Source: Chryseobacterium turcicum
Lineage (GTDB): Bacteria; Bacteroidota; Bacteroidia; Flavobacteriales; Weeksellaceae
NCBI RefSeq assembly: GCF_021010565.1
Contig: NZ_JAJNAY010000003.1
Coordinates: 62,001 to 126,000, forward strand
Direction of reading: 5' to 3'
Length of the DNA: 64,000 bases
How positions within the stretch are numbered: position 1 is the stretch's first letter; each line of letters begins with the position of its first letter. Below the pieces are notes generated by a model. That model saw only the letters and a program-made list of their open reading frames with translations. It made no database searches and had not been told where the DNA came from. A program made the translations under genes and the position numbers. Shown here piece after piece: positions 1 to 64,000 of the stretch.

Positions 1-31
1 AAATTTTGTACGTTAAGGATAAAATCTATTA
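1..31. repeat. Left inverted repeat of transposon A (partial)
   Basis: These bases match the reverse complement of 5040-5070 and contain the shared core GTTAAGGATAAAATCTATTA, also found with small changes at the ends of elements B and C. The outermost 21 bases of the repeat would precede position 1. Confidence 0.85.
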
Positions 32-51
32 AAAGGTTTTGTTTTAATAGA

Positions 52-603
52 TTAAACTGATTTAATTAGTCGGTAAATAGTAGCCGGATGAACATCGAAT
101 AGTTTGGCTACTTCGGGAGCTGTTTTTCGTCCCGATTGGATAAGATGTTTTATTTCTTTTCTTTGGACTTCTTTCAGTTTAGGTTTTCTCCCCCCGATTC
201 TTCCCTCTTTTCGGGCGTGTTCAAGTCCTTTTTTAGTACGTTCTTTAAGCATTTCCCTTTCAAATTCCGCAAAAACTCCTACCATCTGCATCATCATTCT
301 TCCTGAAGATGTGGTTGTGTCAATAGATTCTGTAAGGCTTCGGAATCCCGATTTTTTACCTTCAATCTGTTCTATCAAGAAGAGAAGATCCTTCAGTGAT
401 CGGGAAAGCCTGTCCAGCTTCCAGACAATAACAATATCGTCTTTGCGAAGATGGCTAAGAAGTTCTTTAAGTTTAGGGCGATCCCATCTTCCTCCGGAAA
501 CCTTTTCCTCAAAGATAAGTTCACAACCGGCTTTTCTCAAAGCTTCAATCTGAACCGAATTATCCTGCTCCTGAGTGGAGACTCTGGCATATCCTATTAA
601 CAT
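52..603 (-). CDS. Serine recombinase (resolvase) of transposon A
   Basis: A 183-residue resolvase/invertase-family protein, expected to resolve the cointegrates formed by Tn3-type transposition. The N-terminal catalytic domain opens with IGYARVSTQEQ, which supplies the active-site serine. The core has KLDRLSRSLKDLL and the conserved FAEFEREMLKERTKKGL helix around residues 110-130. A C-terminal helix-turn-helix (about 140-183) would bind the res site. It is transcribed toward the left inverted repeat and away from tnpA, as in elements B and C. It is a close relative of the element C resolvase and a more distant one of B. Length is normal for the family. Confidence 0.93.
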   Translation of the reverse strand: MLIGYARVSTQEQDNSVQIEALRKAGCELIFEEKVSGGRWDRPKLKELLSHLRKDDIVIVWKLDRLSRSLKDLLFLIEQIEGKKSGFRSLTESIDTTTSSGRMMMQMVGVFAEFEREMLKERTKKGLEHARKEGRIGGRKPKLKEVQRKEIKHLIQSGRKTAPEVAKLFDVHPATIYRLIKSV

Positions 604-613
604 AGATAGTATT

Positions 614-910
614 TTATAATTCTAAATCTTGTGGATTTTTATGTCCGTCCCAAAAGGAAAGAATTTGAATTGTTTTGTTATTGATTCTATAAAAAATTAA
701 AAATTTTCTAAGGACAACTACATAACGTACACCAGAAATATCAAAAACTTCCTGTCCTGCGTATGGATTATTGGCAATGTAATCTTCTTTTTCAGAAACC
801 TGTTTTACGATCTTCTTTGAATAAGTGGCAGACTTGTTATGGTTGATCCAAAATTCCAAAGCTTCCAGATATAAACGTTCTGCTTTTTCAGTCCATTCTA
901 TTTCGAACAT
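614..910 (-). CDS. RelE/ParE-family toxin in transposon A
   Basis: A 98-residue protein of the RelE/ParE toxin fold. It has an N-terminal helix pair (WTEKAERLYLEALEFW), a central IANNPYAGQEVF segment and C-terminal strands of the VRYVVVLRKFLIFYRI type. RelE proteins cut mRNA at the ribosome, whereas ParE proteins poison gyrase; the sequence alone does not decide between them. The start overlaps the end of the upstream antitoxin gene by 13 bases, so translation is probably coupled. The pair sits between the resolvase and tnpA, a position known for toxin-antitoxin modules in Tn3-family transposons. Confidence 0.88.
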   Translation of the reverse strand: MFEIEWTEKAERLYLEALEFWINHNKSATYSKKIVKQVSEKEDYIANNPYAGQEVFDISGVRYVVVLRKFLIFYRINNKTIQILSFWDGHKNPQDLEL

Positions 911-1116
911 AAAGCCTCCGCTTTTTTTCTTACTTCTTCACTTGAAATGAGCCTTCCCTCTTCTGCATCTTTTATACCTTCTAAGACAGATTGTTTTATT
1001 TCTTCAGAAATTATAATGTCTTCCTGGCTTTTAAAACGGATTTTCATTTCTTCTAAAAAAGCTTCAATAACGGAGAATTGTTTTGGGTTATCCGGATAAA
1101 TAACAATACTTTTCAT
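898..1116 (-). CDS. Antitoxin partner of the RelE/ParE toxin
   Basis: A 72-residue protein starting at MKSIVIYPDN. The open frame extends further upstream, but that extension overlaps the start of tnpA and looks non-coding. The N-terminal part resembles the short antitoxins that accompany ParE/RelE toxins. The C-terminal part, with AEEGRLISSEEVRKKAEALC, has the charged helix normally wrapped around the toxin. It precedes and overlaps the toxin gene. It is likely autoregulated through the 1117-1273 interval; this is inferred from the family. Confidence 0.78.
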   Translation of the reverse strand: MKSIVIYPDNPKQFSVIEAFLEEMKIRFKSQEDIIISEEIKQSVLEGIKDAEEGRLISSEEVRKKAEALCSK

Positions 1117-1273
1117 GATAAGATTATTTACACAAAGATAAAAATTTCGCACAAACATATCGCAAAATATTTTTATTTTGCAATACTTTTTTGCGACTGT
1201 AAAATTCATGCTTCCCGAACATTCTGAGTTCTGTTGCAAAAAGGATCGTTTGTGCAAAGAATAATTTGAAATT
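1117..1273. promoter_or_regulatory. Divergent promoter and probable res region of transposon A
   Basis: This 157-base AT-rich gap separates the antitoxin-toxin-resolvase genes (leftward) from tnpA (rightward). It contains an imperfect dyad, TCGCAAAATA and TTTTGCAATA with TTTTTGCGAC nearby. Tn3 elements keep the resolution site and both promoters in this gap, so the assignment rests on position. No resolvase sub-sites could be defined by eye. Confidence 0.4.
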
Positions 1274-4233
1274 ATGGCTTTAAGAAAAATATTATCTGAA
1301 AAAGAGAAAGAAAATTTAATTGAGTCTCCTTCTTTAAAAGAAGACATCATACGTTGGTATACTCTTGCGGAATCTGATATTATAATTATTGAGCAAAATT
1401 GTAGAGGCACTGCAAACAAATTAGGGTTTGCTATACAACTATGTTATCTACGGTTTCCAGGCAAGGTTTTAAAATCTAACGAAACTCCGGAGTTTTTGCT
1501 ATTACAATATGTTTGCGAACAACTTAATATTAATCAATCTGTTTGGGAAAAATACGCTGTTCGGGATGTAACCAGAAGAGAGCATATTACATTAATCAGA
1601 AAAATTTTTGGCTTCAAAACATATAGTGAATTTGAGCAGGAAGCTTCTTTAAAATATATTCATGATAAAGCACTACAAACAGATAGAGCTGTAATTATAG
1701 CTGAGGAATTCATCACTTATTTAAGGACAAATAAAATACAGCTTCCTTCTATCAATACAATTGAAAGGCTTTGCTCAGAAGTCCTAATCAATGCAGAAAA
1801 GCAAATTTATGATACCCTGAGTTCTTCATTGTCCAATCATCAGAAACAGTTATTAGATGCTCTTCTCAACTTACAGGAAAAAGGCAGCGTCAGTCAACTA
1901 AATTGGCTCAAGCAATCCCCACAGGCGGTCAATTCAAAATTTTTACTGATGCACATAAAGAGGTTGAGAACAATTAAAGATATTAATTTTCCAAAAGATA
2001 TTGGTAAGGATATTCATCAAAACCGATTACTAAAAATAGCCAGAGAAGGGAGACAGATGACACCACAGCATCTAAGGGATTTTGAAGAATCCCGGAGATA
2101 CGCAACATTGGTAGCAATACTTCTGGAAACCAAAGCTTCTATTATCGATGAAATTATAGAAATGAATGATAAGATCATCGGTTCTTTATTCAGATATGCA
2201 AAGAATACACAAACACAAAAAATGCAGGACTCTGGAAAATCTATGGGAGAACAGCTCGGTATATTTTTTAAAATTGGAAATGCACTTCTTGATGCAAGAG
2301 AAACAGGAGAAGATCCTTTCGATGCTGTTGAGTCGGTTATTTCGTGGGAAGCTCTGGCTCAAAGTATTTCGGAAGCTAAAAACTTAACGGCTAAACAAAA
2401 TTTTGACTCACTATATTTTATATCCGATAAATATTTCACGATAAAAAAATATGGTGGAGAATTTCTGAAAGAGTTAGAACTCCGTTCTGCCCCTGTAGCA
2501 GAAGATATTTTAAAGGCAGTGGCTATCCTGATCGACTTATATGAAGGAAAAATAAAAAGGCTTCCGGAAAAGCTACCATCAGGTTTTATAAGAAAAAGAT
2601 GGGAAGAACTTGTATTTACTGAGAACGGTACCGATAGAAAGTTTTATGAACTGTGCATATTTTCTGAACTCAAGAACCATCTGCGTTCCGGAGATCTTTG
2701 GGTGCAGGGATCAAGACAGTACAAAGATTTTGAAGATTATCTTATTCCTGCAGACAGATTTACTGAAATGAGAGATCAGAATCAAGTTCCTCTTGATGTA
2801 GCTTTGAATGTAGAAAAGTTTCTTTCAGAGCGGATGGAGCTTCTTTCAAATAAAATACAAATCGTTTGTAAACTTATTGAAAGCAATGAACTTCCGGACT
2901 CTTCTATTATTAAAGACAGAATAAAAATTAAACCTCTTGAAAATACAGTTCCTGAAGAAGCTGAAGTTTTAGGAAAAAAAATATACGGTTTGCTTCCTCT
3001 TATTAAAATTACCGATCTTTTGAAAGAAGTCGATCAGTGGACGGGCTTTACAGACAAATTTATTCATCTAAAATCCGGAAATAAAGCTGATGAAAAGAAA
3101 CTGTTACTTACTGTAATACTGTCAGATGCCATCAATTTGGGTTTAAGAAAAATGTCTGAAGCTTCTCCGGGAACTTCCTATGCAAAACTCTCATGGCTTC
3201 AGGCGTGGCATATCCGGGATGAAACGTATTCTTCAGCATTAGCGGAAATTATCAATACTCAATCCGATCATTCATTTTCTTCTTACTGGGGAGAAGGCAA
3301 AACATCTTCTTCGGACGGTCAAAGGTTTGCTACCGGAAGCTATGCGCAAAGAACCGGAAATATTAATCCGAAATATGGAAGCAGTCCCGGAGTTCAGTTT
3401 TATACTCATATCTCCGATCAGTACGCGCCTTTCCATACCAAGGTCATCAATGTAGGAGTGAGGGATGCTACCTATCTTTTGGATGGGCTTCTCTATCATG
3501 AATCTGATGTACAGATAGAAGAACATTATACAGATACTTCGGGGTTTACCGATCATGTGTTTGCTTTGATGCAGTTATTGGGATTTAAATTCGCCCCAAG
3601 AATTAGAGATTTAAATGATAAGAAGCTATTTATTCCTGAAGCATCTACGGGCTATTCTGCTTTATCAGAACATATAGGAGGAACAATCAACAGTAAAAAG
3701 ATTATTCAAAATTGGGACGAAATTTTAAGGCTTGCAGCTTCCATAAAAAATGGAACTGTTACAGCTTCACTCATTGTAAAGAAGATTGGAAGTTATCCAA
3801 GGCAAAACGGACTGGCTGTAGCATTGCGGGAATTGGGTAAAATTGAAAGAACCTTATTTATGCTCGACTGGTACATGAGTCCGGAACTTAGGCGCAGATT
3901 TACTGCGGGGCTTAATAAAGGGGAAGCCAGAAATGCTTTGGCAAGAGCTGTATATTTTAACAGGTTTGGAGAAGTCAGAGAACGTAGCTTTGAAAATCAA
4001 CGCTATAAGGCAAGCGGTCTTAATTTGGTAACCGCTGCTATTGTTTTATGGAATACGGTTTATATTGAAAAAGCATGCAGCACCTGAAAGAACAGGGCGA
4101 AGAAATTAATGAAGAGTTACTTCAATATCTTTCTCCTTTAGGATGGGAACATATTCACCTTACCGGAGATTATGTTTGGGAAGAGAGAATCAAACTTAAA
4201 AAAGGAGAGTTTAGAGCTTTGAGAAATTTGTAA
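1274..4233 (+). pseudogene. tnpA: Tn3-family transposase of element A, frameshifted near its 3' end
   Basis: A DDE transposase of the Tn3 family that would bind the terminal repeats and drive replicative transposition. The main open frame stops at 4087 after 937 residues. Compared with the intact homologue in element C (987 residues), one base is missing around 4073-4076. The remaining 50 residues, with LSPLGWEHIHLTGDYVW, continue in another frame to a stop at 4233. The catalytic core is preserved, including the WLQAWHIRDETY and SDGQRFATGSYAQRTG segments, so the truncated protein might keep some activity. The first 165 or so residues differ strongly from elements B and C, whereas the rest is nearly identical. 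Confidence 0.88.
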
Positions 4234-4355
4234 CAAGCAATGTCAATCATTAAATTATGCTGATATTATGAAAGTATATTATTATAATAGGTCAACTATA
4301 ATAAAAAATGTAGAATTTATCTAAATTAGTAAACATTTTAAATTTTAGGGTATTT

Positions 4356-4532
4356 ATGAAAATCTTGTTAGCAATAGTCGGTTTTGTCCTTGGAAATATT
4401 TTTGGAATTGCAATTTTGGCGCTTTACTCTACTTTAGCTAATAGTCAGATGGGAAATCCATTCTTACTATCAACCAGCTTAGGAATTATATGTGCAATTG
4501 TAGGATTTAATATGAAAAAAAATAATGAGTAA
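4356..4532 (+). CDS. Small two-helix membrane protein (cargo of transposon A)
   Basis: A 58-residue protein with two hydrophobic segments: MKILLAIVGFVLGNIFGIAI near the start and STSLGIICAIVGF near the end. It closes with a lysine/asparagine tail, so it is probably an inner-membrane protein. A short purine stretch (TTTAGGG) lies upstream of the ATG. Its stop overlaps the next gene by 8 bases (ATGAGTAA), which suggests one transcript and coupled translation. No family is recognised. Confidence 0.6.
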   Translation: MKILLAIVGFVLGNIFGIAILALYSTLANSQMGNPFLLSTSLGIICAIVGFNMKKNNE

Positions 4533-5001
4533 GGGGAAAAAAATATACATTTTTGTTAGTATCATTATTGTACTTAGTTTATGGTTAAAGTTAGAATTTT
4601 ATTCAAAAGATTATTATGCTGCTGATAATTTTACAGATGATAGATATGAATTACAAGCGGCAAGATTTATTGAATCTAGACATATTCGAGAAAGATTTGA
4701 TAATATATATCCTTGGATAATACCTTTTTTCTCTGATGATGTAGAATATTTTTACGGACATTCAAATCCATCAAAAGCATATATTAAATTATATTATATG
4801 TTTCAAAATTGGTTTTATAAACCATATATAACCGTAGAGGAATGGAGATTGACACATTATTTTCCCGAAAGTGACCAAGTTAGATATAGGTTAATTGGAA
4901 CTCAAAAAATTAATGGTGTAGAATATAAATTTGATGAAATAGTAACCTTCAACCATTCTGGAGAGATTGTTCACATAGATGATCTAACAAATCAAGATTA
5001 A
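4525..5001 (+). CDS. Hypothetical membrane-anchored protein (cargo of transposon A)
   Basis: A 158-residue protein with one N-terminal membrane segment (KKIYIFVSIIIVLSLWL). It is followed by a soluble, aromatic-rich domain containing YPWIIPFFSDDVEYFYG and, near the end, EIVTFNHSGEIVHIDDL. The ending resembles small folds of the SnoaL/NTF2 or lipocalin-like type, but this is not firm. It is the last gene before the right inverted repeat and overlaps the preceding small membrane gene, so the two are probably one cargo unit. No function can be assigned. Confidence 0.65.
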   Translation: MSKGKKIYIFVSIIIVLSLWLKLEFYSKDYYAADNFTDDRYELQAARFIESRHIRERFDNIYPWIIPFFSDDVEYFYGHSNPSKAYIKLYYMFQNWFYKPYITVEEWRLTHYFPESDQVRYRLIGTQKINGVEYKFDEIVTFNHSGEIVHIDDLTNQD

Positions 5002-5039
5002 ATTAGAAACATTTACTTAAACTATTAAATATTGAAATC

Positions 5040-5091
5040 TAATAGATTTTATCCTTAACGTACAAAATTTTACTTTTCGTCGACTGACCCC
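5040..5091. repeat. Right inverted repeat of transposon A
   Basis: Read inward from 5091 the repeat begins GGGGTCAGTCGACGAAAAGT and continues into the same 31 bases that open the window. The outer GGGGTCAGTCGACGAAA block is shared with elements B and C, while the middle 8-10 bases differ between elements. The flank begins AATTATG. Confidence 0.88.
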
Positions 5092-5154
5092 AATTATGCA
5101 GATTTACATCATTGTTATGGTGATGGAGCAGACACTTTTCTTTTGTTAAAATAA
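5092..5154 (+). pseudogene. 3' remnant of an unidentified gene cut by transposon A
   Basis: An open frame runs out of the transposon tip for 20 residues (NYADLHHCYGDGADTFLLLK) and stops at 5154. A strong terminator follows 16 bases later. The residue composition and the terminator suggest the true carboxyl end of a disrupted gene. The family is not recognised, and the 5' part is not in the window. Confidence 0.45.
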
Positions 5155-5170
5155 ATACATTTAATAAAAA

Positions 5171-5204
5171 AATCCGCCTCAGTAACAACTGAGGCGGATT
5201 TTTT
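5171..5204. terminator. Bidirectional intrinsic terminator
   Basis: A perfect 13-base stem, AATCCGCCTCAGT with ACTGAGGCGGATT, and an AACA loop, flanked by A-rich sequence on the left and TTTT on the right. It can serve the gene remnants on both sides. Confidence 0.85.
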
Positions 5205-5222
5205 GTGCTTATAATTTGCTTA

Positions 5223-5306
5223 TTATTGTAAATTCCAGTGATATTGACCACCTGGTTTCAATTTAAAGTGACCATGATAAACGCCCGTATTAAACACACG
5301 AATAAA
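5223..5306 (-). pseudogene. Short coding remnant of unknown gene
   Basis: On the minus strand a frame without a start codon encodes about 27 residues, including GVYHGHFKLKPGGQYHWNLQ, then a stop. It begins just after an in-frame stop and ends facing the terminator at 5171. It looks like the tail of a lost gene, but chance coding cannot be excluded. Confidence 0.3.
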
Positions 5307-5310
5307 TTAA

Positions 5311-5338
5311 AAAACTCTGGAATTAATTCCAGAGTTTT
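5311..5338. terminator. Intrinsic terminator downstream of higBA
   Basis: A perfect palindrome whose half is AAAACTCTGGAATT, ending in a T run on both strands. It lies 20 bases beyond the stop of the minus-strand antitoxin gene. Confidence 0.75.
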
Positions 5339-5357
5339 CAAGTTTTAAATTTCTGCT

Positions 5358-5666
5358 TTATGCAGTTTCAAATTTATCTAAGTGAATATCTTTTTCTTCA
5401 AACTCTTTTTCTGCTTGCCTTAAGTCATAAGCATACTGCAATCTTAACCATATCCCAGGATTTCCACCAAAAACTCTTGAAATTCTGATTGCCATGAGAG
5501 GACTAATTCCACTTTTTCCATTAACAATATTGGAAAGATTTGGACGAGTTACTCCTAAAAGCTGTGAAGCTTTTTCAACAGTCAAAAAATTAGTTTTGAA
5601 AATCATTTCGGAAAGAATTTCTCCGGGATGCGTATTGTGCTTAATTGCACGAGTTATAGGTTTCAT
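5358..5666 (-). CDS. higA: HigA-family antitoxin (XRE-type)
   Basis: A 102-residue antitoxin of the HigA family. The N-terminal THPGEILSEMIF motif is the usual HigA signature. A helix-turn-helix follows at about residues 32-62 (VEKASQLLGVTRPNLSNIVN), then PLMAIRISRVFGGNPGIWLRLQ. It would neutralise the HigB toxin encoded just upstream and repress the shared promoter. The order toxin first, antitoxin second is characteristic of higBA. The genes are 38 bases apart. Confidence 0.92.
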   Translation of the reverse strand: MKPITRAIKHNTHPGEILSEMIFKTNFLTVEKASQLLGVTRPNLSNIVNGKSGISPLMAIRISRVFGGNPGIWLRLQYAYDLRQAEKEFEEKDIHLDKFETA

Positions 5667-5704
5667 AATGTTCGATTTCTATTTGATTTTAAAATTTTAT
5701 TAAG

Positions 5705-5989
5705 TTAATGAGTATCAAGTAAATCTAAATCATAAACATTTTTATTTTCAAATTTGAATATAATTCTATAATTACCTGTTACATCTAATGACCAAAAGTC
5801 TTTTAATTTTCCTTTAAGTGGATGTATTCTTAAATTTTTAAAAGCTTCAAAGTCATGGGGAACTTCCTCTGCATTATCTAAAAGGTCTAATATTATCCTT
5901 ATCTTAACTACCATTTCAGATGGTAATTTACTTTCATCGTCTTTGGTCCAAAAATTCTTCAGACCTTTATGTTTAAAAGAGCTAATCAT
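5705..5989 (-). CDS. higB: HigB-family toxin
   Basis: A 94-residue RelE-superfamily toxin. HigB proteins are ribosome-dependent mRNA endonucleases. Visible features are the N-terminal ISSFKHKGLKNFW, the central LRIHPLKGKLKDFWSLDV and the C-terminal strand NYRIIFKFENKNVYDLDLLD with the terminal histidine. This matches the HigB pattern of L-x-P-L-K-G...W-S and R-I-x-F. It is the first gene of a two-gene unit with higA. The module may stabilise the region. Confidence 0.92.
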   Translation of the reverse strand: MISSFKHKGLKNFWTKDDESKLPSEMVVKIRIILDLLDNAEEVPHDFEAFKNLRIHPLKGKLKDFWSLDVTGNYRIIFKFENKNVYDLDLLDTH

Positions 5990-6132
5990 TATTACATTTA
6001 TTATTAATTTATTTTATTAAACTTCTCTTACTTTAAGAAAGTGTAAAGTTACGCAATACGCTTGAGAAATCCAAATTAATAATATTTTCTATTAACTTTA
6101 TAGATAGACTAAACCTATAACTATTTTAGTTT

Positions 6133-7254
6133 TCAATTCAAATAAAGCAGAACATTTTTCTTTTCTAGAATAAACTTTTTATTAGATTCGTTTTCTATTG
6201 TGATAGTTTTGCTGTTATCTAATATTTTTCTTACTTCACAGTATTTTTCTGCAGTTATCTTAGATACATCAATATCATTTATTTTAAGAATTTTTTCACT
6301 TACATTTAATTCTGATAATGAAGGAATTTGGAGTTTATTTACAATAATCAAACTATTATCAATAGGAGCTAAAGAAATACCAAAACTATTATATTCAGGA
6401 GTTTTATCTGTTGAATTTAAAATAATATTATTATTGATAAAATCAAGATCAACCAAATAGTTTTCTATAAATCTAATACCTATCAAATTTAGTGGATCAG
6501 AGCTACTATCAATAATTTGATTTTTTAAATTAGTCTTGTTAAATTCTATTTCCATTAAATCGACTTGTCTCTCGCCTTTGTTTACACTATTTAAACCTTG
6601 TGATAACAAGCCTTCAAAAGTCAAAAAATCACTGTCTTTTATTGAATTATATAAATTTTGACTAAGTGTAATGCCCATTCCGGAACCGGAGTCGAATATG
6701 AATTCAGCATCTTGATTTCTTATTTTTCCTTTCACTCTAGGAACACTTGTAAAATTATCTTCGGAAAAAGGTATAGTAACTGAAGTGGGTGAATTTGTTA
6801 ACGACTTATCAAATACGCTAATTGTTTTTGTTTTGAAATCAATACGCCATATTTTACCTTTCATCATATTAGCACCTAATATCCCACTGATTTTTTTACA
6901 AGCCCGACCAGTCATCCAACTAACATCTGTAAAGGAAAAATTTACATTTTTAAATTTTAAATCGGATACTATCAAATCATTTGTTGAAAAAACATCCATT
7001 TTTGATTTCACGTTATGTGCATCACTAGCTTCAAAAATTATACTGCTCTTTTTTTCGTTGATTTTGCCTTTTAGTTCCGAAGAAATAATAGTGAATGCAC
7101 CCGTATCAAACAAAAAATAATGCTTTTGTTTTTTAATATCTACTGGTACAAATATTTTCCCATCAATCAATTCAAAAGGGATTGTTGTAGCATTAAAAAA
7201 TGAAGAAAACAATAGTAATGTAACTATAAATAAATGCTTTTTAATATTTTTCAT
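6133..7254 (-). CDS. Secreted retropepsin-like aspartyl protease with PDZ-like tail
   Basis: A 373-residue protein with a signal peptide (KHLFIVTLLLFSSFFNA). It has two aspartyl-protease-like motifs: FLFDTGAFT at about residue 50 and FIFDSGSGMGITLS at about 188. Two D-T/S-G half-sites in one chain fit the clan AA retropepsin-like families common in Bacteroidetes. Residues 310-360 (LNVSEKILKINDIDVSKI) look like a degenerate PDZ domain that could select substrates. It is probably periplasmic or surface-exposed. It stands alone between HigBA and a terminator. The natural substrate is unknown. Confidence 0.85.
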   Translation of the reverse strand: MKNIKKHLFIVTLLLFSSFFNATTIPFELIDGKIFVPVDIKKQKHYFLFDTGAFTIISSELKGKINEKKSSIIFEASDAHNVKSKMDVFSTNDLIVSDLKFKNVNFSFTDVSWMTGRACKKISGILGANMMKGKIWRIDFKTKTISVFDKSLTNSPTSVTIPFSEDNFTSVPRVKGKIRNQDAEFIFDSGSGMGITLSQNLYNSIKDSDFLTFEGLLSQGLNSVNKGERQVDLMEIEFNKTNLKNQIIDSSSDPLNLIGIRFIENYLVDLDFINNNIILNSTDKTPEYNSFGISLAPIDNSLIIVNKLQIPSLSELNVSEKILKINDIDVSKITAEKYCEVRKILDNSKTITIENESNKKFILEKKNVLLYLN

Positions 7255-7292
7255 GTTTTATTTATCTAAGGTGTTAAGCAAATATAAGATAA

Positions 7293-7318
7293 AAAAAAGA
7301 CTGCCCGTGAGGCAGTCC
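7293..7318 (-). terminator. Intrinsic terminator on the minus strand
   Basis: A stem GACTGCC/GGCAGTC with a short CGTGA loop, followed on the minus strand by a run of eight T. It lies between the protease gene and the gene remnant at 7349 and would end transcription of that remnant. Confidence 0.8.
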
Positions 7319-7348
7319 TTTGATTTCAAAATGAATCTTTCTTTAAAA

Positions 7349-7401
7349 TTACCAAGTCCACTTAACAATCACGGTACCTGTCACAGTAGTTGAACCTGTC
7401 T
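7349..7401 (-). pseudogene. 3' remnant of a gene cut by transposon B
   Basis: The minus-strand frame leaving the left tip of element B encodes TGSTTVTGTVIVKWTW and stops at 7349, followed by a strong terminator. The alternating threonine/valine pattern looks like a final beta-strand of an exported protein. No matching 5' part lies beyond the right end of element B at 21807. Confidence 0.45.
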
Positions 7402-7452
7402 GGGGTCAGTCGACGAAAAGTAAAAAAAACAGGGTTAAGGATAAAATCTATC
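7402..7452. repeat. Left inverted repeat of transposon B
   Basis: About 50 bases beginning GGGGTCAGTCGACGAAAAGT and ending in the GTTAAGGATAAAATCTAT core. The inverted partner is at 21755-21806. Confidence 0.88.
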
Positions 7453-7486
7453 ATATTTTTTGCTTTGAATAGATTTTATATATTAA

Positions 7487-10138
7487 TCAGAAATTTTTGT
7501 TAATACCTAACACTATATGGCGTGGCAACAGTCTTTGTGTGTATAAACTCTCACTTATATTATTTATTGAGTATCTCTGAATACTGTTTGAATTTAAAAG
7601 ATTATTGCCCTGAATAAAAATACTCATATTATACTTCTTTAAAGTATAGTTCGCTTTAATATCCCAAAACTGAGTAGTTTTTTGAGCTGTATTTCCAAAT
7701 TTATAATATTCTACAAGAGACTCAATCCTAAACTGTGAATTTATAGTAAAATAAAGGTTCAAAAAACCTTTTTGATCTATGTATTTGTTAGAATTCACTT
7801 TCGAAGAAATAGTATTGAATGCCCATTCATAACCGCATTCATAGTTAATAAATTTTGTCCAGCCTGATTTCATTTCAAAAGCTGCCTTCCAATTGATAAA
7901 TTTAGTTTTTATTAAAGGTTGATTATTTACACTATTTTCATAGCCCGATTGCATATAAGAGCTTAAAATACTCAATCTTGATCTTATAGGCTTTAAGTAT
8001 TTTCTTAATTCTAAGCTTGCAGATAAATTGCTATTATTCTTTACCAAAATTGTTTGATTAAAAGTGTAATTAGGATTTACAATCATATTATTAGACAAAT
8101 AATCTCCACTTTTGAAAAAATTAATATTGAAATTAAGATATTGAGACATTTGCTCTCCCACGTTGTAGCTAAATCCTAAATTACAATCTTGCAAAACAGC
8201 AAAATTTACATTGCTCTGTTTAAAGTTTCTGTTTCCCTGATAGATATAGTTAGTATAAACATCGTTGATACTGACTGTGGAAAATTTCCTTCCTGCATTC
8301 AAATTAAAATTTCCTATTTTTCTGTTTTGGTAACCAATATTTGCTAACGGAGAAACATAGAAACCATTCTGTTTATTTTGATTTAAATCAGAATGAATCA
8401 TTTGATTTAAAATGGTAAAACCATAGCTCCAATTTTTTACTTTTTTGTTATATTTAATCTGAGCAAAAACATTATTCTGAACATAATCTGTATGATTAAT
8501 AAACTCTGATTTATCAAAACTTATCGCTTCATTATTTGAATTAAAAATATGAAGGTTTGAGCTTAAAAAATCTTTTCTGAACTCGTTTCCTAACTGTAAT
8601 TCCAGGCTGTGTTCTTCTGCATACTTTTTAAGATAAGAAAGTTTTAATCCCCCAAAATTCATTTTAGAATCAATAATCTGATTTATTTTTTGAGCATCAG
8701 GATTGTTTAGTATTTGAGAAAAAACATCATTTTCATCAGTAAAATCATATGGCCGGTTTTGAAAAATATATCTTGCTACTGCTACTAAAGCTTTGGATGA
8801 ATCTATTTTCTTAGTGTAAGTCAATCTATTTTCGTTGGCAAAAAGTTCATTCTTTCCAATTTGATTATTCAACTGTTCATTAAAAAGAAAAATATTATTA
8901 TTATTTTCATTTAAGGATGAAACTTTATTATAGAATTGTAAGTTTGAGTTATTTTTAAAGTCTTTTGAAAGTTCTACCTTCCCAACAATATTTCTGTTAT
9001 TTTGCTTCCATATTTTATCCTCACTATTAATAAAATCTAAACCGTTAAAATTAAATTTATAAAAAGAATTGATATAGTTTCTATTTTCTATTTCATTAAA
9101 AATAGTTACAAACTTTAATTTCCAATCGGTTTTAAAATTATAAATATAATTAAGTGAAACTAACTTATCATTGTTAAAATTAGTGCGCTTATCATCAAAC
9201 TGAAAGTTTTTTTGATGAAGATTAATTATTGATAGTGTGTTAATATTGGTTCCAACATTTTCAACATCATTATCCGAGCTTGGATTGGTTAAGTATTCTA
9301 CACCCTTCATTTCATTTAAACCCAAATTATTGGCATTCAGAAGAAAATAGATTTTTTGTCTCTTTGTAAAGTTCATCAGATTGAGTTTTCCCTGTCGCAT
9401 ATCTTCTTTATAACTTGTAGAAGCTAACAAAACATTTCCAAACCACTTACCTTTGGCATCTTCTTTTAATGTAAGATTAAGGGCAATACTTTCTGAAGCT
9501 TCAATATTTTTGAGAAGCTTATTTTTTGAATAATTTTTAAGAACCTGAACTTTATCTAAAGGTTTGGAAGGCATATTTTGGGTAAGTGTCTGATAACCTC
9601 TTTCAAAAAGATCATCATTTTCTATCATCACCCTGGAAACCTCTTTATTTCCGAATTTTATTTTACCATCACTAAGAACAGTAATTCCCGGAAGTTTTTT
9701 TAAGAGATCTTCTACATTTTGCTCTGTTCCATTAGAAAAATTTTTAGCAGAATATTCTATAGTGTCTTTCTTAATCTTGATCGGCGAAGTTCTGCTAATA
9801 ACTACTTCCTTTATTTCTTTTACTTTATCAGTCTCAAGAATAATGGTTTTAAAATTTTTGCTTTCACCTCTTTTAATTATAGAAACAGGGAATTTCTTAG
9901 AAAAATAGCCCATCGCAGAAATATTCAGATTAAAATTTCCGAATTTATCCGTATTAAGCAAAAAACTTCCGTCTTTATCACTAAAGACGAAAGTTATTAT
10001 ATTATCCTGTGAATCGGTAAGAATCACATTGGCTCTTGAAACCGCCTGTTTATTTTCTGACCATACTAAACCTTTTATCTCTGTTTGAGCAGAGATTTTA
10101 AGAAATAATATGATGAATAATAAACATAAATACTTCAT
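7487..10138 (-). CDS. Outer-membrane beta-barrel receptor (OMP_b-brl_3 type), TonB-receptor-like
   Basis: An 883-residue outer-membrane protein. It has a signal peptide (KYLCLLFIILFLKISAQ), then a carboxypeptidase-regulatory-like domain at about 20-100 (GLVWSENKQAVSRANVILTD). A plug-like domain follows (NVEDLLKKLPGITVLSDGKI, about 145-165), and the long C-terminal part is rich in aromatic and alternating residues, as in a barrel, ending in NF. This architecture is typical of the receptor-like proteins encoded next to GLPGLI genes in flavobacteria. It overlaps the upstream GLPGLI gene by one base (TAATG). It is the last gene of element B cargo. The ligand is unknown. Confidence 0.85.
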   Translation of the reverse strand: MKYLCLLFIILFLKISAQTEIKGLVWSENKQAVSRANVILTDSQDNIITFVFSDKDGSFLLNTDKFGNFNLNISAMGYFSKKFPVSIIKRGESKNFKTIILETDKVKEIKEVVISRTSPIKIKKDTIEYSAKNFSNGTEQNVEDLLKKLPGITVLSDGKIKFGNKEVSRVMIENDDLFERGYQTLTQNMPSKPLDKVQVLKNYSKNKLLKNIEASESIALNLTLKEDAKGKWFGNVLLASTSYKEDMRQGKLNLMNFTKRQKIYFLLNANNLGLNEMKGVEYLTNPSSDNDVENVGTNINTLSIINLHQKNFQFDDKRTNFNNDKLVSLNYIYNFKTDWKLKFVTIFNEIENRNYINSFYKFNFNGLDFINSEDKIWKQNNRNIVGKVELSKDFKNNSNLQFYNKVSSLNENNNNIFLFNEQLNNQIGKNELFANENRLTYTKKIDSSKALVAVARYIFQNRPYDFTDENDVFSQILNNPDAQKINQIIDSKMNFGGLKLSYLKKYAEEHSLELQLGNEFRKDFLSSNLHIFNSNNEAISFDKSEFINHTDYVQNNVFAQIKYNKKVKNWSYGFTILNQMIHSDLNQNKQNGFYVSPLANIGYQNRKIGNFNLNAGRKFSTVSINDVYTNYIYQGNRNFKQSNVNFAVLQDCNLGFSYNVGEQMSQYLNFNINFFKSGDYLSNNMIVNPNYTFNQTILVKNNSNLSASLELRKYLKPIRSRLSILSSYMQSGYENSVNNQPLIKTKFINWKAAFEMKSGWTKFINYECGYEWAFNTISSKVNSNKYIDQKGFLNLYFTINSQFRIESLVEYYKFGNTAQKTTQFWDIKANYTLKKYNMSIFIQGNNLLNSNSIQRYSINNISESLYTQRLLPRHIVLGINKNF

Positions 10139-10914
10139 TAAGGCTTTTTAGACTCTTCCCATTCGAAAGATTTTTCTATCTTAAAGTCTCTTTCTTTGGA
10201 AGAACTCACTACTATTGTTCCAGCTGGTCTATTTGCTTCAACTTTTGACTTAATATCTTTTAAGTAGTTATTTTCAATATTTATATATTCTTTATAATCA
10301 ATGTACTTAGACTTTTCTTCAGGAAATGAGAAAAGAAGTTTAGAATTAATGTCAATTTTCTGTGGAAAATTTAATACAATCTTAGCAGCTTCATAGGTAA
10401 ACAAGTTATCTTTATCTGAAACTTTTAAAATTACACCAGGTAATCCTCTAAACTTTAAAGGACCTAAATCAACTGGCAAATCGGTTGTAAAGTAAGCAAT
10501 AAAATCTCTTCCTCTAAATTTCCCTAAAGCTTTATGACATTTATATCCTAAGATTATTTCCGTATCTTTCTGAATAATATTCCAATCAATTTTTTGATAG
10601 TTGTCTAACGTAAAAAGAATCTCCTTAGTAAAAGAATTATCTTTTATATAAAATTTTTTCTCATCCAGTGAATTTTTTATAATCTGGCTGCTCCTAATTT
10701 TTTCACTATTAGTCAAAAAATCATTCACTTCTTCCAAACTTCCTCTGTAGCTAAAAAAAATAGACCATTTATCTTGAAAAACAAGTATATTTTTTTCATA
10801 AATTTTTTCATTACCACCAGCATCATCTATGATTTTATTGTAAACAATAAAATTGTTCTGTGCTTTGAAAAAAACACAGAACAAAATCATAATAAATTTA
10901 ATATATGCTGTCAT
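10138..10914 (-). CDS. GLPGLI-family secreted protein
   Basis: A 258-residue protein, starting at MTAYIKFIMI because this ATG overlaps the stop of the preceding gene. A hydrophobic N-terminus (FIMILFCVFFKAQ) acts as signal peptide. The family motif occurs as KFRGLPGVILKVSD at about residue 155, preceded by YFTTDLPVDLGPLKF. The GLPGLI family is a Bacteroidetes-specific secreted or periplasmic family of unknown biochemical role. Its genes usually neighbour a beta-barrel receptor, as here. One-base overlaps at both ends point to a tight three-gene operon. Confidence 0.9.
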   Translation of the reverse strand: MTAYIKFIMILFCVFFKAQNNFIVYNKIIDDAGGNEKIYEKNILVFQDKWSIFFSYRGSLEEVNDFLTNSEKIRSSQIIKNSLDEKKFYIKDNSFTKEILFTLDNYQKIDWNIIQKDTEIILGYKCHKALGKFRGRDFIAYFTTDLPVDLGPLKFRGLPGVILKVSDKDNLFTYEAAKIVLNFPQKIDINSKLLFSFPEEKSKYIDYKEYINIENNYLKDIKSKVEANRPAGTIVVSSSKERDFKIEKSFEWEESKKP

Positions 10915-11264
10915 TAATAATTTGCAGGGCAATCGCCAAATCCTGTCATCATTCTTGTTACTTTAATTAGTAACCCTCCTTCACCCGCTTCACTACAACC
11001 ACTTCCATAAGCTTCGTATGATTCTTTAACTGTACCTACGTAATTTCCACAAGTATCGTATTGTCTTGTATGTGTTGCAATTGTACAAGAAAATAACACT
11101 CCATTCACATAGTTGTAGGTTGTAACTTGTTTTTTGTCTCCTTTTTCCTTCGTTACAACTTTTGTTTCCATTTTATGTTCAGAAACATTAGGTACTGAAT
11201 TATTCGCTAAAGCAATCCCTGAAATTCCAACTGTTAAAAACAACGCTAAAATAGTTTTTTTCAT
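10914..11264 (-). CDS. Small secreted cysteine-containing protein
   Basis: A 116-residue protein with a clear signal peptide (KKTILALFLTVGISGIALA). The mature part has a charged linker (TKVVTKEKGDKKQVTTYNYV) and four cysteines spaced through the C-terminal half (LFSCTI, YDTCGNY, GSGCSEA, FGDCPANY), which could form two disulfides. It is the first gene of the operon with the GLPGLI protein and the barrel receptor. Its start is only 12 bases from the IS3 left end, so its native promoter has probably been lost or replaced. It might be a substrate or exported partner of the other two; that is inference. Confidence 0.7.
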   Translation of the reverse strand: MKKTILALFLTVGISGIALANNSVPNVSEHKMETKVVTKEKGDKKQVTTYNYVNGVLFSCTIATHTRQYDTCGNYVGTVKESYEAYGSGCSEAGEGGLLIKVTRMMTGFGDCPANY

Positions 11265-11335
11265 AAATTTAATATTTGTACGTCTTCAAACCAACTTAGA
11301 CATTTTAGTTTAAATCCTTAAGGAGGATTTTCGGT

Positions 11336-12049
11336 TTATAAACTTACTAATTTTTGTTGATTATATATTTGTCTTCTTTTTCGGATGGATTCCGCTTTTG
11401 TTTGCTTTCTTTTTTCCAAAATCTGTTCTGATCTTCCGAAGTACACATCTGCTGGAGTGAGGTTATTTATCGACTCGTGATAGGGCTTGTTATTGTAGTT
11501 TTCTACAAATTTTTCCAGTGCCTGGATGAGTTCTTCGGGATGATAAAAATGATTTAGTTTCACTACGTTTTTCATCGTTCTGTGATAACGTTCAATCTTA
11601 CCTTGAGTCTGCGGATGCATTGGTTTTCCGTGAACCTGCTTCATCTTTACATTATCTCTAAGATAGGTTTTCAGTTCACCGGAGACGTAGCAGGAACCGT
11701 TATCTGAGAGCAGTTTAGGTTTAGCTTTGGTCTTTAATTTCGCTTTTTTAATGGCCGTGTCCACCGTTCGTTTCACATCTTCGGCCTTCATCGAGTCGCA
11801 CAGCTCCCAGTGAATGATGTAGCGGCTATAGTCGTCCAAAATCGTGCTCAAATAGTACCATCCCCAGCCAATGATCTTGAAATAGGTAAAATCTGTCTGC
11901 CACATTTGATGCACAAATTCCGTTTTGTCTTTGAACTCATTTGCTGCTGAAAGAAGAAAATGATTCGGTGCCGGTATTAAGTCTCTTTGCTTCAAAATAC
12001 GGTAAACACTGGATTCTGAAATAAAAACATCTTGCTCATCGGTAATTTT
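11336..12049 (-). pseudogene. IS3-family transposase orfB, 3' portion
   Basis: This is the C-terminal part of an IS3-type DDE transposase, severed from its N-terminal part at 19263-19538 by element C. It holds the whole catalytic core: first aspartate in QTDFTYFKI, second in LLSDNGSCYVSG and the glutamate in GKIERYHRTMKN. Joining both parts and removing one copy of AATTTT restores a continuous frame of 327 residues, through ELAYKI and TDEQDVFISESS. Taken alone, the internal frame from 11995 is unlikely to make an active enzyme because the N-terminal DNA-binding region is missing. Confidence 0.88.
12044..12049. repeat. Target duplication of transposon C, left copy
   Basis: AATTTT directly before the GGGG tip. 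An identical AATTTT follows the right tip at 19263-19268. Removing one copy restores the orfB frame of the IS3 element. Confidence 0.85.
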
Positions 12050-12102
12050 GGGGTCAGTCGACGAAACGGAAAATATAGCACGTTAAGGATAGAATCTATT
12101 AA
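12050..12102. repeat. Left inverted repeat of transposon C
   Basis: 53 bases starting GGGGTCAGTCGACGAAACGG. The partner is at 19210-19262. Confidence 0.92.
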
Positions 12103-12129
12103 ATAATTATTTTTTATAGACTGAATAAA

Positions 12130-12720
12130 TTACTTTCTATTGTAAACCTTTATTTCCACATTTCTTTCTCTTAAATATTTATACATTGTCATTTTTGAAA
12201 TCTTCAAGTCGGCAGCAATTTCGTTGACACTTTTTATCCCCTCATTATAATAATTTTCTGCAATAATAGCTTTTTGCTGAGCTTCCTTACTTAATCCTTT
12301 CCTGCGACCTCCTTTCTTACCTCTTTCCCGTGCTGCCTCCAAGCCTGCTTTTGTTCTTTCCCTGATTAGATCCTTTTCAAATTCTGCAAAGGATGCGGAA
12401 ATATTAAAAAATAATCTTCCTTGCGGAGTCGTAGTGTCTATGTTGTCATGCAAGCTTTGTAGAGCTACATTTTTAGAATTTAATATTTCGACAATTTCTA
12501 ACAGGTGTTTTAAAGATCTTCCAAGTCTGTCTAATTTATAAACAACTACAACATCACCCTTACGAATTTGCTCTAATAATTTTTTGAGTTGTGGTCTTTC
12601 CTTTGTAGCTCCGGAAACTGTTTCCTTAAAAATCATTTCACATCCTAATTTATTTAAAGCGTCTTCCTGCAGATTATAATTTTGATCCTGTGTTGATATT
12701 CTGATATATCCAATTTTCAT
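12130..12720 (-). CDS. Serine recombinase (resolvase) of transposon C
   Basis: A 196-residue resolvase. I chose the start MKIGYIRISTQDQ rather than six codons upstream because this places the catalytic strand at the usual position. The active-site serine is in RISTQDQN. The core has VYKLDRLGRSLKHLLEI and SASFAEFEKDLIRERTKAGL. The C-terminal helix-turn-helix is at about 150-185 (SVNEIAADLKISKMTMYKYL). It would resolve cointegrates at a res site between it and tnpA. The closest relative in the window is the element A resolvase. Confidence 0.93.
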   Translation of the reverse strand: MKIGYIRISTQDQNYNLQEDALNKLGCEMIFKETVSGATKERPQLKKLLEQIRKGDVVVVYKLDRLGRSLKHLLEIVEILNSKNVALQSLHDNIDTTTPQGRLFFNISASFAEFEKDLIRERTKAGLEAARERGKKGGRRKGLSKEAQQKAIIAENYYNEGIKSVNEIAADLKISKMTMYKYLRERNVEIKVYNRK

Positions 12721-12874
12721 AAGTATAGATAATTGCATTAAAAATTTAAATAAATATACTCAATTTATTATACTAGTTTTTTTTACTTATTTTTATTTTA
12801 AAACGTAATTTTCAGAAAACACAAAAAAGTACAAGTAAACGGACGTTTTATTTTACTTAAGAAAAAATATTTTT
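12721..12874. promoter_or_regulatory. Divergent promoter and probable res region of transposon C
   Basis: The gap between resolvase and tnpA starts. It contains an inverted pair, AAAACGT near 12800 and ACGTTTT near 12845, in AT-rich sequence. Assignment as res is by position in the Tn3 layout; sub-sites were not resolved. Confidence 0.4.
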
Positions 12875-15838
12875 ATGCCTAGAAAACAAGTATTATCAGA
12901 GTTTGAGATAAAAGAGTTAATTAAAATTCCAGAAACTGATGAAGAATTAATCATCAACTATTCTTTATCGGAAAATGATTTTTCAATAATAAAAAATCAT
13001 TGTAGAACAAACACCAATAAGTTGGGATTTGCAGTTAATCTCAGTTATATGAGACATCCAGGGATTATTTTAGCTCCTGAGTTATATCCTGATCGACAAA
13101 TCTTACAGTTTATTAGCAGTCAACTAGGAATAAATGTTTTAGAATGGGAAAACTATGGAAAAAGAGAGCAAACAAGGAGAGAATATATAAGCATACTGCA
13201 ATCTGTTTATGGATTTCGAATATTTACAATCATAGATTATACGGTCTACAAAGGGTTGTTACAAGAAATAGCTCTCAAAACAGATAAAGGATTTGTTGTG
13301 GCAGAAGAATTAGTTAAATTTCTTCGTAAAAATAAAATCTTACTCCCTGCAACTGGAACAATTGAAAGGCTTTGCTCGGAAGCTCTTATTAATGCGGAAA
13401 AGCAAATTTATGATAGCCTGAGTTCTTCATTGTCCAATCATCAGAAACAGTTATTAGATGCTCTTCTCAACTTACAGGAAAAAAGCAGCATCAGTCAACT
13501 AAATTGGCTCAAGCAATCCCCACAGGCGGTCAATTCAAAGTTTTTACTGATGCATATAAAGAGGTTGAAGACAATAAAAGAGATCAATCTTCCAAAAGAT
13601 ATTGGTAAGGATATTCATCAGAACCGATTACTAAAAATAGCCAGAGAAGGAAGACAGATGACACCACAGCATCTAAGGGATTTTGAAGAATCCAGGAGAT
13701 ACGCAACATTGGTGGCAATACTTCTGGAAACCAAAGCTTCCATCATCGATGAAATCATAGAAATGAATGATAAGATCATCGGTTCTTTGTTCAGATATGC
13801 CAAGAATACGCAAACTCAAAAAATGCAGGATTCCGGAAAATCCATGGGTGAGCAGCTCGGTATATTTTTTAAAGTTGGCAGCGCACTTCTGGATGCCAAG
13901 GAAACAGGAGAAGATCCTTTCGATGCTGTTGAGTCAGTTATTTCATGGGACGCTCTGGCTCAAAGTATTTCAGAAGCCAAGAACTTAACAGCTAAACAAA
14001 ATTTTGACTCTCTTTATTTTATATCCGATAAATACTTTACGATAAAAAAATATGGTGGAGAATTTCTGAAAGAGTTGGAACTCCGCTCTGCCCCTGTAGC
14101 AGAAGATATTCTAAAGGCAGTAGGTATCTTGATTGACCTGTATGAAGGAAAAATAAAAAAACTACCGGAAAAAATTCCATCAGGTTTTATCAGAAAAAGA
14201 TGGGAAGAACTGGTATTTACAGAGAACGGTATAGATAGAAAGTTTTATGAACTATGTATATTTTCTGAACTGAAAAACCATTTGCGTTCCGGTGATCTTT
14301 GGGTACAGGGTTCAAGACAGTACAAAGATTTTGAAGATTATCTTATTCCTGCAGGCAGATTCGTTGAAATGAAAGATGAAAATCAAGTTCCTCTGGATGT
14401 AGCATTGAATGCAGAAGAGTTTCTTTCGGAGCGAATGGAACTTCTTTCAAATAAAATACAAATAGTATGTAAGCTCATTGAAAATAATGAACTCCCTGAA
14501 TCTTCTATTATTAATGACAGAATAAAGATTAAACCTCTTGAAAATACAGTTCCTGAAGAAGTTGAAGTTTTAGCAAAAAAAATATACAGTCTGCTTCCTC
14601 TTATTAAAATCACAGATCTTTTGAAAGAAGTCGATCAGTGGACGGGCTTTACAGATCAGTTCATTCATCTGAAATCCGGAAATAAAGCCAGTGACAAAAA
14701 TTTGTTACTCACTGTAATACTGTCAGATGCCATTAATTTAGGTTTAAGAAAAATGTCGGAAGCTTCTCCGGGAACTTCCTATGCAAAACTCTCATGGCTT
14801 CAGGCGTGGCATATCCGAGACGAAACGTATTCTTCAGCTTTAGCGAAAATTATCAATACTCAATCCGATCACTCATTTTCTTCTTACTGGGGAGAGGGCA
14901 AAACATCTTCTTCGGACGGTCAAAGGTTTGCTACAGGCAGTTATGCGCAGAGAACCGGAAATATTAATCCAAAATATGGAAGCAGTCCCGGAGTTCAGTT
15001 TTACACTCATATCTCCGACCAATACGCACCTTTTCATACCAAGGTTATCAATGTAGGAGTAAGGGATGCAACCTATGTTTTGGATGGGCTTCTCTATCAT
15101 GAATCTGAACTGCAGATAGAAGAACATTATACGGATACTTCGGGGTTTACCGATCATGTATTCGCTTTGATGCAGTTACTGGGATTTAAATTTGCTCCAA
15201 GAATCAGAGATTTGAATGATAAGAAGTTATTTATTCCTGAAACATCTACGAGCTATTCTGCGTTATCAGAACATATAGGAGGAACCATCAACAGTAAAAA
15301 GATTATTCAAAACTGGGATGAAATTCTAAGATTGGCTGCTTCCATAAAAAATGGAACTGTTACGGCTTCACTGATTGTCAAGAAGATTGGAAGTTATCCA
15401 CGGCAGAACGGACTGGCTGTAGCATTACGAGAATTGGGTAAAATAGAAAGAACTTTATTTATGCTCGACTGGTACATGAGTCCGGAACTTAGACGCAGAG
15501 TTACCGCAGGACTTAATAAAGGTGAAGCCAGAAACGCTTTGGCAAGAGCTGTATATTTTAACAGGTTTGGAGAAGTCAGAGAACGAAGCTTTGAAAATCA
15601 ACGGTATAAGGCAAGCGGTCTTAATCTGGTTACTGCTGCTATTGTTCTATGGAATACGGTTTATATTGAAAAAGCAGTGCAGCACCTGAAAGAACAGGGC
15701 GAAGAAATTAATGAAGAATTACTTCAACACCTTTCTCCTTTAGGATGGGAACATATTCACCTTACCGGAGACTATGTTTGGGAAGATCGTATCAAGTTTA
15801 AAAAAGGAGAGTTTAGATCGCTAAGAAATTCTTTATAA
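12875..15838 (+). CDS. tnpA: Tn3-family transposase of element C (intact)
   Basis: A 987-residue DDE transposase, full length for the family. The N-terminal DUF4158-like DNA-binding region occupies about residues 1-165 and is followed by the long helical region and the DDE catalytic domain (SDAINLGLRKMSEASPGTSY at about 620, WLQAWHIRDETYSSALAKII, and SPELRRRVTAGLNKGEARNA near 870). The C-terminus LSPLGWEHIHLTGDYVWEDR is conserved in the family. From about residue 165 on it is almost identical to the element A enzyme, whereas the N-terminus is clearly different. No frameshifts are seen, so it is probably functional and could act on the related ends of A and B. Confidence 0.95.
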   Translation: MPRKQVLSEFEIKELIKIPETDEELIINYSLSENDFSIIKNHCRTNTNKLGFAVNLSYMRHPGIILAPELYPDRQILQFISSQLGINVLEWENYGKREQTRREYISILQSVYGFRIFTIIDYTVYKGLLQEIALKTDKGFVVAEELVKFLRKNKILLPATGTIERLCSEALINAEKQIYDSLSSSLSNHQKQLLDALLNLQEKSSISQLNWLKQSPQAVNSKFLLMHIKRLKTIKEINLPKDIGKDIHQNRLLKIAREGRQMTPQHLRDFEESRRYATLVAILLETKASIIDEIIEMNDKIIGSLFRYAKNTQTQKMQDSGKSMGEQLGIFFKVGSALLDAKETGEDPFDAVESVISWDALAQSISEAKNLTAKQNFDSLYFISDKYFTIKKYGGEFLKELELRSAPVAEDILKAVGILIDLYEGKIKKLPEKIPSGFIRKRWEELVFTENGIDRKFYELCIFSELKNHLRSGDLWVQGSRQYKDFEDYLIPAGRFVEMKDENQVPLDVALNAEEFLSERMELLSNKIQIVCKLIENNELPESSIINDRIKIKPLENTVPEEVEVLAKKIYSLLPLIKITDLLKEVDQWTGFTDQFIHLKSGNKASDKNLLLTVILSDAINLGLRKMSEASPGTSYAKLSWLQAWHIRDETYSSALAKIINTQSDHSFSSYWGEGKTSSSDGQRFATGSYAQRTGNINPKYGSSPGVQFYTHISDQYAPFHTKVINVGVRDATYVLDGLLYHESELQIEEHYTDTSGFTDHVFALMQLLGFKFAPRIRDLNDKKLFIPETSTSYSALSEHIGGTINSKKIIQNWDEILRLAASIKNGTVTASLIVKKIGSYPRQNGLAVALRELGKIERTLFMLDWYMSPELRRRVTAGLNKGEARNALARAVYFNRFGEVRERSFENQRYKASGLNLVTAAIVLWNTVYIEKAVQHLKEQGEEINEELLQHLSPLGWEHIHLTGDYVWEDRIKFKKGEFRSLRNSL

Positions 15839-15880
15839 TAATCACTCTTATCACATTAAGATAAGAGTGATTATAAAAAA
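15837..15880. terminator. Bidirectional terminator between tnpA and convergent cargo
   Basis: A 14-base stem, ATAATCACTCTTAT with ATAAGAGTGATTAT, followed by a run of A on the plus strand (T on the minus strand). It separates convergent genes. Confidence 0.85.
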
Positions 15881-15890
15881 CTATATATTT

Positions 15891-16775
15891 CTAGTTTTTA
15901 ATGAACTTTTTAGTGTACGCAGATTCTTTTGTGTTTACTTTCAGTATATATGATCCGTTTTGTAAATGTGAAATAGAGATCTCTTTTTTCCCGGAAACAT
16001 CTTTTAAAATCAATTTTCCGGAAAGATCAAAAATTTCAATTGATTTTACGACTTCTTTTATTTTGATATTAATGAAATCTGAAGTGGGGTTAGGATAAAC
16101 ATCTATTTTATCGTTATAATTGTTTTCCGAAGTAGAAAGAAGATCAGCATTTAAAATTTTAATGTTATCCATTGTAAAACCAGATCCTTCGTTATCATAA
16201 ACGAAGTTGAGAACATTAAACCCCATAACACTATTTGAAATAGGTTGGCTTCCGAGTAAGATATTGTTTAAATAATAAGTTACGGTGTGTGTTGCCAAAT
16301 TTGCAATTAGTTTAAAATTATACCACGTATTTGCAGAAATGTTTACAGATGTAGCTACACCATCGTCTATAACTCCGTTATATACAAGCAGTCCGCCTTG
16401 ACTTGGCTCAATGTTGAAACCGCCTACGATATTATCGTCAAGATCTTGTACAACCATATGATATTCTGAAGATCCAACAGCAGAAATTTTGTAATCAAAC
16501 GAATATTCGGTCTTTGTAAAACCAGAAATACTTTTTGTAACCCCTCCACTGGTACCACTACTATTACTTGTAACAGTCACAGAGTTTGAACCAATTGATG
16601 CTGTGGTATTTATCACTTTAGCACTACTCGTAGTAACGCCTCCCCATCTCGACCAGCCCTGTTGGCCTGGAAGATTTCCTAACGTGTATCCTTCAGAAGT
16701 TTCAAAAGAAATGTTTTGACTGAAAGCAAATAGACTTAAGGTTATTGCAAAAATTAAAAGTAGTTTTTTATCCAT
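15891..16775 (-). CDS. Secreted protein with type IX secretion sorting domain
   Basis: A 294-residue protein with an N-terminal signal peptide (KLLLIFAITLSLFAFSQ). A LamG/jelly-roll-like beta domain spans about residues 20-210 (SFETSEGYTLGNLPGQQGWS, WYNFKLIANLATHTVTYYLN). The C-terminus is a Por-type A sorting domain at about 218-294 (VYPNPTSDFINIKI, SGSYILKV-like NGSYILKVNTK, KKFIKN). Such domains direct proteins through the type IX secretion system of Bacteroidetes to the surface or medium. It lies in transposon C cargo, downstream of the lipoprotein genes but separated from them by a terminator. It may bind polysaccharide or another surface ligand. Confidence 0.88.
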   Translation of the reverse strand: MDKKLLLIFAITLSLFAFSQNISFETSEGYTLGNLPGQQGWSRWGGVTTSSAKVINTTASIGSNSVTVTSNSSGTSGGVTKSISGFTKTEYSFDYKISAVGSSEYHMVVQDLDDNIVGGFNIEPSQGGLLVYNGVIDDGVATSVNISANTWYNFKLIANLATHTVTYYLNNILLGSQPISNSVMGFNVLNFVYDNEGSGFTMDNIKILNADLLSTSENNYNDKIDVYPNPTSDFINIKIKEVVKSIEIFDLSGKLILKDVSGKKEISISHLQNGSYILKVNTKESAYTKKFIKN

Positions 16776-16802
16776 ATTTGAAATTTTTTATTTGTTATAA
16801 AA

Positions 16803-16838
16803 AAGAGTCCGTTTTTACTAGGTATGAAACGGACTCTT
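16803..16838. terminator. Intrinsic terminator after the small lipoprotein gene
   Basis: A 12-base stem, AAGAGTCCGTTT with AAACGGACTCTT, and a 12-base loop, with T-rich sequence on both sides. It lies 11 bases beyond the stop of the minus-strand gene ending at 16850. Confidence 0.85.
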
Positions 16839-16849
16839 AATCTTTTTCT

Positions 16850-17347
16850 TTAATAGCAATTGCCACCACAATCAGTAGCATTCTGATAATCTTCAGAAGT
16901 TATTGAATAAGTTTCTACTTGTTCATCATTGAAACTTATATTAAACAAATTTCTAATATTTTCATTATAAATAATCGGATAGGGATTATTAGGAATATTA
17001 GCACATGTTGGACACTGTTCTGAGAATACAGTAAAAAGATTTATATGGTTATTATTGTAAATTACACCTACATGAGTAATACTTCCAGCTGCTGTTGCTT
17101 TAAACAATCCTGTCATATTAAAGCCAGCTGCACCTGGTGGCTTATACGTATATTTTTTGGTGAATTTTTCGTTATTCGCTAGTGTAATGGCATTTTCCAT
17201 TTCAGGAACACCATTTATGTAAGGTACTAATTTGATATTTTGTCCAGCATTATTTGATATACTATATGTATAATCAATACTTTCCCCCTGATCAGTTCCA
17301 CAGCATATCGTAAGCAAACCAAAACTTAGTAATAGTAGTGTTTTCAT
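16850..17347 (-). CDS. Small lipoprotein, cargo of transposon C
   Basis: A 165-residue protein with a lipoprotein signal (LLLSFGLLTICCGTDQGES). The mature part is predicted to be mostly beta. It contains a CPTC motif (EQCPTCANIPNN) and ends in DCGGNCY, giving four cysteines. It follows the HExxH lipoprotein gene by five bases and so is in the same operon. No family is recognised. A role as immunity or accessory partner of the protease-like neighbour is possible but only suggested by context. Confidence 0.65.
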   Translation of the reverse strand: MKTLLLLSFGLLTICCGTDQGESIDYTYSISNNAGQNIKLVPYINGVPEMENAITLANNEKFTKKYTYKPPGAAGFNMTGLFKATAAGSITHVGVIYNNNHINLFTVFSEQCPTCANIPNNPYPIIYNENIRNLFNISFNDEQVETYSITSEDYQNATDCGGNCY

Positions 17348-17352
17348 TATTT

Positions 17353-19074
17353 TTAATCTTGCCAGTTAGCAAATAATTCATCTACAAAAGGTCTAGTAGG
17401 TTTATTAGGATACATTGCTTTAACTTTATCTCTATAGTCGTTCCAATATCTCGCGCCTGATAAAGCATTTTCCAGCTCTTTAATTGTATATCCATCTACT
17501 TGATCCATTGGATAGCCTGCTCCAAAAATCCTTCTTTGATTAACAGTATCTGTCATATCATAAATCCCAGAAGTATATAAATTCTCTGCTGCGATAGTTC
17601 TAAATTGATAATTTTGATAATTTAAAGTAAGATTTTGATAAACTAAATAATTTGGATTATTAAATCTTATCCTATATCTTTCTAGAGTCATAAGAATTTC
17701 CACTGCAGTTGGCCAACTCTCCAATAATCTACGATTTCTTTTTCTCACTTGTGTATTTCCAGATAAAAAAGAATCTTGCACAATATCATTATAAGATGAT
17801 CTATCTTTTACAGAGTGCAAAGCATGGCTTAATTCATGAATTGTAGTCCCATATACTTGATCAGATGGTTTTCCATAATCTTTTATATGAACCTGAGCTG
17901 AAAGTCCAAATGTAATTTCACTTCTTAAATGAGAAAAGGAAGATGTAGGACCAGAATTTGATAATCTACCTGCAATTTTTATCTGAGTCTGTCTGCCAAA
18001 ATTATAAAAATGATTATTCATTGGAGGTGATATTAGAGCAAATCTATTTCCATAATAGAAGTCATGGGCTGCTTGGTGTATTAAAGCGTGATATTCATCT
18101 TTACCTCCATTTAGGATAGGATGCCAAGACTGTTGTTTCACATCGGGACCATGTGTTTCTGCCTGAAAAAAAGATCCATCACGAACGCTATAATTATATC
18201 TTTCCCACTGAATAACATATCGAGCTTTTCCACGAACAGAAGAAGTGGAAAAATTTCCGTTTCCATCTGTTATTCCTTGTGCAACAGTAAACCATTGTCG
18301 CATTAAAACTTGAGCGCCGGTTACGGGTCTTAACCCGGCTATATCATCCTGGACGCGTATGCTTCCACTAGGATACCATTTAGTTCCAAAAATCCATCTC
18401 GCTTGCGGGGTTGAATTTTCTGTCAGCAACTCATTCTCGTTACCTGTTTGTTCGTAAGCAGAAAATAAAAGATTATTGAAAAGATCTGTTTTATTTTCAA
18501 CTCTACCCGTTACCTCATATTCTTTGTAATCTTTAATATCAGCAAAATATTGATCCTGTTCAGGAATATATAATTCACTTAAAATTTCATGTTTTACGTT
18601 AGGAAGAATTTTTCCAACAGGAACTGCAGTATAATATACTGAAATAGTATCTCTATCTGGATTTCTATTTTCCAAGTATCCTTCTCTATACTCTGCATCT
18701 AACCTATAATCAAAATAATGAATTGTAGAGTCCCGTTTTAGTAATCCCACCTCTTCTTCATTTTCAGGAGTAAATTTAAGATAATAATGAGTGGTATGAA
18801 TATCAAATTCTCCGAACCCATATTCAGGATTTTTATCTTTTATGGTTTGAAAAGCTTTTGTCATATTTTCCGTAGAATATGGATTCTCTAACATAATCGA
18901 ATCTCCCGAAAAAGTTCTCGCTGAAAGAGTATTGTTCAATTCCTCTTTAAAAGCTTGTTCATTTTGGACTTCTGCTAATTCGTCCTTACACGAAATTTGA
19001 AAGGAAATTAACCCTATTGAAAGGACATAAAGAAATAATTGCCTCAGTTTTAATTTGTCGTTTTGTTTTATCAT
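17353..19074 (-). CDS. Lipoprotein with HExxH metallopeptidase-like motif, cargo of transposon C
   Basis: A 573-residue protein with a lipoprotein signal (LISFQISCKDELAEVQ, lipid-modified cysteine about residue 29). A middle domain at about 225-290 has a carboxypeptidase-regulatory-like beta fold (GAQVLMRQWFTVAQGITDGN). The C-terminal region contains TTIHELSHALHSVKDRSSY at about residue 410. That is an HExxH zinc site with the histidine context typical of gluzincin or matrixin-like peptidases. I could not place the third ligand. It is likely surface-anchored or periplasmic. The predicted protease is an unusual cargo for a Tn3 transposon. Confidence 0.8.
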   Translation of the reverse strand: MIKQNDKLKLRQLFLYVLSIGLISFQISCKDELAEVQNEQAFKEELNNTLSARTFSGDSIMLENPYSTENMTKAFQTIKDKNPEYGFGEFDIHTTHYYLKFTPENEEEVGLLKRDSTIHYFDYRLDAEYREGYLENRNPDRDTISVYYTAVPVGKILPNVKHEILSELYIPEQDQYFADIKDYKEYEVTGRVENKTDLFNNLLFSAYEQTGNENELLTENSTPQARWIFGTKWYPSGSIRVQDDIAGLRPVTGAQVLMRQWFTVAQGITDGNGNFSTSSVRGKARYVIQWERYNYSVRDGSFFQAETHGPDVKQQSWHPILNGGKDEYHALIHQAAHDFYYGNRFALISPPMNNHFYNFGRQTQIKIAGRLSNSGPTSSFSHLRSEITFGLSAQVHIKDYGKPSDQVYGTTIHELSHALHSVKDRSSYNDIVQDSFLSGNTQVRKRNRRLLESWPTAVEILMTLERYRIRFNNPNYLVYQNLTLNYQNYQFRTIAAENLYTSGIYDMTDTVNQRRIFGAGYPMDQVDGYTIKELENALSGARYWNDYRDKVKAMYPNKPTRPFVDELFANWQD

Positions 19075-19209
19075 TATTATAAATTTTTAACTAGCTAAAT
19101 ATAAAATAAAAACTGAATTTCAGAATAAATAATTATACTGATTTTTTATACTCAAATCTTTAATGAAAATTCGTTAACTGAATAGTTATAATAAATTACT
19201 TATCAATAC

Positions 19210-19262
19210 TTAATAGATTCCATCATTAACGTGCTATGTTTTCCGTTTCGTCGACTGACCCC
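19210..19262. repeat. Right inverted repeat of transposon C
   Basis: The inverted copy of 12050-12102, followed by the target duplication AATTTT at 19263-19268. Confidence 0.92.
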
Positions 19263-19538
19263 AATTTTGTAGGCCAGTTCCCTTGCAGACAATTCGGTGT
19301 GTTCCAAAGCGATCTCTACCACCAGATCTTTCTGTCTTTCAGGAATGCTGTTCCATTGTCTATGGTTTGTTCTTTTCGTAGTTTCCAAGCCATCATAGCC
19401 GTATTCGAGGTAGCTTTTATACCATTTGTAAAAACTACTTCTGGCGATTCCAAAACTTTCCAAGGTTCGCTTCACACCGATTTCACTCCTGGTCACCGTT
19501 TGAATGATCTCGTATTTCTCGGCTGCTGATAATCTCAT
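19263..19538 (-). pseudogene. IS3-family transposase orfB, 5' portion
   Basis: The N-terminal 92 residues of orfB (RLSAAEKYEIIQTVTRSEIG, FGIARSSFYKWYKSYLEYGY), a helix-turn-helix region of the IS3/IS481 kind. Translation past the right tip of element C would add a short foreign tail and stop at 19203. The rest of the gene is at 11336-12049. orfB starts 20 bases after the orfA stop. Confidence 0.88.
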
Positions 19539-19558
19539 ATATTTCCTGTATTTATCGA

Positions 19559-19912
19559 TTAATCCAGCCTGTCTAAACTTTTTTTTACAATATCATAGCG
19601 AACGACCAGATCAGCTACGATCTCTTTCAAACGTGCGTTTTCCTTCTTCAGATCTGATACTTCATCACTCGTAGCCTCGCGAGCAATATCTCCATTGAGA
19701 CGCTTCTTTCCTGCTTCCATAAACTCCTTGTTCCAGGCATAAAACTGCGACTGTGCAATATTATGGTTCCTGCAAAGTTCGGCTACGGAAGTCTCAGCTC
19801 GAAGACCTTCCATCACGATTAAAATCTTTTGCTCTGCAGTGAATATTCTGCGGGTGTTCTGCCGAATATCTTTTACGAATTTCTCGGTCGGTTTCTTTTT
19901 CGGTGTTGCCAT
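19559..19912 (-). CDS. IS3-family orfA
   Basis: A 117-residue protein beginning MATPKKKPTEKF. It has the transposase-8 type helix-turn-helix (FTAEQKILIVMEGLRAETSV, AELCRNHNIAQSQFYAWNKE) and a C-terminal leucine-zipper-like helix (EVSDLKKENARLKEIVADLV) used for multimerisation in IS3 elements. The frame remains open upstream into the truncated tnpA of element B. A 475-residue TnpA-OrfA fusion is therefore possible, but the internal ATG after TAATTTTAATT is the native start. Confidence 0.9.
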   Translation of the reverse strand: MATPKKKPTEKFVKDIRQNTRRIFTAEQKILIVMEGLRAETSVAELCRNHNIAQSQFYAWNKEFMEAGKKRLNGDIAREATSDEVSDLKKENARLKEIVADLVVRYDIVKKSLDRLD

Positions 19913-19982
19913 AATTAAAATTACTCTTTTTATGAAAACACTTTTTAATATATAATGTCTACTTTTTGCTGACGATTTACAT

Positions 19983-20986
19983 CCAATTTTAAAAAATACA
20001 CCGAGCTGTTCTCCCATGGATTTTCCGGATTCCTGCATTTTTTGAGCTTGTGTATTCTTGGCATATCTGAACAAAGAACCGATGATTTTATCATTCATTT
20101 CTATAATTTCATCGATAATAGAAGCTTTGGTTTCCAGAAGTATTGCGACTAAAGTTGCGTATCTCCGGGATTCTTCGAAATCCCTTAGATGTTGTGGTGT
20201 CATCTGCCTGCCTTCTCTGGCTATTTTCAACAACCGTGTTTGATGAATATCCTTACCAATATCTTTTGGAAGATCAATGTCTTTAATAGTTTTCAACCTC
20301 TTTATGTGCATCAATAAAAATTTTGAATTGACCGCCTGTGGGGATTGCTTCATCCAATTTAGTTGACTGATGCTGCTTTTTTCCTGTAAGTTGAGAAGAG
20401 TATCTAATAACTGTTTTTGATGATTGGACAATACAGAACTCAGGGTATCATGAATTTGCTTTTCTGCATTAATTAAGGCTTCTGAGCATATTTTCTGTAC
20501 AACAGATATTCTAGGTATCAATATTTTAGCATCTCTCAAAAATTTTACTAACTGCTGCGCAATTAATATTCCTTTATCTGTTTGTAAAGTAAATTTTGTT
20601 AAATTGAATAGAGAATCAGTATAGTAAGTTGAAGAGAAATTTTCATATCCATAGTTTTTTCTCAAAATATTTATATGATCCTGGCGAGTTTCAGCCAAAT
20701 TATCATAATCCTTCCAGTGGCTTTTATCTATTTCTAGCTGATTACATAATAGATCCAATATTCTTTCATCTGGAATAAATACAGTAGGAATAATAATTCC
20801 GGGAAATTTCATGTAGCTAAGTAAAACTGATACTCTAATATGATTGGTTTTTCCTCTGCATGATGCCTTAATGAAAATTATATCGTCATATGAAAGAGAA
20901 TAGATCCTTATAAGTTCTTCTCCAGACTGAGGAATATTTATTAATGAAGTAAATTCTTGTTCTGTTATAGATTTTCTTAAAGCCAT
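19983..20986 (-). pseudogene. tnpA: Tn3-family transposase of element B, 3' two thirds lost
   Basis: The first 335 or so residues of a Tn3 transposase, starting MALRKSITEQEF and running through QLLDTLLNLQEKSSISQLNW to LGVFFKIG, where the IS3 right end begins. The catalytic domain is absent and is not found on the far side of the IS, so it has been deleted. Element B is therefore non-autonomous, although the TnpA of element C might act on it. As in the other copies, residues after about 165 match A and C closely, whereas the N-terminus is distinct. Confidence 0.92.
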
Positions 20987-21110
20987 AAAATAACATTGTA
21001 AAAATGACCGTTTTCAATAAAGTTATAATTAAATAAAAATACATATTTATATTTTACTTTTTTATATAGAATAATTTAATATTTATACCTTTAATTTTAA
21101 AATAGCTTTT
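20987..21110. promoter_or_regulatory. Divergent promoter and probable res region of transposon B
   Basis: 124 AT-rich bases between the tnpA and resolvase starts, in the same layout as elements A and C. No sub-sites could be defined. Confidence 0.35.
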
Positions 21111-21722
21111 ATGTCAAAGAATGTAGCTTATCTAAGGGTATCAACAGCTGACCAGGATCTTGAAAAAAATAAAGCAGAAATTTTATTTTTAGCGAATGAC
21201 AAATCTTTAGGTAAAGTAGATTTTGTAGAAGAAAAAATCTCCGGAAAGATTCACTGGAGAAAACGTAAAATTGGTGAGATCATAGAGGATTTACAAAAAG
21301 GAGATACTATCCTTTTAAATGAATTTTCCAGATTGGGACGAAGTATGCTTGAATGCATGGAAATTATTTCTATTGCGACAGAGAAAGGCATTAATATTTA
21401 TACTGTCAAAGGAAACTGGCAACTTGACGATACCATACAAAGTAAAGTGATGGCAATGGTATTTTCTATGGTATCAGAGATTGAACGGGACTTGATTTCC
21501 AAAAGAACAAAAGAAGCGCTGCAGACAAAAAAAGCAAACGGAATTAAATTAGGTAGACCAAAAGGACCAGGAAAAAGTAAACTTGATACTCACAAATTGG
21601 AAATAGAAGCTTTACTTAAAAATGGTTCTACCAAAAAATTTATAGCAAAACGCTATAATTCGACTCCGGCGAACCTCCATAACTGGATAAAAAAAAATAA
21701 AATACAGGATTCCCCAAATTAG
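21111..21722 (+). CDS. Serine recombinase (resolvase) of transposon B
   Basis: A 203-residue resolvase-family protein. The catalytic serine is in YLRVSTADQD. It has LNEFSRLGRSMLECMEI in place of the DRLGRS consensus, and MVFSMVSEIERDLISKRTKE as the long E-helix. The C-terminal helix-turn-helix is LLKNGSTKKFIAKRYNSTPA. It is a different resolvase lineage from A and C, closer to the Hin/Pin-like recombinases found in Bacteroidetes elements. It is transcribed toward the right inverted repeat of element B. Confidence 0.92.
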   Translation: MSKNVAYLRVSTADQDLEKNKAEILFLANDKSLGKVDFVEEKISGKIHWRKRKIGEIIEDLQKGDTILLNEFSRLGRSMLECMEIISIATEKGINIYTVKGNWQLDDTIQSKVMAMVFSMVSEIERDLISKRTKEALQTKKANGIKLGRPKGPGKSKLDTHKLEIEALLKNGSTKKFIAKRYNSTPANLHNWIKKNKIQDSPN

Positions 21723-21754
21723 TTTTATAAATTTATCTATTAAAAATTAAATTT

Positions 21755-21806
21755 TAATAGATTTTATCCTTAACCCTGTTTTTTTTACTTTTCGTCGACC
21801 GCCCCC
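21755..21806. repeat. Right inverted repeat of transposon B
   Basis: Inverted copy of 7402-7452 with two substitutions near the tip (CGACCGCCCC for CGACTGACCC). Confidence 0.85.
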
Positions 21807-21807
21807 T

Positions 21808-22011
21808 ACTTCGCCAAACGCCTGGACGTTAGCTGTAATGAAACAAACCTATTTCTTAAGAAGCAGGAGATCCGCGAAGATTGAAAATTGCAACAGCTGC
21901 ATTTAGGTAAAAACAGTATTCGTGGCGGTCTTTCCTTGGGTGAAATTCCTAAATTATGCTGCAGATTTTTCAACCTTCCACGCTTCCAGGTGCCGCTCAA
22001 AAAACTATAAT
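21808..22011 (+). pseudogene. Decayed coding remnant of unknown gene
   Basis: Directly outside transposon B a plus-strand frame encodes FAKRLDVSCNETNLFLKKQE, meets a TGA, then continues as LGKNSIRGGLSLGEIPKLCC and FFNLPRFQVPLKKL to a stop. The composition looks protein-like on both sides of the stop. It has no start codon, because the 5' end was removed at the transposon junction. No family is recognised with confidence. Confidence 0.35.
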
Positions 22012-22725
22012 GCCGAATTTTTACAAATCTTTTAAGCAAAATAAGCATCGTAAAACAGCAATCATTCCCATCTTCAAACCTTTGTTTTTACTCAAAGAAT
22101 ATAACTATTTCAAAGCTGATTCCCGCTCTTAGGAACTGTAATTACATTAGCGAAAATCTCTTTATACACTTTTAATCTCATCAAAATTGGCAAAAACTGG
22201 ATATTGTCTCCGTACTAGATTACCATGTAATAAGATTTTTTTATATTAAATAAAAAGACCATTAAACGCACTATTTTCTACTGTAACTAATTTAAAAAGA
22301 TAAAATTATATTCATAACGTATTAGATTACCAAATAGTTAAATATAATATACTAAATAAAATACTTACACACAATAATTTATTTTATATATTTATATAAA
22401 TCTAGGATTTTTGCAATTAATTTGTATCAAATATCAAAATAAGTCAATTACGGAGTCATTATCTACTTTCTACAAAATATTATGAACTCTCAAACAGGCG
22501 GAGACATTATCCGGTTTTGTGAAGAAAAATTTAAATAAAAATAAAATTACAACACATTGAAAATAAGACTAATAAATATTTAATTTCCCCTTATTTTTAC
22601 TAACATTTATTATTTTTTTTATAAAATTAGAAATGTTTATTATTTTAATATAATTAAGGGTTCAATTCGAAAAAAGCGTATTCCTTTTATTTAAAGTATC
22701 TTACAGCGTTTTAACTCTTAAATTT
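22012..22725. other. AT-rich non-coding region beside the iterons
   Basis: About 700 bases without a credible intact gene, next to the iteron array, so it probably contains part of the replication origin (AT-rich melting region). It holds scattered iteron-like sites at 22199-22214 (inverted), 22450-22464 and 22499-22513. The last two lie in a primase-like remnant. Confidence 0.5.
22437..22538 (+). pseudogene. Degenerate fragment resembling the primase N-terminus
   Basis: The plus strand encodes NYGVIIYFLQNIMNSQTGGD then IIRFCEEKFK and a stop. This mirrors two neighbouring segments of the primase encoded at 23854-25098 (NHGDIIRFFHH and MNQDSGDIIQFIKKRI), with some residues missing between them. 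The two GDII-type segments fall on two iteron-like DNA sites in both places. It is most likely a leftover of a duplicated primase gene. The short ORF starting at the ATG at 22482 would encode 18 residues. Confidence 0.5.
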
Positions 22726-22845
22726 ACGGAGACAATATCCTGCTTTACGGAAACAATATCCAAAATAACGGAGACATTATCTTTTTTAACGGAGACAATA
22801 TCCAAGATATAGGAAACATTATCCGTAAATACGGAGACATTATCC
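22726..22845 (+). repeat. Six direct iteron-like repeats at 21-bp period (candidate origin)
   Basis: The 15-base unit ACGGAGACAWTATCC starts at 22726, 22747, 22768, 22789, 22810 (variant TAGGAAACATTATCC) and 22831. The spacing is exactly 21 bases, two helical turns. The last copy touches the stop codon of rep. Direct repeats on one helical face beside a Rep_3-type gene are the hallmark of an iteron-controlled plasmid origin. Binding by Rep is inferred. Confidence 0.85.
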
Positions 22846-23861
22846 TAAATGGTTTCTATCAATGCAAAAACAGCTTTAATGTAGGCTTCTCCTTTCACAT
22901 CTACATCAATCTTACGTTTTAAATGTTTTGATAATTCCTGATAGCCTCTTACTTCGTACAGTTTTCTCATTATGCGCACCTGCTGATCGTCGAGTGCACG
23001 CTGTCTCTTCAGATACTTTAATGCTCTATCTATCTGTAATTCATCCAGTGTAGGGAATTTTTGGTCTATTCCTACTGCATTTTGAGTGTCGTAAATAATA
23101 AAATGATAATGTCCTTCTTTGTAAGAATAATTGAAACTGATATCATTAAAATTATCCAAATCTGCTTTTACACGAACAAGAAAATCCCTTTCAAAGCGGT
23201 AATTGCCTTCATATTTAGTTACCGGGATAGAAAGCTCCTTCAAAAGTTGAGTGTATTCTTTAATCACTCCTCCATTCTTGTTGAACTTCACCAACCACAT
23301 TAAAAACCTCAAAGTATTGCTGGTTGATGTATTGAATGACAAATCTTTTTTAATGGAGTAATACTGGCTCATATTAAGCATGTGCTGCATTACGGCCTTA
23401 TCCATCTTAAAGAATATTTGTTTCTTGTTCCAACTTGGTTCAAGGATGAAAGGAACTGCTTTATATCCATTAATGGTTTCATCTTTAAGGCGTAACCAAT
23501 TGATATTAGTCATGTTAACCAATGCTTCCTGAATAGCAGAGTTTTTCATTTTACGCTGAGGATTGATGTCTGCAATGGAAACTGCAAAATCTACAACGCC
23601 CTGGTGAGCCCAGCCTTCGAAATAGTCATCAAAAGTCAATTGCTTATCTGTAGCAGTATTTAAAGAAGATTTTGGAGTAATAAACATCGCCTGATCATCT
23701 TTCACTGCAGAAAGAATCATCGTAATAATACGCTGCTCAATGATAGACGTTTCCTGAGAAATAAGCACTTCCCGGAAATCATTTGAAATCAAAACTTTTT
23801 TTCGCTGTTTTGAAGTTAGTGTTTCTCTTTTCATGGGTGACTGACCATCTTTTTTACTCAT
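22845..23861 (-). CDS. rep: Replication initiator protein (Rep_3/RepB family)
   Basis: A 338-residue initiator. I start it at MSKKDGQSPMKRE, whose ATG overlaps the primase stop by 8 bases (ATGAGTAA); a longer frame exists but lies inside the primase gene. The N-terminal winged-helix half contains LISNDFREVLISQETSIIEQ and VDFAVSIADINPQRKMKNSA. The second half carries TSNTLRFLMWLVKFNKNGGV and RFERDFLVRVKADLDNFNDI, the usual Rep_3 layout of two winged-helix domains. It is expected to bind the iterons directly downstream, melt the origin and control copy number. It is the last gene of the parA operon. Confidence 0.9.
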   Translation of the reverse strand: MSKKDGQSPMKRETLTSKQRKKVLISNDFREVLISQETSIIEQRIITMILSAVKDDQAMFITPKSSLNTATDKQLTFDDYFEGWAHQGVVDFAVSIADINPQRKMKNSAIQEALVNMTNINWLRLKDETINGYKAVPFILEPSWNKKQIFFKMDKAVMQHMLNMSQYYSIKKDLSFNTSTSNTLRFLMWLVKFNKNGGVIKEYTQLLKELSIPVTKYEGNYRFERDFLVRVKADLDNFNDISFNYSYKEGHYHFIIYDTQNAVGIDQKFPTLDELQIDRALKYLKRQRALDDQQVRIMRKLYEVRGYQELSKHLKRKIDVDVKGEAYIKAVFALIETI

Positions 23862-25098
23862 TTGAAAGGCTTTTTTGTTGAATGAGATCTTCGTTGAAGT
23901 CCTTATTGAAAGGCTGATGAATACGCACAAACTCGTCAAGCCTCCAAATCTTTAACAGCAAACCTACGAAAAATTGAATGGAATCTTTGGTATTGCCAAT
24001 AATGAAAATGAACTTAGCACTATTTTGGGATAATGTCTCCGTATAGTATGTCATTTCCAAATCTTTATCTCTGAAATTTGTGGGAATATACTCTAGCCTG
24101 CGGAAAAACTGTTTTAAAATATTAAAGTTTTTATGTTCCACGGAGACAATATCCAAAATTATTGTCTCGGTTGTTTTTCTTACCTGTTGAATCTCCTTGA
24201 TAAATGCTGAAACGATGTTCAAGTTGAAATATACTCCGGAAATATCATTATCATTGCCTAAAACCAGCTTATCAAAGCTATTAGAGGTAAAGTATTCTTT
24301 AATGTTTTGCGCTTTACTGAAACTTAGCTCTCCGTTGGAAGAACAATACTGCGTATTTGCCGGGTTAAAAATTTCAGCATAGCTCATTGCATCAAAAACA
24401 CTTTCAAAAACGGATAATGTCTCCGTGACTTCCGGTTTTTCAGAAAACGTAAATCCAATTGAATTTTTTGAATTTACATCAAACCATTTTTTGTTAAAAT
24501 AATCTCCTTTTCCCGTAAAAACTCTGTGTATACCAACCACGTCGCCACTTATATCTTTCACAAAGTAAGATAAACTGGTTGTATTATCTTTCCTGTAAGT
24601 AAATAATGTATTTTGAAAAACTCCAGAGAGTATAGTATCTCGATTGAACTTACGGTACTGCTCCAAATACTCCCAATGAAGACTTATTTTTTGGATAATG
24701 TCTCCGTTAATCTGATAATGAGTCGGCTCGACCTCTTCAGAAACTTGAGCAAAATAGGTTTTTGATACTTTTATTCTACTATCATCATTACCCAATCCTA
24801 AAAACAAGCGCAGTTCTTGGTTGATTTCTCCCGGTAAAGCTGAAGTATTATTCAAAATTCTTTTTTTGATAAACTGGATAATGTCTCCGCTATCTTGATT
24901 CATAATCGAATAATACATCTTCACACCTGATCTTTCATGATGAAAAAAACGGATAATGTCTCCGTGATTTCCATTTTGATGAAGCACATACGCTTTTTTG
25001 CATTTATCAAAACTGTACAGGCTTCCCATTTTGAACAGAAAATACTGCTCAATATCCACTTCTCTTTTTACTCTTTCCCAGTCTAAAGTGTAACTCAT
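23854..25098 (-). CDS. Toprim-domain primase-like protein with embedded iteron sequences
   Basis: A 414-residue protein related to plasmid DnaG/Toprim proteins. The N-terminal part contains NHGDIIRFFHH and DSGDIIQFIKKRI, matching the GD-I-xF segment that follows the CHC2 zinc finger in bacterial primases. Only one clear cysteine is present, so the zinc site is degenerate. The central and C-terminal part is Toprim-like (ETLSVFESVFDAMSYAEIF and VLGNDNDISG, about 215-300). It probably supports replication started by Rep. It ends overlapping rep and begins next to the partner gene. At least six copies of the iteron motif lie inside the gene in different frames. Confidence 0.78.
   Translation of the reverse strand: MSYTLDWERVKREVDIEQYFLFKMGSLYSFDKCKKAYVLHQNGNHGDIIRFFHHERSGVKMYYSIMNQDSGDIIQFIKKRILNNTSALPGEINQELRLFLGLGNDDSRIKVSKTYFAQVSEEVEPTHYQINGDIIQKISLHWEYLEQYRKFNRDTILSGVFQNTLFTYRKDNTTSLSYFVKDISGDVVGIHRVFTGKGDYFNKKWFDVNSKNSIGFTFSEKPEVTETLSVFESVFDAMSYAEIFNPANTQYCSSNGELSFSKAQNIKEYFTSNSFDKLVLGNDNDISGVYFNLNIVSAFIKEIQQVRKTTETIILDIVSVEHKNFNILKQFFRRLEYIPTNFRDKDLEMTYYTETLSQNSAKFIFIIGNTKDSIQFFVGLLLKIWRLDEFVRIHQPFNKDFNEDLIQQKSLSNE
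24028..24965 (-). repeat. Iteron motif copies inside the primase gene
   Basis: Exact or near-exact GGATAATGTCTCCGT occurs at 24028-24042, 24412-24426, 24693-24707, 24876-24890 and 24951-24965. GGATATTGTCTCCGT occurs as its complement at 24140-24154, with a weaker half-copy at 24157-24171. They encode TETLS twice, GDII three times and LDIVSV once, so the DNA word is conserved independently of reading frame. Confidence 0.85.
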
Positions 25099-25893
25099 TT
25101 AAGAATCTGATTTCGATTTTCTTCCTCTCAGTTTTTCGTCTTCTCTGATGTAATCTGGTCTCGATTGGATTTTGTCTCCGTATTTCTTCTTCAATTTTTG
25201 AATGCTTTCTTCCAAAAGATCCCAGTCTTTATAGTAAAGATCCCCACTTACCACTTTATTGTAAGTAACATCTTTTATAAAATCGAAATATTCTCCAGGA
25301 ATGTAAACAGTAGTTGTTGTTCCATAAGCTTCATCTGAATTGCGCTTTCTACCGCCTTTCTTGTTTTTCTCCTGTTCACGGATAAAATCTGGTCTTGGAA
25401 CAATATTTTTGTGAGTAGGAATTATCAAATCCATTGCTTCTACAAAAGCTTCAGATTGGTTGTAAAAAATTAACCTTTCCTCTGTTGCCTTGTAGAACAC
25501 CAAATCTTTGAGAAACTCCAGAGAATCTGCTTTTAAAAAGATGGTAAAAGACCGTTTCGTCTGATTTACTGTAATTTGTTTCGCATAAGAGGTTTTATTG
25601 GTTTGAGCAGTCGCCAAAGCGGCTTTTGCTTCCAAAATTTCTTTTTTCACAGGTCTTTTCTTTTCAACAGGCCTCTTTATTTCATTTACCAAATCCTTTT
25701 CTACCTTCGGCGCCGTCTCTTCGACTTTCTCTACAACTTCTTTCGGCTCTTGTTTTTTAACCTCGTCAATAACTACTTCAACAGTTTCTTCATCTTTTAC
25801 GGAGACAATATCCACTTTTTCATCTTCAGCAGGTTTTAACTCCTCTTCTTTTTGCTTTAAGGTTTTAAAGTTTTTAAACAGATTCGCTTTCAT
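25099..25893 (-). CDS. ParA-partner protein (DUF3408/TraB-like, possible centromere binder)
   Basis: A 264-residue protein. The first 120 residues are low-complexity and rich in glutamate, lysine and valine. The rest holds two similar modules, FTIFLKADSLEFLKDLVFYK with EAMDLIIPTHKNIVPRPDFI, and VYIPGEYFDFIKDVTYNKVV with QKLKKKYGDKIQSRPDYIRE. This resembles the ribbon-helix-helix-like C-terminal region of DUF3408 proteins encoded after ParA ATPases on Bacteroidetes mobile elements. Its position between parA and the primase gene suggests a partition or conjugation-accessory role. It overlaps parA by 20 bases. Two iteron-like copies lie inside it. Confidence 0.65.
   Translation of the reverse strand: MKANLFKNFKTLKQKEEELKPAEDEKVDIVSVKDEETVEVVIDEVKKQEPKEVVEKVEETAPKVEKDLVNEIKRPVEKKRPVKKEILEAKAALATAQTNKTSYAKQITVNQTKRSFTIFLKADSLEFLKDLVFYKATEERLIFYNQSEAFVEAMDLIIPTHKNIVPRPDFIREQEKNKKGGRKRNSDEAYGTTTTVYIPGEYFDFIKDVTYNKVVSGDLYYKDWDLLEESIQKLKKKYGDKIQSRPDYIREDEKLRGRKSKSDS
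25167..25181 (-). repeat. Iteron-like copy inside the partner gene, 3' part
   Basis: GGATTTTGTCTCCGT, one mismatch from GGATATTGTCTCCGT. It encodes YGDKIQ in the protein. Confidence 0.55.
25799..25813 (-). repeat. Iteron copy inside the partner gene, 5' part
   Basis: ACGGAGACAATATCC, identical to iterons 1 and 4 of the origin array. It is read in the protein as VDIVSV. Confidence 0.75.
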
Positions 25894-26656
25894 ACTTCTT
25901 TATTTTAGATTTAATCTCTTTTACTAAATTCTTATAATCTTCCGCAGCTCTACTGCTGGAATTCACCTGGAAGATATTTTTCCCTTCCTGCTTTGCTTTC
26001 TCAATATTCATATCCTGTCGAATATATGTTTTAAAGAAATAGTCTTTCGCTTCCTCTTCTTGCTTAATCATTTCACTGTACTTCCTAAAATTAACCGTAT
26101 TTGTAAGTACTTTGTTAAAGAAAAAACCTAAAAATTCAAGATTAGGATTATGCTTTTCTTTTATATTCATAAATGCAGGAAGCAAATTATCAATCCCGGC
26201 AAAAGAATATTGCTCAGCTTCAATAGGAGACATTACGTAATCCGATGCACACAGAGCCATTTCACCTAAAGTCAGTTTTTTCATCAAAGGACGTGGAGGA
26301 CAATCTATGAGAACATAATCAAAGGGCATCTGCTCTAACAAGTTTGTTAAATTTGTTTTCAGCGTATCCCTGTTGTAACTCTCTTCTTCTTCCAGCAAAG
26401 CGTCGCCTGCAAGAATATACACATTAGAACTGCCATGGTGTTTCAGTCTGAATTCCCCGGTATTATCTAAAAAATTTTTCACTGTATACGGATAGTCATC
26501 TTCGATACCGTAACCCATTGAAAGATTTTTTTGACTATCGAAGTCAATTAAAAGCACATTTACTCCCTTTTTCTTAGACAATGCAGCTCCTACATGAATT
26601 GCGGTAGTAGTCTTCCCTACTCCTCCTTTTTGCGTAATAATTGAAATAATCGACAT
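25874..26656 (-). CDS. parA: ParA-family partition ATPase
   Basis: A 260-residue deviant-Walker ATPase. I start it at MSIISIITQKGGVGKTT, placing the motif at the usual N-terminal position; an upstream extension of 14 codons is not conserved-looking. The Walker A is KGGVGKTTTAIHVG (about residues 10-23), the second aspartate region LLIDFDSQKNLSMGYG, and Walker B DYVLIDCPPRPLMK. These proteins segregate plasmids or act in conjugative elements. It is the first gene of the leftward parA-partner-primase-rep operon. Confidence 0.95.
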   Translation of the reverse strand: MSIISIITQKGGVGKTTTAIHVGAALSKKKGVNVLLIDFDSQKNLSMGYGIEDDYPYTVKNFLDNTGEFRLKHHGSSNVYILAGDALLEEEESYNRDTLKTNLTNLLEQMPFDYVLIDCPPRPLMKKLTLGEMALCASDYVMSPIEAEQYSFAGIDNLLPAFMNIKEKHNPNLEFLGFFFNKVLTNTVNFRKYSEMIKQEEEAKDYFFKTYIRQDMNIEKAKQEGKNIFQVNSSSRAAEDYKNLVKEIKSKIKKYESESV

Positions 26657-26677
26657 AAACAAATAGTATAGATATTT

Positions 26678-26715
26678 CAAATTTACACAATTAAACAATC
26701 ATACACAATCATTAA
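26678..26715 (-). promoter_or_regulatory. Putative parA operon promoter with direct repeats
   Basis: On the minus strand TAAATTTG (26685-26678) fits the Bacteroidetes -7 box TAnnTTTG, with TTG 20 bases upstream. Two imperfect ACACAATnA repeats overlap this site, as expected for autoregulation by ParA or its partner. No experimental support. Confidence 0.5.
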
Positions 26716-27317
26716 AACAAATAATTATATTAAATAATGTATTGTATAACTTAATATATTTATCTAACTTATATATTTTAAAAACTTTTTACAATTTAAA
26801 CATTTCATTCATTTAGAACATTTAAAAATACTTTCCTTATCTCAAAAATAAATTAAACTCTTTTTAATATAAAGAATATATTACTTTTACCAAATAGACT
26901 ATTTATTGTATTTAATAAATTTTAAATATTAGCAAAAAATTATCTAATAATATATCAAATTAAGGAATATATGCAATGTTATATTTTATAGATTCACTAA
27001 TTAATTACATTTCAATTTTTAGGATTAATAAAATAGTAAAAATATGAATATACATAATTAATACAATTTATACAATGTAATATTTTAATTATTTATATTG
27101 TTTTAAATATTTGAATACTAAGTTGGTACTTAAAAAATAAATTATTACTTTTACGGCATAGTTAGAATCGGCAGTTGTTAATCTTTGTAACAATCTGTAA
27201 TGCCGATCTGGTTTGACTTTTCAGCAAACAGCTATTCAAAAAAAACTAAAATCCCAACAGTTTCTCTGGAAACAATAAACTATTATTTAGTCACACCAAA
27301 ACTAAAGAAATATTATT
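26716..27317. other. 600-base AT-rich intergenic region
   Basis: No gene is evident. Composition is extremely AT-rich between divergent parA and the GNAT gene. It could hold a centromere-like site or the GNAT promoter. The only clear structure is the hairpin at 27167-27207. Confidence 0.5.
27167..27207 (+). promoter_or_regulatory. Hairpin in the leader of the GNAT/LuxR operon
   Basis: ATCGGCA pairs with TGCCGAT seven for seven. Inside, GTTGTTA pairs with TAACAAT, with one wobble as RNA. The hairpin lies about 110 bases before the start codon and has no T run, so a leader structure or protein-binding dyad is more likely than a terminator. Confidence 0.45.
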
Positions 27318-27887
27318 ATGATTATTGGTACTCACCAAGAAAGAGATATTGCAATTGATATTTTATGCAAATCTTTTTACAATGTTTTAATTCCAAATTC
27401 TATCAACTTTGTTGTAAATGAGAATGGAAATCGCTACAAAAAATTAAAAGCTTTAATGAGCTATCAAGTTGATTTGAGTCTTCTATATGGCAAAGTTTTT
27501 CTTAGTAATGACAGAAAAGGCGTTATATTATTTTTAGATAATCCTCCGCAAAGTTTAAAAAGATTCTACCTCGAATTGAAGTTAATCTTCAAATGCATTG
27601 GGATCAGCAACGTTTTTAAAGTATTGAAGCTTGAAAATCTGCTTAAAAAGAATCATCCGGAACACGAATACATCCATCTTTGGTTAATGGGAGTAATCCC
27701 TGAGATGCAGGGCAAAGGAGCAGGAAGCCAACTCCTCAATGAATCTTTGCAGCAATTTAGAGACGATTTTATTTTTGTTGAAACTACAACAACCGAAAAT
27801 CTGAATTTTTACCAGAAAAACGGATTTGCAATATTCAACGAAACACACCAACTCGATTATCCACTATATTTTTTGAAAAATGTTTAG
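27318..27887 (+). CDS. GNAT-family acetyltransferase
   Basis: A 189-residue acetyltransferase. The acetyl-CoA binding loop is visible as LMGVIPEMQGKGAGSQLL at about residues 127-144, followed by VETTTTENLNFYQKNGFAIF, the usual GNAT C-terminal strand and helix. The substrate is not predictable. Its stop overlaps the next gene by 8 bases, so it is co-transcribed with the membrane LuxR protein. It sits between the partition and conjugation modules. Confidence 0.85.
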   Translation: MIIGTHQERDIAIDILCKSFYNVLIPNSINFVVNENGNRYKKLKALMSYQVDLSLLYGKVFLSNDRKGVILFLDNPPQSLKRFYLELKLIFKCIGISNVFKVLKLENLLKKNHPEHEYIHLWLMGVIPEMQGKGAGSQLLNESLQQFRDDFIFVETTTTENLNFYQKNGFAIFNETHQLDYPLYFLKNV

Positions 27888-28779
27888 TACAGAAATCTAT
27901 CTTTCAACTTTTATTTACATTTCACTGTTCACTACGTTACTCTTTATTGGCATAATTAATAGCATCCAGAAATGGAAAAAGCCAGATCGCAATTATTATT
28001 TAAAATATACCGCATTATGGGCTTCCGGATTAGTTTACAATTTGGTGGAAGGCTTACTTCCTGATCCGAACTTTTCTATTGCTATTATGCCTCAAAATAT
28101 CGTAGCCTGGACAGTTGGCATTTCAGTCGCCTATCATTTTCTTGTCTTTATAAAAAAAGAATATCAAGTTGAATTTCACAAAAAAAATATACCTCTCAAC
28201 ACAGTGGGAATGGTTTCACTCCTTTTATTCGTTTTACTTTTTATTTTACCGTATACAATCACCAAATCAATTGATCAATCAAGGGTATTTTTTGTGTCTT
28301 TCTTTCTAATTGCCCTTTCGGTAGCTAATTTATTCTTCGTCAATCAACTTTACAAAAGAATAAAGGCAGAAGAAAATATTTATCTAAAAGTACATTCTTT
28401 TAATGGCATCATGGGGTTTTTAGGGCTCTTCTCTTTACCTTTTACAATCATTATATTTGGAGATAACCAATTCATTGAGCAAAGCTTTTTCTCTCTTGGT
28501 ATTTTTTTCGTGACAGTAGATTATTTTTTTTACCACAAAAGAAAAGAGGAGTTCAAAAAAGCGATTTCATTTGAAAATTTAACCAACAGAGAAACCGAAA
28601 TACTAAAAATGATATTGGAAAATCCAGAACTGAAATATGCTCAAATCAGTGATCAATTAAACATTTCCGAAAAAACACTTTCAACTCATCTTTCCAATAT
28701 CTATAAAAAAACTGATCTTACCAGCAAAAAAGATATTGAAGAATTAAGTGAGGGCTTAAGAAGATCCATTGTTGCTTAA
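27880..28779 (+). CDS. Membrane-anchored LuxR-type regulator
   Basis: A 299-residue protein. The first 215 residues have about seven hydrophobic segments (FIYISLFTTLLFIGII, MVSLLLFVLLFILPY, FFVSFFLIALSVANLFF), consistent with a multi-pass membrane sensor. The C-terminal 65 residues are a LuxR/GerE helix-turn-helix (LTNRETEILKMILENPELKY, QISDQLNISEKTLSTHLSNI). A regulator that senses at the membrane and binds DNA with its tail is known in Bacteroidetes. Targets may include the GNAT gene or the adjacent tra operon; neither is shown. Confidence 0.82.
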   Translation: MFSTEIYLSTFIYISLFTTLLFIGIINSIQKWKKPDRNYYLKYTALWASGLVYNLVEGLLPDPNFSIAIMPQNIVAWTVGISVAYHFLVFIKKEYQVEFHKKNIPLNTVGMVSLLLFVLLFILPYTITKSIDQSRVFFVSFFLIALSVANLFFVNQLYKRIKAEENIYLKVHSFNGIMGFLGLFSLPFTIIIFGDNQFIEQSFFSLGIFFVTVDYFFYHKRKEEFKKAISFENLTNRETEILKMILENPELKYAQISDQLNISEKTLSTHLSNIYKKTDLTSKKDIEELSEGLRRSIVA

Positions 28780-28917
28780 ATAATGATTAAAATCCCCGAT
28801 GAAGTTTAAATTTACCAACTAAACAAGCTGAAATAAAAATCATTCATTTTCAGCACATTGTAACAAATAAGGGTAAGCACTTACTAAAATAAGTCACTAT
28901 TTAAGTATCCTTTTGTC

Positions 28918-28947
28918 TTTGTTTTTTTCTTGACCGCAATATGTTTG
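28918..28947 (+). promoter_or_regulatory. Putative tra operon promoter
   Basis: TTTG at 28918-28921 and TATGTTTG at 28940-28947, 18 bases apart, fit the Bacteroidetes consensus. The coupling-protein start codon is 17 bases downstream, so the leader would be short. Confidence 0.6.
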
Positions 28948-28963
28948 CAGCAAAGAAAAACGA

Positions 28964-30607
28964 ATGCAAATTATTGATTTAAGCTTACGAAACTGGATGA
29001 TTTTGATTACCACTTTAGGTTTTCTGTCATCTTTGGTCTATCTGCTTTTCAAATCAAAATCTTATTTTGCTACAGCATTTTTTACACTTAGTTATTTTTC
29101 ATTTTTAGCTTTTGCTTACTGGAAAATTGATAGTTTAAAATTTATTATTTTCTATCAATTCTCTCCAAGCTTTTTTATTGGCTCAATAACTTTTCTTCTA
29201 CTAAAGCCAGCTAAGACAGACCCGATTTGGGATGTGGAATTTAGCACCAACAAAGGCACTAAAATACTGAGAGGAGTTCAAAGAGGGGTTGCTGTTTTTG
29301 GTGCTGCAGGTTCGGGAAAAACAATTTCTGTGATCCACAATCTGATTCTACATTTTTCCAGAGAAAAATTTTCCGGAATCATTTATGATTTTAAAGACGG
29401 AGAATTGACCGAGTTAGCAATTCCAGCATTCGGAAATCAACTTAGAATTATCGCAATACATCAACCGGAAATAGGTTTCAGAGTCAATCCTATAGATCCA
29501 CGGTTTTTAAACGGAGAAAAAGACGTCAATGAAATCGTTACGGTCATCATGGATAACCTAATCAACAGTGGAGTAGGGAAGGGCGATGACTTTTTTAAAG
29601 ACAGTGCGTCATCACTTCTATCTAGTGTAATTCTAAAATTTTCATTCACTCATCCAGAATATTGCACATTACCACACATCATTAGCTTTATCCTCGGGAT
29701 TGATTTTAGCAGTAAGTCTGAAACGCCAGCTTTAGGTGGTGAAGAAACTGAAAATAAATTCGGAAAACTAAAAGATTTTCTAACAGATAATGAACGGGTT
29801 GCTCTTCAAGGCTCAGCTTTTATCATGGGGCTTTCGTCTGAAAGACAGACGGCTTCAGTGATTTCTACTTTGGCCAACGCTCTCAGAAAGATCTCTTTTC
29901 CCGAAGCTTTTTGGGTCCTCAGTGGAAATGAAATTTCATTTGACATCAATTCAGAAAAAAATAACAGTGTCATATCTGTTATAAATGAACCTAAATCAAG
30001 TCGGTTTTTAAGTCCTATCAACGCCACAATCATCCATGCTATTACGAAGCAAATGATGGTGAGAGGGAGAAAGCCATCATTTCTTCTGCTTGATGAAGCT
30101 CCGACCATTAAACTTTTAAACATGGCACAAATTCCGGCGACCATGCGAAGCTTTGGAGTTGCTGTTGTGTACTGTGCTCAGGATATTGTACAGGGAACTG
30201 TACAATATGGCAGAGATGGATTTAAGGAAATCATTGCCAATCTTTCAACCCAGTTCTTTGGTAAATCTAATGACCCTGATACTTCAAAATTCTACGAATC
30301 TTTTTTTGAACTCATAAAGCAACAGACAAAATCTGTTTCTACAAAAGGAATGGTAAGTCTTTTCAGTACTGGTGAAACAAGTACAACTATAGGAGAAAAA
30401 GAAGTTTCAAAATTCCGGGCAAGTAGATTCAATTCTCTGAAAGTGGGAGAGTTTGCTTTTTTATCGGATGGAAATACCGACATCGTAAAATTTAAACCAC
30501 CGAAAATCGAAAAAGGTAAAATACCGATAAGGAAGAAAATAACCCAGGAAATGCTGGAAAGAAATTTCAGCCAAATCATTGACGAAGCAAAACTATTAAT
30601 TGATTAA
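28964..30607 (+). CDS. Type IV secretion coupling protein (VirD4/TraD-like ATPase)
   Basis: A 547-residue protein with two or three N-terminal membrane segments (residues 12-80). Walker A is FGAAGSGKTISVIHN at about 112 and Walker B is SFLLLDEAPTIK at about 370. The later RSFGVAVVYCAQDIVQGTVQ and the short C-terminal tail resemble the TraM-recognition region of VirD4-type coupling proteins. It would deliver the relaxase-DNA complex to the channel. It is the first gene of a long rightward operon. A relaxase gene is not found in this window. Confidence 0.9.
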   Translation: MQIIDLSLRNWMILITTLGFLSSLVYLLFKSKSYFATAFFTLSYFSFLAFAYWKIDSLKFIIFYQFSPSFFIGSITFLLLKPAKTDPIWDVEFSTNKGTKILRGVQRGVAVFGAAGSGKTISVIHNLILHFSREKFSGIIYDFKDGELTELAIPAFGNQLRIIAIHQPEIGFRVNPIDPRFLNGEKDVNEIVTVIMDNLINSGVGKGDDFFKDSASSLLSSVILKFSFTHPEYCTLPHIISFILGIDFSSKSETPALGGEETENKFGKLKDFLTDNERVALQGSAFIMGLSSERQTASVISTLANALRKISFPEAFWVLSGNEISFDINSEKNNSVISVINEPKSSRFLSPINATIIHAITKQMMVRGRKPSFLLLDEAPTIKLLNMAQIPATMRSFGVAVVYCAQDIVQGTVQYGRDGFKEIIANLSTQFFGKSNDPDTSKFYESFFELIKQQTKSVSTKGMVSLFSTGETSTTIGEKEVSKFRASRFNSLKVGEFAFLSDGNTDIVKFKPPKIEKGKIPIRKKITQEMLERNFSQIIDEAKLLID

Positions 30608-30613
30608 AATATA

Positions 30614-30907
30614 ATGAAAAGAATCTTAAAGAAAGCGTTTATCAGCTTGCTAATGCTACAAACATTAAATCTCTCTGCACAAAGTATCAATCTGAAAGGA
30701 CCCGCCCAAAATCTAGCGAACGAACTGAAAGGCGTGTTTCCTTACATCGCAGTCTGCATTTTTATTGTGGTTATTCTATCCAATCTTGGTCATTTCGCAA
30801 GCCAAAATGGAGACTGGAAAAAAGGACTGACTAATATTGTGATTTTTGCTGCAGTTCTAGGAGCTATTGTAGGTCTTGTTTCTTACGTGGGAAATCTTCA
30901 GGTATAA
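30614..30907 (+). CDS. traE: TraE-like protein (DUF4134, VirB2-like)
   Basis: A 97-residue protein with a signal-like N-terminus (FISLLMLQTLNLSAQ) and two hydrophobic segments (PYIAVCIFIVVILSNLG and NIVIFAAVLGAIVGLVSYV). Size and topology match the Bacteroidetes TraE/DUF4134 family, the likely pilin equivalent of the conjugation channel. It lies six bases after the coupling protein and overlaps traF by one base. Confidence 0.8.
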   Translation: MKRILKKAFISLLMLQTLNLSAQSINLKGPAQNLANELKGVFPYIAVCIFIVVILSNLGHFASQNGDWKKGLTNIVIFAAVLGAIVGLVSYVGNLQV

Positions 30908-31173
30908 TGTCAGGAATTAGAAAAAATCTAAAAGGTTACAGGCAAAAACCAACTATTTATGGCCTCAATACAATTGGTTTTATTATTACTGCTACCATCA
31001 CCGTCCTTTCACTACTCTCTTTTTTGAATGGAGTCTCTTTTCAAAAAATAATTGTAGTAGCTACAATAATAGGGAGTACATATCTGGTTTCACTAATGCT
31101 TTCTACCAACAAATCGATCAATGAATGGCTTTTCGATGAAACGCTACCTAAAGAATTCAGCAATGACGAATAA
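30907..31173 (+). CDS. traF: TraF-like protein (DUF4133, VirB3-like)
   Basis: An 88-residue protein with two membrane helices (IGFIITATITVLSLLSFL and IIVVATIIGSTYLVSLML). It begins GIRKNLKGYRQKPTIYGLNT, fitting the VirB3-like DUF4133 family that precedes the VirB4 ATPase. It overlaps the next gene by 11 bases. Confidence 0.8.
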   Translation: MSGIRKNLKGYRQKPTIYGLNTIGFIITATITVLSLLSFLNGVSFQKIIVVATIIGSTYLVSLMLSTNKSINEWLFDETLPKEFSNDE

Positions 31174-33574
31174 ATTATTTTTATATGCAAACGAAAACAA
31201 AGTTGTGGGAACCAATGGTGTATTTGCAATGGGTTTCAAATTGGAACTGATTGAAAAATATGCCATGGGTGAGGAAGATTACGAAGCTGTAGATCAACTT
31301 TGGAATCAAACATTGAAGGATATGCCTTCAGGTTCAGTCTTCTTAAAACAGGATATTTTCACAGAACAAAAACTCGACACCGATGCTTATCCAGGAGAAA
31401 ATTATCTGCAGAAGGCAACCAAGGAATACTTTAGAGGTAAGCCATTACTGAATCATCAATGTTTTGTGTTTCTCGTTCTTCCTCCGGGAAATATTTTAAA
31501 TACCAATATCACGAATCCTTTTAAACGTTTAAACAGGAAGGTTTTTGGGAGTTTTGATGACAGAATCAATCAGTTTATAACAACTGTTGAACAAATCGTG
31601 AGTTTCTTAAATACCGGTAAAATCAATGCAGGAAAAGCTTTCACATTAAGCCCTTTCAGTAAGGAACAAATGCTTGAATATTATGATTTTTATTTTAATA
31701 ATTTCCAGAATGACTGTACTGCAGATCGCATCTTGAAAGATGATTATTTACAAATTGGAAATAAAAAACTTGCCGCACTAAGTACAAAAGATGAAGAAAA
31801 AATGCCGGAGTCATTTAAAGATTTATATGTTGACAAGAACTTTTCAACGCCTAAATACAAGTTTTTTCAAAACATCGGTGATCTCTTTGGTTTTGAACTG
31901 AATTTTGATCACGTTTACAATCAGATTATTTGTTTCGAGGATAATCAGAAAGAACTTAATAAACTGAGAAATCGACTGGATTTACTTAAAAAATCTTCTT
32001 CCTTTGATCCTAATAATAAAGCTAATGCTAAAAAGCTTACGATTCTTACTGACCAAATTGCTGATGATATCGATTCTGAGAGAATCATCAAAGCGCATTT
32101 TAATATTCTTTTCTCTGCCGAAAATGAGGCGGATTTAAAAGTCAGGCGAAATTTAATTATTGAAAAGTTTAAAAGTGTAGATGTAAAACCACGACAAGCT
32201 ATTGGGAATTTTCTAAACTCAATTTTCACCAATTCTTTTTATCTGTTTGCACACTGTCTTTCAGAAAAACAATTATTCTACGGAAATCTGAGCACCGCAA
32301 CTCTATTCCTTAACAACTGTTCTCATTACAAAAATGACGAAAAAGGAATTCTTTTTAATTCAAGAATAGGAAATATTCCGGTGCTGGTTGATCAATGGGA
32401 TGAAGAAAAGAGATATATGAATGCAAGAAACTTTATGATTTTTGCTCCTACTGGAGGTGGAAAATCATTTACTGCGAACCATATTCTTCGCCATGCTTAC
32501 GAAGAAAATGCAAGAATAGTAATTATCGATCTGGGAGAATCTTACCGTAAGTTTTCAGCTCTGTATCCTGAAGACAGTGTTTTTGTGAGATATAAAGAAG
32601 GTAAACCTATAGGATTAAATCCTTTTGATTTGCAAGGTGATAATCTCAGTTCCCAAAAAACATTTGAACTTGCAGAAATCGTGTTAACGCATTATAAAAG
32701 AGATTCGCCTGCGACTGAGAACGAAAAAACTGCTTTGCGAAAAATCATTGAGGCTTATTATAGATCTGGGATTGAGAATCCAAGTCTTTTAAATTTTGTA
32801 ACAGCAGTAAAAGACACAAAAGATCATATTCTGAATGATCTTAATATTCAATCAGATTTTTTCAACATTGAGGAGTTTCTATTCGCAATGAGCGAGTTTG
32901 AAAACGGAGGAATTTATGACTTTCTATACAAAACAGAGGACAATTCAGACCTAGATAGAATAAAAGACAAGAATCTCATTGTCTTTGAGCTGGATGAAGT
33001 TAAAGATAATCAACTTTTACTTTCAATAATGCTTCAATTGGTTTCTTCGGTTATTCAGGAAACTATCTGGAAAGATAAAAGCACGAAGGGTTATATTTTA
33101 TTTGATGAAGTCGCAAAGCAGTTCAAATTTAAAGGTGTTTTTGAAAAAATTGAATATTTCTACCAAGCCGGCCGAAAGCAGAATGCTTCAATCGGCATTA
33201 TTCTACAATCTATTTCACAACTACCTGACGAAGGAGAAAAAGGACAGATTGCAAAAACCATTATCGAAAATACTCAAGTTGTATATGTGCTGAACGCCAA
33301 AGATTACAGAGCATTACAATCCAGATTCGGGATGAGCGAGCACGCTTATCATCAGATGAGTTCTCTCAGTTCAAAATTTGAAGGAAACGAAAAATATTCT
33401 GAAGTTTTTATCATGCGTGGAAACCATCATCAGGTTTACCGACTAGTGGTACCAGAGAAAGTTTATTGGGCTTATCAAACCGAAGGTGCTAAGAATGAAG
33501 AGTTAATGACTATTTATTCACAAACTCAGAATATGGAAACTGCAATTAATCAATACATACAATCACAAAATTAA
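31163..33574 (+). CDS. traG: TraG-like conjugation ATPase (VirB4 family)
   Basis: An 803-residue VirB4-type ATPase that powers channel assembly. I start at MTNKLFLYANENK, just inside the end of traF; the frame is open 14 codons upstream but that part is traF sequence in another frame. Walker A is FAPTGGGKSFTANHILRH at about 430 and Walker B KGYILFDEVAKQF at about 645. Residues 670-700 contain AGRKQNASIGIILQSISQLP, typical of the family. It is in the conserved TraE-F-G order. Confidence 0.93.
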   Translation: MTNKLFLYANENKVVGTNGVFAMGFKLELIEKYAMGEEDYEAVDQLWNQTLKDMPSGSVFLKQDIFTEQKLDTDAYPGENYLQKATKEYFRGKPLLNHQCFVFLVLPPGNILNTNITNPFKRLNRKVFGSFDDRINQFITTVEQIVSFLNTGKINAGKAFTLSPFSKEQMLEYYDFYFNNFQNDCTADRILKDDYLQIGNKKLAALSTKDEEKMPESFKDLYVDKNFSTPKYKFFQNIGDLFGFELNFDHVYNQIICFEDNQKELNKLRNRLDLLKKSSSFDPNNKANAKKLTILTDQIADDIDSERIIKAHFNILFSAENEADLKVRRNLIIEKFKSVDVKPRQAIGNFLNSIFTNSFYLFAHCLSEKQLFYGNLSTATLFLNNCSHYKNDEKGILFNSRIGNIPVLVDQWDEEKRYMNARNFMIFAPTGGGKSFTANHILRHAYEENARIVIIDLGESYRKFSALYPEDSVFVRYKEGKPIGLNPFDLQGDNLSSQKTFELAEIVLTHYKRDSPATENEKTALRKIIEAYYRSGIENPSLLNFVTAVKDTKDHILNDLNIQSDFFNIEEFLFAMSEFENGGIYDFLYKTEDNSDLDRIKDKNLIVFELDEVKDNQLLLSIMLQLVSSVIQETIWKDKSTKGYILFDEVAKQFKFKGVFEKIEYFYQAGRKQNASIGIILQSISQLPDEGEKGQIAKTIIENTQVVYVLNAKDYRALQSRFGMSEHAYHQMSSLSSKFEGNEKYSEVFIMRGNHHQVYRLVVPEKVYWAYQTEGAKNEELMTIYSQTQNMETAINQYIQSQN

Positions 33575-33578
33575 ATTT

Positions 33579-34061
33579 ATGAAGAAAATCTTATGTGCTA
33601 TGGCACTTACCGCAAGTCTTTTTGCTTACAGCCAACTCGCTGTAACCGATGCAACTGCCAATTACACGATGTCTCAGCAATTGGTGAGCTCTGCAAAACA
33701 ATTAAAAGAACTGCAGGGAACATATAAAGTCATGAAGTCTGGCTATGAAAAATACCAGAAATTGAATGGTTATGTTCAGCAAATGGGACATCTGCAGAAT
33801 ATTATTGCAAAACAAAATGAAGCCATCAAAAATGCTAAAAAGATTGTTGAAATCGCAAAGAGAAAAGAATTTGATGTAAGTGGAGTTACCAGAAGTCTAC
33901 AGCAAATTTCAGGTTCTGTGAAAACTGTTCAGGCTCTTTTAAAAGAAGGTGTTTTCAAAATGGATGACAGCCAGAGGATAAATTTGCTGGAAAAAGAAAC
34001 TGAAAAAGTTTCTTCAGCAAATACCGCAATCAAAATTAAACTGGTAAAAATGAGTTATTAA
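33579..34061 (+). CDS. traI: TraI-like secreted coiled-coil protein (DUF4141/VirB5-like)
   Basis: A 160-residue protein with a signal peptide (KKILCAMALTASLFAYSQ) and a mature chain that is almost all amphipathic helix (YTMSQQLVSSAKQLKELQGT, NAKKIVEIAKRKEFDVSGVT). This fits the periplasmic TraI/DUF4141 proteins in Bacteroidetes conjugation operons. Its stop overlaps the start of traJ by one base. Confidence 0.72.
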   Translation: MKKILCAMALTASLFAYSQLAVTDATANYTMSQQLVSSAKQLKELQGTYKVMKSGYEKYQKLNGYVQQMGHLQNIIAKQNEAIKNAKKIVEIAKRKEFDVSGVTRSLQQISGSVKTVQALLKEGVFKMDDSQRINLLEKETEKVSSANTAIKIKLVKMSY

Positions 34062-34861
34062 TGGATTATTCTTGGTTAACAGATTTAAACAATCTCATTT
34101 CTTCCAACAACTTATTCTCCTATACCATTATCGGGGCAAAATCTTTAGCAATGGTTCTTTTACTGTTTAAGATATTCGGAAACTTTCTACAGACTGCCGA
34201 AAACCCTGAAATGCCCAAAATAGGTGGAATCATAAGTATTATTGGATACGGATTATTGATTATAGGAAGTGATTGGGTTGTTAATGTTATTGAAACAGTT
34301 TTCGCAAATATTGACATTAGTGTTGCAGATCAAAAACCACTGTATGACGACAGTGTGAAAAGATATCTCCTGCAACTTGATCAGTTGGCAGATGATATGG
34401 GACCGATCGATAAAATGTCGTATTACACCTCGCTGATGCCACTGTATCTAACTACAGGTCTAATGACATTCACACAGGAAATATTAGCTGTTTTAGATAT
34501 TGCAGTAGTAGGAATGTATCTTATTCAAAGAGTTTTCCTTTTGCAGCTTTTCAAATTTATTTTTCCGTTTGCAATTGCTTTGTCTACCACAAAAGGTTTC
34601 GAAGAAATGTTTTCCCGCTGGATTAAAATCTACATCGGTCTTTTTGTTTTAGGAATTGCTTATGTCGCCATCATTGAATTTACATCAATCATTTACGGAT
34701 TTATACAGGATAAAATAGGATTAGATTTTCATACGATAAACTACGATACAGATTTACGATATCTGTTTGCTTACACTATTGGAGCTTCACTTATTGCCTT
34801 CATGGTAAAGCTTGGTCTTTTTGCATTGGTCACAAAAGAAGTAAGAGGATATTTTAACTAA
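34061..34861 (+). CDS. traJ: TraJ-like membrane protein (VirB6-like)
   Basis: A 266-residue polytopic protein with about five membrane segments (TIIGAKSLAMVLLLFKIFG, GIISIIGYGLLIIGSDWVV, FKFIFPFAIALS, WIKIYIGLFVLGIAYVAIIE, LIAFMVKLGLFALVT). It corresponds to the TraJ/VirB6-like inner-membrane channel component. Placement between traI and traK matches Bacteroidetes conjugative elements. Confidence 0.82.
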   Translation: MDYSWLTDLNNLISSNNLFSYTIIGAKSLAMVLLLFKIFGNFLQTAENPEMPKIGGIISIIGYGLLIIGSDWVVNVIETVFANIDISVADQKPLYDDSVKRYLLQLDQLADDMGPIDKMSYYTSLMPLYLTTGLMTFTQEILAVLDIAVVGMYLIQRVFLLQLFKFIFPFAIALSTTKGFEEMFSRWIKIYIGLFVLGIAYVAIIEFTSIIYGFIQDKIGLDFHTINYDTDLRYLFAYTIGASLIAFMVKLGLFALVTKEVRGYFN

Positions 34862-34867
34862 AAATTT

Positions 34868-35560
34868 ATGAAAGAACAAAAGATTACAGTGGGGAAAAAT
34901 CTCTACACTGATCTCAATAAAAACAAAAGAACTGTTTGGGCAATACTGATTGTATCGGTGATTTCAATTATATGCTTCACTTACTTTTCTCTAGTTGTGT
35001 ACAGCGACAGTACCACTAAAATTTACACGATCAACAATCGTGGCGATCTAATACCCTTGTCGTTAGTGGATGAACAGAGAGATAAAATAAAAGTAGTTCA
35101 GTCAAATGCCGAATATTTTGCAAAACAACTCTACGAATTAGATCAGTACAACCTGAAAGATAAGAAGGAAAAACTACTGTGGTTAGTTGACAAACAGCCC
35201 ACTGAAATCATAAAAGACAAAGAAAGAAAAAATTACTATTCTAATTTTTTAAGTATCAACGGTCTAATTCAGAAGGCCGAAATTATACCGGACTCATGGG
35301 AGATAAGTCAGGTTGAAGAAAACCCTTTGGTTAATTTTTCTGTTATCATTAAGAGGATTAATGGTAACAACGAAGAGTTTTTTAAAGCTGATATTAAACT
35401 GAGAATGACAAAAGTTCATATCAACTATCCCTTTAATCCTTTTGGATTCTTGATCACAAATTTCGAGGAATCATTAAGCAGAATAGAAAAACCTTCTGAT
35501 GATGAACAGGAAAACCTTGACAGTCTTAAAAGTAACCAGCCTAAACCCGTCGTTGAGTAA
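34868..35560 (+). CDS. traK: TraK-like protein (VirB8-like)
   Basis: A 230-residue bitopic protein. One membrane helix (VWAILIVSVISIICFTYFSL, about 25-45) is followed by a periplasmic domain. The segment VYSDSTTKIYTINNRGDLIP after the helix is characteristic of the TraK family. It overlaps traM by one base. It probably links the inner-membrane complex to the TraM-N-O core. Confidence 0.85.
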   Translation: MKEQKITVGKNLYTDLNKNKRTVWAILIVSVISIICFTYFSLVVYSDSTTKIYTINNRGDLIPLSLVDEQRDKIKVVQSNAEYFAKQLYELDQYNLKDKKEKLLWLVDKQPTEIIKDKERKNYYSNFLSINGLIQKAEIIPDSWEISQVEENPLVNFSVIIKRINGNNEEFFKADIKLRMTKVHINYPFNPFGFLITNFEESLSRIEKPSDDEQENLDSLKSNQPKPVVE

Positions 35561-36585
35561 TGGAAAAATTTAAACAAATCTGGAAAAGTCAATCTGAAGA
35601 TCAGCGTCGAAAAATTATTGCATACAGTATAGTAGGAGTTTTAGGTGTAGGAATGTTCTCAGCAGTTTATCTCATAAAAAGCGAAGATACTATTCAAAAA
35701 GTTGATGAACTTTCCAATCCGGATGCCAAAGCAGGTAAGAACTACAATAGTAGACTGGAAGCTAACCAAATGGATCGTAAAGACTCAAGCAATATCAATA
35801 TGGCGATAGATGAGATTTTCGGAACATCAAAACCAGAACCAGTCACGGAAGAACAAGCGGAAATCAATTCTGAAACATATTATGAACCAAACTATTCTTC
35901 GCCTCAAAGTTCTCAAACCAATTATTCAGGTTCAGCAAGGGGAGGAGGAGCTTCAACACGCAGAAGTTATCAATACGAAAATGAGAAAAACAATGATTCT
36001 GAATTTTATGAAGAACCCCAAAATACTTTAGGTATTTCTAAGGCAGAAAAAAGAGAATCTACCAAACGTTACAGCAAAAAAGAGCTGGTAGGCTTAGAGG
36101 AATTAGCAGAAAACATTGACAGAGAAGAAGACATTTCTAACCTTCAACAGGAGAAAAAAACCATGCAGATTAAAGCAAGACTTCTGTCTCAAGGCTTTAT
36201 CAATACAGGGAAATCTATTTCATTTGTTCTCCTTGAAAAAGCGAAAATTAATGATGTAACGACAAAAAAAGGTCAGATAGTCACAGGCGTTGCCCAGGAA
36301 CAAAACAACCGGCTAATGGTAAAGTTTACCACCATAAAAGCTGATGGCAAAATTATTCCAGTAGAAATGCAGCTCTACGGCTCAGACGGCATGGAAGGAT
36401 TACCTATTTCAGGAGTTGAACAACAGTCATCTGGCAGAACGTCATCCATTATTAACAGTACGATTGGGAGCGTTCCAGTCATTGGTGGTATTGCAAACGA
36501 TGCCATTCAAAATACCAGCAGCAATCGAAAATCAAATATCAAATTAACCCCAAACATTTCATGCATCATTTTATATAAAATTTAA
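35560..36585 (+). CDS. traM: TraM-like protein (VirB10-like)
   Basis: A 341-residue protein with one N-terminal membrane helix (IIAYSIVGVLGVGMFSAVYL) and a long low-complexity linker at about 50-195 (acidic, glutamine- and serine-rich, including SGSARGGGASTRRSYQYEN). The C-terminal beta domain includes LLSQGFINTGKSISFVLLEK. This is the usual TraM/VirB10 architecture that spans the periplasm. The next gene, traN, starts one base after its stop. Confidence 0.85.
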   Translation: MEKFKQIWKSQSEDQRRKIIAYSIVGVLGVGMFSAVYLIKSEDTIQKVDELSNPDAKAGKNYNSRLEANQMDRKDSSNINMAIDEIFGTSKPEPVTEEQAEINSETYYEPNYSSPQSSQTNYSGSARGGGASTRRSYQYENEKNNDSEFYEEPQNTLGISKAEKRESTKRYSKKELVGLEELAENIDREEDISNLQQEKKTMQIKARLLSQGFINTGKSISFVLLEKAKINDVTTKKGQIVTGVAQEQNNRLMVKFTTIKADGKIIPVEMQLYGSDGMEGLPISGVEQQSSGRTSSIINSTIGSVPVIGGIANDAIQNTSSNRKSNIKLTPNISCIILYKI

Positions 36586-36586
36586 T

Positions 36587-37135
36587 ATGAAAAAAATCTT
36601 AATTTTTGCTTTTCTATTAACGATAAGCAAAGCGTATTCACAAACCGCAACTATTTCAGATTCGGTAAAAGTAGAAAACACTAATGTTTCAGCAACCGAG
36701 AAACATATTACTATTTCTGAAAAAATATTGAAGAAAAAAGGTTGGATTAACAACCGAAATTCTTTCTACACCAGAGGAATGCTTGGTTTTATTAAAGGTA
36801 TTTATTCAGGTGACAAAAAGATTTTCGTTTTAGCGGAATTCAGAAATACCACCAACATTAATTATGACATTGAAAGCATCTCATTTTTGTCTAATCCTAT
36901 TAGAAATGGTGTGAAACAAATTGAAGCAGATGAAAAAATATATGTCCCTGTATATCAAACTGAGGCCGAATCCATCGATAAAAAATCAACTAAGAGAGTT
37001 GTTTTTGCCTTTGAAAAATTTACAATTTCTGATGATAAAAATATCATTTTAATAATGAACGAATTAGAAGGAGAGAGAACAATTTCACTTGAAATAAAAC
37101 CACAATATATATCAAAAGCAGAATTTATCAACTAA
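36587..37135 (+). CDS. traN: TraN-like protein (VirB9-like, DUF4138)
   Basis: A 182-residue protein with a signal peptide (KKILIFAFLLTISKAYSQ). It has the segments GMLGFIKGIYSGDKKIFVLA and RNTTNINYDIESISF, which fit the C-terminal DUF4138 domain of TraN proteins. It is shorter than the usual TraN of about 300 residues, so the N-terminal part of the family seems reduced. It is predicted as the outer part of the conjugation core complex. Confidence 0.75.
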   Translation: MKKILIFAFLLTISKAYSQTATISDSVKVENTNVSATEKHITISEKILKKKGWINNRNSFYTRGMLGFIKGIYSGDKKIFVLAEFRNTTNINYDIESISFLSNPIRNGVKQIEADEKIYVPVYQTEAESIDKKSTKRVVFAFEKFTISDDKNIILIMNELEGERTISLEIKPQYISKAEFIN

Positions 37136-37140
37136 TAAGT

Positions 37141-37710
37141 ATGAAAAAAATATTCACAACAACGTTATTACTGATTGGTTTCCTGGCTTTCTCCCAAGGC
37201 AGAAGAGCTGATCAGAATGCCTTACAAGCATCGTTTGGAGTAATGCCTGATACCGAAAAAACTGATCAAACTTCATTTATGATGAAAGCTGGCTACTCAA
37301 AAGTAATCGGTAAAAAAGGGTTTTTAGGTAAAGCTGAAATATTTTACCAAAAATATGGCGTGGGATACATTGATTCCCAGATTTTGCCGTATCAAAAAAT
37401 CGGAATTTCTGCTCAGGCAGGATGGTCATTTGAAAATCTGTCACCATTCTTTCTTAATATATATTTGGGTGGCTTTGCTGCACACGAAACCGTTAACGGA
37501 GGGAAAAGTAAAGACCTCATATATCAAGCTGAAATTCCGGAAAAGGTTAAAGGAATTACTTACGGAATTAACGGCGGTTTGGAAGCGGAATTAATAATTT
37601 ATAAAAATGTAAGCTTCACCGTAGATTACAATCAGTACTATGACCTCAAGTCAAATTTTTCCGAAACAAGCTACGGAGTACTCGGAGGTTTAAAAGTCTA
37701 TTTAAATTAA
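37141..37710 (+). CDS. traO: TraO-like outer-membrane protein
   Basis: A 189-residue protein with a signal peptide (KKIFTTTLLLIGFLAFSQG) and a predicted eight-stranded-barrel pattern: aromatic-glycine strands such as SFMMKAGYSKVIGKKGFLGK, and a final strand GVLGGLKVYLN ending in asparagine. This fits the TraO family of conjugation outer-membrane proteins. It lies five bases after traN. Confidence 0.78.
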   Translation: MKKIFTTTLLLIGFLAFSQGRRADQNALQASFGVMPDTEKTDQTSFMMKAGYSKVIGKKGFLGKAEIFYQKYGVGYIDSQILPYQKIGISAQAGWSFENLSPFFLNIYLGGFAAHETVNGGKSKDLIYQAEIPEKVKGITYGINGGLEAELIIYKNVSFTVDYNQYYDLKSNFSETSYGVLGGLKVYLN

Positions 37711-37715
37711 ACTTT

Positions 37716-37976
37716 ATGATGGAAAACAGAAAAAATTACATCGAGATTATTTGGGTTTCATGCCTTGGCTTACTTTCCGCAATTCTGTGGGCAGTCCTCG
37801 GCTTTCTGACCTACGTCTTATACACATCAACCATTCTTACTGAAAAAAAAGAAGTATTAGATTTCTTGAATAACCGAAATGTTACAAATACCTTTCTCGG
37901 ATTCGGATTACTATTTATTCTTTCTCTCATTGCGACTGCATTATTATTTAAAAAAATCAAAAATATTGAAATATGA
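37716..37976 (+). CDS. Small two-helix membrane protein in the tra operon
   Basis: An 86-residue protein with two membrane segments (IIWVSCLGLLSAILWAVLG and TFLGFGLLFILSLIATALLF). The position after traO suggests a TraP-like accessory role, but no motif supports that. It overlaps the following lipoprotein gene by four bases (ATGA). Confidence 0.6.
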   Translation: MMENRKNYIEIIWVSCLGLLSAILWAVLGFLTYVLYTSTILTEKKEVLDFLNNRNVTNTFLGFGLLFILSLIATALLFKKIKNIEI

Positions 37977-39439
37977 AAAAACTACTTTTAATTTTCTGCA
38001 CTCTAGTATGTATAGTCAGTTGTCAAAGTGATCGTGAATTGGAAGATTCTAGTTCTTCTCAATTTTCGTTTAGCATTGACCGTGACGAAAATTTCATTGA
38101 AAAAGCAGTAGGAGAGACAAACCAGTTAAAATTTAATGTAAATCCAACCTATGATTTTAGTTCGCTTGAAACCTCCATAAAATTCACAACCAATTTGGAT
38201 GGTGTATTAAAATTAAATGGGGAAATTTTAAATGCTAATCAAAAATATACATTGACCTCAAAAGATAATATTTTTGAATATATCGGTAATGTCTCCGGAA
38301 TACATCAACTGAAGTTTACCGTTCAAAATTCTAAAGGATTTTCTGCAGAAGAATCTTTTGAACTAAAATATTCGATTTCTGAGTTTGCTCTTACGTACAT
38401 CGGTGGAACTGCTGACATTTATCAAGGTGATGAAACTAATTATTTAATGAAAATTGTTCCTGGCGCAGGGCAATTATCGAGTGGATACCAAATCAAGTTT
38501 AATGACTATAATTCGAACAATGGTAGTATAAAGCTAAATGGAGTAGATGCTCAAATAGGTCAGTTTTATCCTCTGCCAAATATTGATAATTTCAACATCG
38601 TTCTGAAGACAAACCAAATAGGTCAGGGTGCGCTGAATTACACTGTTAAAAACAGCACTGTAAGCAAAGATTATGATATTCAGCAAACCATAATAGCAAG
38701 AAAAATTGTTGTCGAATCAATGAACATCAATTCAACTTCCGTTGTCCCAAATTCTCCCATGTCATTAATTGGTATAGTAAAAAAAACACCCATTACTTCA
38801 AATTCATCTGTGAGCTATAAAACATGGATTTCTTCTGCTTCAAATAATAATATGACCGGTATACAGAACACAAACAACATCTATATTCCTTATGCTTTAA
38901 CTTCTACTGGAAGTTTTAACTATAATTTCAATGCTGTAAATTCAGGAACCTATACCTACAATATTCAGTTTAAAGATGAATATGGAAATGAAAGTGATGT
39001 TGAATCTTTTACTGTACAAGTTCAGGCACCTTTAGAATTTATAGGAACACCCTCGGGGAGCTATACGATGTCCCGACAATTCTATCCTTCAGGTGGCAAT
39101 AATGGATATCGGGTGCATTCAAAAGAGTACATGAAAAATTTTAAAGTTCAGGCAGGTGGATCTAATTCAATTACTCAGATAAAATATGAATATAGATTTA
39201 CCTTTGCGCAGACTCCAAGGTTATTTACGTATGAGGAAAACTTCAACAGCGGAAATAATACTGTGGAATATAATAACACAACGGTTCCTGCACAGTTTTT
39301 ACTAAGCTCTAATAATTTCTCTTTCACCGATACAGCAATACCGATTGTTGATGGAACGCTTAAAATTATCGTATTCGCTTCCGATGGAACATCTATTACC
39401 CAGACAGTTCCTATAGATGTTAATTTTGTGAATTATTAA
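37973..39439 (+). CDS. TraQ-like multi-domain surface lipoprotein
   Basis: A 488-residue protein with a lipoprotein signal (KKLLLIFCTLVCIVSCQSD; modified cysteine about 17). Three immunoglobulin-like repeats follow. Each has a strand pattern close to the DUF3872/TraQ domain, as in LKLNGEILNANQKYTL with GIHQLKFTVQNSKG, and SIKLNGVDAQIGQFYPLP with GQGALNYTVKNSTV. TraQ proteins normally have one such domain, so this looks like an expanded version. It is the last gene before the terminator at 39486. It is likely exposed in the periplasm or at the surface and may help mating contact (inference). Confidence 0.65.
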   Translation: MKKLLLIFCTLVCIVSCQSDRELEDSSSSQFSFSIDRDENFIEKAVGETNQLKFNVNPTYDFSSLETSIKFTTNLDGVLKLNGEILNANQKYTLTSKDNIFEYIGNVSGIHQLKFTVQNSKGFSAEESFELKYSISEFALTYIGGTADIYQGDETNYLMKIVPGAGQLSSGYQIKFNDYNSNNGSIKLNGVDAQIGQFYPLPNIDNFNIVLKTNQIGQGALNYTVKNSTVSKDYDIQQTIIARKIVVESMNINSTSVVPNSPMSLIGIVKKTPITSNSSVSYKTWISSASNNNMTGIQNTNNIYIPYALTSTGSFNYNFNAVNSGTYTYNIQFKDEYGNESDVESFTVQVQAPLEFIGTPSGSYTMSRQFYPSGGNNGYRVHSKEYMKNFKVQAGGSNSITQIKYEYRFTFAQTPRLFTYEENFNSGNNTVEYNNTTVPAQFLLSSNNFSFTDTAIPIVDGTLKIIVFASDGTSITQTVPIDVNFVNY

Positions 39440-39485
39440 AATAATATCTTCTCACATTCAACAGATTGTGTTTGGTTTTTTGGTG

Positions 39486-39520
39486 ACAAAGGCTTGGATT
39501 TTTTCTGAGCCTTTGTTTTA
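39486..39520 (+). terminator. Intrinsic terminator at the end of the tra operon
   Basis: Stem ACAAAGGCT with AGCCTTTGT around a 13-base loop, followed by TTTTAT. It lies 47 bases after the lipoprotein stop. Confidence 0.8.
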
Positions 39521-39587
39521 TAAAAATACCACTAAGTAGGTATTTTAGATAATAACCTCTTACTGTAACTTTATTAAAATTACAGAC

Positions 39588-40031
39588 ATGAAAAAACTAT
39601 CTATTATTCTACATTTCCTCATGATAGGAATCTTCTTTTCGCACGCTCAAAAAAAAGTAGAGAAAATTGAATTAAATGGAGATACATATACCGTCAGTAA
39701 AGTTTTTCCAAAAGAAATTCTAGGGAAATATCTCTACGAAAAAAAGGGAGAACCTATTGTAGAACTTTACGAAAACGGAGAAGGTGTTTTTCAACCTCAT
39801 ATGACCGCTCCAATCAAGATTAAGTTTTGGATTGACTGTGATGAAAAAGGTATTCCCAGAAAAGAACAGCATATAGAATCCAGATATGGTTATACGTTAC
39901 TCATTCAATATTTGGATGGCACCAACGGCAATTATGCTGTAGGGAAATATGACCTAATGGGAGTGCATATTCTGAAAGATTCGGGTTATGCTGTGATTTA
40001 TGGTGAAAGGTATAAAGCTTTGACTGAATAA
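39588..40031 (+). CDS. Hypothetical secreted protein
   Basis: A 147-residue protein with a signal peptide (KKLSIILHFLMIGIFFSHAQ) and a small beta-rich domain containing KYLYEKKGEPIVELYENGEG and SGYAVIYGERYKALTE. No known family is recognised. It stands alone between two terminators. Confidence 0.6.
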   Translation: MKKLSIILHFLMIGIFFSHAQKKVEKIELNGDTYTVSKVFPKEILGKYLYEKKGEPIVELYENGEGVFQPHMTAPIKIKFWIDCDEKGIPRKEQHIESRYGYTLLIQYLDGTNGNYAVGKYDLMGVHILKDSGYAVIYGERYKALTE

Positions 40032-40058
40032 TTTTCAACTCATCTATTCTTTTACATA

Positions 40059-40085
40059 AACTGATTTTTTTAAATCAGTTTTTTC
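40059..40085. terminator. Bidirectional intrinsic terminator
   Basis: A nine-base stem AACTGATTT with AAATCAGTT, then T on the plus strand. It overlaps the 3' end of the small minus-strand regulator gene and can serve both convergent genes. Confidence 0.7.
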
Positions 40086-40273
40086 GCTTTTAAAATAGCT
40101 CCAAGCTGAAATAATGTTTTAGCACCATATTGCCTGCGTATTGCTGTCAATCTTTTTTCTATAGTGCTTATGCTCACTTTTATGGCTTTCTCTTTTTGCA
40201 GATAAAGTGCTATTTCATTTATTTGCAGCCCTCTTTCTAAGCATTTTAAAATTTCAAGATCACGATTTTCCAC
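40070..40273 (-). CDS. Short LuxR-type helix-turn-helix protein
   Basis: A 67-residue protein made almost only of a GerE/LuxR-like DNA-binding domain (RDLEILKCLERGLQINEIAL, KVSISTIEKRLTAIRRQYGA). Stand-alone HTH domains of this size exist, but it may also be the remnant of a longer regulator. Its promoter region faces the secreted-protein gene at 40381. Confidence 0.6.
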   Translation of the reverse strand: MENRDLEILKCLERGLQINEIALYLQKEKAIKVSISTIEKRLTAIRRQYGAKTLFQLGAILKAKKLI

Positions 40274-40380
40274 AAGTTTATTTTTTTGTATAAATGTATG
40301 AATTAAATATTTATCTCATTTTACGTTATCCCATAGTATTTATATTGGACATGTTGCTATATTTGAGAAAAATTTATTCC

Positions 40381-41469
40381 ATGAAAAAACTATTATTGCT
40401 GTCAGCTGTAATTTTCAGCACATTCGTCCTTGCTCAACAATCAAAATTTTCGGGCAACTATTCCACAAAATCTTTAAAGGAAATACACAAAACAGTACCT
40501 GAAAATGAAAAAAGTGAATTCTATAAACAATATTTCCGTGCCCTTTACTTTGAGGATATGAAAGACGTTTTTAATTATAAAAACTATTCTGATATCATTT
40601 TAAAAAAGTTCACGGATACTATTCTTTCGCATTATGATGGTGGAGAAGTTGTAAGTAATGATAATGAAGTTTTTAAACCAAGTACAACTTGGGACAAATA
40701 TTTAGAAGACTATAATGCATACCTGAATATTGATCCTAAAGAAACAGATAGTCTTATTGCCAAAACGTTACTATTTAGAGATAAAGAGGAAAAGAAAAAA
40801 TTCTTTGAAGGTTTGAAGGTTCAGATGGGTTCCTATTTTGATAAAGCCGAAAAATCTCCCGAACAACTTAAAAAAGAATACGAAGAATTAATTGCGGTCG
40901 AAAAAGAAAATTTTGAAAATGATCAATCTACAAGCATCGGATTGAAAACGATTCTGTATACACTGGATCAACAATTTGCCACCCAAGAAACTTCCGAAGA
41001 ATTTCGATATTTATTACAAAAAAATTTCAGTTCTAGTATTGGTTTTGGCAATTACTTACCTTATCCCTCGAATGAAGCAGGAGAGGCCTCAGCTTTTGAA
41101 AGTTTACCTGGAGAAATACTTACTTACGCTACTGAAACAGGTACGGCAGAAGGCAGAAGTTTTCATAGCTACAAAATTACCGGAGACAATATAATACCAA
41201 TAACTATTGACTCTTTTGATGATAATTTTTACAAAAAGGTTTCAAAGTATGCAAAAACAGGATGGCGCACAGAGCCTCGAGCTTTCTACACTATTGAGAA
41301 AAATAAAATAGGAGAATATGTTATTTCAACAGGCTTGTATACAGTAGATGACTTTAGCACCGCTCCTTCAATGAGTATCGAATATAAAACCACAGATTTT
41401 AAAAGTTTTACGCCTTTAAGAATTGCCAAGAATGAAGATGATAATCTTGTTTGGAAAAAGATTAAGTAA
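40381..41469 (+). CDS. Hypothetical secreted protein (362 residues)
   Basis: I start it at MKKLLLLSAVIFSTFVLAQQ, which gives a clean signal peptide; the frame extends 29 codons upstream without coding character. The mature protein is helix-rich and highly charged in its first half (EEKKKFFEGLKVQMGSYFDK). Its beta-rich end contains IGEYVISTGLYTVDDFSTAP. No family is recognised. It is transcribed away from the short LuxR-type gene, which might regulate it. Confidence 0.62.
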   Translation: MKKLLLLSAVIFSTFVLAQQSKFSGNYSTKSLKEIHKTVPENEKSEFYKQYFRALYFEDMKDVFNYKNYSDIILKKFTDTILSHYDGGEVVSNDNEVFKPSTTWDKYLEDYNAYLNIDPKETDSLIAKTLLFRDKEEKKKFFEGLKVQMGSYFDKAEKSPEQLKKEYEELIAVEKENFENDQSTSIGLKTILYTLDQQFATQETSEEFRYLLQKNFSSSIGFGNYLPYPSNEAGEASAFESLPGEILTYATETGTAEGRSFHSYKITGDNIIPITIDSFDDNFYKKVSKYAKTGWRTEPRAFYTIEKNKIGEYVISTGLYTVDDFSTAPSMSIEYKTTDFKSFTPLRIAKNEDDNLVWKKIK

Positions 41470-41591
41470 ATAAAAGCCTGATTTTTTTGACTATGTACCA
41501 CTGCCGTAGATTGGCAGGGTTGCACTCTACATTTATATAACTATAAATGAAAATCAGCGACTTCAATTTTAAAAAATTAAAAATCTAAACT

Positions 41592-41822
41592 ATGCCAAAA
41601 TTTTATTGCAAATGGTGCGGTAGCAATTACTCAAGTGTATCTTCTTTAGCTTCATTATCGTGTTCAAAAAATCCTGAAGGAAAAAAACACGCCCTTTACG
41701 AAGGCTCTGAAAAATCTCAATACACTTGTAAGTGTTGTGGAGCTAAATACTCCAGCTTATCGAGTTTAACCTCGCTTTCGTGTTCAAAAAGTCCAACAAA
41801 GAAACATCAGCCAGCATTATAA
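41592..41822 (+). CDS. Small tandem zinc-ribbon-like protein
   Basis: A 76-residue protein made of two near-identical modules. Each has CxxCG followed by YSS-[VL]-SSL-[AT]-SLSCSK and a histidine (FYCKWCGSNYSSVSSLASLS and YTCKCCGAKYSSLSSLTSLS). The three cysteines and one histidine per module could each bind a zinc ion. The stop is directly followed by the exonuclease start (TAAATG), so the two are co-translated. The role is unknown; it could be a nucleic-acid or protein-binding adaptor. Confidence 0.7.
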   Translation: MPKFYCKWCGSNYSSVSSLASLSCSKNPEGKKHALYEGSEKSQYTCKCCGAKYSSLSSLTSLSCSKSPTKKHQPAL

Positions 41823-42308
41823 ATGAAAAACTTCACAGCAATCGATTTTGAAACCGCGCAGGGTTTTCGCCACACGATCTGTCAGGTTGGGCTTGTACGC
41901 GTAGAGAACGGAGTCGTAACCAATGAAGTTAACCTTCTCGTTCAGCCTCCAGATAATTATTATTGGCCAAGATTTACTGAGATTCATGGAATCACACCGA
42001 TAATGACAAGAAATTCTGCTACTTTCAATCAGATCTGGCATCAGATTGAACCTTTTATTAAAGGACAAACCGTTGTGGCTCACAATGGTTTGTCTTTCGA
42101 TTTTCCGGTACTTCAAAAGACGCTGGAATATTACGGAATGACTGCCCCTGCATACGATAAACATTGTACTTACAGAATCTTTAAACAAAATCTGGCTTCA
42201 CTTTGTGGTCAGTATAATATTTCACTAAACCACCACGATGCACTGAGCGATGCGAAAGCTTGTGCGGAGTTGTTTTTAATACATTTGAGAAATGGGAACC
42301 AAAATTAA
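41823..42308 (+). CDS. DEDDh-type 3'-5' exonuclease
   Basis: A 161-residue protein of the DnaQ/RNase T superfamily. Motif I is TAIDFETA at about residues 5-12, motif II VVAHNGLSFDFPVL at about 85-98, and motif III NHHDALSDAKACAELF at about 138-153. These supply all the metal-binding acids and the catalytic histidine. It lacks polymerase-binding extensions. It overlaps the first DUF262 gene by 17 bases and so belongs to the same operon. It would trim DNA or RNA 3' ends, perhaps as a nuclease arm of a defence set. Confidence 0.9.
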   Translation: MKNFTAIDFETAQGFRHTICQVGLVRVENGVVTNEVNLLVQPPDNYYWPRFTEIHGITPIMTRNSATFNQIWHQIEPFIKGQTVVAHNGLSFDFPVLQKTLEYYGMTAPAYDKHCTYRIFKQNLASLCGQYNISLNHHDALSDAKACAELFLIHLRNGNQN

Positions 42309-43932
42309 TATAAAATCTTACTTTGAAAAAGGACAGTTTGTTGTTCCTGAATATCAACGTGGCTATAAATGGTCTGTAAAAGATAAAAAAAATGAAAGCT
42401 CAATAACTTATTTTATAAAATCTCTAAGACAAGCTTATGATAATGAGCTTAAAGAGTATTTCATTGAGGCTGTGACAGTAGTAGAAGAAAGTGGAAAAAT
42501 TATTCTTGTGGATGGACAGCAAAGAACAACTTCTCTTTTCCTTCTATTTGCATTTTTAGAAGATAAAGATTTTATAAAAAATAAATTGAATTATGATGTT
42601 CGTAAGGACAGTCATGAGTGGCTTAACAATTATTTATTAGAGTCCGCATATTCTCCAGATGAAGATGATAGTCAGGATATTTATTATTTCAAACAAGCTA
42701 TTATTCAAATCAAAAATATTCTTGACGAAAATTTCGACCTTAGAGATTTTTCATTGTTTATTAAAAATAATGTCTTTCTTCTCTACAATGTAATTTCTAA
42801 AGATAAAGCCATAAATACATTTATTGCTTTAAATGGCTTGAAAGCAATAATGAAAGATGAAGAATTAATTAAATCTGATTTACTTATTAAATCATCAAGA
42901 ATTCAAAACAACATTAATCAGAATAAAGAACAGCAATTCGGAATTGAATGGAAAATTAATGAAGATCGGGGACGATTAGCCAGAAATTGGGATAAGTGGC
43001 TATATTGGTGGAACCAAGATGAAATAAAAGATTATTTTGGTACGGGAAATCATCATCCTTTGTATTATCTCTTAATAACATACTGGAATATAAGTGGTGA
43101 AAATAAAAAATCAAAAGATTTTTCATTTGACAACTTTAAATCTCAATTTATATCTGATGGTATAAGTGCGAAAAAACACTTTGAGGGTCTTCGAAAACTT
43201 CAAAAAACCTTTGAAGACTTATATAATAACCCCCTAAGTCATAATTTTTTAGGCTTAATACTTAAAACCAGCAACTCGAGAGAAAGCTCTTTACGCTATT
43301 TTTTAGATGCAAAAAACACGGATAAAATTAAATTGGAAGAATATTCAAAATGGTCTTTGATAGGATCAACACATCTCGAAATTATAAACAATACAACTGA
43401 AAAAGTTAATGATTTAGAGACGGAAGAATATGTATGTGTCAAAAATAGAAAAGCTAGAGAAGCAATTGATCTAGTTAACGAAAAATATGTTTATTGGAAC
43501 GAAAATGATGGAGAATACAAAGATTCTAGAAAAGAATTCGCATTTCGATTTTTGTTACTTCTAAACATTTTGGAGGATAATAAACTTAAAAGAAAATTTG
43601 ATTTTTCAATCTGGCAAAATCGATCTTTAGAGCATATTTTTCCAAAGTCGAAAATGAAGATTCTTGACTTTAATAATGATGATTATATTGAAGGTAGTAT
43701 TCATTGTATTGGAAACTTGGTCTTACTTTATGGAAAAGATAATTCTTCTTTTGGGGCGAAAGATTTCTCTGAGAAAAAAGACACCTATTTTAATACATCT
43801 CTTACATTTTCAAGCAGAAATCTCCTACATACAATATCTACATTTTCGAAGTCAAGTTGGACAGAAATAGAAATAATTTCCAACAAAACATCAACCATCA
43901 AATACTTGAATAAATATTATGAATTTAATTAA
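42292..43932 (+). CDS. DUF262-DUF1524 protein (GmrSD-like) with HNH-type end
   Basis: A 546-residue protein. The N-terminal DUF262 domain has VPEYQRGYKWSVKDK at about 18 and the nucleotide-site motif ILVDGQQRTTSLFLLF at about 65-80. The C-terminal DUF1524 domain carries SLEHIFPKSKM at about 445 and CIGNLVLLYGKDNSSFGAKD at about 470, an HNH-like nuclease with H, N and N positions intact. The family includes the type IV restriction enzyme GmrSD and the BrxU and SspE anti-phage proteins. The gene overlaps the next DUF262 gene by 14 bases. Confidence 0.88.
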   Translation: MGTKINIKSYFEKGQFVVPEYQRGYKWSVKDKKNESSITYFIKSLRQAYDNELKEYFIEAVTVVEESGKIILVDGQQRTTSLFLLFAFLEDKDFIKNKLNYDVRKDSHEWLNNYLLESAYSPDEDDSQDIYYFKQAIIQIKNILDENFDLRDFSLFIKNNVFLLYNVISKDKAINTFIALNGLKAIMKDEELIKSDLLIKSSRIQNNINQNKEQQFGIEWKINEDRGRLARNWDKWLYWWNQDEIKDYFGTGNHHPLYYLLITYWNISGENKKSKDFSFDNFKSQFISDGISAKKHFEGLRKLQKTFEDLYNNPLSHNFLGLILKTSNSRESSLRYFLDAKNTDKIKLEEYSKWSLIGSTHLEIINNTTEKVNDLETEEYVCVKNRKAREAIDLVNEKYVYWNENDGEYKDSRKEFAFRFLLLLNILEDNKLKRKFDFSIWQNRSLEHIFPKSKMKILDFNNDDYIEGSIHCIGNLVLLYGKDNSSFGAKDFSEKKDTYFNTSLTFSSRNLLHTISTFSKSSWTEIEIISNKTSTIKYLNKYYEFN

Positions 43933-46057
43933 TACACAAGAATATTCATTAAAGGAATTATTTTCCACCTCCAATAGAAAAATTATAATCCCAGATTTTC
44001 AAAGAGATTATTGTTGGGGCGATAAGTCCCATGGGGAAAATAATGATAAAGATTTAGTCAATGATTTCTTAGATACGCTACTTGAAGAGTTTGATAACAA
44101 TAAATCTGAGATTATACTTGGCAAGATCGACGCCTATGAAAATCCTACTGATCATATCTATCTTACAGACGGTCAACAAAGAGTCACAACTTTGTATCTT
44201 TTGATTGGAATGCTGCACAAAAAATTTCAAGAAACATACCTGAAAAATTGTCTAATTTCTGATTTTGAAGAGTTGGATGACGATCAAGAACCTTATTTAC
44301 AATATGCAGTGAGAGAAACTACAGTATTCTTTCTGAGAGACTTAGTTAATGAGTTTTTTATTAAGGAAAATGATTTAAAAGTCTATGACATAAAAAATCA
44401 GGCTTGGTTTTTTAATGAATATACTTTAGATCCTTCAACAAAAAGCATGATATCAGCATTAGAAATTATCGAAAGTAAATCAGCAGATTTAACTTCAGAT
44501 TTTTGTCAGTTTGTGGTTGAAAATATTAAAATTCAATATTATAATGTTCAAGATAAAAAGCATGGAGAAGAGCGCTTTGTCATAATCAATACAACTGGGA
44601 AAAGTCTTACAGTTTCAGAAAATATAAAACCAATTTTATTAGGAAATACACAAAACTCAGAATTGGCAAAGCAATGGGAAGAAAGAGAAACATGGTTTTG
44701 GAAAAACAAAAAAAAAGATGAAAACATTTCAGATGAAGGTGTGAATGATTTTCTCACGTGGTATTTTAAGATAAAGAAACAGCAAGACAATATTGATATC
44801 ATCAAGGAAGCTAAATTTCTATTAAGAAAAAATGATAATGAGGGCAATTTAAATAATATTAACGTTTATTTTGAAGCTTTGAAAACCATTATTTCGTTAC
44901 TCGAAATTGAAAAATTTCAAAATCAATTCACTTACATTAATGGTAAAAACAATGTTTTAAATATTGTTGATATTAGAAATCTTAATTTAGAAAGAGTGCA
45001 CAATATTTTGTTACCATTGCTAGCATTCATTGTTAAATTTGAGGATATAGAATCTATCTATGAATTCCTCAGAAGATTAAGAAAAAATTATTTTGATTTA
45101 AAAAGAAAGCACAGAAAGAACAACTATTTGGATTGGAGATATGTTCTTAAAATAATAGAAATTTCTAATTCATTACAGGAAATTCTAACTTTTAATACTA
45201 TCGAAAATTCAATAGAAAGAATATCAAATATTCCAGTTAACATTTGGTATAATGATGAAGAAAAAACAAAAGAACAACTATCAGAGCATAAAAACTTAAT
45301 TAACAAATGGGAGGATCATCCTGACTTCATGGGAGATCTATTTCCTCTTTTTGCCATTAGTGAAAATTTAAATATTTCTGATTTAGAAAAATTTTACACT
45401 GCTTATCTAAAAATAAATCCGAAGCAGTTTACTTACTCTACCAATATTAAACTCGGAAATATTTATCGATTAATTCTATACCTGAATGATGGTGTTTTTG
45501 AGCACCGAACCGTGGATGGATGGGGCTATTGTATGCGTAATAACTCGGATAAAAAATTATTTCTTCATACTGATTTCAAAATAATTTGGAAAAATTTCAA
45601 ATCACTTTCAGAACAAGAATTATTGGAGTTTTTTAACGATAGGCTTAAAGAATTTTTTAAAACTACCGTTTTACGACATGGCGAAAATGTAGTCGAATTT
45701 GAAGATCTAATTAAAGACACCCGTAAGATTGGCCACTACGAAAGAGTTTTATTATGGGCAATTTTAGAGTTTTTAGATAATGACAATGAGATGTATTTTG
45801 ATGGAAGTATTGCACAATTTTGGGAGAAACCTAATTTGATAAAAGTTGAAAATACAATGTCTGAAAATCAAATACAAGATTATTCTATAGGTAATTTAAT
45901 TCTTGGAACGAGTTATTACAATAATAAAACGGGAAAATTTGACTATTGCCAATATCCATTGATGAAAATGCTGCAGGATAAAAAATCAACAATAACACAA
46001 TCAGAAATCGAGGAAAATACCACAAGAATTACTCGAAAATTAAAAACTTTAATATAA
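43919..46057 (+). CDS. Second DUF262 protein without an HNH end
   Basis: A 712-residue protein. The N-terminal DUF262 domain has IIIPDFQRDYCWGD at about 24 and IYLTDGQQRVTTLYLLIG at about 80. The long C-terminal part is helical and shows no HNH/DUF1524 motif. It contains HRTVDGWGYCMRNNSDKKLF and KIGHYERVLLWAILEFLDND late in the chain. The translational overlap with the nuclease-bearing DUF262 protein suggests a two-component unit in which both hydrolyse nucleotide and one cuts. Partnership is inferred from overlap only. Confidence 0.82.
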   Translation: MNLINTQEYSLKELFSTSNRKIIIPDFQRDYCWGDKSHGENNDKDLVNDFLDTLLEEFDNNKSEIILGKIDAYENPTDHIYLTDGQQRVTTLYLLIGMLHKKFQETYLKNCLISDFEELDDDQEPYLQYAVRETTVFFLRDLVNEFFIKENDLKVYDIKNQAWFFNEYTLDPSTKSMISALEIIESKSADLTSDFCQFVVENIKIQYYNVQDKKHGEERFVIINTTGKSLTVSENIKPILLGNTQNSELAKQWEERETWFWKNKKKDENISDEGVNDFLTWYFKIKKQQDNIDIIKEAKFLLRKNDNEGNLNNINVYFEALKTIISLLEIEKFQNQFTYINGKNNVLNIVDIRNLNLERVHNILLPLLAFIVKFEDIESIYEFLRRLRKNYFDLKRKHRKNNYLDWRYVLKIIEISNSLQEILTFNTIENSIERISNIPVNIWYNDEEKTKEQLSEHKNLINKWEDHPDFMGDLFPLFAISENLNISDLEKFYTAYLKINPKQFTYSTNIKLGNIYRLILYLNDGVFEHRTVDGWGYCMRNNSDKKLFLHTDFKIIWKNFKSLSEQELLEFFNDRLKEFFKTTVLRHGENVVEFEDLIKDTRKIGHYERVLLWAILEFLDNDNEMYFDGSIAQFWEKPNLIKVENTMSENQIQDYSIGNLILGTSYYNNKTGKFDYCQYPLMKMLQDKKSTITQSEIEENTTRITRKLKTLI

Positions 46058-46112
46058 ATATACCCCGCCACCCCTTGTCCAACTCCCCATCTACCTTTGT
46101 CAAAAAAAGAAC
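46058..46112. other. Short C-rich intergenic stretch
   Basis: The 55 bases between the second DUF262 gene and the split ATPase gene contain an unusual C-rich stretch (CCCCGCCACCCC) within otherwise low-GC sequence. No hairpin or gene is evident. Confidence 0.4.
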
Positions 46113-46297
46113 ATGGAGACAACGACAAAAAAGCAAATTCTTGAAAATATCGGGAAAGTTTATGAAAAAGCAAAAGCTTGTCATTTGGAAGAATCATTCT
46201 TCAAAAGTATAGAAGCTGAGATTGATAGTCTTTCCCAATATTTTAAGACAACCGAGGTGCAGACCTTTTTTATTGCAATGGTTTTTACTTTTAATTA

Positions 46298-47270
46298 CTC
46301 GTAGTGCATTATTAAATTAATTCAATTTTAAGTCTATTCATTTTTCTACTGAAAACAAAAACATTTACAAACTGAATGAAAGTTAATGCTGTTATTTTGC
46401 TCAATACCCTTGTTTTAAAACCGTTAAAAGATTTTGCGTAATTGTTTCTGATTTTAAATTGGTCGCAAAGTTGAGAGAATAAAGTCTCAATTCTTTTTCT
46501 GGATTTTCTGAAAATATATTTTTGTTTTTGATAATTTTTTTGGTTGTTTCTCATGGGTGTATCCAGCTTTATATTCGCATAATTGAACAAATCTGTTTGC
46601 ACTTGGGTGGATAAATAACCCCTGTCTCCAATCAACGTACAATTGTTCATTTGATGCTTGATATCTTGCAAAAAATGAATATCATGAATGCTTGCTGTAG
46701 AAATATCAAAACTTTGGAAAACTCCGGAAACAGAACAAACAGCATGTAATTTGTAACCATAATAATAACTCGATTGAGAAGCGCAATAACCTTTGCTGGG
46801 AAACGAAAATTCATTTTCCTTACAAATTTTAGAGCGGTTCGCTCTTGCGTTTTTACAGATTTCTAAAGGCATCGAATCTACAATAAAAGTGGTTTCCATC
46901 TCATTAAATTTAGCAACCATAAGTTTTCTAATATTTTCCAAGTGTAAGAAAAGCTTTCTTTTTCTGCGATTAAACACACTTCTCTCAATCATTCCCTTTA
47001 GTTTTGAATTAGAGAGGTATCTAAACAACTGATATTCTGAATCTATCGATAAATATTCCGCAGAAATATTTATTGCAATGAGCTCTAAATCAGATAATTT
47101 TGGTTTAATTGGTTTGAAATAAAAATTTTCTTTGATGGTTAATTTTCTTAATTCCTTTAAAATAAAATCGTAAATTGCATCTAGGTCATTCATAACGTAT
47201 TAGATTGATAGTCAATACAATATACGAAATTTTCGTATTATGAGTAACCTTTTTTATAATGCACTACGGG
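46298..47270. mobile_element. IS982-family insertion sequence
   Basis: The element is about 973 bp, with terminal inverted repeats CTCGTAGTGCATTATT on the left and CCCGTAGTGCATTATA on the right. It is flanked by direct repeats TTTTAATTA at 46289-46297 and 47272-47280. The single transposase gene runs leftward. The size and gene are standard for IS982. Confidence 0.92.
46312..47193 (-). CDS. IS982-family transposase
   Basis: A 293-residue DDE transposase. The N-terminal DUF4372-like region (KPKLSDLELIAINISAEYLS) precedes the catalytic domain: FIVDSMPLEICKNARANRSK, then YYYGYKLHAVCSVSG, then CTLIGDRGYLSTQVQ and KSRKRIETLFSQLCDQFKIR. The D, D and E positions and the Y-G-x-K-L motif match IS982. 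It fills almost the entire element and appears intact. Confidence 0.95.
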   Translation of the reverse strand: MNDLDAIYDFILKELRKLTIKENFYFKPIKPKLSDLELIAINISAEYLSIDSEYQLFRYLSNSKLKGMIERSVFNRRKRKLFLHLENIRKLMVAKFNEMETTFIVDSMPLEICKNARANRSKICKENEFSFPSKGYCASQSSYYYGYKLHAVCSVSGVFQSFDISTASIHDIHFLQDIKHQMNNCTLIGDRGYLSTQVQTDLFNYANIKLDTPMRNNQKNYQKQKYIFRKSRKRIETLFSQLCDQFKIRNNYAKSFNGFKTRVLSKITALTFIQFVNVFVFSRKMNRLKIELI

Positions 47271-48769
47271 TTTTTAATTATAAAGGTGATACGGCAGATC
47301 TTAATATTTTAAGTGATTACTTTGGCTGTAATCCGCTGCGAATGTTGGAGTTTCATGAGGAGCTAGAAAATCTCTGCAAGAAAGGTCTTTTCCATAAAGA
47401 GAAATCGAAACGGAGATTGAAAATTTCAGGCGCTGGAGATCAGTATACAGTGGAAGAAAAAATAACTGAAGCCGTATTACAAGGTCTTCCATTGCCACAA
47501 ATTAAAGCCAAAAAAGCATCAAGCATTACAGAGCTTTTGGAACAAATTTATGATTTGGGAACGAAAAGGGATGAAGACATTATTTCAACAATGACACTGT
47601 TTAGAGAAACAGAATTTCATATTGAAAAAAACATGCATTTGCCGCTTATCAATAGGATTTCTCAACTCGAATTCAGAATTCAAGAAACTTATCTTTTCCT
47701 CTATCTCATTTGGAAAACCATTTCTGGAAGCGAGACAACAGATATCGGACGCGCATTAGAAGGTATTTATGATATGAAGCAGGTGAGATTTGATAAGATG
47801 CAAAAGCTTATCTCTGAAGAACACATTTTAGTTAAAAATAACTGGGTTGAAATTGTTCCTGCTGATTTTTTCAATGATACAGAAATGAAACTGACGGATG
47901 TTTCACTTCAGTTTTTAAATGATTGCGATATTAAATTATTTATCAAAAAAAAGAAAAAAAACAATGTCATTGAGCCCTCAGACATTATTCAGAGAGAACT
48001 CATTTTTGATTTAGAAGAAATGAAACAATTGGAAACTCTGAAAAATCTGTTGCAGGAAGAAAAGTTTGTTGAAACTCAGAAAAGACTTAAAGAAAAGGGA
48101 TTACCAGAAGGGATTACTGTCTTGTTACATGGCCACCCCGGAACGGGAAAGACCGAAGTCGTTAATCAGCTGGCAAAAGCAACAAAACGACAGATTATGA
48201 AAGTGGATATCAGTCAGACAAAATCGAAATGGTTTGGTGAAAGTGAAAAAATGATCAAACGAATTTTTACAGATTATCAGACATTTTCAAAAGATTGTGA
48301 TCAAACACCAATTCTACTGTTTAACGAAGCAGATGCTATCATTTCAAAAAGAAAAGAGTTGACTTCATCGAATGTTGCCCAGACAGAAAATGCAGTACAG
48401 AATATCCTCCTTGAAGAGCTAGAAAACTTTGCAGGAATACTGATGGCGACAACAAATTTGGCAGAAAACCTGGATTCTGCTTTTGACAGAAGATTTCTTT
48501 TTAAAATAGTCTTTCATAAACCAGGCACTGAAGTGAGAGCAAAGATTTGGAAATCCAAAATTGCTACACTGAGAAGTTGGCAATATAATAATCTTGCAGA
48601 AAAATTTGATTTTTCAGGCGGGCAAATTGATAATATTATCCGTAAAATTGAGATACAGCAGATCATTAATAATGTACCGATAAATTTCGAAGGCATTGAG
48701 TCTTTCTGTAATGAAGAAATGATGATTCCTCAAAACTCTGCAATAGGCTTTATTCATTCAAAAAATTAG
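47240..48769 (+). CDS. AAA+ ATPase with an IS-derived start
   Basis: A 509-residue frame starting inside the right end of the IS982 element, where MSNLFYNALR is IS sequence. It then continues in frame into the host gene from VFNYKGD. The ATPase domain has Walker A LLHGHPGTGKTEVVNQ at about 292 and Walker B PILLFNEADAII at about 358, with an asparagine in place of the usual DE first acid. The arginine-finger region is NLDSAFDRRFLFK at about 418. It resembles FtsH/p97-type AAA modules. Whether this version is translated depends on a ribosome site in the IS; none is obvious. Confidence 0.8.
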   Translation: MSNLFYNALRVFNYKGDTADLNILSDYFGCNPLRMLEFHEELENLCKKGLFHKEKSKRRLKISGAGDQYTVEEKITEAVLQGLPLPQIKAKKASSITELLEQIYDLGTKRDEDIISTMTLFRETEFHIEKNMHLPLINRISQLEFRIQETYLFLYLIWKTISGSETTDIGRALEGIYDMKQVRFDKMQKLISEEHILVKNNWVEIVPADFFNDTEMKLTDVSLQFLNDCDIKLFIKKKKKNNVIEPSDIIQRELIFDLEEMKQLETLKNLLQEEKFVETQKRLKEKGLPEGITVLLHGHPGTGKTEVVNQLAKATKRQIMKVDISQTKSKWFGESEKMIKRIFTDYQTFSKDCDQTPILLFNEADAIISKRKELTSSNVAQTENAVQNILLEELENFAGILMATTNLAENLDSAFDRRFLFKIVFHKPGTEVRAKIWKSKIATLRSWQYNNLAEKFDFSGGQIDNIIRKIEIQQIINNVPINFEGIESFCNEEMMIPQNSAIGFIHSKN

Positions 48770-48771
48770 AA

Positions 48772-49005
48772 ATGGCAACGATAACAAGTATGGGAATTAA
48801 GCTCATCAGAATTTCACCTGCAAATTTCTATCTTTTGGAAATTTCAGATAACGCAGGGATTTCCTGAACAGTTAGATATTCCGGTTCGAAAGAAGTAGGA
48901 GAGTTTTATGATCTGAAACGGCGAGGAGAAACTATTTTTGCACTCACTTCAACCGGTACATTTCGCTCAGTGGATGCCGGAGCGTATTGGATGAAGACAT
49001 CATGA
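48772..49005 (+). pseudogene. Small gene broken by one in-frame stop
   Basis: The frame starts two bases after the ATPase stop and encodes MATITSMGIKLIRISPANFY to DNAGIS. It meets TGA at 48865-48867 and continues with YSGSKEVGEFYDLKRRGETI and FALTSTGTFRSVDAGAYW to a stop at 49003. Coding character is equal on both sides. The stop probably replaces a tryptophan codon. Intact, the protein would have 77 residues. It sits between the AAA+ gene and the WYL regulator. The family is not recognised. Confidence 0.65.
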
Positions 49006-49036
49006 TATTGGCATTTTAAATTTAAAAAAACAACCC

Positions 49037-49951
49037 ATGGCAAAACAAGAACAAATGCTCCGGCTTCAATATATTCAGGATTTTCTACGAACCCGCAAAG
49101 ATCGTGGGGCTACCTATTTGGAAATTGACCAATATCTTGAAAAAAAGTTTCAGGAAAAAGATCATGCAGATTTAAGTTTCTCCGAACGTACTTTCAAACG
49201 GGATCGGGAAGTGATGGAAAATGTTTTGGGAATCAAAATTATTTTTGATTTCAGCAAGAAAATTTATTTTATTGAAAATGAAGAGCTCACCAATGCTGAA
49301 GAATCTGTTTTCGATAATCTTCTTTTAGTAGAGGCTTACAGGGAAGCAAAAGCCAATTCTGAAATCATGTTTTTCGAACCGAGAAAATCCCGAGGTTTAA
49401 ATTTACTACACGGAATCATTCATGCCATTCTCCATCAAAATGTTTTAAGTTTCACGTACACTAAATTTTGGACAGACGAAACTTCTCAACGTGCTGTAGA
49501 ACCATATGCTTTAAAGGAGTTTCAACATCGTTGGTATCTTTTGGCTAATGAGTATAAAGCTGACAAACTCTTTGTCAAAACATTCGCTTTGGACAGAATT
49601 ATGGATCTCGAAATAAAAAGCACCAGGTTTAAAAAACAACAATATAACGTAAAAGAAGCTTTCAAAAACAGTTTTGGAATAATCTCGGCCGACGGCGAGC
49701 CACAAGAAATCATTCTTTCCTTCGACTGGGAACAGGGAAATTATATCAAATCTTTACCGCTCCATCATTCCCAAACCATCTTGAAAGAAGAGAAAGGAAG
49801 AACTTTCTTTAGATATTTATTATCTCCAACTTATGATTTCAAAAAAGAAATTTTGTCATTTGGGAATAGGGTAATGGTGGTTGCACCGAAGGATTTTCGG
49901 GAGAAAATTTTAGGTGAGATTGGGGAGATATTTAAAAATTATAATATTTAA
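49037..49951 (+). CDS. WYL-domain transcriptional regulator
   Basis: A 304-residue regulator. The N-terminal winged helix (residues 5-60, LRLQYIQDFLRTRKDRGATY and SFSERTFKRDREVMENVLG) is followed by a WYL domain at about 130-200 containing LKEFQHRWYLLANEYKADKL, and a WCX-type C-terminus. WYL regulators are often encoded with phage-defence systems, where they sense nucleic acids or nucleotides. It follows the AAA+ ATPase and the small broken gene in the same orientation, which supports a regulatory role for the island. Confidence 0.9.
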   Translation: MAKQEQMLRLQYIQDFLRTRKDRGATYLEIDQYLEKKFQEKDHADLSFSERTFKRDREVMENVLGIKIIFDFSKKIYFIENEELTNAEESVFDNLLLVEAYREAKANSEIMFFEPRKSRGLNLLHGIIHAILHQNVLSFTYTKFWTDETSQRAVEPYALKEFQHRWYLLANEYKADKLFVKTFALDRIMDLEIKSTRFKKQQYNVKEAFKNSFGIISADGEPQEIILSFDWEQGNYIKSLPLHHSQTILKEEKGRTFFRYLLSPTYDFKKEILSFGNRVMVVAPKDFREKILGEIGEIFKNYNI

Positions 49952-49963
49952 CCTGAGTTCGGG

Positions 49964-50359
49964 TTAAGCGAAGCTTAAAAATAATTGACCATCATTTACT
50001 TTTTTCAAGTTTAATGATGAATTTTCTTTGAAACTTGGTCTGTATTTTTTTACGTAAAATTCTCCATCTAAAAAAACAATAATTACATCGTTTTCTTTCG
50101 GTAACATTCCTTTTTGAATTATTAAAATATCACCGTCAAAAATTCCTATTCCATTTAGTGAATCGCCTGTAACAAAAGCAAAAAAAACAGTTTCTTTATC
50201 TTTTATTAGAAGCTTTAGAAGATCTATTGTATCTTCAGGAAAATCAAGTGCAGGACTTTCAAAACTTCCGTAACCACCTGCTTTTACTTTGGCAGGGAGA
50301 ACAGGGATAATAATATTATCATCATCCGTAAATTTTAATAATTGAATTGGACTTTTCAC
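49964..50359 (-). CDS. UmuD-like S24-family peptidase
   Basis: A 131-residue protein of the LexA/UmuD S24 family. The likely self-cleavage site is in VKAGGYGSF at about residues 25-33. The catalytic serine is in FVTGDSLNGIGIFDGDILII at about 62-80 and the lysine in GEFYVKKYRP at about 100. It has no DNA-binding domain, so it resembles UmuD rather than LexA. No umuC-like polymerase gene follows. It converges on the WYL regulator gene with a 12-base gap. Confidence 0.85.
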   Translation of the reverse strand: MKSPIQLLKFTDDDNIIIPVLPAKVKAGGYGSFESPALDFPEDTIDLLKLLIKDKETVFFAFVTGDSLNGIGIFDGDILIIQKGMLPKENDVIIVFLDGEFYVKKYRPSFKENSSLNLKKVNDGQLFLSFA

Positions 50360-50570
50360 ACTACAAAATTAGACAGATTTTTATAAGTTAATTTATGATT
50401 TCCGTTAAAGTTTTCTGCAACAAATCAAAATGCCCACTACGACAGAACTTGACGTAATTAAATTTTTATACAATAAATGTTTAATTGAGATTTAACCACT
50501 TAAAAATAATTTTTAAGTTTTTTTAAAAAAAATTTTGTAATTTTGTAAACTAAATAAGAAACCCAGCAAT

Positions 50571-50768
50571 TTGGTAATCACTGAGTTTCATATTGAACTT
50601 TAAATATTGATTTGTATTTATACAATCATCTAAACATCATTAAAGTGCGTTCCGTACACGATGTTTGCCAAAAGTGGAACTTTTGATTTATTTCATTTGA
50701 TTCTACATTTTAAAAGTTTAAAAACTACCTTGGGAATTGGCGTTTCAGATGGTAGTTTTTTTTTATTC
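50571..50768 (+). ncRNA. Candidate structured RNA, copy 1
   Basis: No gene is present here. The unit begins TTGGTAATCACTGA. It contains a hairpin AAACATC (50632-50638) with GATGTTT (50660-50666) enclosing the conserved ATTAAAGTGCGTTCC. GTTCC in the loop can pair with GGAAC at 50676-50680, a pseudoknot. The unit ends in a terminator-like hairpin, ACTACC with GGTAGT, then nine T. A second copy at 50939 keeps these features with compensatory changes, so RNA structure is well supported. The family is not recognised. Confidence 0.65.
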
Positions 50769-50938
50769 TTAATCCGGCGCTCCGGATATCTATTTCTAAT
50801 CTTCTGTTTCAACACTAAATTCAAAAAGTTTACTTTTAAGAGTACTCTTAAACTTTTTTTTCTTTAGTGAAAGCAAGCAGATTGCTACGATACATATAAA
50901 TAAAAGTACCGCTACAATCCAAATTGTTATCATTTCCA

Positions 50939-51125
50939 TTGGTAATCACTGATTTTCTTAACCCTAAATTGAGTATATATACTCCGACAAAAAGCATTAT
51001 TAAAGTGCGTTCCCTGCACGATGCTTTTGAATACAAAAAGTGGAACCTACGATTTATTTCATATGTTTTTTACATTTTAAAAGTTTGACTGTCTTGGAAA
51101 ATTGGCGTTTCAGATGACAGTATTA
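50939..51125 (+). ncRNA. Candidate structured RNA, copy 2
   Basis: The unit again begins TTGGTAATCACTGA. The first hairpin is AAAAGCAT (50990-50997) with ATGCTTTT (51021-51028) around ATTAAAGTGCGTTCC, with one extra G-C pair compared with copy 1. GTTCC and GGAAC (51042-51046) are kept. The final hairpin is ACTGTC (51088-51093) with GACAGT (51116-51121) around a nearly unchanged loop. Two of its six pairs differ from copy 1 and both stay paired. The T run after the hairpin is lost, so termination would be weaker. Confidence 0.62.
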
Positions 51126-51455
51126 CAAAGATACTAAAAATTCTCTCTGGCTGTTTTAGGCTGTATTTTCAGACTGTAAAGATACAAAGCGCATTTTCGG
51201 ATTCCAAAAAGGTAAAATTTATTACTAAGTTTCCTTATATTATGATCATTTATTTTACAAATTTAAGAGTAATAATGCTGATATACAAAAGGGTTGACAC
51301 TGAGATTAAACATCTTTGTTAATGCCTTCTGTCAGCTTGATTGGAGCCATCGGTTAAATTTTTTTTAACACAAAAAAAATCCCCGACTATTTCGAGGACT
51401 AAAAACTAATAACCATGAAACTCAGTTAACCATGAGAATCACACAAATATAAGAA
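51126..51455. other. Intergenic region with no identified gene
   Basis: 330 AT-rich bases. A small hairpin, TCCCCG with CGAGGA at about 51380-51398, is the only structure noticed. It may be a weak terminator. Otherwise nothing is recognised. Confidence 0.4.
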
Positions 51456-51905
51456 TTAATTATAATTTTTTAATTTTCTAAACTCCCACGGAGCAACCAT
51501 TTTAGAATCTTTCCATAATCCAACCTTTTTATTTCTTGCAATATTTTCCAAATCACCTAATTTTTTATTAGCTGAATACCTAAAGTACTACCATCCTAAA
51601 CCTGCCCTAATGATTTCTTCAGATAAATATTTTTCGTTACCATAATAAACTTTTGCGATAGTTCTTCCATATCTGTCAACATCTGTTTGAATAAATTTAA
51701 TAGTTTTTCCAAAAACCTGATCACTTGTATATTGTTTTGCATTTTTTCCGAACGGTTGACCGCTTTCTGGGCAGTCAACCTCTGCTAATCTTAAGGTCTT
51801 TTGAGATTTATCACTAAGTAGAACTAAAATAGTATCACCATCTTTGATACCAATAACTTTTGCAGAGTTTTGAGCCATTAGTGAGATTGGCAGTAAAAAA
51901 AGCAT
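51456..51905 (-). pseudogene. Secreted staphylococcal-nuclease-like gene with an amber stop
   Basis: The frame encodes a signal peptide (MLFLLPISLMAQ) and an SNase domain: KVIGIKDGDTILVLLSDKSQ, LRLAEVDCPESGQPFGKNA and DVDRYGRTIAKVYY, which hold the usual calcium and catalytic residues. A TAG at 51588-51590 follows AGLGW. The same frame then continues with YFRYSANKKLGDLENIARNK, KVGLWKDSKMVAPWEFRK and KLKNYN to a stop at 51456, exactly the expected SNase ending (G-x-W-W/Y, L-W, P-W-E-F-R). A tryptophan codon has become amber. The truncated product lacks the last 45 residues and is probably inactive. Confidence 0.85.
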
Positions 51906-51911
51906 AAAAAA

Positions 51912-51943
51912 ATTGTGGGTTTAAAAATTACTAGCTATATTTG
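51912..51943 (+). promoter_or_regulatory. Putative promoter of the ilv operon
   Basis: TATATTTG at 51936-51943 matches the Bacteroidetes -7 box TAnnTTTG exactly. ATTG at 51912-51915 stands for the -33 box with a 20-base spacer. The first leader peptide starts 20 bases downstream. Confidence 0.65.
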
Positions 51944-51963
51944 CACTTGAAAACAGAAAAAAA

Positions 51964-52032
51964 ATGTACAATTCAATTAATATTTCTTCTATTATTATTG
52001 CGGGTGTGATTTCACATACCGGGGAGGAATAA
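51964..52032 (+). CDS. Isoleucine-rich leader peptide 1 of the ilv operon
   Basis: A 22-residue peptide, MYNSINISSIIIAGVIS then HTGEE, with six isoleucines (three in a row) and one valine. The ATG follows the promoter by 20 bases. Its stop is 28 bases before a strong terminator hairpin. This is the arrangement of a classical amino-acid attenuator: ribosome stalling at isoleucine codons when charged tRNA is scarce should prevent the terminator from folding. It is followed by a second, similar unit. Confidence 0.85.
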   Translation: MYNSINISSIIIAGVISHTGEE

Positions 52033-52060
52033 TTTTGATATAATCTAAAAGATATATTTG

Positions 52061-52092
52061 AAAGCCTCCCGAGAAATCAGGAGGCTTTTTTT
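52061..52092 (+). terminator. Attenuator terminator 1
   Basis: Stem AAAGCCTCC with GGAGGCTTT and a run of T. It lies between leader peptides 1 and 2. Confidence 0.88.
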
Positions 52093-52118
52093 ATTGACAT
52101 TAAACTAAAAAGAACAAA

Positions 52119-52175
52119 ATGAAATCATATAACAACACTATTATTATCAGCATTATTATTAGCTCGCCACCGTGA
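52119..52175 (+). CDS. Isoleucine-rich leader peptide 2 of the ilv operon
   Basis: An 18-residue peptide, MKSYNNTIIISIIISSPP, with six isoleucines in two runs of three. Its stop is 25 bases before terminator 2. Size, codon runs and placement make a second attenuator in tandem with the first. Confidence 0.88.
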   Translation: MKSYNNTIIISIIISSPP

Positions 52176-52200
52176 GAGATGCTGCTTTATGCCAAATTGT

Positions 52201-52232
52201 AAGCCTTTCTCATTTCGGGAAAGGCTTTTTTT
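52201..52232 (+). terminator. Attenuator terminator 2
   Basis: Stem AAGCCTTTC with GAAAGGCTT and seven T. It precedes the ilvE start by about 40 bases. Confidence 0.9.
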
Positions 52233-52273
52233 ATTCCCAAAAATCAATTATCAACTCAATAAAAAAAATAAAT

Positions 52274-53161
52274 ATGTATTCAAACAACGAAACAGTCCTT
52301 TTTTTGGACGGAAAATTTGTAAAGGCTAACGAATCTACAACCGATTTGTACAGTCAAACGCTTCATTATGGCTACGGTGCATTTGAAGGTATTCGTTCTT
52401 ATGAAACCAAAAATGGAACTAAAGTATTTAAAGCCGAAGAACATTATGAACGCTTGAAAAAATCCTGCGAATTGGTAAAAATCCCTTTCGATTGCACTGT
52501 TCAAGAGTTAGTCCAAGCTACTTACGAGTTACTGGAAAAAAACAATTTAAAAAATGCTTACATCCGACCATTGGTGTATTGTGGACAAAATATGAGTTTG
52601 TCAAAACCTACCAGGGTTTCGGTGATGATTGCCGCTTGGGACTGGGGAGCGTATTTGGGAGAAAAATTACTACGATTAACGGTTTCCTCCTATTGCCGTC
52701 CACATCCAAAATCCATCCACATTGAAGCGAAAGTCTGCGGTCATTATGTCAATTCGATTTTGGCAACCAACGAAGCAAAAGACAATGGATTCGACGAAGC
52801 CTTGCTTTTGGATAGCGATGGATTTTTAGCCGAAGGTCCGGGTGCAAATTTGTTCTTTGAAAAAGACGGAAAACTATTCACGCCTCAATTAGGAAACATC
52901 CTTCCGGGCATCACCAGAGCCACTGTTTTGGAGTTAGCCGAACAATTAGGTCTGGAACTGCATCAAGGAAAATTTACCAGAGAAGATCTTTTTCAAGCTG
53001 ATAGTGCCTTTTACTGCGGAACGGCTGCCGAGGTAGTGGGTATATTATCGGTGGACACTTATCAATTTCCAAAAAACTGGAATGATTCCTTAGGTAAAAA
53101 ACTTCAAGATGCTTATTCACTTTTGGTACGAGAACCTTTAAAACAGCTCAATTTAAACTAA
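52274..53161 (+). CDS. ilvE: Branched-chain amino-acid aminotransferase
   Basis: A 295-residue class IV PLP aminotransferase that makes Ile, Val and Leu from their keto acids. I start at [16 protein letters not shown]; the longer frame would run back over terminator 2. Signatures are [20 protein letters not shown], the PLP lysine in [20 protein letters not shown] at about 155, [20 protein letters not shown], and [20 protein letters not shown]. It is the first gene of the ilv operon. Its stop overlaps the ilvD start by one base (TAATG). Confidence 0.96.
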
Positions 53162-54837
53162 TGAAAACACTCAACAAATACAGTAGAACCATCACACAAG
53201 ATGAAACCCAACCTGCAGCACAAGCCATGCTTTATGGAATAGGTTTAACCGAAGACGATTTGCAAAAAGCACAAGTGGGAATTGTGAGTATGGGTTACGA
53301 AGGAAATCCCTGCAACATGCACCTCAACGATTTGGCTAAAGAAGTAAAAGCTGGTGTGCAACAAGAGGATTTAGTAGGATTGATATTTAATACCATTGGT
53401 GTGAGTGACGGTATATCAAACGGAACTGACGGTATGCGTTTTTCTTTGGTTTCCAGAGATGTGATCGCCGATTCCATAGAAACGGTGGTGAGTGCCCAAT
53501 GGTACGATGCTGTATTGGCGGTAGTAGGTTGCGATAAAAATATGCCTGGTTCTATCATCGCCATGGGAAGATTAAATCGTCCTGCAATCATGGTTTATGG
53601 CGGAACGATCCATTCTGGAAAATGGAAAGGAGAATCGCTCAATATCGTTTCAGCTTTTGAAGCTTTAGGTAAAAAATTCAGTAACACCATTTCCGATGAA
53701 GATTACAAAGGTATAATCAAAAACGCTTGTCCTGGCGCGGGTGCTTGTGGCGGTATGTACACAGCAAATACGATGGCTTCGGCTATTGAAGCTTTGGGAA
53801 TGAGTTTACCTTACAGTTCATCCAATCCTGCGTTGAGCAGCAATAAAAAAATGGAATGTTTTGATACAGGAAAAGCCATCAAAGTGTTGTTGGAAAAAGA
53901 CATTAAGCCCAAAGACATCATGACCCGAAAAGCCTTTGAAAATGCCATGACCATGGTAACGGTTTTGGGCGGCTCTACCAATGCCGTAATGCACCTGATA
54001 GCAATGGCACATTCGGTGGATTTGGAATTGACTTTGAATGATTTCCAAAAGGTAAGTAACCGTGTTCCAGTGTTGGCAGATTTAAAACCAAGTGGAAAAT
54101 ACCTCATGGAAGATTTGCACGAAGCAGGTGGTGTTCCAGCAGTAATGAAATATTTATTGAAACACAATTTATTACATAGAGATTGTTTAACTGTTACAGG
54201 AAAAACAATTGTTGAAAATTTGGAAGCTGTGGAAGATTTAACCGAAGGTCAGAAAGTATTTCTTCCATTGGAAAATCCAGTGAAAGCAAATGGACATCTG
54301 CAAATGCTCTACGGAAATTTAGCTACCGAGGGAAGTGTAGCTAAAATAAGTGGCAAAGAGGGCGATTATTTTGAAGGAACAGCCAAAGTATTTGACGATG
54401 AATATGCAGTGATTGATGGTGTGCGAAACGGAGAAGTAAAACCCGGGAATGTGGTAGTAATCCGTTATTGCGGACCAAGAGGCGGACCGGGAATGCCTGA
54501 AATGCTCAAACCAACTTCAGCAATTATGGGTGCAGGATTGGGAAATTCAGTGGCTTTAATTACCGACGGTAGATTTTCGGGTGGAACGCATGGTTTTGTG
54601 GTAGGACACATCACTCCGGAAGCTTTTGTAGGTGGAACAATTGCCTTGGTAAATGATGGAGATTTGATTGCGATTGACACAAAAAATAATACGATCAATT
54701 TAAAAGTATCTGAACAGGAATTGGAAAAACGAAAAGCAGCATGGAAACAACCTCCATTGAAAGCAAATAAAGGGGTTTTGTACAAATATGCACAATGCGT
54801 TTCGAGTGCTTCATTGGGGTGTGTAACCGATAAATAA
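53161..54837 (+). CDS. ilvD: Dihydroxy-acid dehydratase
   Basis: A 558-residue enzyme converting dihydroxy-acids to keto acids in Ile and Val synthesis. The cluster ligands lie in [18 protein letters not shown] at about 123 and [20 protein letters not shown] at about 193. [15 protein letters not shown] and [19 protein letters not shown] are further family marks. Length is standard. Overlap with ilvE and a seven-base gap to ilvB indicate co-transcription. Confidence 0.97.
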
Positions 54838-54844
54838 TTAAAAA

Positions 54845-56545
54845 ATGAAAACAACGGAATTAAAAATAACAGGTGCAGAAGCGGTGATACAAAGCCTGAA
54901 AGCCGAAGGTGTAAAAACGATATTTGGTTATCCAGGCGGTGCTATCATGCCAATTTATGATGCCTTGTTTCATCATCTTGAAGAAGTAAATCATATCTTG
55001 ACAAGACACGAGCAAGGTGCTATACATGCAGCTCAAGGATATGCTAGAACTTCAGGAAAAACAGGGGTTGTATTTGCTACTTCTGGTCCGGGAGCCACCA
55101 ATTTAATTACAGGTTTAGCCGATGCCCTGATTGATTCTACGCCCTTGGTTTGCATCACCGGACAGGTGGCTTCTCATCTCTTGGGAACTGATGCTTTTCA
55201 GGAAACCGATGTCATGGGAATTTCGATGCCGGTAACCAAATGGAATTGTCAGGTAACCAAAGCAGCAGATATAGCACCCACTTTAGCTAAAGCATTTTAC
55301 ATCGCCTCGTCTGGTCGTCCGGGGCCGGTTTTGGTGGATATTACCAAAGATGCCCAGTTTGAAAAACTGGATTTCTCTTACGAAAAGTGTACATCGGTGA
55401 GAAGCTACCAACCTAAGCCAAAATTGAATGTAGATCAAGTGCAAGCAGCAACCAAGTTTTTGAATGAGGCAAAAAAACCTTTGATGATTGTCGGACAAGG
55501 AATTATGCTTTCCAATGCAGAAGAAGAATTATTGGCTTTTGCCGAAAAAACGGGTATTCCGGTGGCTTCTACGCTTTTGGGATTAGGAGCTTTTCCAAGT
55601 CATCACCCTTTATTTGTTGGAATGGTAGGCATGCATGGCAATTATGCACCCAATGTAAAAACCAATGAGTGCGATGTGTTGCTTGCCGTGGGAATGCGTT
55701 TTGACGACCGTGTTACAGGTGATGTTTCCCGGTATGCAACACAAGCAAAAGTGGTTCATGTTGATATAGACACTGCCGAAATCAATAAAATCATAAAAGC
55801 CGATGCTCCTGTTGTAGCCGATGCCAAAGAAGCACTAACCGTTTTAGCAGATTTGGTAGAAAAACAAACTCATCAAAATTGGTTGGATGAATTTCATCAA
55901 GCGAAGCAAAAGGAATTACAGGTACTTTCAGAAAATAGAGAAAAGGAATTTTCAGATGAACTGAGAATGGATTTGGTGATTGATTTACTTTCTCAAAAAA
56001 CCAAGGGCAATGCAATCGTTGTAACCGATGTGGGACAGCACCAAATGATGGCGGCACAGTTCTATCAGTATAATCAAACCAAAAGTAATGTTACATCTGG
56101 CGGATTGGGAACGATGGGTTTTGCACTTCCAGCCGCTATTGGAGCAAAAATGGCAAATCCGGAAAAACAAGTCGTAGCTATCATTGGAGATGGTGGTTTT
56201 CAAATGACCTTGCAGGAATTGGGAACCATGATGCAGAATAATATCGGCGTGAAAATCATCATCTTAAACAATGGTTATTTGGGAATGGTGAGGCAATGGC
56301 AACAAATGTTCTTTGAAAAAAGATATTCGTTTACCGACATTCAAAGTCCTGATTTTGTGGCTTTGGCAGCCTCTTACAACATCAAAGGTCAAAAAGTTGA
56401 AAGACAGGAGGACTTGAACAACGCATTAGACCAACTTTTAAACACAGAAAATGCGTACCTGTTGGAAGTGAAAGTTGCCAGAGAAGATAATGTTTTTCCG
56501 ATGGTGCCAACAGGTGCTTCGGTAGCTGAAATAAGATTACAATAA
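54845..56545 (+). CDS. ilvB: Acetolactate synthase, large subunit
   Basis: A 566-residue thiamine-diphosphate enzyme catalysing the first common step of Val and Ile synthesis. The N-terminal EGVKTIFGYPGGAIMPIYDA has the glutamate region of the cofactor site. DALIDSTPLVCITGQVASHL and the FAD-binding middle follow, and the ThDP site is IIGDGGFQMTLQELGTMMQN to LNNGYLGMVRQWQQMFF at about 440-485. It pairs with the IlvN-type small subunit encoded 16 bases downstream. Confidence 0.96.
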   Translation: MKTTELKITGAEAVIQSLKAEGVKTIFGYPGGAIMPIYDALFHHLEEVNHILTRHEQGAIHAAQGYARTSGKTGVVFATSGPGATNLITGLADALIDSTPLVCITGQVASHLLGTDAFQETDVMGISMPVTKWNCQVTKAADIAPTLAKAFYIASSGRPGPVLVDITKDAQFEKLDFSYEKCTSVRSYQPKPKLNVDQVQAATKFLNEAKKPLMIVGQGIMLSNAEEELLAFAEKTGIPVASTLLGLGAFPSHHPLFVGMVGMHGNYAPNVKTNECDVLLAVGMRFDDRVTGDVSRYATQAKVVHVDIDTAEINKIIKADAPVVADAKEALTVLADLVEKQTHQNWLDEFHQAKQKELQVLSENREKEFSDELRMDLVIDLLSQKTKGNAIVVTDVGQHQMMAAQFYQYNQTKSNVTSGGLGTMGFALPAAIGAKMANPEKQVVAIIGDGGFQMTLQELGTMMQNNIGVKIIILNNGYLGMVRQWQQMFFEKRYSFTDIQSPDFVALAASYNIKGQKVERQEDLNNALDQLLNTENAYLLEVKVAREDNVFPMVPTGASVAEIRLQ

Positions 56546-56561
56546 TTATAAAACGGATAAA

Positions 56562-57092
56562 ATGGAAACAATGAACAAAACATTTACCGTATCCATATTT
56601 ACGGAAAATACAATCGGAATGCTCAACCGTATCACCATCATATTTACAAGACGACATTTGAATATTGACAGCATCACCGCTTCTGAAACAGAGGTTAAAA
56701 ATGTGCACCGTTACACTATCGTTTTGAGAACAAACAGAGAACAAATAGATAAAGTTGTTGGGCAAATCGACAAATTAATTGATGTTCTGAAAGCCTTTGT
56801 ACACGAAGATAATGAAGTAGTACATCAGGAAATTGCGTTATATAAAATCAAAACAACAGAACTTAAATCCAACAATGTAGAGCAAGTGGTTAGAGAAAAT
56901 AGTGCCAAAGTTCTCACCGTAGATCCCGATTTTATCGTCATTGAAAAAACAGGGCACAAAGCAGATACACAGGTTTTATTTGAGAAATTGAAACCCTTTG
57001 GTATTCTGGAATTTGCCCGCTCAGGAAGAGTAGCAGTTACCAAACCAATGAAAGAATTAAGTACTTATTTAAAAGAATTAGAAATCAATTAA
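56562..57092 (+). CDS. ilvN: Acetolactate synthase, small regulatory subunit
   Basis: A 176-residue protein with an N-terminal ACT domain (FTVSIFTENTIGMLNRITII, RRHLNIDSITASETEVKNVH) and a C-terminal ALS_ss domain (LEFARSGRVAVTKPMKELS). The ACT domain binds valine and related amino acids for feedback control and also activates the large subunit. A start six bases later is also possible. It is located between ilvB and ilvC. Confidence 0.95.
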   Translation: METMNKTFTVSIFTENTIGMLNRITIIFTRRHLNIDSITASETEVKNVHRYTIVLRTNREQIDKVVGQIDKLIDVLKAFVHEDNEVVHQEIALYKIKTTELKSNNVEQVVRENSAKVLTVDPDFIVIEKTGHKADTQVLFEKLKPFGILEFARSGRVAVTKPMKELSTYLKELEIN

Positions 57093-57112
57093 AAAAAATA
57101 ATACAATATAAA

Positions 57113-58159
57113 ATGGCACAATTAAATTTTGGCGGCGTAATGGAAAATGTCGTAACACGAGAAGAGTTTTCATTAGAGAAAGCAAGAGAAATATTAAAAA
57201 ACGAAACTGTTGCAGTCATTGGATACGGCGTGCAAGGTCCGGGACAAGCCTTAAATTTGAAAGATAATGGCGTAAAAGTAATTGTAGGACAACGAAAAGG
57301 GACAAAGAGTTGGGACAAAGCACTTGCTGATGGTTGGGTAGAAAATGAAACTCTTTTCGAAGTGGAAACCGCTTGCGAAAAAGGCACTTTACTCATGAAT
57401 TTATTATCAGATGCAGGGCAAATACAAGCATGGGAAACGATGAAAAAAAATTTGACAACAGGAAAAGCCCTGTATTTTTCACATGGTTTTGGCGTTACTT
57501 TTCATGAAAAAACAGGTATCGTGCCACCTAAAGATGTAGATGTGTTTTTGGTGGCTCCCAAAGGTTCGGGAACTTCGTTAAGAACATTATTTTTAAAAGG
57601 GCAAGGTTTAAATTCCAGTTATGCCGTTTTTCAAAATGCAACCGGAAAAGCTGAAGAAAAAGCATTGGCATTAGGCATCGCTATCGGTTCTGGTTATTTG
57701 TTTGAAACCACATTTCAAAAAGAAGTATACAGCGATTTGACTGGCGAACGAGGCGTTTTGATGGGAGCTATCGCAGGTGTTTTTGAGGCTCAATATAATG
57801 TGCTTCGTCAGCGAGGACATTCGCCAAGTGAAGCCTTCAACGAAACTGTAGAAGAATTGACCCAAAGTTTAATGCCTTTGGTAGCCGAAAACGGAATGGA
57901 TTGGATGTTTGCCAATTGCAGTACCACTGCACAACGAGGAGCATTGGATTGGAAAGGTAAATTTAGAGAAGCTACCACTCCTGTTTTTAATGAACTGTAT
58001 GATGACGTGCTTTCAGGTAAAGAAGCAGCCATCGTTATCGAAGCCAACAGCAAGCCAGATTACAGAGAAAAACTCAACGCAGAACTCAAAGAAATACAAC
58101 AAAGTGAGTTGTGGCAAACTGGAATGCAAGTTCGAAAATTAAGACCTCAAACCAAATGA
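57113..58159 (+). CDS. ilvC: Ketol-acid reductoisomerase
   Basis: A 348-residue NAD(P)H enzyme that rearranges and reduces acetolactate or acetohydroxybutyrate. The Rossmann motif is VIGYGVQGPGQALNLKDNGV at about 38-58. Later marks are DVFLVAPKGSGTSLRTLFLK, EVYSDLTGERGVLMGAIAGV with acidic metal ligands, and EELTQSLMPLVAENGMDWMF. The form is the longer Bacteroidetes variant of class I. Its end overlaps ilvA by four bases (ATGA). Confidence 0.94.
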   Translation: MAQLNFGGVMENVVTREEFSLEKAREILKNETVAVIGYGVQGPGQALNLKDNGVKVIVGQRKGTKSWDKALADGWVENETLFEVETACEKGTLLMNLLSDAGQIQAWETMKKNLTTGKALYFSHGFGVTFHEKTGIVPPKDVDVFLVAPKGSGTSLRTLFLKGQGLNSSYAVFQNATGKAEEKALALGIAIGSGYLFETTFQKEVYSDLTGERGVLMGAIAGVFEAQYNVLRQRGHSPSEAFNETVEELTQSLMPLVAENGMDWMFANCSTTAQRGALDWKGKFREATTPVFNELYDDVLSGKEAAIVIEANSKPDYREKLNAELKEIQQSELWQTGMQVRKLRPQTK

Positions 58160-59400
58160 TACATTTAGCAAAAATACAAGAGGCAGCCGAAAACCTGAAA
58201 GGTGTGGCTGTGCATACGCCTCTTGTGAAAAACGAAAACCTGAGCGAGCGATTTGCTGCTCAGGTTTATTTGAAACGGGAAGATTTACAACCTGTACGAT
58301 CCTACAAATTGCGTGGAGCGTATCATAAAATAAGTTCGCTTTCCGAAAATGATATAAAACTCGGCGTTGTATGTGCAAGTGCGGGTAATCACGCTCAAGG
58401 AGTGGCTTTTGCGTGTAGAAAACTGAACATAAAAGCCGTTATTTATATGCCTATTACCACGCCTGCACAAAAAATAAAGCAGGTAAAACTCTTTGGAAAA
58501 GAAAATGTAGAGGTTGTGTTGAAAGGTGATACTTTTGACGATGCCTACAACGAAGCCCTTCTTTTCAGCCAGAAGAATAAGGCAGTTTTCGTTCATCCGT
58601 TTGATGATGAATTGGTTATTTCCGGACAAGGAACTGTAGGATTGGAAATTGTGGAAGACAGCAAATGTAAAATTGATTTTTTATTCTTCCCAATTGGAGG
58701 TGGCGGTTTGGCAGCAGGGGTCGTTTCGGTTTTTAAACAATTGAGTCCTGAAACTAACCTTATCGGTATAGAACCACAAGGAGCAGCCTCTATGAAAACA
58801 TCGTTGGAAAACGGTAAAAATACTGCATTGACGAACATTGATAAATTTGTAGATGGAGCTGCCGTAAAACGGGTGGGCGACAAAACATTTGAAATCTGCC
58901 AACATTCGTTAGATGACATCGTCTTAGTGCCTGAAGGGAAAGTTTGCACAACAATTTTACAATTATATAACGAAGAAGCCATTGTTGTAGAACCAGCTGG
59001 TGCATTGAGTATTGCAGCCTTGGATTCGTATAAAGACCAAATCAAAGGTAAAAATGTGGTGTGCATTGTTAGTGGCAGCAACAATGACATTACAAGAATG
59101 GAAGAAATAAAAGAGCGATCCTTGATGTTTGAAGGATTGAAGCATTATTTCATCATCAACTTTCCACAACGACCAGGAGCATTAAAAGAATTTGTAAATG
59201 ATGTCTTAGGAGAAAATGATGACATTACTTATTTCCAGTTCACTAAAAAGAACAACCGCGAAGAAGGTCCGGCTGTTGTTGGCGTAGAACTAAAATACAG
59301 TTCTGATTTAGATAGTATGGAACAAAAAATGAAAACTAAAAAAATAAATTATCAGCATCTAAACGAGCAGAAAGAATTGTTTACACATTTGATTTTCTAG
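58156..59400 (+). CDS. ilvA: Threonine dehydratase
   Basis: A 414-residue PLP enzyme making 2-oxobutanoate for isoleucine synthesis. I chose the start MIHLAKIQEAAENL because its ATG forms an ATGA overlap with ilvC; the 15 upstream codons are ilvC in another frame. The PLP lysine is in LQPVRSYKLRGAYHKI at about 45, and the phosphate loop is FFPIGGGGLAAGVVSVF at about 177. The C-terminal ACT-like regulatory region (YFIINFPQRPGALKEFVNDV) suggests allosteric control. It closes the operon, which is followed by a terminator. Confidence 0.95.
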   Translation: MIHLAKIQEAAENLKGVAVHTPLVKNENLSERFAAQVYLKREDLQPVRSYKLRGAYHKISSLSENDIKLGVVCASAGNHAQGVAFACRKLNIKAVIYMPITTPAQKIKQVKLFGKENVEVVLKGDTFDDAYNEALLFSQKNKAVFVHPFDDELVISGQGTVGLEIVEDSKCKIDFLFFPIGGGGLAAGVVSVFKQLSPETNLIGIEPQGAASMKTSLENGKNTALTNIDKFVDGAAVKRVGDKTFEICQHSLDDIVLVPEGKVCTTILQLYNEEAIVVEPAGALSIAALDSYKDQIKGKNVVCIVSGSNNDITRMEEIKERSLMFEGLKHYFIINFPQRPGALKEFVNDVLGENDDITYFQFTKKNNREEGPAVVGVELKYSSDLDSMEQKMKTKKINYQHLNEQKELFTHLIF

Positions 59401-59410
59401 GGTTAAAATA

Positions 59411-59442
59411 GGAGTGGATAGAAATCTTTCCACTCCTTTAAC
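59411..59442 (+). terminator. Intrinsic terminator of the ilv operon
   Basis: Stem GGAGTGGA with TCCACTCC and a ten-base loop, followed by TTTAACTT. It is 11 bases after the ilvA stop. Confidence 0.78.
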
Positions 59443-59604
59443 TTCCGTCACTTTTTTCAAAATTCAAAAAATATTCTCAAATGAGCAACAAGAATATTGC
59501 TCCTGATAAATGTGATAGCATAAATAAAAGAGACCTTAACATCTGTTTCTGCCTGTACTGCTTTAAAATTAACGGACTACGCATTCTCTCATGAGAAATT
59601 AAAT
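59443..59604. other. Short intergenic region
   Basis: No gene or clear structure is seen between the ilv terminator and the convergent membrane-protein gene. Confidence 0.4.
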
Positions 59605-60060
59605 TCACAAGAAGAAGGCCATGGTACAAACAATAGCAGCCGTTATAGCAGTATAAAATAGACCTATGATAGTTCCGTAACCTAGCTTTTTGTGTACTGT
59701 CGAATATTTTCCTGGTAATGTTTTTTTCTTTTTCAAATTCTTATTAGCACTGAAAACAGTAATTCCCCAGAAAATATAGGTGATTACCGCACCTATGATA
59801 TGTGCAATCAATAAACTATTAAAGAATAACGTCCCGGTATATTTACTGTTAGAAACGAGACTGCCTGATCCACCCGAAACCCTTATTTGAACTTCTAAAA
59901 TAATCAGTGCAACAATACAGGTCCAGAACAATCGTTTTTGAATTTTGACGTGGACATCAAGGTTCTTTTTCTTAATTTGAGAAACAGCATAAACCGAAAT
60001 AAAGGGGGCTGAAATTGACAATATTAGCATTCCCACTATAATTGACAACGTAATGTTCAT
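59605..60060 (-). CDS. DUF420-like small membrane protein
   Basis: A 151-residue protein with four membrane segments (TLSIIVGMLILSISAPFISV, FWTCIVALIILEVQIRVSG, FFNSLLIAHIIGAVITYIFW, YGTIIGLFYTAITAAIVCTM). Histidines at VHVKIQKRLFW, LIAHIIG and VHKKLGYG match the DUF420/YozB pattern of heme-protein-like small membrane proteins. It lies 30 bases downstream of the TonB receptor gene in the same direction, so it is likely in one operon. Function is unknown. Confidence 0.68.
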   Translation of the reverse strand: MNITLSIIVGMLILSISAPFISVYAVSQIKKKNLDVHVKIQKRLFWTCIVALIILEVQIRVSGGSGSLVSNSKYTGTLFFNSLLIAHIIGAVITYIFWGITVFSANKNLKKKKTLPGKYSTVHKKLGYGTIIGLFYTAITAAIVCTMAFFL

Positions 60061-60090
60061 AATTTTGATTTTTAATTAAATGTTTTTCTG

Positions 60091-62535
60091 TTAAAACTCG
60101 AAAATTACTCCAAGGGAAGGTAAAGGATGTCCAGTTTTATTGTAAAGAATAACTGGTATGGCGTTGCTTCCATCAGCAGTAATAGGTTGTCCATTGGTAG
60201 TCACAAAGCCTGTATTATCTTCGTTTCGCTTAAACGTAAAGTTCGGGTTGGTTTCATTTTTTTGCATCAATAAGTTTTGTACATCTAGATATATGCCCAA
60301 CGATGTCTTTTTAAAGTTGAATTTCTTATCCACTCGGAAATCCAGTTGGTTGAAATTGGAAAGTCTGTTCTGGTTCAATAAGGAAGCATCTGGAATTCCC
60401 TGGCCCAGCAACAAATAGTTTTGTTGTGAGGCTGCCAGATCATATGGTGTATAAGGATTTCCTCCTGCAAAACGATACTTCAGTCCCAAGTCCCAGTCAT
60501 TTTTCATTTTATACCCTAAAGTTGCAGAAAACAGATGTCTGTTATCCCAGGATGAAGGAGCTAATACGCCATCTACTCCCGAAAATTTACTAACTACATA
60601 AGAATAACTAAGCAGATAGAAAAGGTTCTTAGTCATCTTTTGCTGCATAAAAGCTTCAATTCCATACGTTTCTCCTATACCTATCGATAATATGCGTTCG
60701 CTACCAACCGATCCGTACTGAGTTCCCTGATTGGCCAATGAAATTCCTGTTGTTTCAGACACAGGGTAATCGCTATATCTCTTATAGAAACCTTCCAATG
60801 TGAACCTCAGTGAATTCTTTGGTAAGAACTCAGTTCCCAGAACATAATGAGTTGAACGGGTATAGTCCATATCTTTATTCATGAAATTACCTGCTTCATC
60901 CTTATATCCCAATGCGGTATATATAGGTGCCTTAAAATAAGTACCAGCAGATGCATTCAAGTTCCATTGGTCACTCAGACGATAAGAAGCGGATAAACGA
61001 GGAGAAAGTGTCTTCAAGGGATCATTTCCTGTCTCGGTCATGCTGTTCATATCCGTACGGATACCTCCCGATAAGAGTAATCTGTCATCCAGAAAACGTT
61101 TTGAAGCATGCGCAAACAATCCATATTTGAAGAAGTCGATCTTACTGTTGAACTGGATGGTTCTTTCTGGGGCTACAACATTGCCATCTTCATCTTTTAC
61201 CTCAGCAGACACTTTATTAAATACATCTCCGTTATAACCTACGTATTGGGCATCCAAACCAGCTGAAAACTTCCAACCGTTAACAAACTTATTGTAATCA
61301 AAACGGAACTTATTTTCCACTTCATCTGATTCGATTAATAAAGTCCTGTTCTGTTCAATTTTGTTCTCGTCTTCAAATTTATCCAATGTTGTATTGAACA
61401 TGTTCCTACTTAAGGTGAAGTTCATGTAGCCATTCTCGATCTTTCTGTTAAGATTAAAGCCCATGGTATAAGTCCATTGGTTTACATAAGGCGTTGAACG
61501 GAGAATATAAGTGTGTTCGGGAGTAGATTCCTTTGTAGGTGCAAATCCAAACTTATCAATGGCTCCAATACCAATAGCAGTTAATGTTGTCTTATCATTG
61601 AATTTGTGATTAACTTTATATTGAAAATCATAAAAGTCTGGACGGATTGGGAGATCTACCATTTTAAACAGCATTCCTAAATAGGATTTACGCACAGAAC
61701 TCAGGAATGTTGTTTTAGGGGAAAGCGGACCTTCCAGCGTTAATGCGGTTTCTGTCATACTTGCACGAATATTTCCCGACAAACGATCGGGGTTACCGTT
61801 TCTTTGATTGATAACAAAGGTAGAAGACAATGCATCGCTGTATCTCGAATCGAATGCAGATGTTGTCAGTTTGAGATCCTCGATAAACGAGACGTTCAAA
61901 ATTCCCTGTGCACCTCCCGAACTTCCCTGTGTCTGGAAGTGGTTTAAAACTGGTATTTCTATACCATCCAGATAATAAACGTTTTCATTGGGTGCACCAC
62001 CACGTATGATAATATCATTCCGCTCACCTACACCATTGCTTAAACCGACTCCGGGCAACGTTTGTACCACTTTTGAAACATCAAAATTTCCTCCGGGGTT
62101 TGATTTTATTTCCTGAGATGTCAATTTCTGGACAGACATAGGAGTAATCATATCGGTTGCAGTTGCAGAAGCACTTCTATTGACTGTGATTGTAACGCCT
62201 TCAAGTTGTGCCGCTTCCGGTTGCAATTCAAAGTGCATAATCCTGTCATTGCCTGAGCTTACTTCTATATTGTATTGTGTAAACTTTTGATACCCAACTG
62301 AGGAAGCGTTAATCGTATAGGTGCCTACAGGAACGTTAAGCCTAAAAGTTCCCGTACTGTCAGTAAGCGTAGCAAACGAGGTCCCGTTAACGCTAATACT
62401 CACTCCAATAAGTCTCTCGTGGGTGTCCATATCTTCCACAGTACCGATAACATTTCCCATTTTTTGAGCAATCGCAGGTGTTGATAATAAGAAAAATACA
62501 CTTAAATAGATAAGCACTTTGATATTCTCTTTCAT
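60091..62535 (-). CDS. TonB-dependent outer-membrane receptor
   Basis: An 814-residue receptor. I prefer the start MKENIKVLIYLSVFFLLSTP, which gives a clean signal peptide; an ATG seven codons upstream is less likely. A carboxypeptidase-regulatory-like domain (about 25-105, GNVIGTVEDMDTHERLIGVS) is followed by the plug (KVVQTLPGVGLSNGVGERND, IIIRGGAPNENVYYLDGIEI, about 150-210). The rest is a 22-strand-type barrel (SASYRLSDQWNLNASAGTYF, DFRVDKKFNFKKTSLGIYLD), ending in SLGVIFEF. It imports a nutrient of unknown kind with TonB energy. It is divergent from the histidine-kinase gene. Confidence 0.92.
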   Translation of the reverse strand: MKENIKVLIYLSVFFLLSTPAIAQKMGNVIGTVEDMDTHERLIGVSISVNGTSFATLTDSTGTFRLNVPVGTYTINASSVGYQKFTQYNIEVSSGNDRIMHFELQPEAAQLEGVTITVNRSASATATDMITPMSVQKLTSQEIKSNPGGNFDVSKVVQTLPGVGLSNGVGERNDIIIRGGAPNENVYYLDGIEIPVLNHFQTQGSSGGAQGILNVSFIEDLKLTTSAFDSRYSDALSSTFVINQRNGNPDRLSGNIRASMTETALTLEGPLSPKTTFLSSVRKSYLGMLFKMVDLPIRPDFYDFQYKVNHKFNDKTTLTAIGIGAIDKFGFAPTKESTPEHTYILRSTPYVNQWTYTMGFNLNRKIENGYMNFTLSRNMFNTTLDKFEDENKIEQNRTLLIESDEVENKFRFDYNKFVNGWKFSAGLDAQYVGYNGDVFNKVSAEVKDEDGNVVAPERTIQFNSKIDFFKYGLFAHASKRFLDDRLLLSGGIRTDMNSMTETGNDPLKTLSPRLSASYRLSDQWNLNASAGTYFKAPIYTALGYKDEAGNFMNKDMDYTRSTHYVLGTEFLPKNSLRFTLEGFYKRYSDYPVSETTGISLANQGTQYGSVGSERILSIGIGETYGIEAFMQQKMTKNLFYLLSYSYVVSKFSGVDGVLAPSSWDNRHLFSATLGYKMKNDWDLGLKYRFAGGNPYTPYDLAASQQNYLLLGQGIPDASLLNQNRLSNFNQLDFRVDKKFNFKKTSLGIYLDVQNLLMQKNETNPNFTFKRNEDNTGFVTTNGQPITADGSNAIPVILYNKTGHPLPSLGVIFEF

Positions 62536-62747
62536 TATGTCTTGTTTAAAAAGCAAAGGAAGATTTTTTCTACCTTTGAAAGAAATCTAATAGACCAATC
62601 TTTCATTTTTTACCATGAAGGTGTATTTTTGAATCGTGAAGTATCCGGAGTTTCTTCACTTAACAAAATAGCATACTCACTCATAAAATCAGTGAGTTTG
62701 TCGATAAATTTTGTAAATTTTTAATAGAAAATGGAATTTAGCATCCT
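62536..62747. promoter_or_regulatory. Divergent promoter region between TonB receptor and histidine kinase
   Basis: 212 AT-rich bases between divergent starts. TTTG near 62698 followed by TAAATTTTTAATAG is a possible but imperfect promoter for the kinase gene. No operator is evident. Confidence 0.35.
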
Positions 62748-63821
62748 ATGAAAATCATAACAAGAAATCAAAATACAGTTACAACCTTAGTGGGTATAAC
62801 CCTCTTAGCAGTATTACTGTTTCTTATGATTCCGCATTCTTATGGGATCGCATTGCCTTTTGTTTATTGGGTCAATCAATTTTTCTTTTTCATTTTGATG
62901 CTGGGACTTACTTATTTCAATACAAAATGGTTGGCACCTAAATTACTCTTCCAAAGAAAATATTTTCAATACTATCTCACTTTATTTCTTTCGTGTGTAT
63001 TGATTATTATAATTCTCAGTAAGTTGGATGAGTTGCTCAATGTTTCGGAGGAAATAAGAAAAATAGCTGGGTTACATAATACCCAAAAAAAACAGGGACA
63101 TGGCAATTTATCCGTATTTTTCTATATTTTCTTGATTGAAATATTGGTGCTTGGTGTCAATATTATTGGCATATTGATTAAAAAATGGCAAGATGAGAAG
63201 AATAAACGCCTACAAGTAGAAAAAGACAAGATAGAAATGGAGCTTTCGTTTTTAAAATCACAAATTAACCCTCATTTCTTCTTTAACAGTCTCAACACGG
63301 TAAATGCTTTGACCTATACAGATGTTGACCAATCTAGAAATGCTCTTAAAAAATTAGGGAAAATAATGCGGCACGTTTTATATAACACATCCAATCAATC
63401 TTCTACTATTGCATCAGAAATAGAGTTTATTTCCAATTATTTGGAATTGATGAAAATGCGATCTGCCCAGAAGGTTTCAATTGATTTTTCGGTGGATATC
63501 GTCTCTCCTGATCAAAAAATTGCTTCGATGCTGTTTTTGCCTTTTATAGAAAACGCATTCAAATATGGCATCAGCACACAGACACATAGTCCGATTACCA
63601 TTAGGATTACAGAAAAAGATCAATCATTGGTGTTCTATACAAAGAATAAAGTTTTTGAAAAAATCGTGGACAACAAGTTGGATGATGATCAAAACCATGG
63701 TATCGGAATACAGAATACGGAAAGACGGCTGGAACTAATTTATCCTGGCAGGTATTCCTTGGCAATAAATAAGGTTGATGGCTTTGAGGTGCAACTTAAA
63801 ATTGATTTAAATGAAAATTAG
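62748..63821 (+). CDS. LytS-like sensor histidine kinase
   Basis: A 357-residue kinase of the His_kinase (LytS/YehU) family. Four membrane segments lie in the first 140 residues (TLVGITLLAVLLFLMI, FFFFILMLGLTYF, YYLTLFLSCVLIIIILS, FYIFLIEILVLGVNIIGIL). A linker helix leads to the phospho-acceptor motif LKSQINPHFFFNSLNTVNAL at about 173. The ATP-binding region includes LFLPFIENAFKYGI and GIGIQNTERRLELIYPG. It overlaps the response-regulator gene by 11 bases. The signal is unknown. Confidence 0.93.
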   Translation: MKIITRNQNTVTTLVGITLLAVLLFLMIPHSYGIALPFVYWVNQFFFFILMLGLTYFNTKWLAPKLLFQRKYFQYYLTLFLSCVLIIIILSKLDELLNVSEEIRKIAGLHNTQKKQGHGNLSVFFYIFLIEILVLGVNIIGILIKKWQDEKNKRLQVEKDKIEMELSFLKSQINPHFFFNSLNTVNALTYTDVDQSRNALKKLGKIMRHVLYNTSNQSSTIASEIEFISNYLELMKMRSAQKVSIDFSVDIVSPDQKIASMLFLPFIENAFKYGISTQTHSPITIRITEKDQSLVFYTKNKVFEKIVDNKLDDDQNHGIGIQNTERRLELIYPGRYSLAINKVDGFEVQLKIDLNEN

Positions 63822-64000
63822 ATGTATAACCGTAGATGACGAGCCCTTAGCATTGAATATGATTAGCTCCTTTGTCAGACAAACACCTTTTCTGGAACTT
63901 GTTGCTGAATTTGACAATGCGATCGATGCTCTTAATTATATTCAATCCAATCCTGTTCAATTACTACTGCTCGACATTCAAATGGCAGATCTTACCGGTA
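63811..64000 (+). CDS. LytTR-type response regulator (partial, cut by window end)
   Basis: The visible 63 residues are a receiver domain: MKIRCITVDDEPLALNMISS with the acidic pair, and VQLLLLDIQMADLTG with the phosphorylated aspartate. A LytTR DNA-binding domain is expected beyond the window, because this receiver type follows LytS-like kinases; it is not visible here. The gene overlaps the kinase stop. Confidence 0.88.
   Translation, partial: MKIRCITVDDEPLALNMISSFVRQTPFLELVAEFDNAIDALNYIQSNPVQLLLLDIQMADLTG

Follow-up and report, generated by a model that had tools for sequence, protein, structure and literature searches.

Copies of an origin iteron inside the toprim and mid genes of a Chryseobacterium plasmid: candidate extra-origin initiator-binding sites

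The iteron word of the origin array of a Chryseobacterium turcicum plasmid recurs inside two nearby genes, toprim and mid, and sequence comparison gives good support for selection acting on these gene-internal words at the DNA level. We consider it probable, at roughly two chances in three, that they are extra-origin binding sites for the initiator Rep, selected as DNA within coding genes, and that they hold replication down through titration or handcuffing. Rep would bind the words inside toprim and mid while both genes still encode protein; such binding would take up free Rep, and Rep held on the gene words could also pair with Rep on the origin array, both leading to less replication, in parallel with the incC iterons of F. 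The gene words have the core of the array word, occur far above chance and are conserved as DNA, while a negative effect on copy number is suggested by the behavior of iteron plasmids in general.

The window, which is the whole 64-kb stretch of DNA analysed, contains the word with up to three mismatches at 21 places, compared with a mean of 1.9 and a maximum of 6 in 100 shuffled windows. The origin array (22726..22845, plus strand) consists of six iterons spaced by 21 bases and abuts the 3' end of rep; three copies are exact, two differ from the word by one base and the remaining one by three. It is thus a set of tandem direct repeats beside rep, about two helical turns apart, as in iteron origins, and seven related plasmids, like 12 elements whose Rep is related, have an array at the same place. 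The 21-base step is common to the window and its relatives, the Kaistella plasmid having one step of 22. A distal iteron, GCGGAGACATTATCC (22498..22512, plus strand), has a counterpart in all eight plasmids, 324-336 bases beyond the end of rep; a second distal word with two changes (22450..22464, plus strand) and an outlying exact word (22199..22213, minus strand) have counterparts in the C. balustinum plasmid only. Across the 4.48-Mb genome the exact word is confined to the 126-kb contig, within a span of about 3.6 kb, and elsewhere a single match with at most one mismatch was found, on contig C1. Within 700 bases of rep a perfect DnaA box (TTATCCACA) is present in two of the eight plasmids, only a one-mismatch box in five (including the window) and none in one.

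All four genes of this region lie on the minus strand. The initiator gene rep (22845..23861) contains no word. Its protein matched no Pfam initiator family at the cut-off: Rep3_C was found in 2 of 14 Rep members (best E 0.038) and Rep3_N in one of 14 (E 0.6), neither in the window's own protein. The predicted model, of modest confidence (pLDDT 63.6, pTM 0.36), has a tandem winged-helix fold and resembles the Rep_3-type initiators RepE and Pi; profile searches of solved structures with the Rep and Toprim alignments, by sequence, returned only weak matches to other proteins. The toprim gene (23854..25098) encodes a protein with a Toprim_2 domain (E 9e-7), so that the label of primase used in the preliminary description stands for a presumed activity. 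It is preceded by mid (25099..25893; 264 aa, no family above cut-off), a possible partition partner, and by parA (25874..26656, the longest reading frame reaching 26698).

Eight gene-internal copies had been listed before, and all are present at the positions then given, six exact and two with one change. On the minus strand, toprim carries exact words at 24028..24042 and 24412..24426, both read as TETLS and present in all eight plasmids, and at 24693..24707 (GDII, eight of eight) and 24951..24965 (GDII, seven of eight), together with the one-change word GCGGAGACATTATCC at 24876..24890 (GDII, seven of eight, Kaistella having two changes). An exact word on its antisense (plus) strand at 24140..24154, read as LDIVSV, is found in three of the eight plasmids only. 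In mid, the one-change word ACGGAGACAAAATCC at 25167..25181 (minus strand, GDKI) is matched with at most one mismatch in five of the eight, and the exact antisense word at 25799..25813 (plus strand), which sits in the fast-changing N-terminal part of the protein, in all eight. The readings first proposed are correct for TETLS (twice), GDII (three times), GDKI (once) and LDIVSV at 24140, but the copy at 25799 is read as VDIVSV and not as LDIVSV. At up to one mismatch, neither parA nor rep contains the word in any of the eight plasmids (parA of plasmid G0186 being covered in part). A 10-base half-word inside parA, present in only four of the eight plasmids with the same partial coverage of G0186, was taken as chance. 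The presence of the origin-array word outside the origin is a trait of incC- and incA-like elements, incA of P1 being of the same kind as incC of F.

Could the words be generated simply by protein conservation together with codon bias? Two checks suggested by the preliminary description speak to this. When toprim and mid were shuffled among synonymous codons (n=1000), the mean was 0.016 exact words and 0.246 words with at most one mismatch, compared with 6 and 8 observed, and none of the 1000 shuffles reached either count. Words at homologous places were found in seven further plasmids of Chryseobacterium and Kaistella, whose Toprim proteins are 51-83% identical to that of the window. When 15-base windows of the toprim gene were ranked by conservation over the eight plasmids, the top four were exactly four words, and the fifth-ranked overlaps the fifth word, starting 4 bases before it (the word's own window ranks 28 of 1234); with G0186 left out, the five toprim words rank 1, 9, 24, 9 and 24. 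Where residues are shared between the window and each of the seven relatives, codons are identical in a fraction of 0.69-1.00 inside the words and 0.52-0.68 outside, although for mid alone the difference is not significant (2/6 versus 20/114). The antisense words fall in poorly conserved stretches of protein (mid codon 26, toprim codon 314), and D, N and H are exchanged at word position 6, as in the codon holding that position at 24693, while the adjoining codons ATT ATC are fixed.

The protein is nevertheless constrained at some of the same places. Among 75 Toprim homologues, compared as proteins only, GDII is invariant at codon 44 (72/72) and nearly so at codon 69 (71/75), and the one relative that does not have the DNA word at these codons, G0186, keeps GDII by other codons, which indicates that the protein too is constrained there. 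New TETLS, GDII or DNVS places in the homologues P0057, P0060, P0067, P0070 and P0071 may be words gained elsewhere. The residue fingerprint holds only at the third GDII site: the leading residue at the codon 44 site is H, N, Y or D in 57/72, and that at the codon 69 site is S in 73/75. Three of the seven words common to most of the plasmids are also missing from G0186, from which it follows that single copies are dispensable. Taken together, the codon shuffles, the top-ranked DNA windows and the codon identity within words largely refute an origin by protein conservation and codon bias. The original statement that protein conservation alone is insufficient therefore holds, with the reservation that the protein, too, keeps GDII at codons 44 and 69.

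Variation in the gene copies is almost confined to word positions 1, 6 and 10, and the same positions vary in the origin array, in a tally that admitted gene copies at up to two mismatches and array copies at up to four and so favours uniform gene copies. The gene copies are not significantly nearer to the consensus: with R at position 6, 41 of 55 are exact, versus 28 of 48 in the array (p 0.10, a value that, like the other p-values, takes related sites and plasmids as independent). In the Kaistella plasmid, A stands at position 6 in four of six array copies and in four of six gene copies, one of which consequently reads GNII for GDII. Across all eight plasmids, the share of A at this position in the array and in the genes is not significantly correlated (Spearman 0.36, p 0.38); the tracking between array and genes rests on the Kaistella plasmid, and at two of its sites other plasmids have A as well. 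It had been proposed that the same residues and codons in plasmids with different iterons would refute the idea. A wholly different iteron was not found among the carriers, and in Kaistella, the carrier with the array most different at position 6, the gene copies differ in the same manner.

In the 12 elements whose Rep and array are related, with no parA-mid-toprim group nearby (13-20 kb read in each; L060/L065 and L026/L028 look closely alike, so not independent), no copies beyond the origin were found above background. In this count the array register of L061 was off (4 matches beyond the origin versus 2.8 expected) and Kaistella matches were partly counted twice, so that Kaistella figures are taken from separate tallies. 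Since these related arrays adjoin related rep genes without mid, toprim or parA nearby, we infer that Rep is the reader of the gene words. Nine further Weeksellaceae plasmids (L069-L077), eight sharing parA-like DNA and one a 30% identical Rep, were searched for repeated 11-mers in stretches of 10-15 kb, and no set like that of the window was seen among the 11-mers listed, at most six per locus. L073 has no 11-mer at four copies, and in the others the main repeats lie in clusters, except for one copy within a rep-like gene in L076 and an intergenic outlier in L075; an A+T-rich 11-mer with four scattered copies in L070 was taken as chance. Two replicons with a Toprim protein of 28-29% identity (L019, L020) have different neighbours and no word set. 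In viral contigs, scanned with two peptide patterns, no Toprim relative could be confirmed.

The arrangement of the genes makes a negative feedback on the operon conceivable, in which Rep on the mid and toprim words would block RNA polymerase and thereby reduce mid, toprim and rep, with parA still being made. In the interval 22001-27400 the only promoter-like site on the operon strand with both a -33 and a -7 box is a candidate operon promoter (TTG...TAAATTTG, 26678..26708, minus strand) just upstream of parA. It follows what we take to be the Bacteroidota consensus. All gene words lie downstream of parA, the toprim and rep genes have 8 bases in common, and no word occurs near the candidate promoter in seven of the eight plasmids, C. 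oryzae having only an 11-base partial word. Of six other plasmids scanned, four have a similar site upstream of parA, but Kaistella has none and C. piscicola has its match inside toprim instead; moreover, the words lie on both strands and a single bound protein is often a poor roadblock. We regard this feedback as rather doubtful. It is compatible with titration, and the two could act together.

Still less probable is a partition site, a dispersed centromere read by mid as a possible ParB-like partner of ParA, or by Rep and mid jointly. Strong mid matches occur, among 320 genomes, only in the eight with dispersed words, and for this co-occurrence mid may be an alternative reader of the gene copies. 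It lies directly behind parA in seven of the eight plasmids (in G0186 parA spans the start of the record), and we take its C-terminal half, by eye, to resemble two putative ribbon-helix-helix units. However, its predicted model is too poor for use (pLDDT 42.4), and the array, instead of accompanying partition genes only, is at the same place in all 12 related-Rep elements with neither mid nor parA in the DNA read; the gene-internal copies, however, do occur only with partition genes. A role of RNA or of strand, whereby words in the message pair with reverse-complement array copies or prime for the Toprim protein, would fit the orientation of six of the eight window gene words, which are sense with the array opposite, but the mid word shared by all eight plasmids is antisense, as is a further word in three, and we consider it very improbable.

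Extra-origin Rep binding remains our preferred reading, and according to excerpts of the published accounts it has partial precedents. The five incC iterons of F, downstream of the repE reading frame, also lie outside the origin and next to the rep gene, acting as a negative regulator of copy number and an incompatibility factor, but they form one locus (PMC13028717), whereas the copies described here occur singly, spread through two genes over about 1.8 kb, in both orientations and several frames. On chromosome II of V. cholerae, dispersed extra iterons titrate the initiator RctB about 40 kb from the origin; there, six sites extend over 74 kb of chromosome, and just one 39-mer overlaps a reading frame, in rctA, described as transcribed and not translated (PMC3937223, PMC6090056). 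The origins of phages lambda, P22 and L have iterons within coding sequence, but in the initiator's own gene (PMC8022706), while in this plasmid the array lies outside, with the extra copies in non-initiator genes. In the repABC plasmid p42d a replication signal within coding sequence was tested by silent mutations, but it is the origin itself, in repC, A+T-rich and without iterons (PMC3155836). The earlier claim that no precedent exists was therefore too broad, given the iterons in initiator genes and the extra-origin iterons of F; in the excerpts of the literature considered, single iterons scattered through non-initiator genes, in both orientations and in several frames, were not found.

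These words look like initiator-binding DNA sites that constrain protein sequence, and nature supplies replicates of them in eight plasmids, in 75 homologues at the protein level and in one plasmid whose word is shifted. If so, some conserved residues of Toprim and mid would reflect DNA sites and not protein function, and searches for copy-control sites should extend past intergenic DNA. If Rep binds the gene words, its coevolution with the iterons would be traceable through codons. More tentatively, the control circuit could be embedded in its own operon, the words dictating parts of proteins, being gained and lost across frames and strands, and serving both for titration and as roadblocks by which mid, toprim and rep, but not parA, are reduced. 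In that case copy number would be read from genes, and a change of iteron specificity would force changes in proteins.

The window belongs to a contig of 126 kb, one of three that make up the genome, and the closest relatives detected are Chryseobacterium plasmids. Four genes, parA, mid, toprim and rep, lie on the minus strand; mid encodes a protein of 264 aa assigned to no family, and toprim carries a Toprim_2 domain. The origin array, six 15-base words at 21-base spacing, is found directly beyond the end of rep, and additional words extend past it to about 640 bases from rep. A word search of the window located eight words within toprim and mid, all where the preliminary description had put them, and a search of the whole genome found no exact copy elsewhere. 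A T4SS coupling protein gene at window positions 28964-30607, behind GNAT and LuxR-type genes, suggests a transfer region.

To quantify the excess over chance, codons were permuted inside each gene, leaving the proteins unchanged. The shuffled genes contained on average 0.25 words at no more than one mismatch, against 8 observed, and 8 was reached in none of 1000 trials; in this comparison, which the preliminary description had proposed, shuffled genes do not produce the word as often as the real ones. The same is true of each of seven related plasmids, whose shuffles never attained that plasmid's own count. We also counted exact words, allowing R at position 6, in 320 genomes of the family. 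Forty-one had any, 33 of them one or two and eight from 6 to 13, and it is the latter eight that carry this replicon. One locus on a 220-kb contig (L088, G036:C2:170362-170417) has two words 41 bases apart and no long reading frame; no Rep match was found in that genome, and the pair may be what remains of a plasmid that integrated.

The eight plasmids are that of the window and those of C. balustinum, C. oryzae, C. vrystaatense, C. piscicola, C. sp. G0186, C. potabilaquae and Kaistella yonginensis; identity to the Toprim protein of the window is 51-83% in six relatives and 52% in Kaistella. When all 15-base windows of the codon alignment were ranked by identity, the top four non-overlapping ones in toprim coincided exactly with four words, those of codons 224, 130, 44 and 354. 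The next in rank overlaps the codon 69 word, beginning 4 bases before it. In mid, the third-ranked window overlaps the codon 26 word, around which the protein is otherwise poorly conserved, while the codon 244 word ranks just 180 of 802. Both TETLS sites read ACG GAR ACA TTA TCC in all eight plasmids, and at the third GDII site D changes to N or H, yet the ATT ATC codons are fixed in all eight. Restricting the comparison to residues identical between the window and each relative, the fraction of codons matching the window was 0.94-1.00 inside words versus 0.53-0.68 outside in five relatives, 0.82 versus 0.60 in Kaistella and 0.69 versus 0.52 in G0186. At toprim codon 314, an exact copy of the word in antisense is present in the window, C. 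balustinum and C. oryzae, a single clade with support 1.0. The other five plasmids have another sequence at this place, and a gain within the clade is the simpler reading.

The word may also leave a mark on homologous proteins. Among 413 columns of 75 Toprim homologues, a single one, for the opening codon of the third GDII word, reaches 90% or more of Y, N, H or D with at least three of these kinds present (72/75); these residues are chemically dissimilar, yet all are coded by NAY. The last codon of that word gives Q, P, H or L, whose codons all begin with C, in 70 of 75, a test passed by one further column. The opening codons of the two remaining GDII words show this pattern less clearly (57/72 at codon 44; S in 73/75 at codon 69). 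In protein sequence, candidate new word places appear in a few distant homologues, as TETLS or TETIS at residue 107 of P0067 and P0070. In the protein sequence of another, P0071, residue 351 marks a DNVS, which is how the word reads in antisense, in place of the TETLS-2 of others, as though the word had switched to the opposite strand.

Some results speak against selection on the DNA alone. In the G0186 plasmid the codon 44 and codon 69 words are missing, yet GDII is retained through other codons, so the protein also matters at these two sites; the word of mid codon 244 is absent from this plasmid too. GDIIRFF at codon 44 is invariant in all 72 homologues aligned there. The codon test on mid alone was not significant (2/6 versus 20/114, p 0.30). 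On the sequence comparisons taken together, the gene words are a real feature conserved as DNA. The G0186 plasmid also carries a series of genes annotated as class I lanthipeptides (L011:15766-18806), with lantibiotic dehydratase and LanC-like genes adjoining them.

We compared 55 gene copies, admitted at up to two mismatches, with 48 array copies from the eight plasmids, and both sets share one 15-base core. Among the gene copies, positions 1, 6 and 10 are variable, and three further changes fall at 11 and one at 14; array copies vary at 1, 2, 6, 7, 8, 10 and 15. Kaistella has A at position 6 in 4/6 array and 4/6 gene copies, versus 9/42 and 4/49 in the other plasmids (p 0.038 and p 0.0027, relatedness ignored); its A sites are shared at codons 130 and 354 with C. 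vrystaatense and at codon 354 with C. piscicola. Over the eight plasmids, the correlation between array and genes was not significant (0.36, p 0.38).

Concerning the protein that reads the word, Rep relatives were studied at twelve other loci (seven aligned ones 58-63% identical, plus others like them), ten on contigs above 200 kb and two on contigs of 29.5 and 53 kb. A related array adjoins the end of rep in all twelve, and none has parA, mid or toprim in the 13-20 kb examined, so the array goes with Rep. Searched with each locus's own array profile, eleven have no copies beyond the origin and one (L061) is at background level; the dispersed copies therefore go with the plasmid operon. The best matches of the predicted Rep structure, a model of modest confidence, are Pi on iteron DNA and RepE. 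A second, related Rep on the large contig of the same genome (G000:C1:3237740-3238744) is accompanied by a separate array, six copies of another word, AGGGAGATAAAGTCC, as expected if words set specificity. Three Rep relatives (L040, L041 and L047, in genomes G060, G169 and G240) have an in-frame TAG, hinting at decaying elements.

Most likely, the gene words are sites for copy control, bound by Rep and written over coding sequence, and we consider them a form of extra-origin iterons, not a separate new kind. We compared them with systems described in five papers (PMC6090056, PMC3937223, PMC13028717, PMC8022706, PMC3155836). In plasmids, initiator sites outside the origin are described there as inhibiting replication by titration and by interacting with the origin sites (PMC3937223); in the F plasmid, copy number rises when incC is deleted, and an origin plasmid failed alongside a high-copy incC plasmid, most likely because of excess incC (PMC13028717). 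In the open PMC literature consulted, outside which most subscription journals fall, we found no description of a plasmid whose non-initiator coding genes contain scattered single iterons. Each plasmid has 4-9 gene copies on top of six array copies and at least one distal copy, and the gene copies would provide a reserve for Rep titration and handcuffing. Because every gene word lies downstream of the candidate parA promoter and upstream of rep, it is also possible to speculate that a roadblock at these words may act on mid-toprim-rep.
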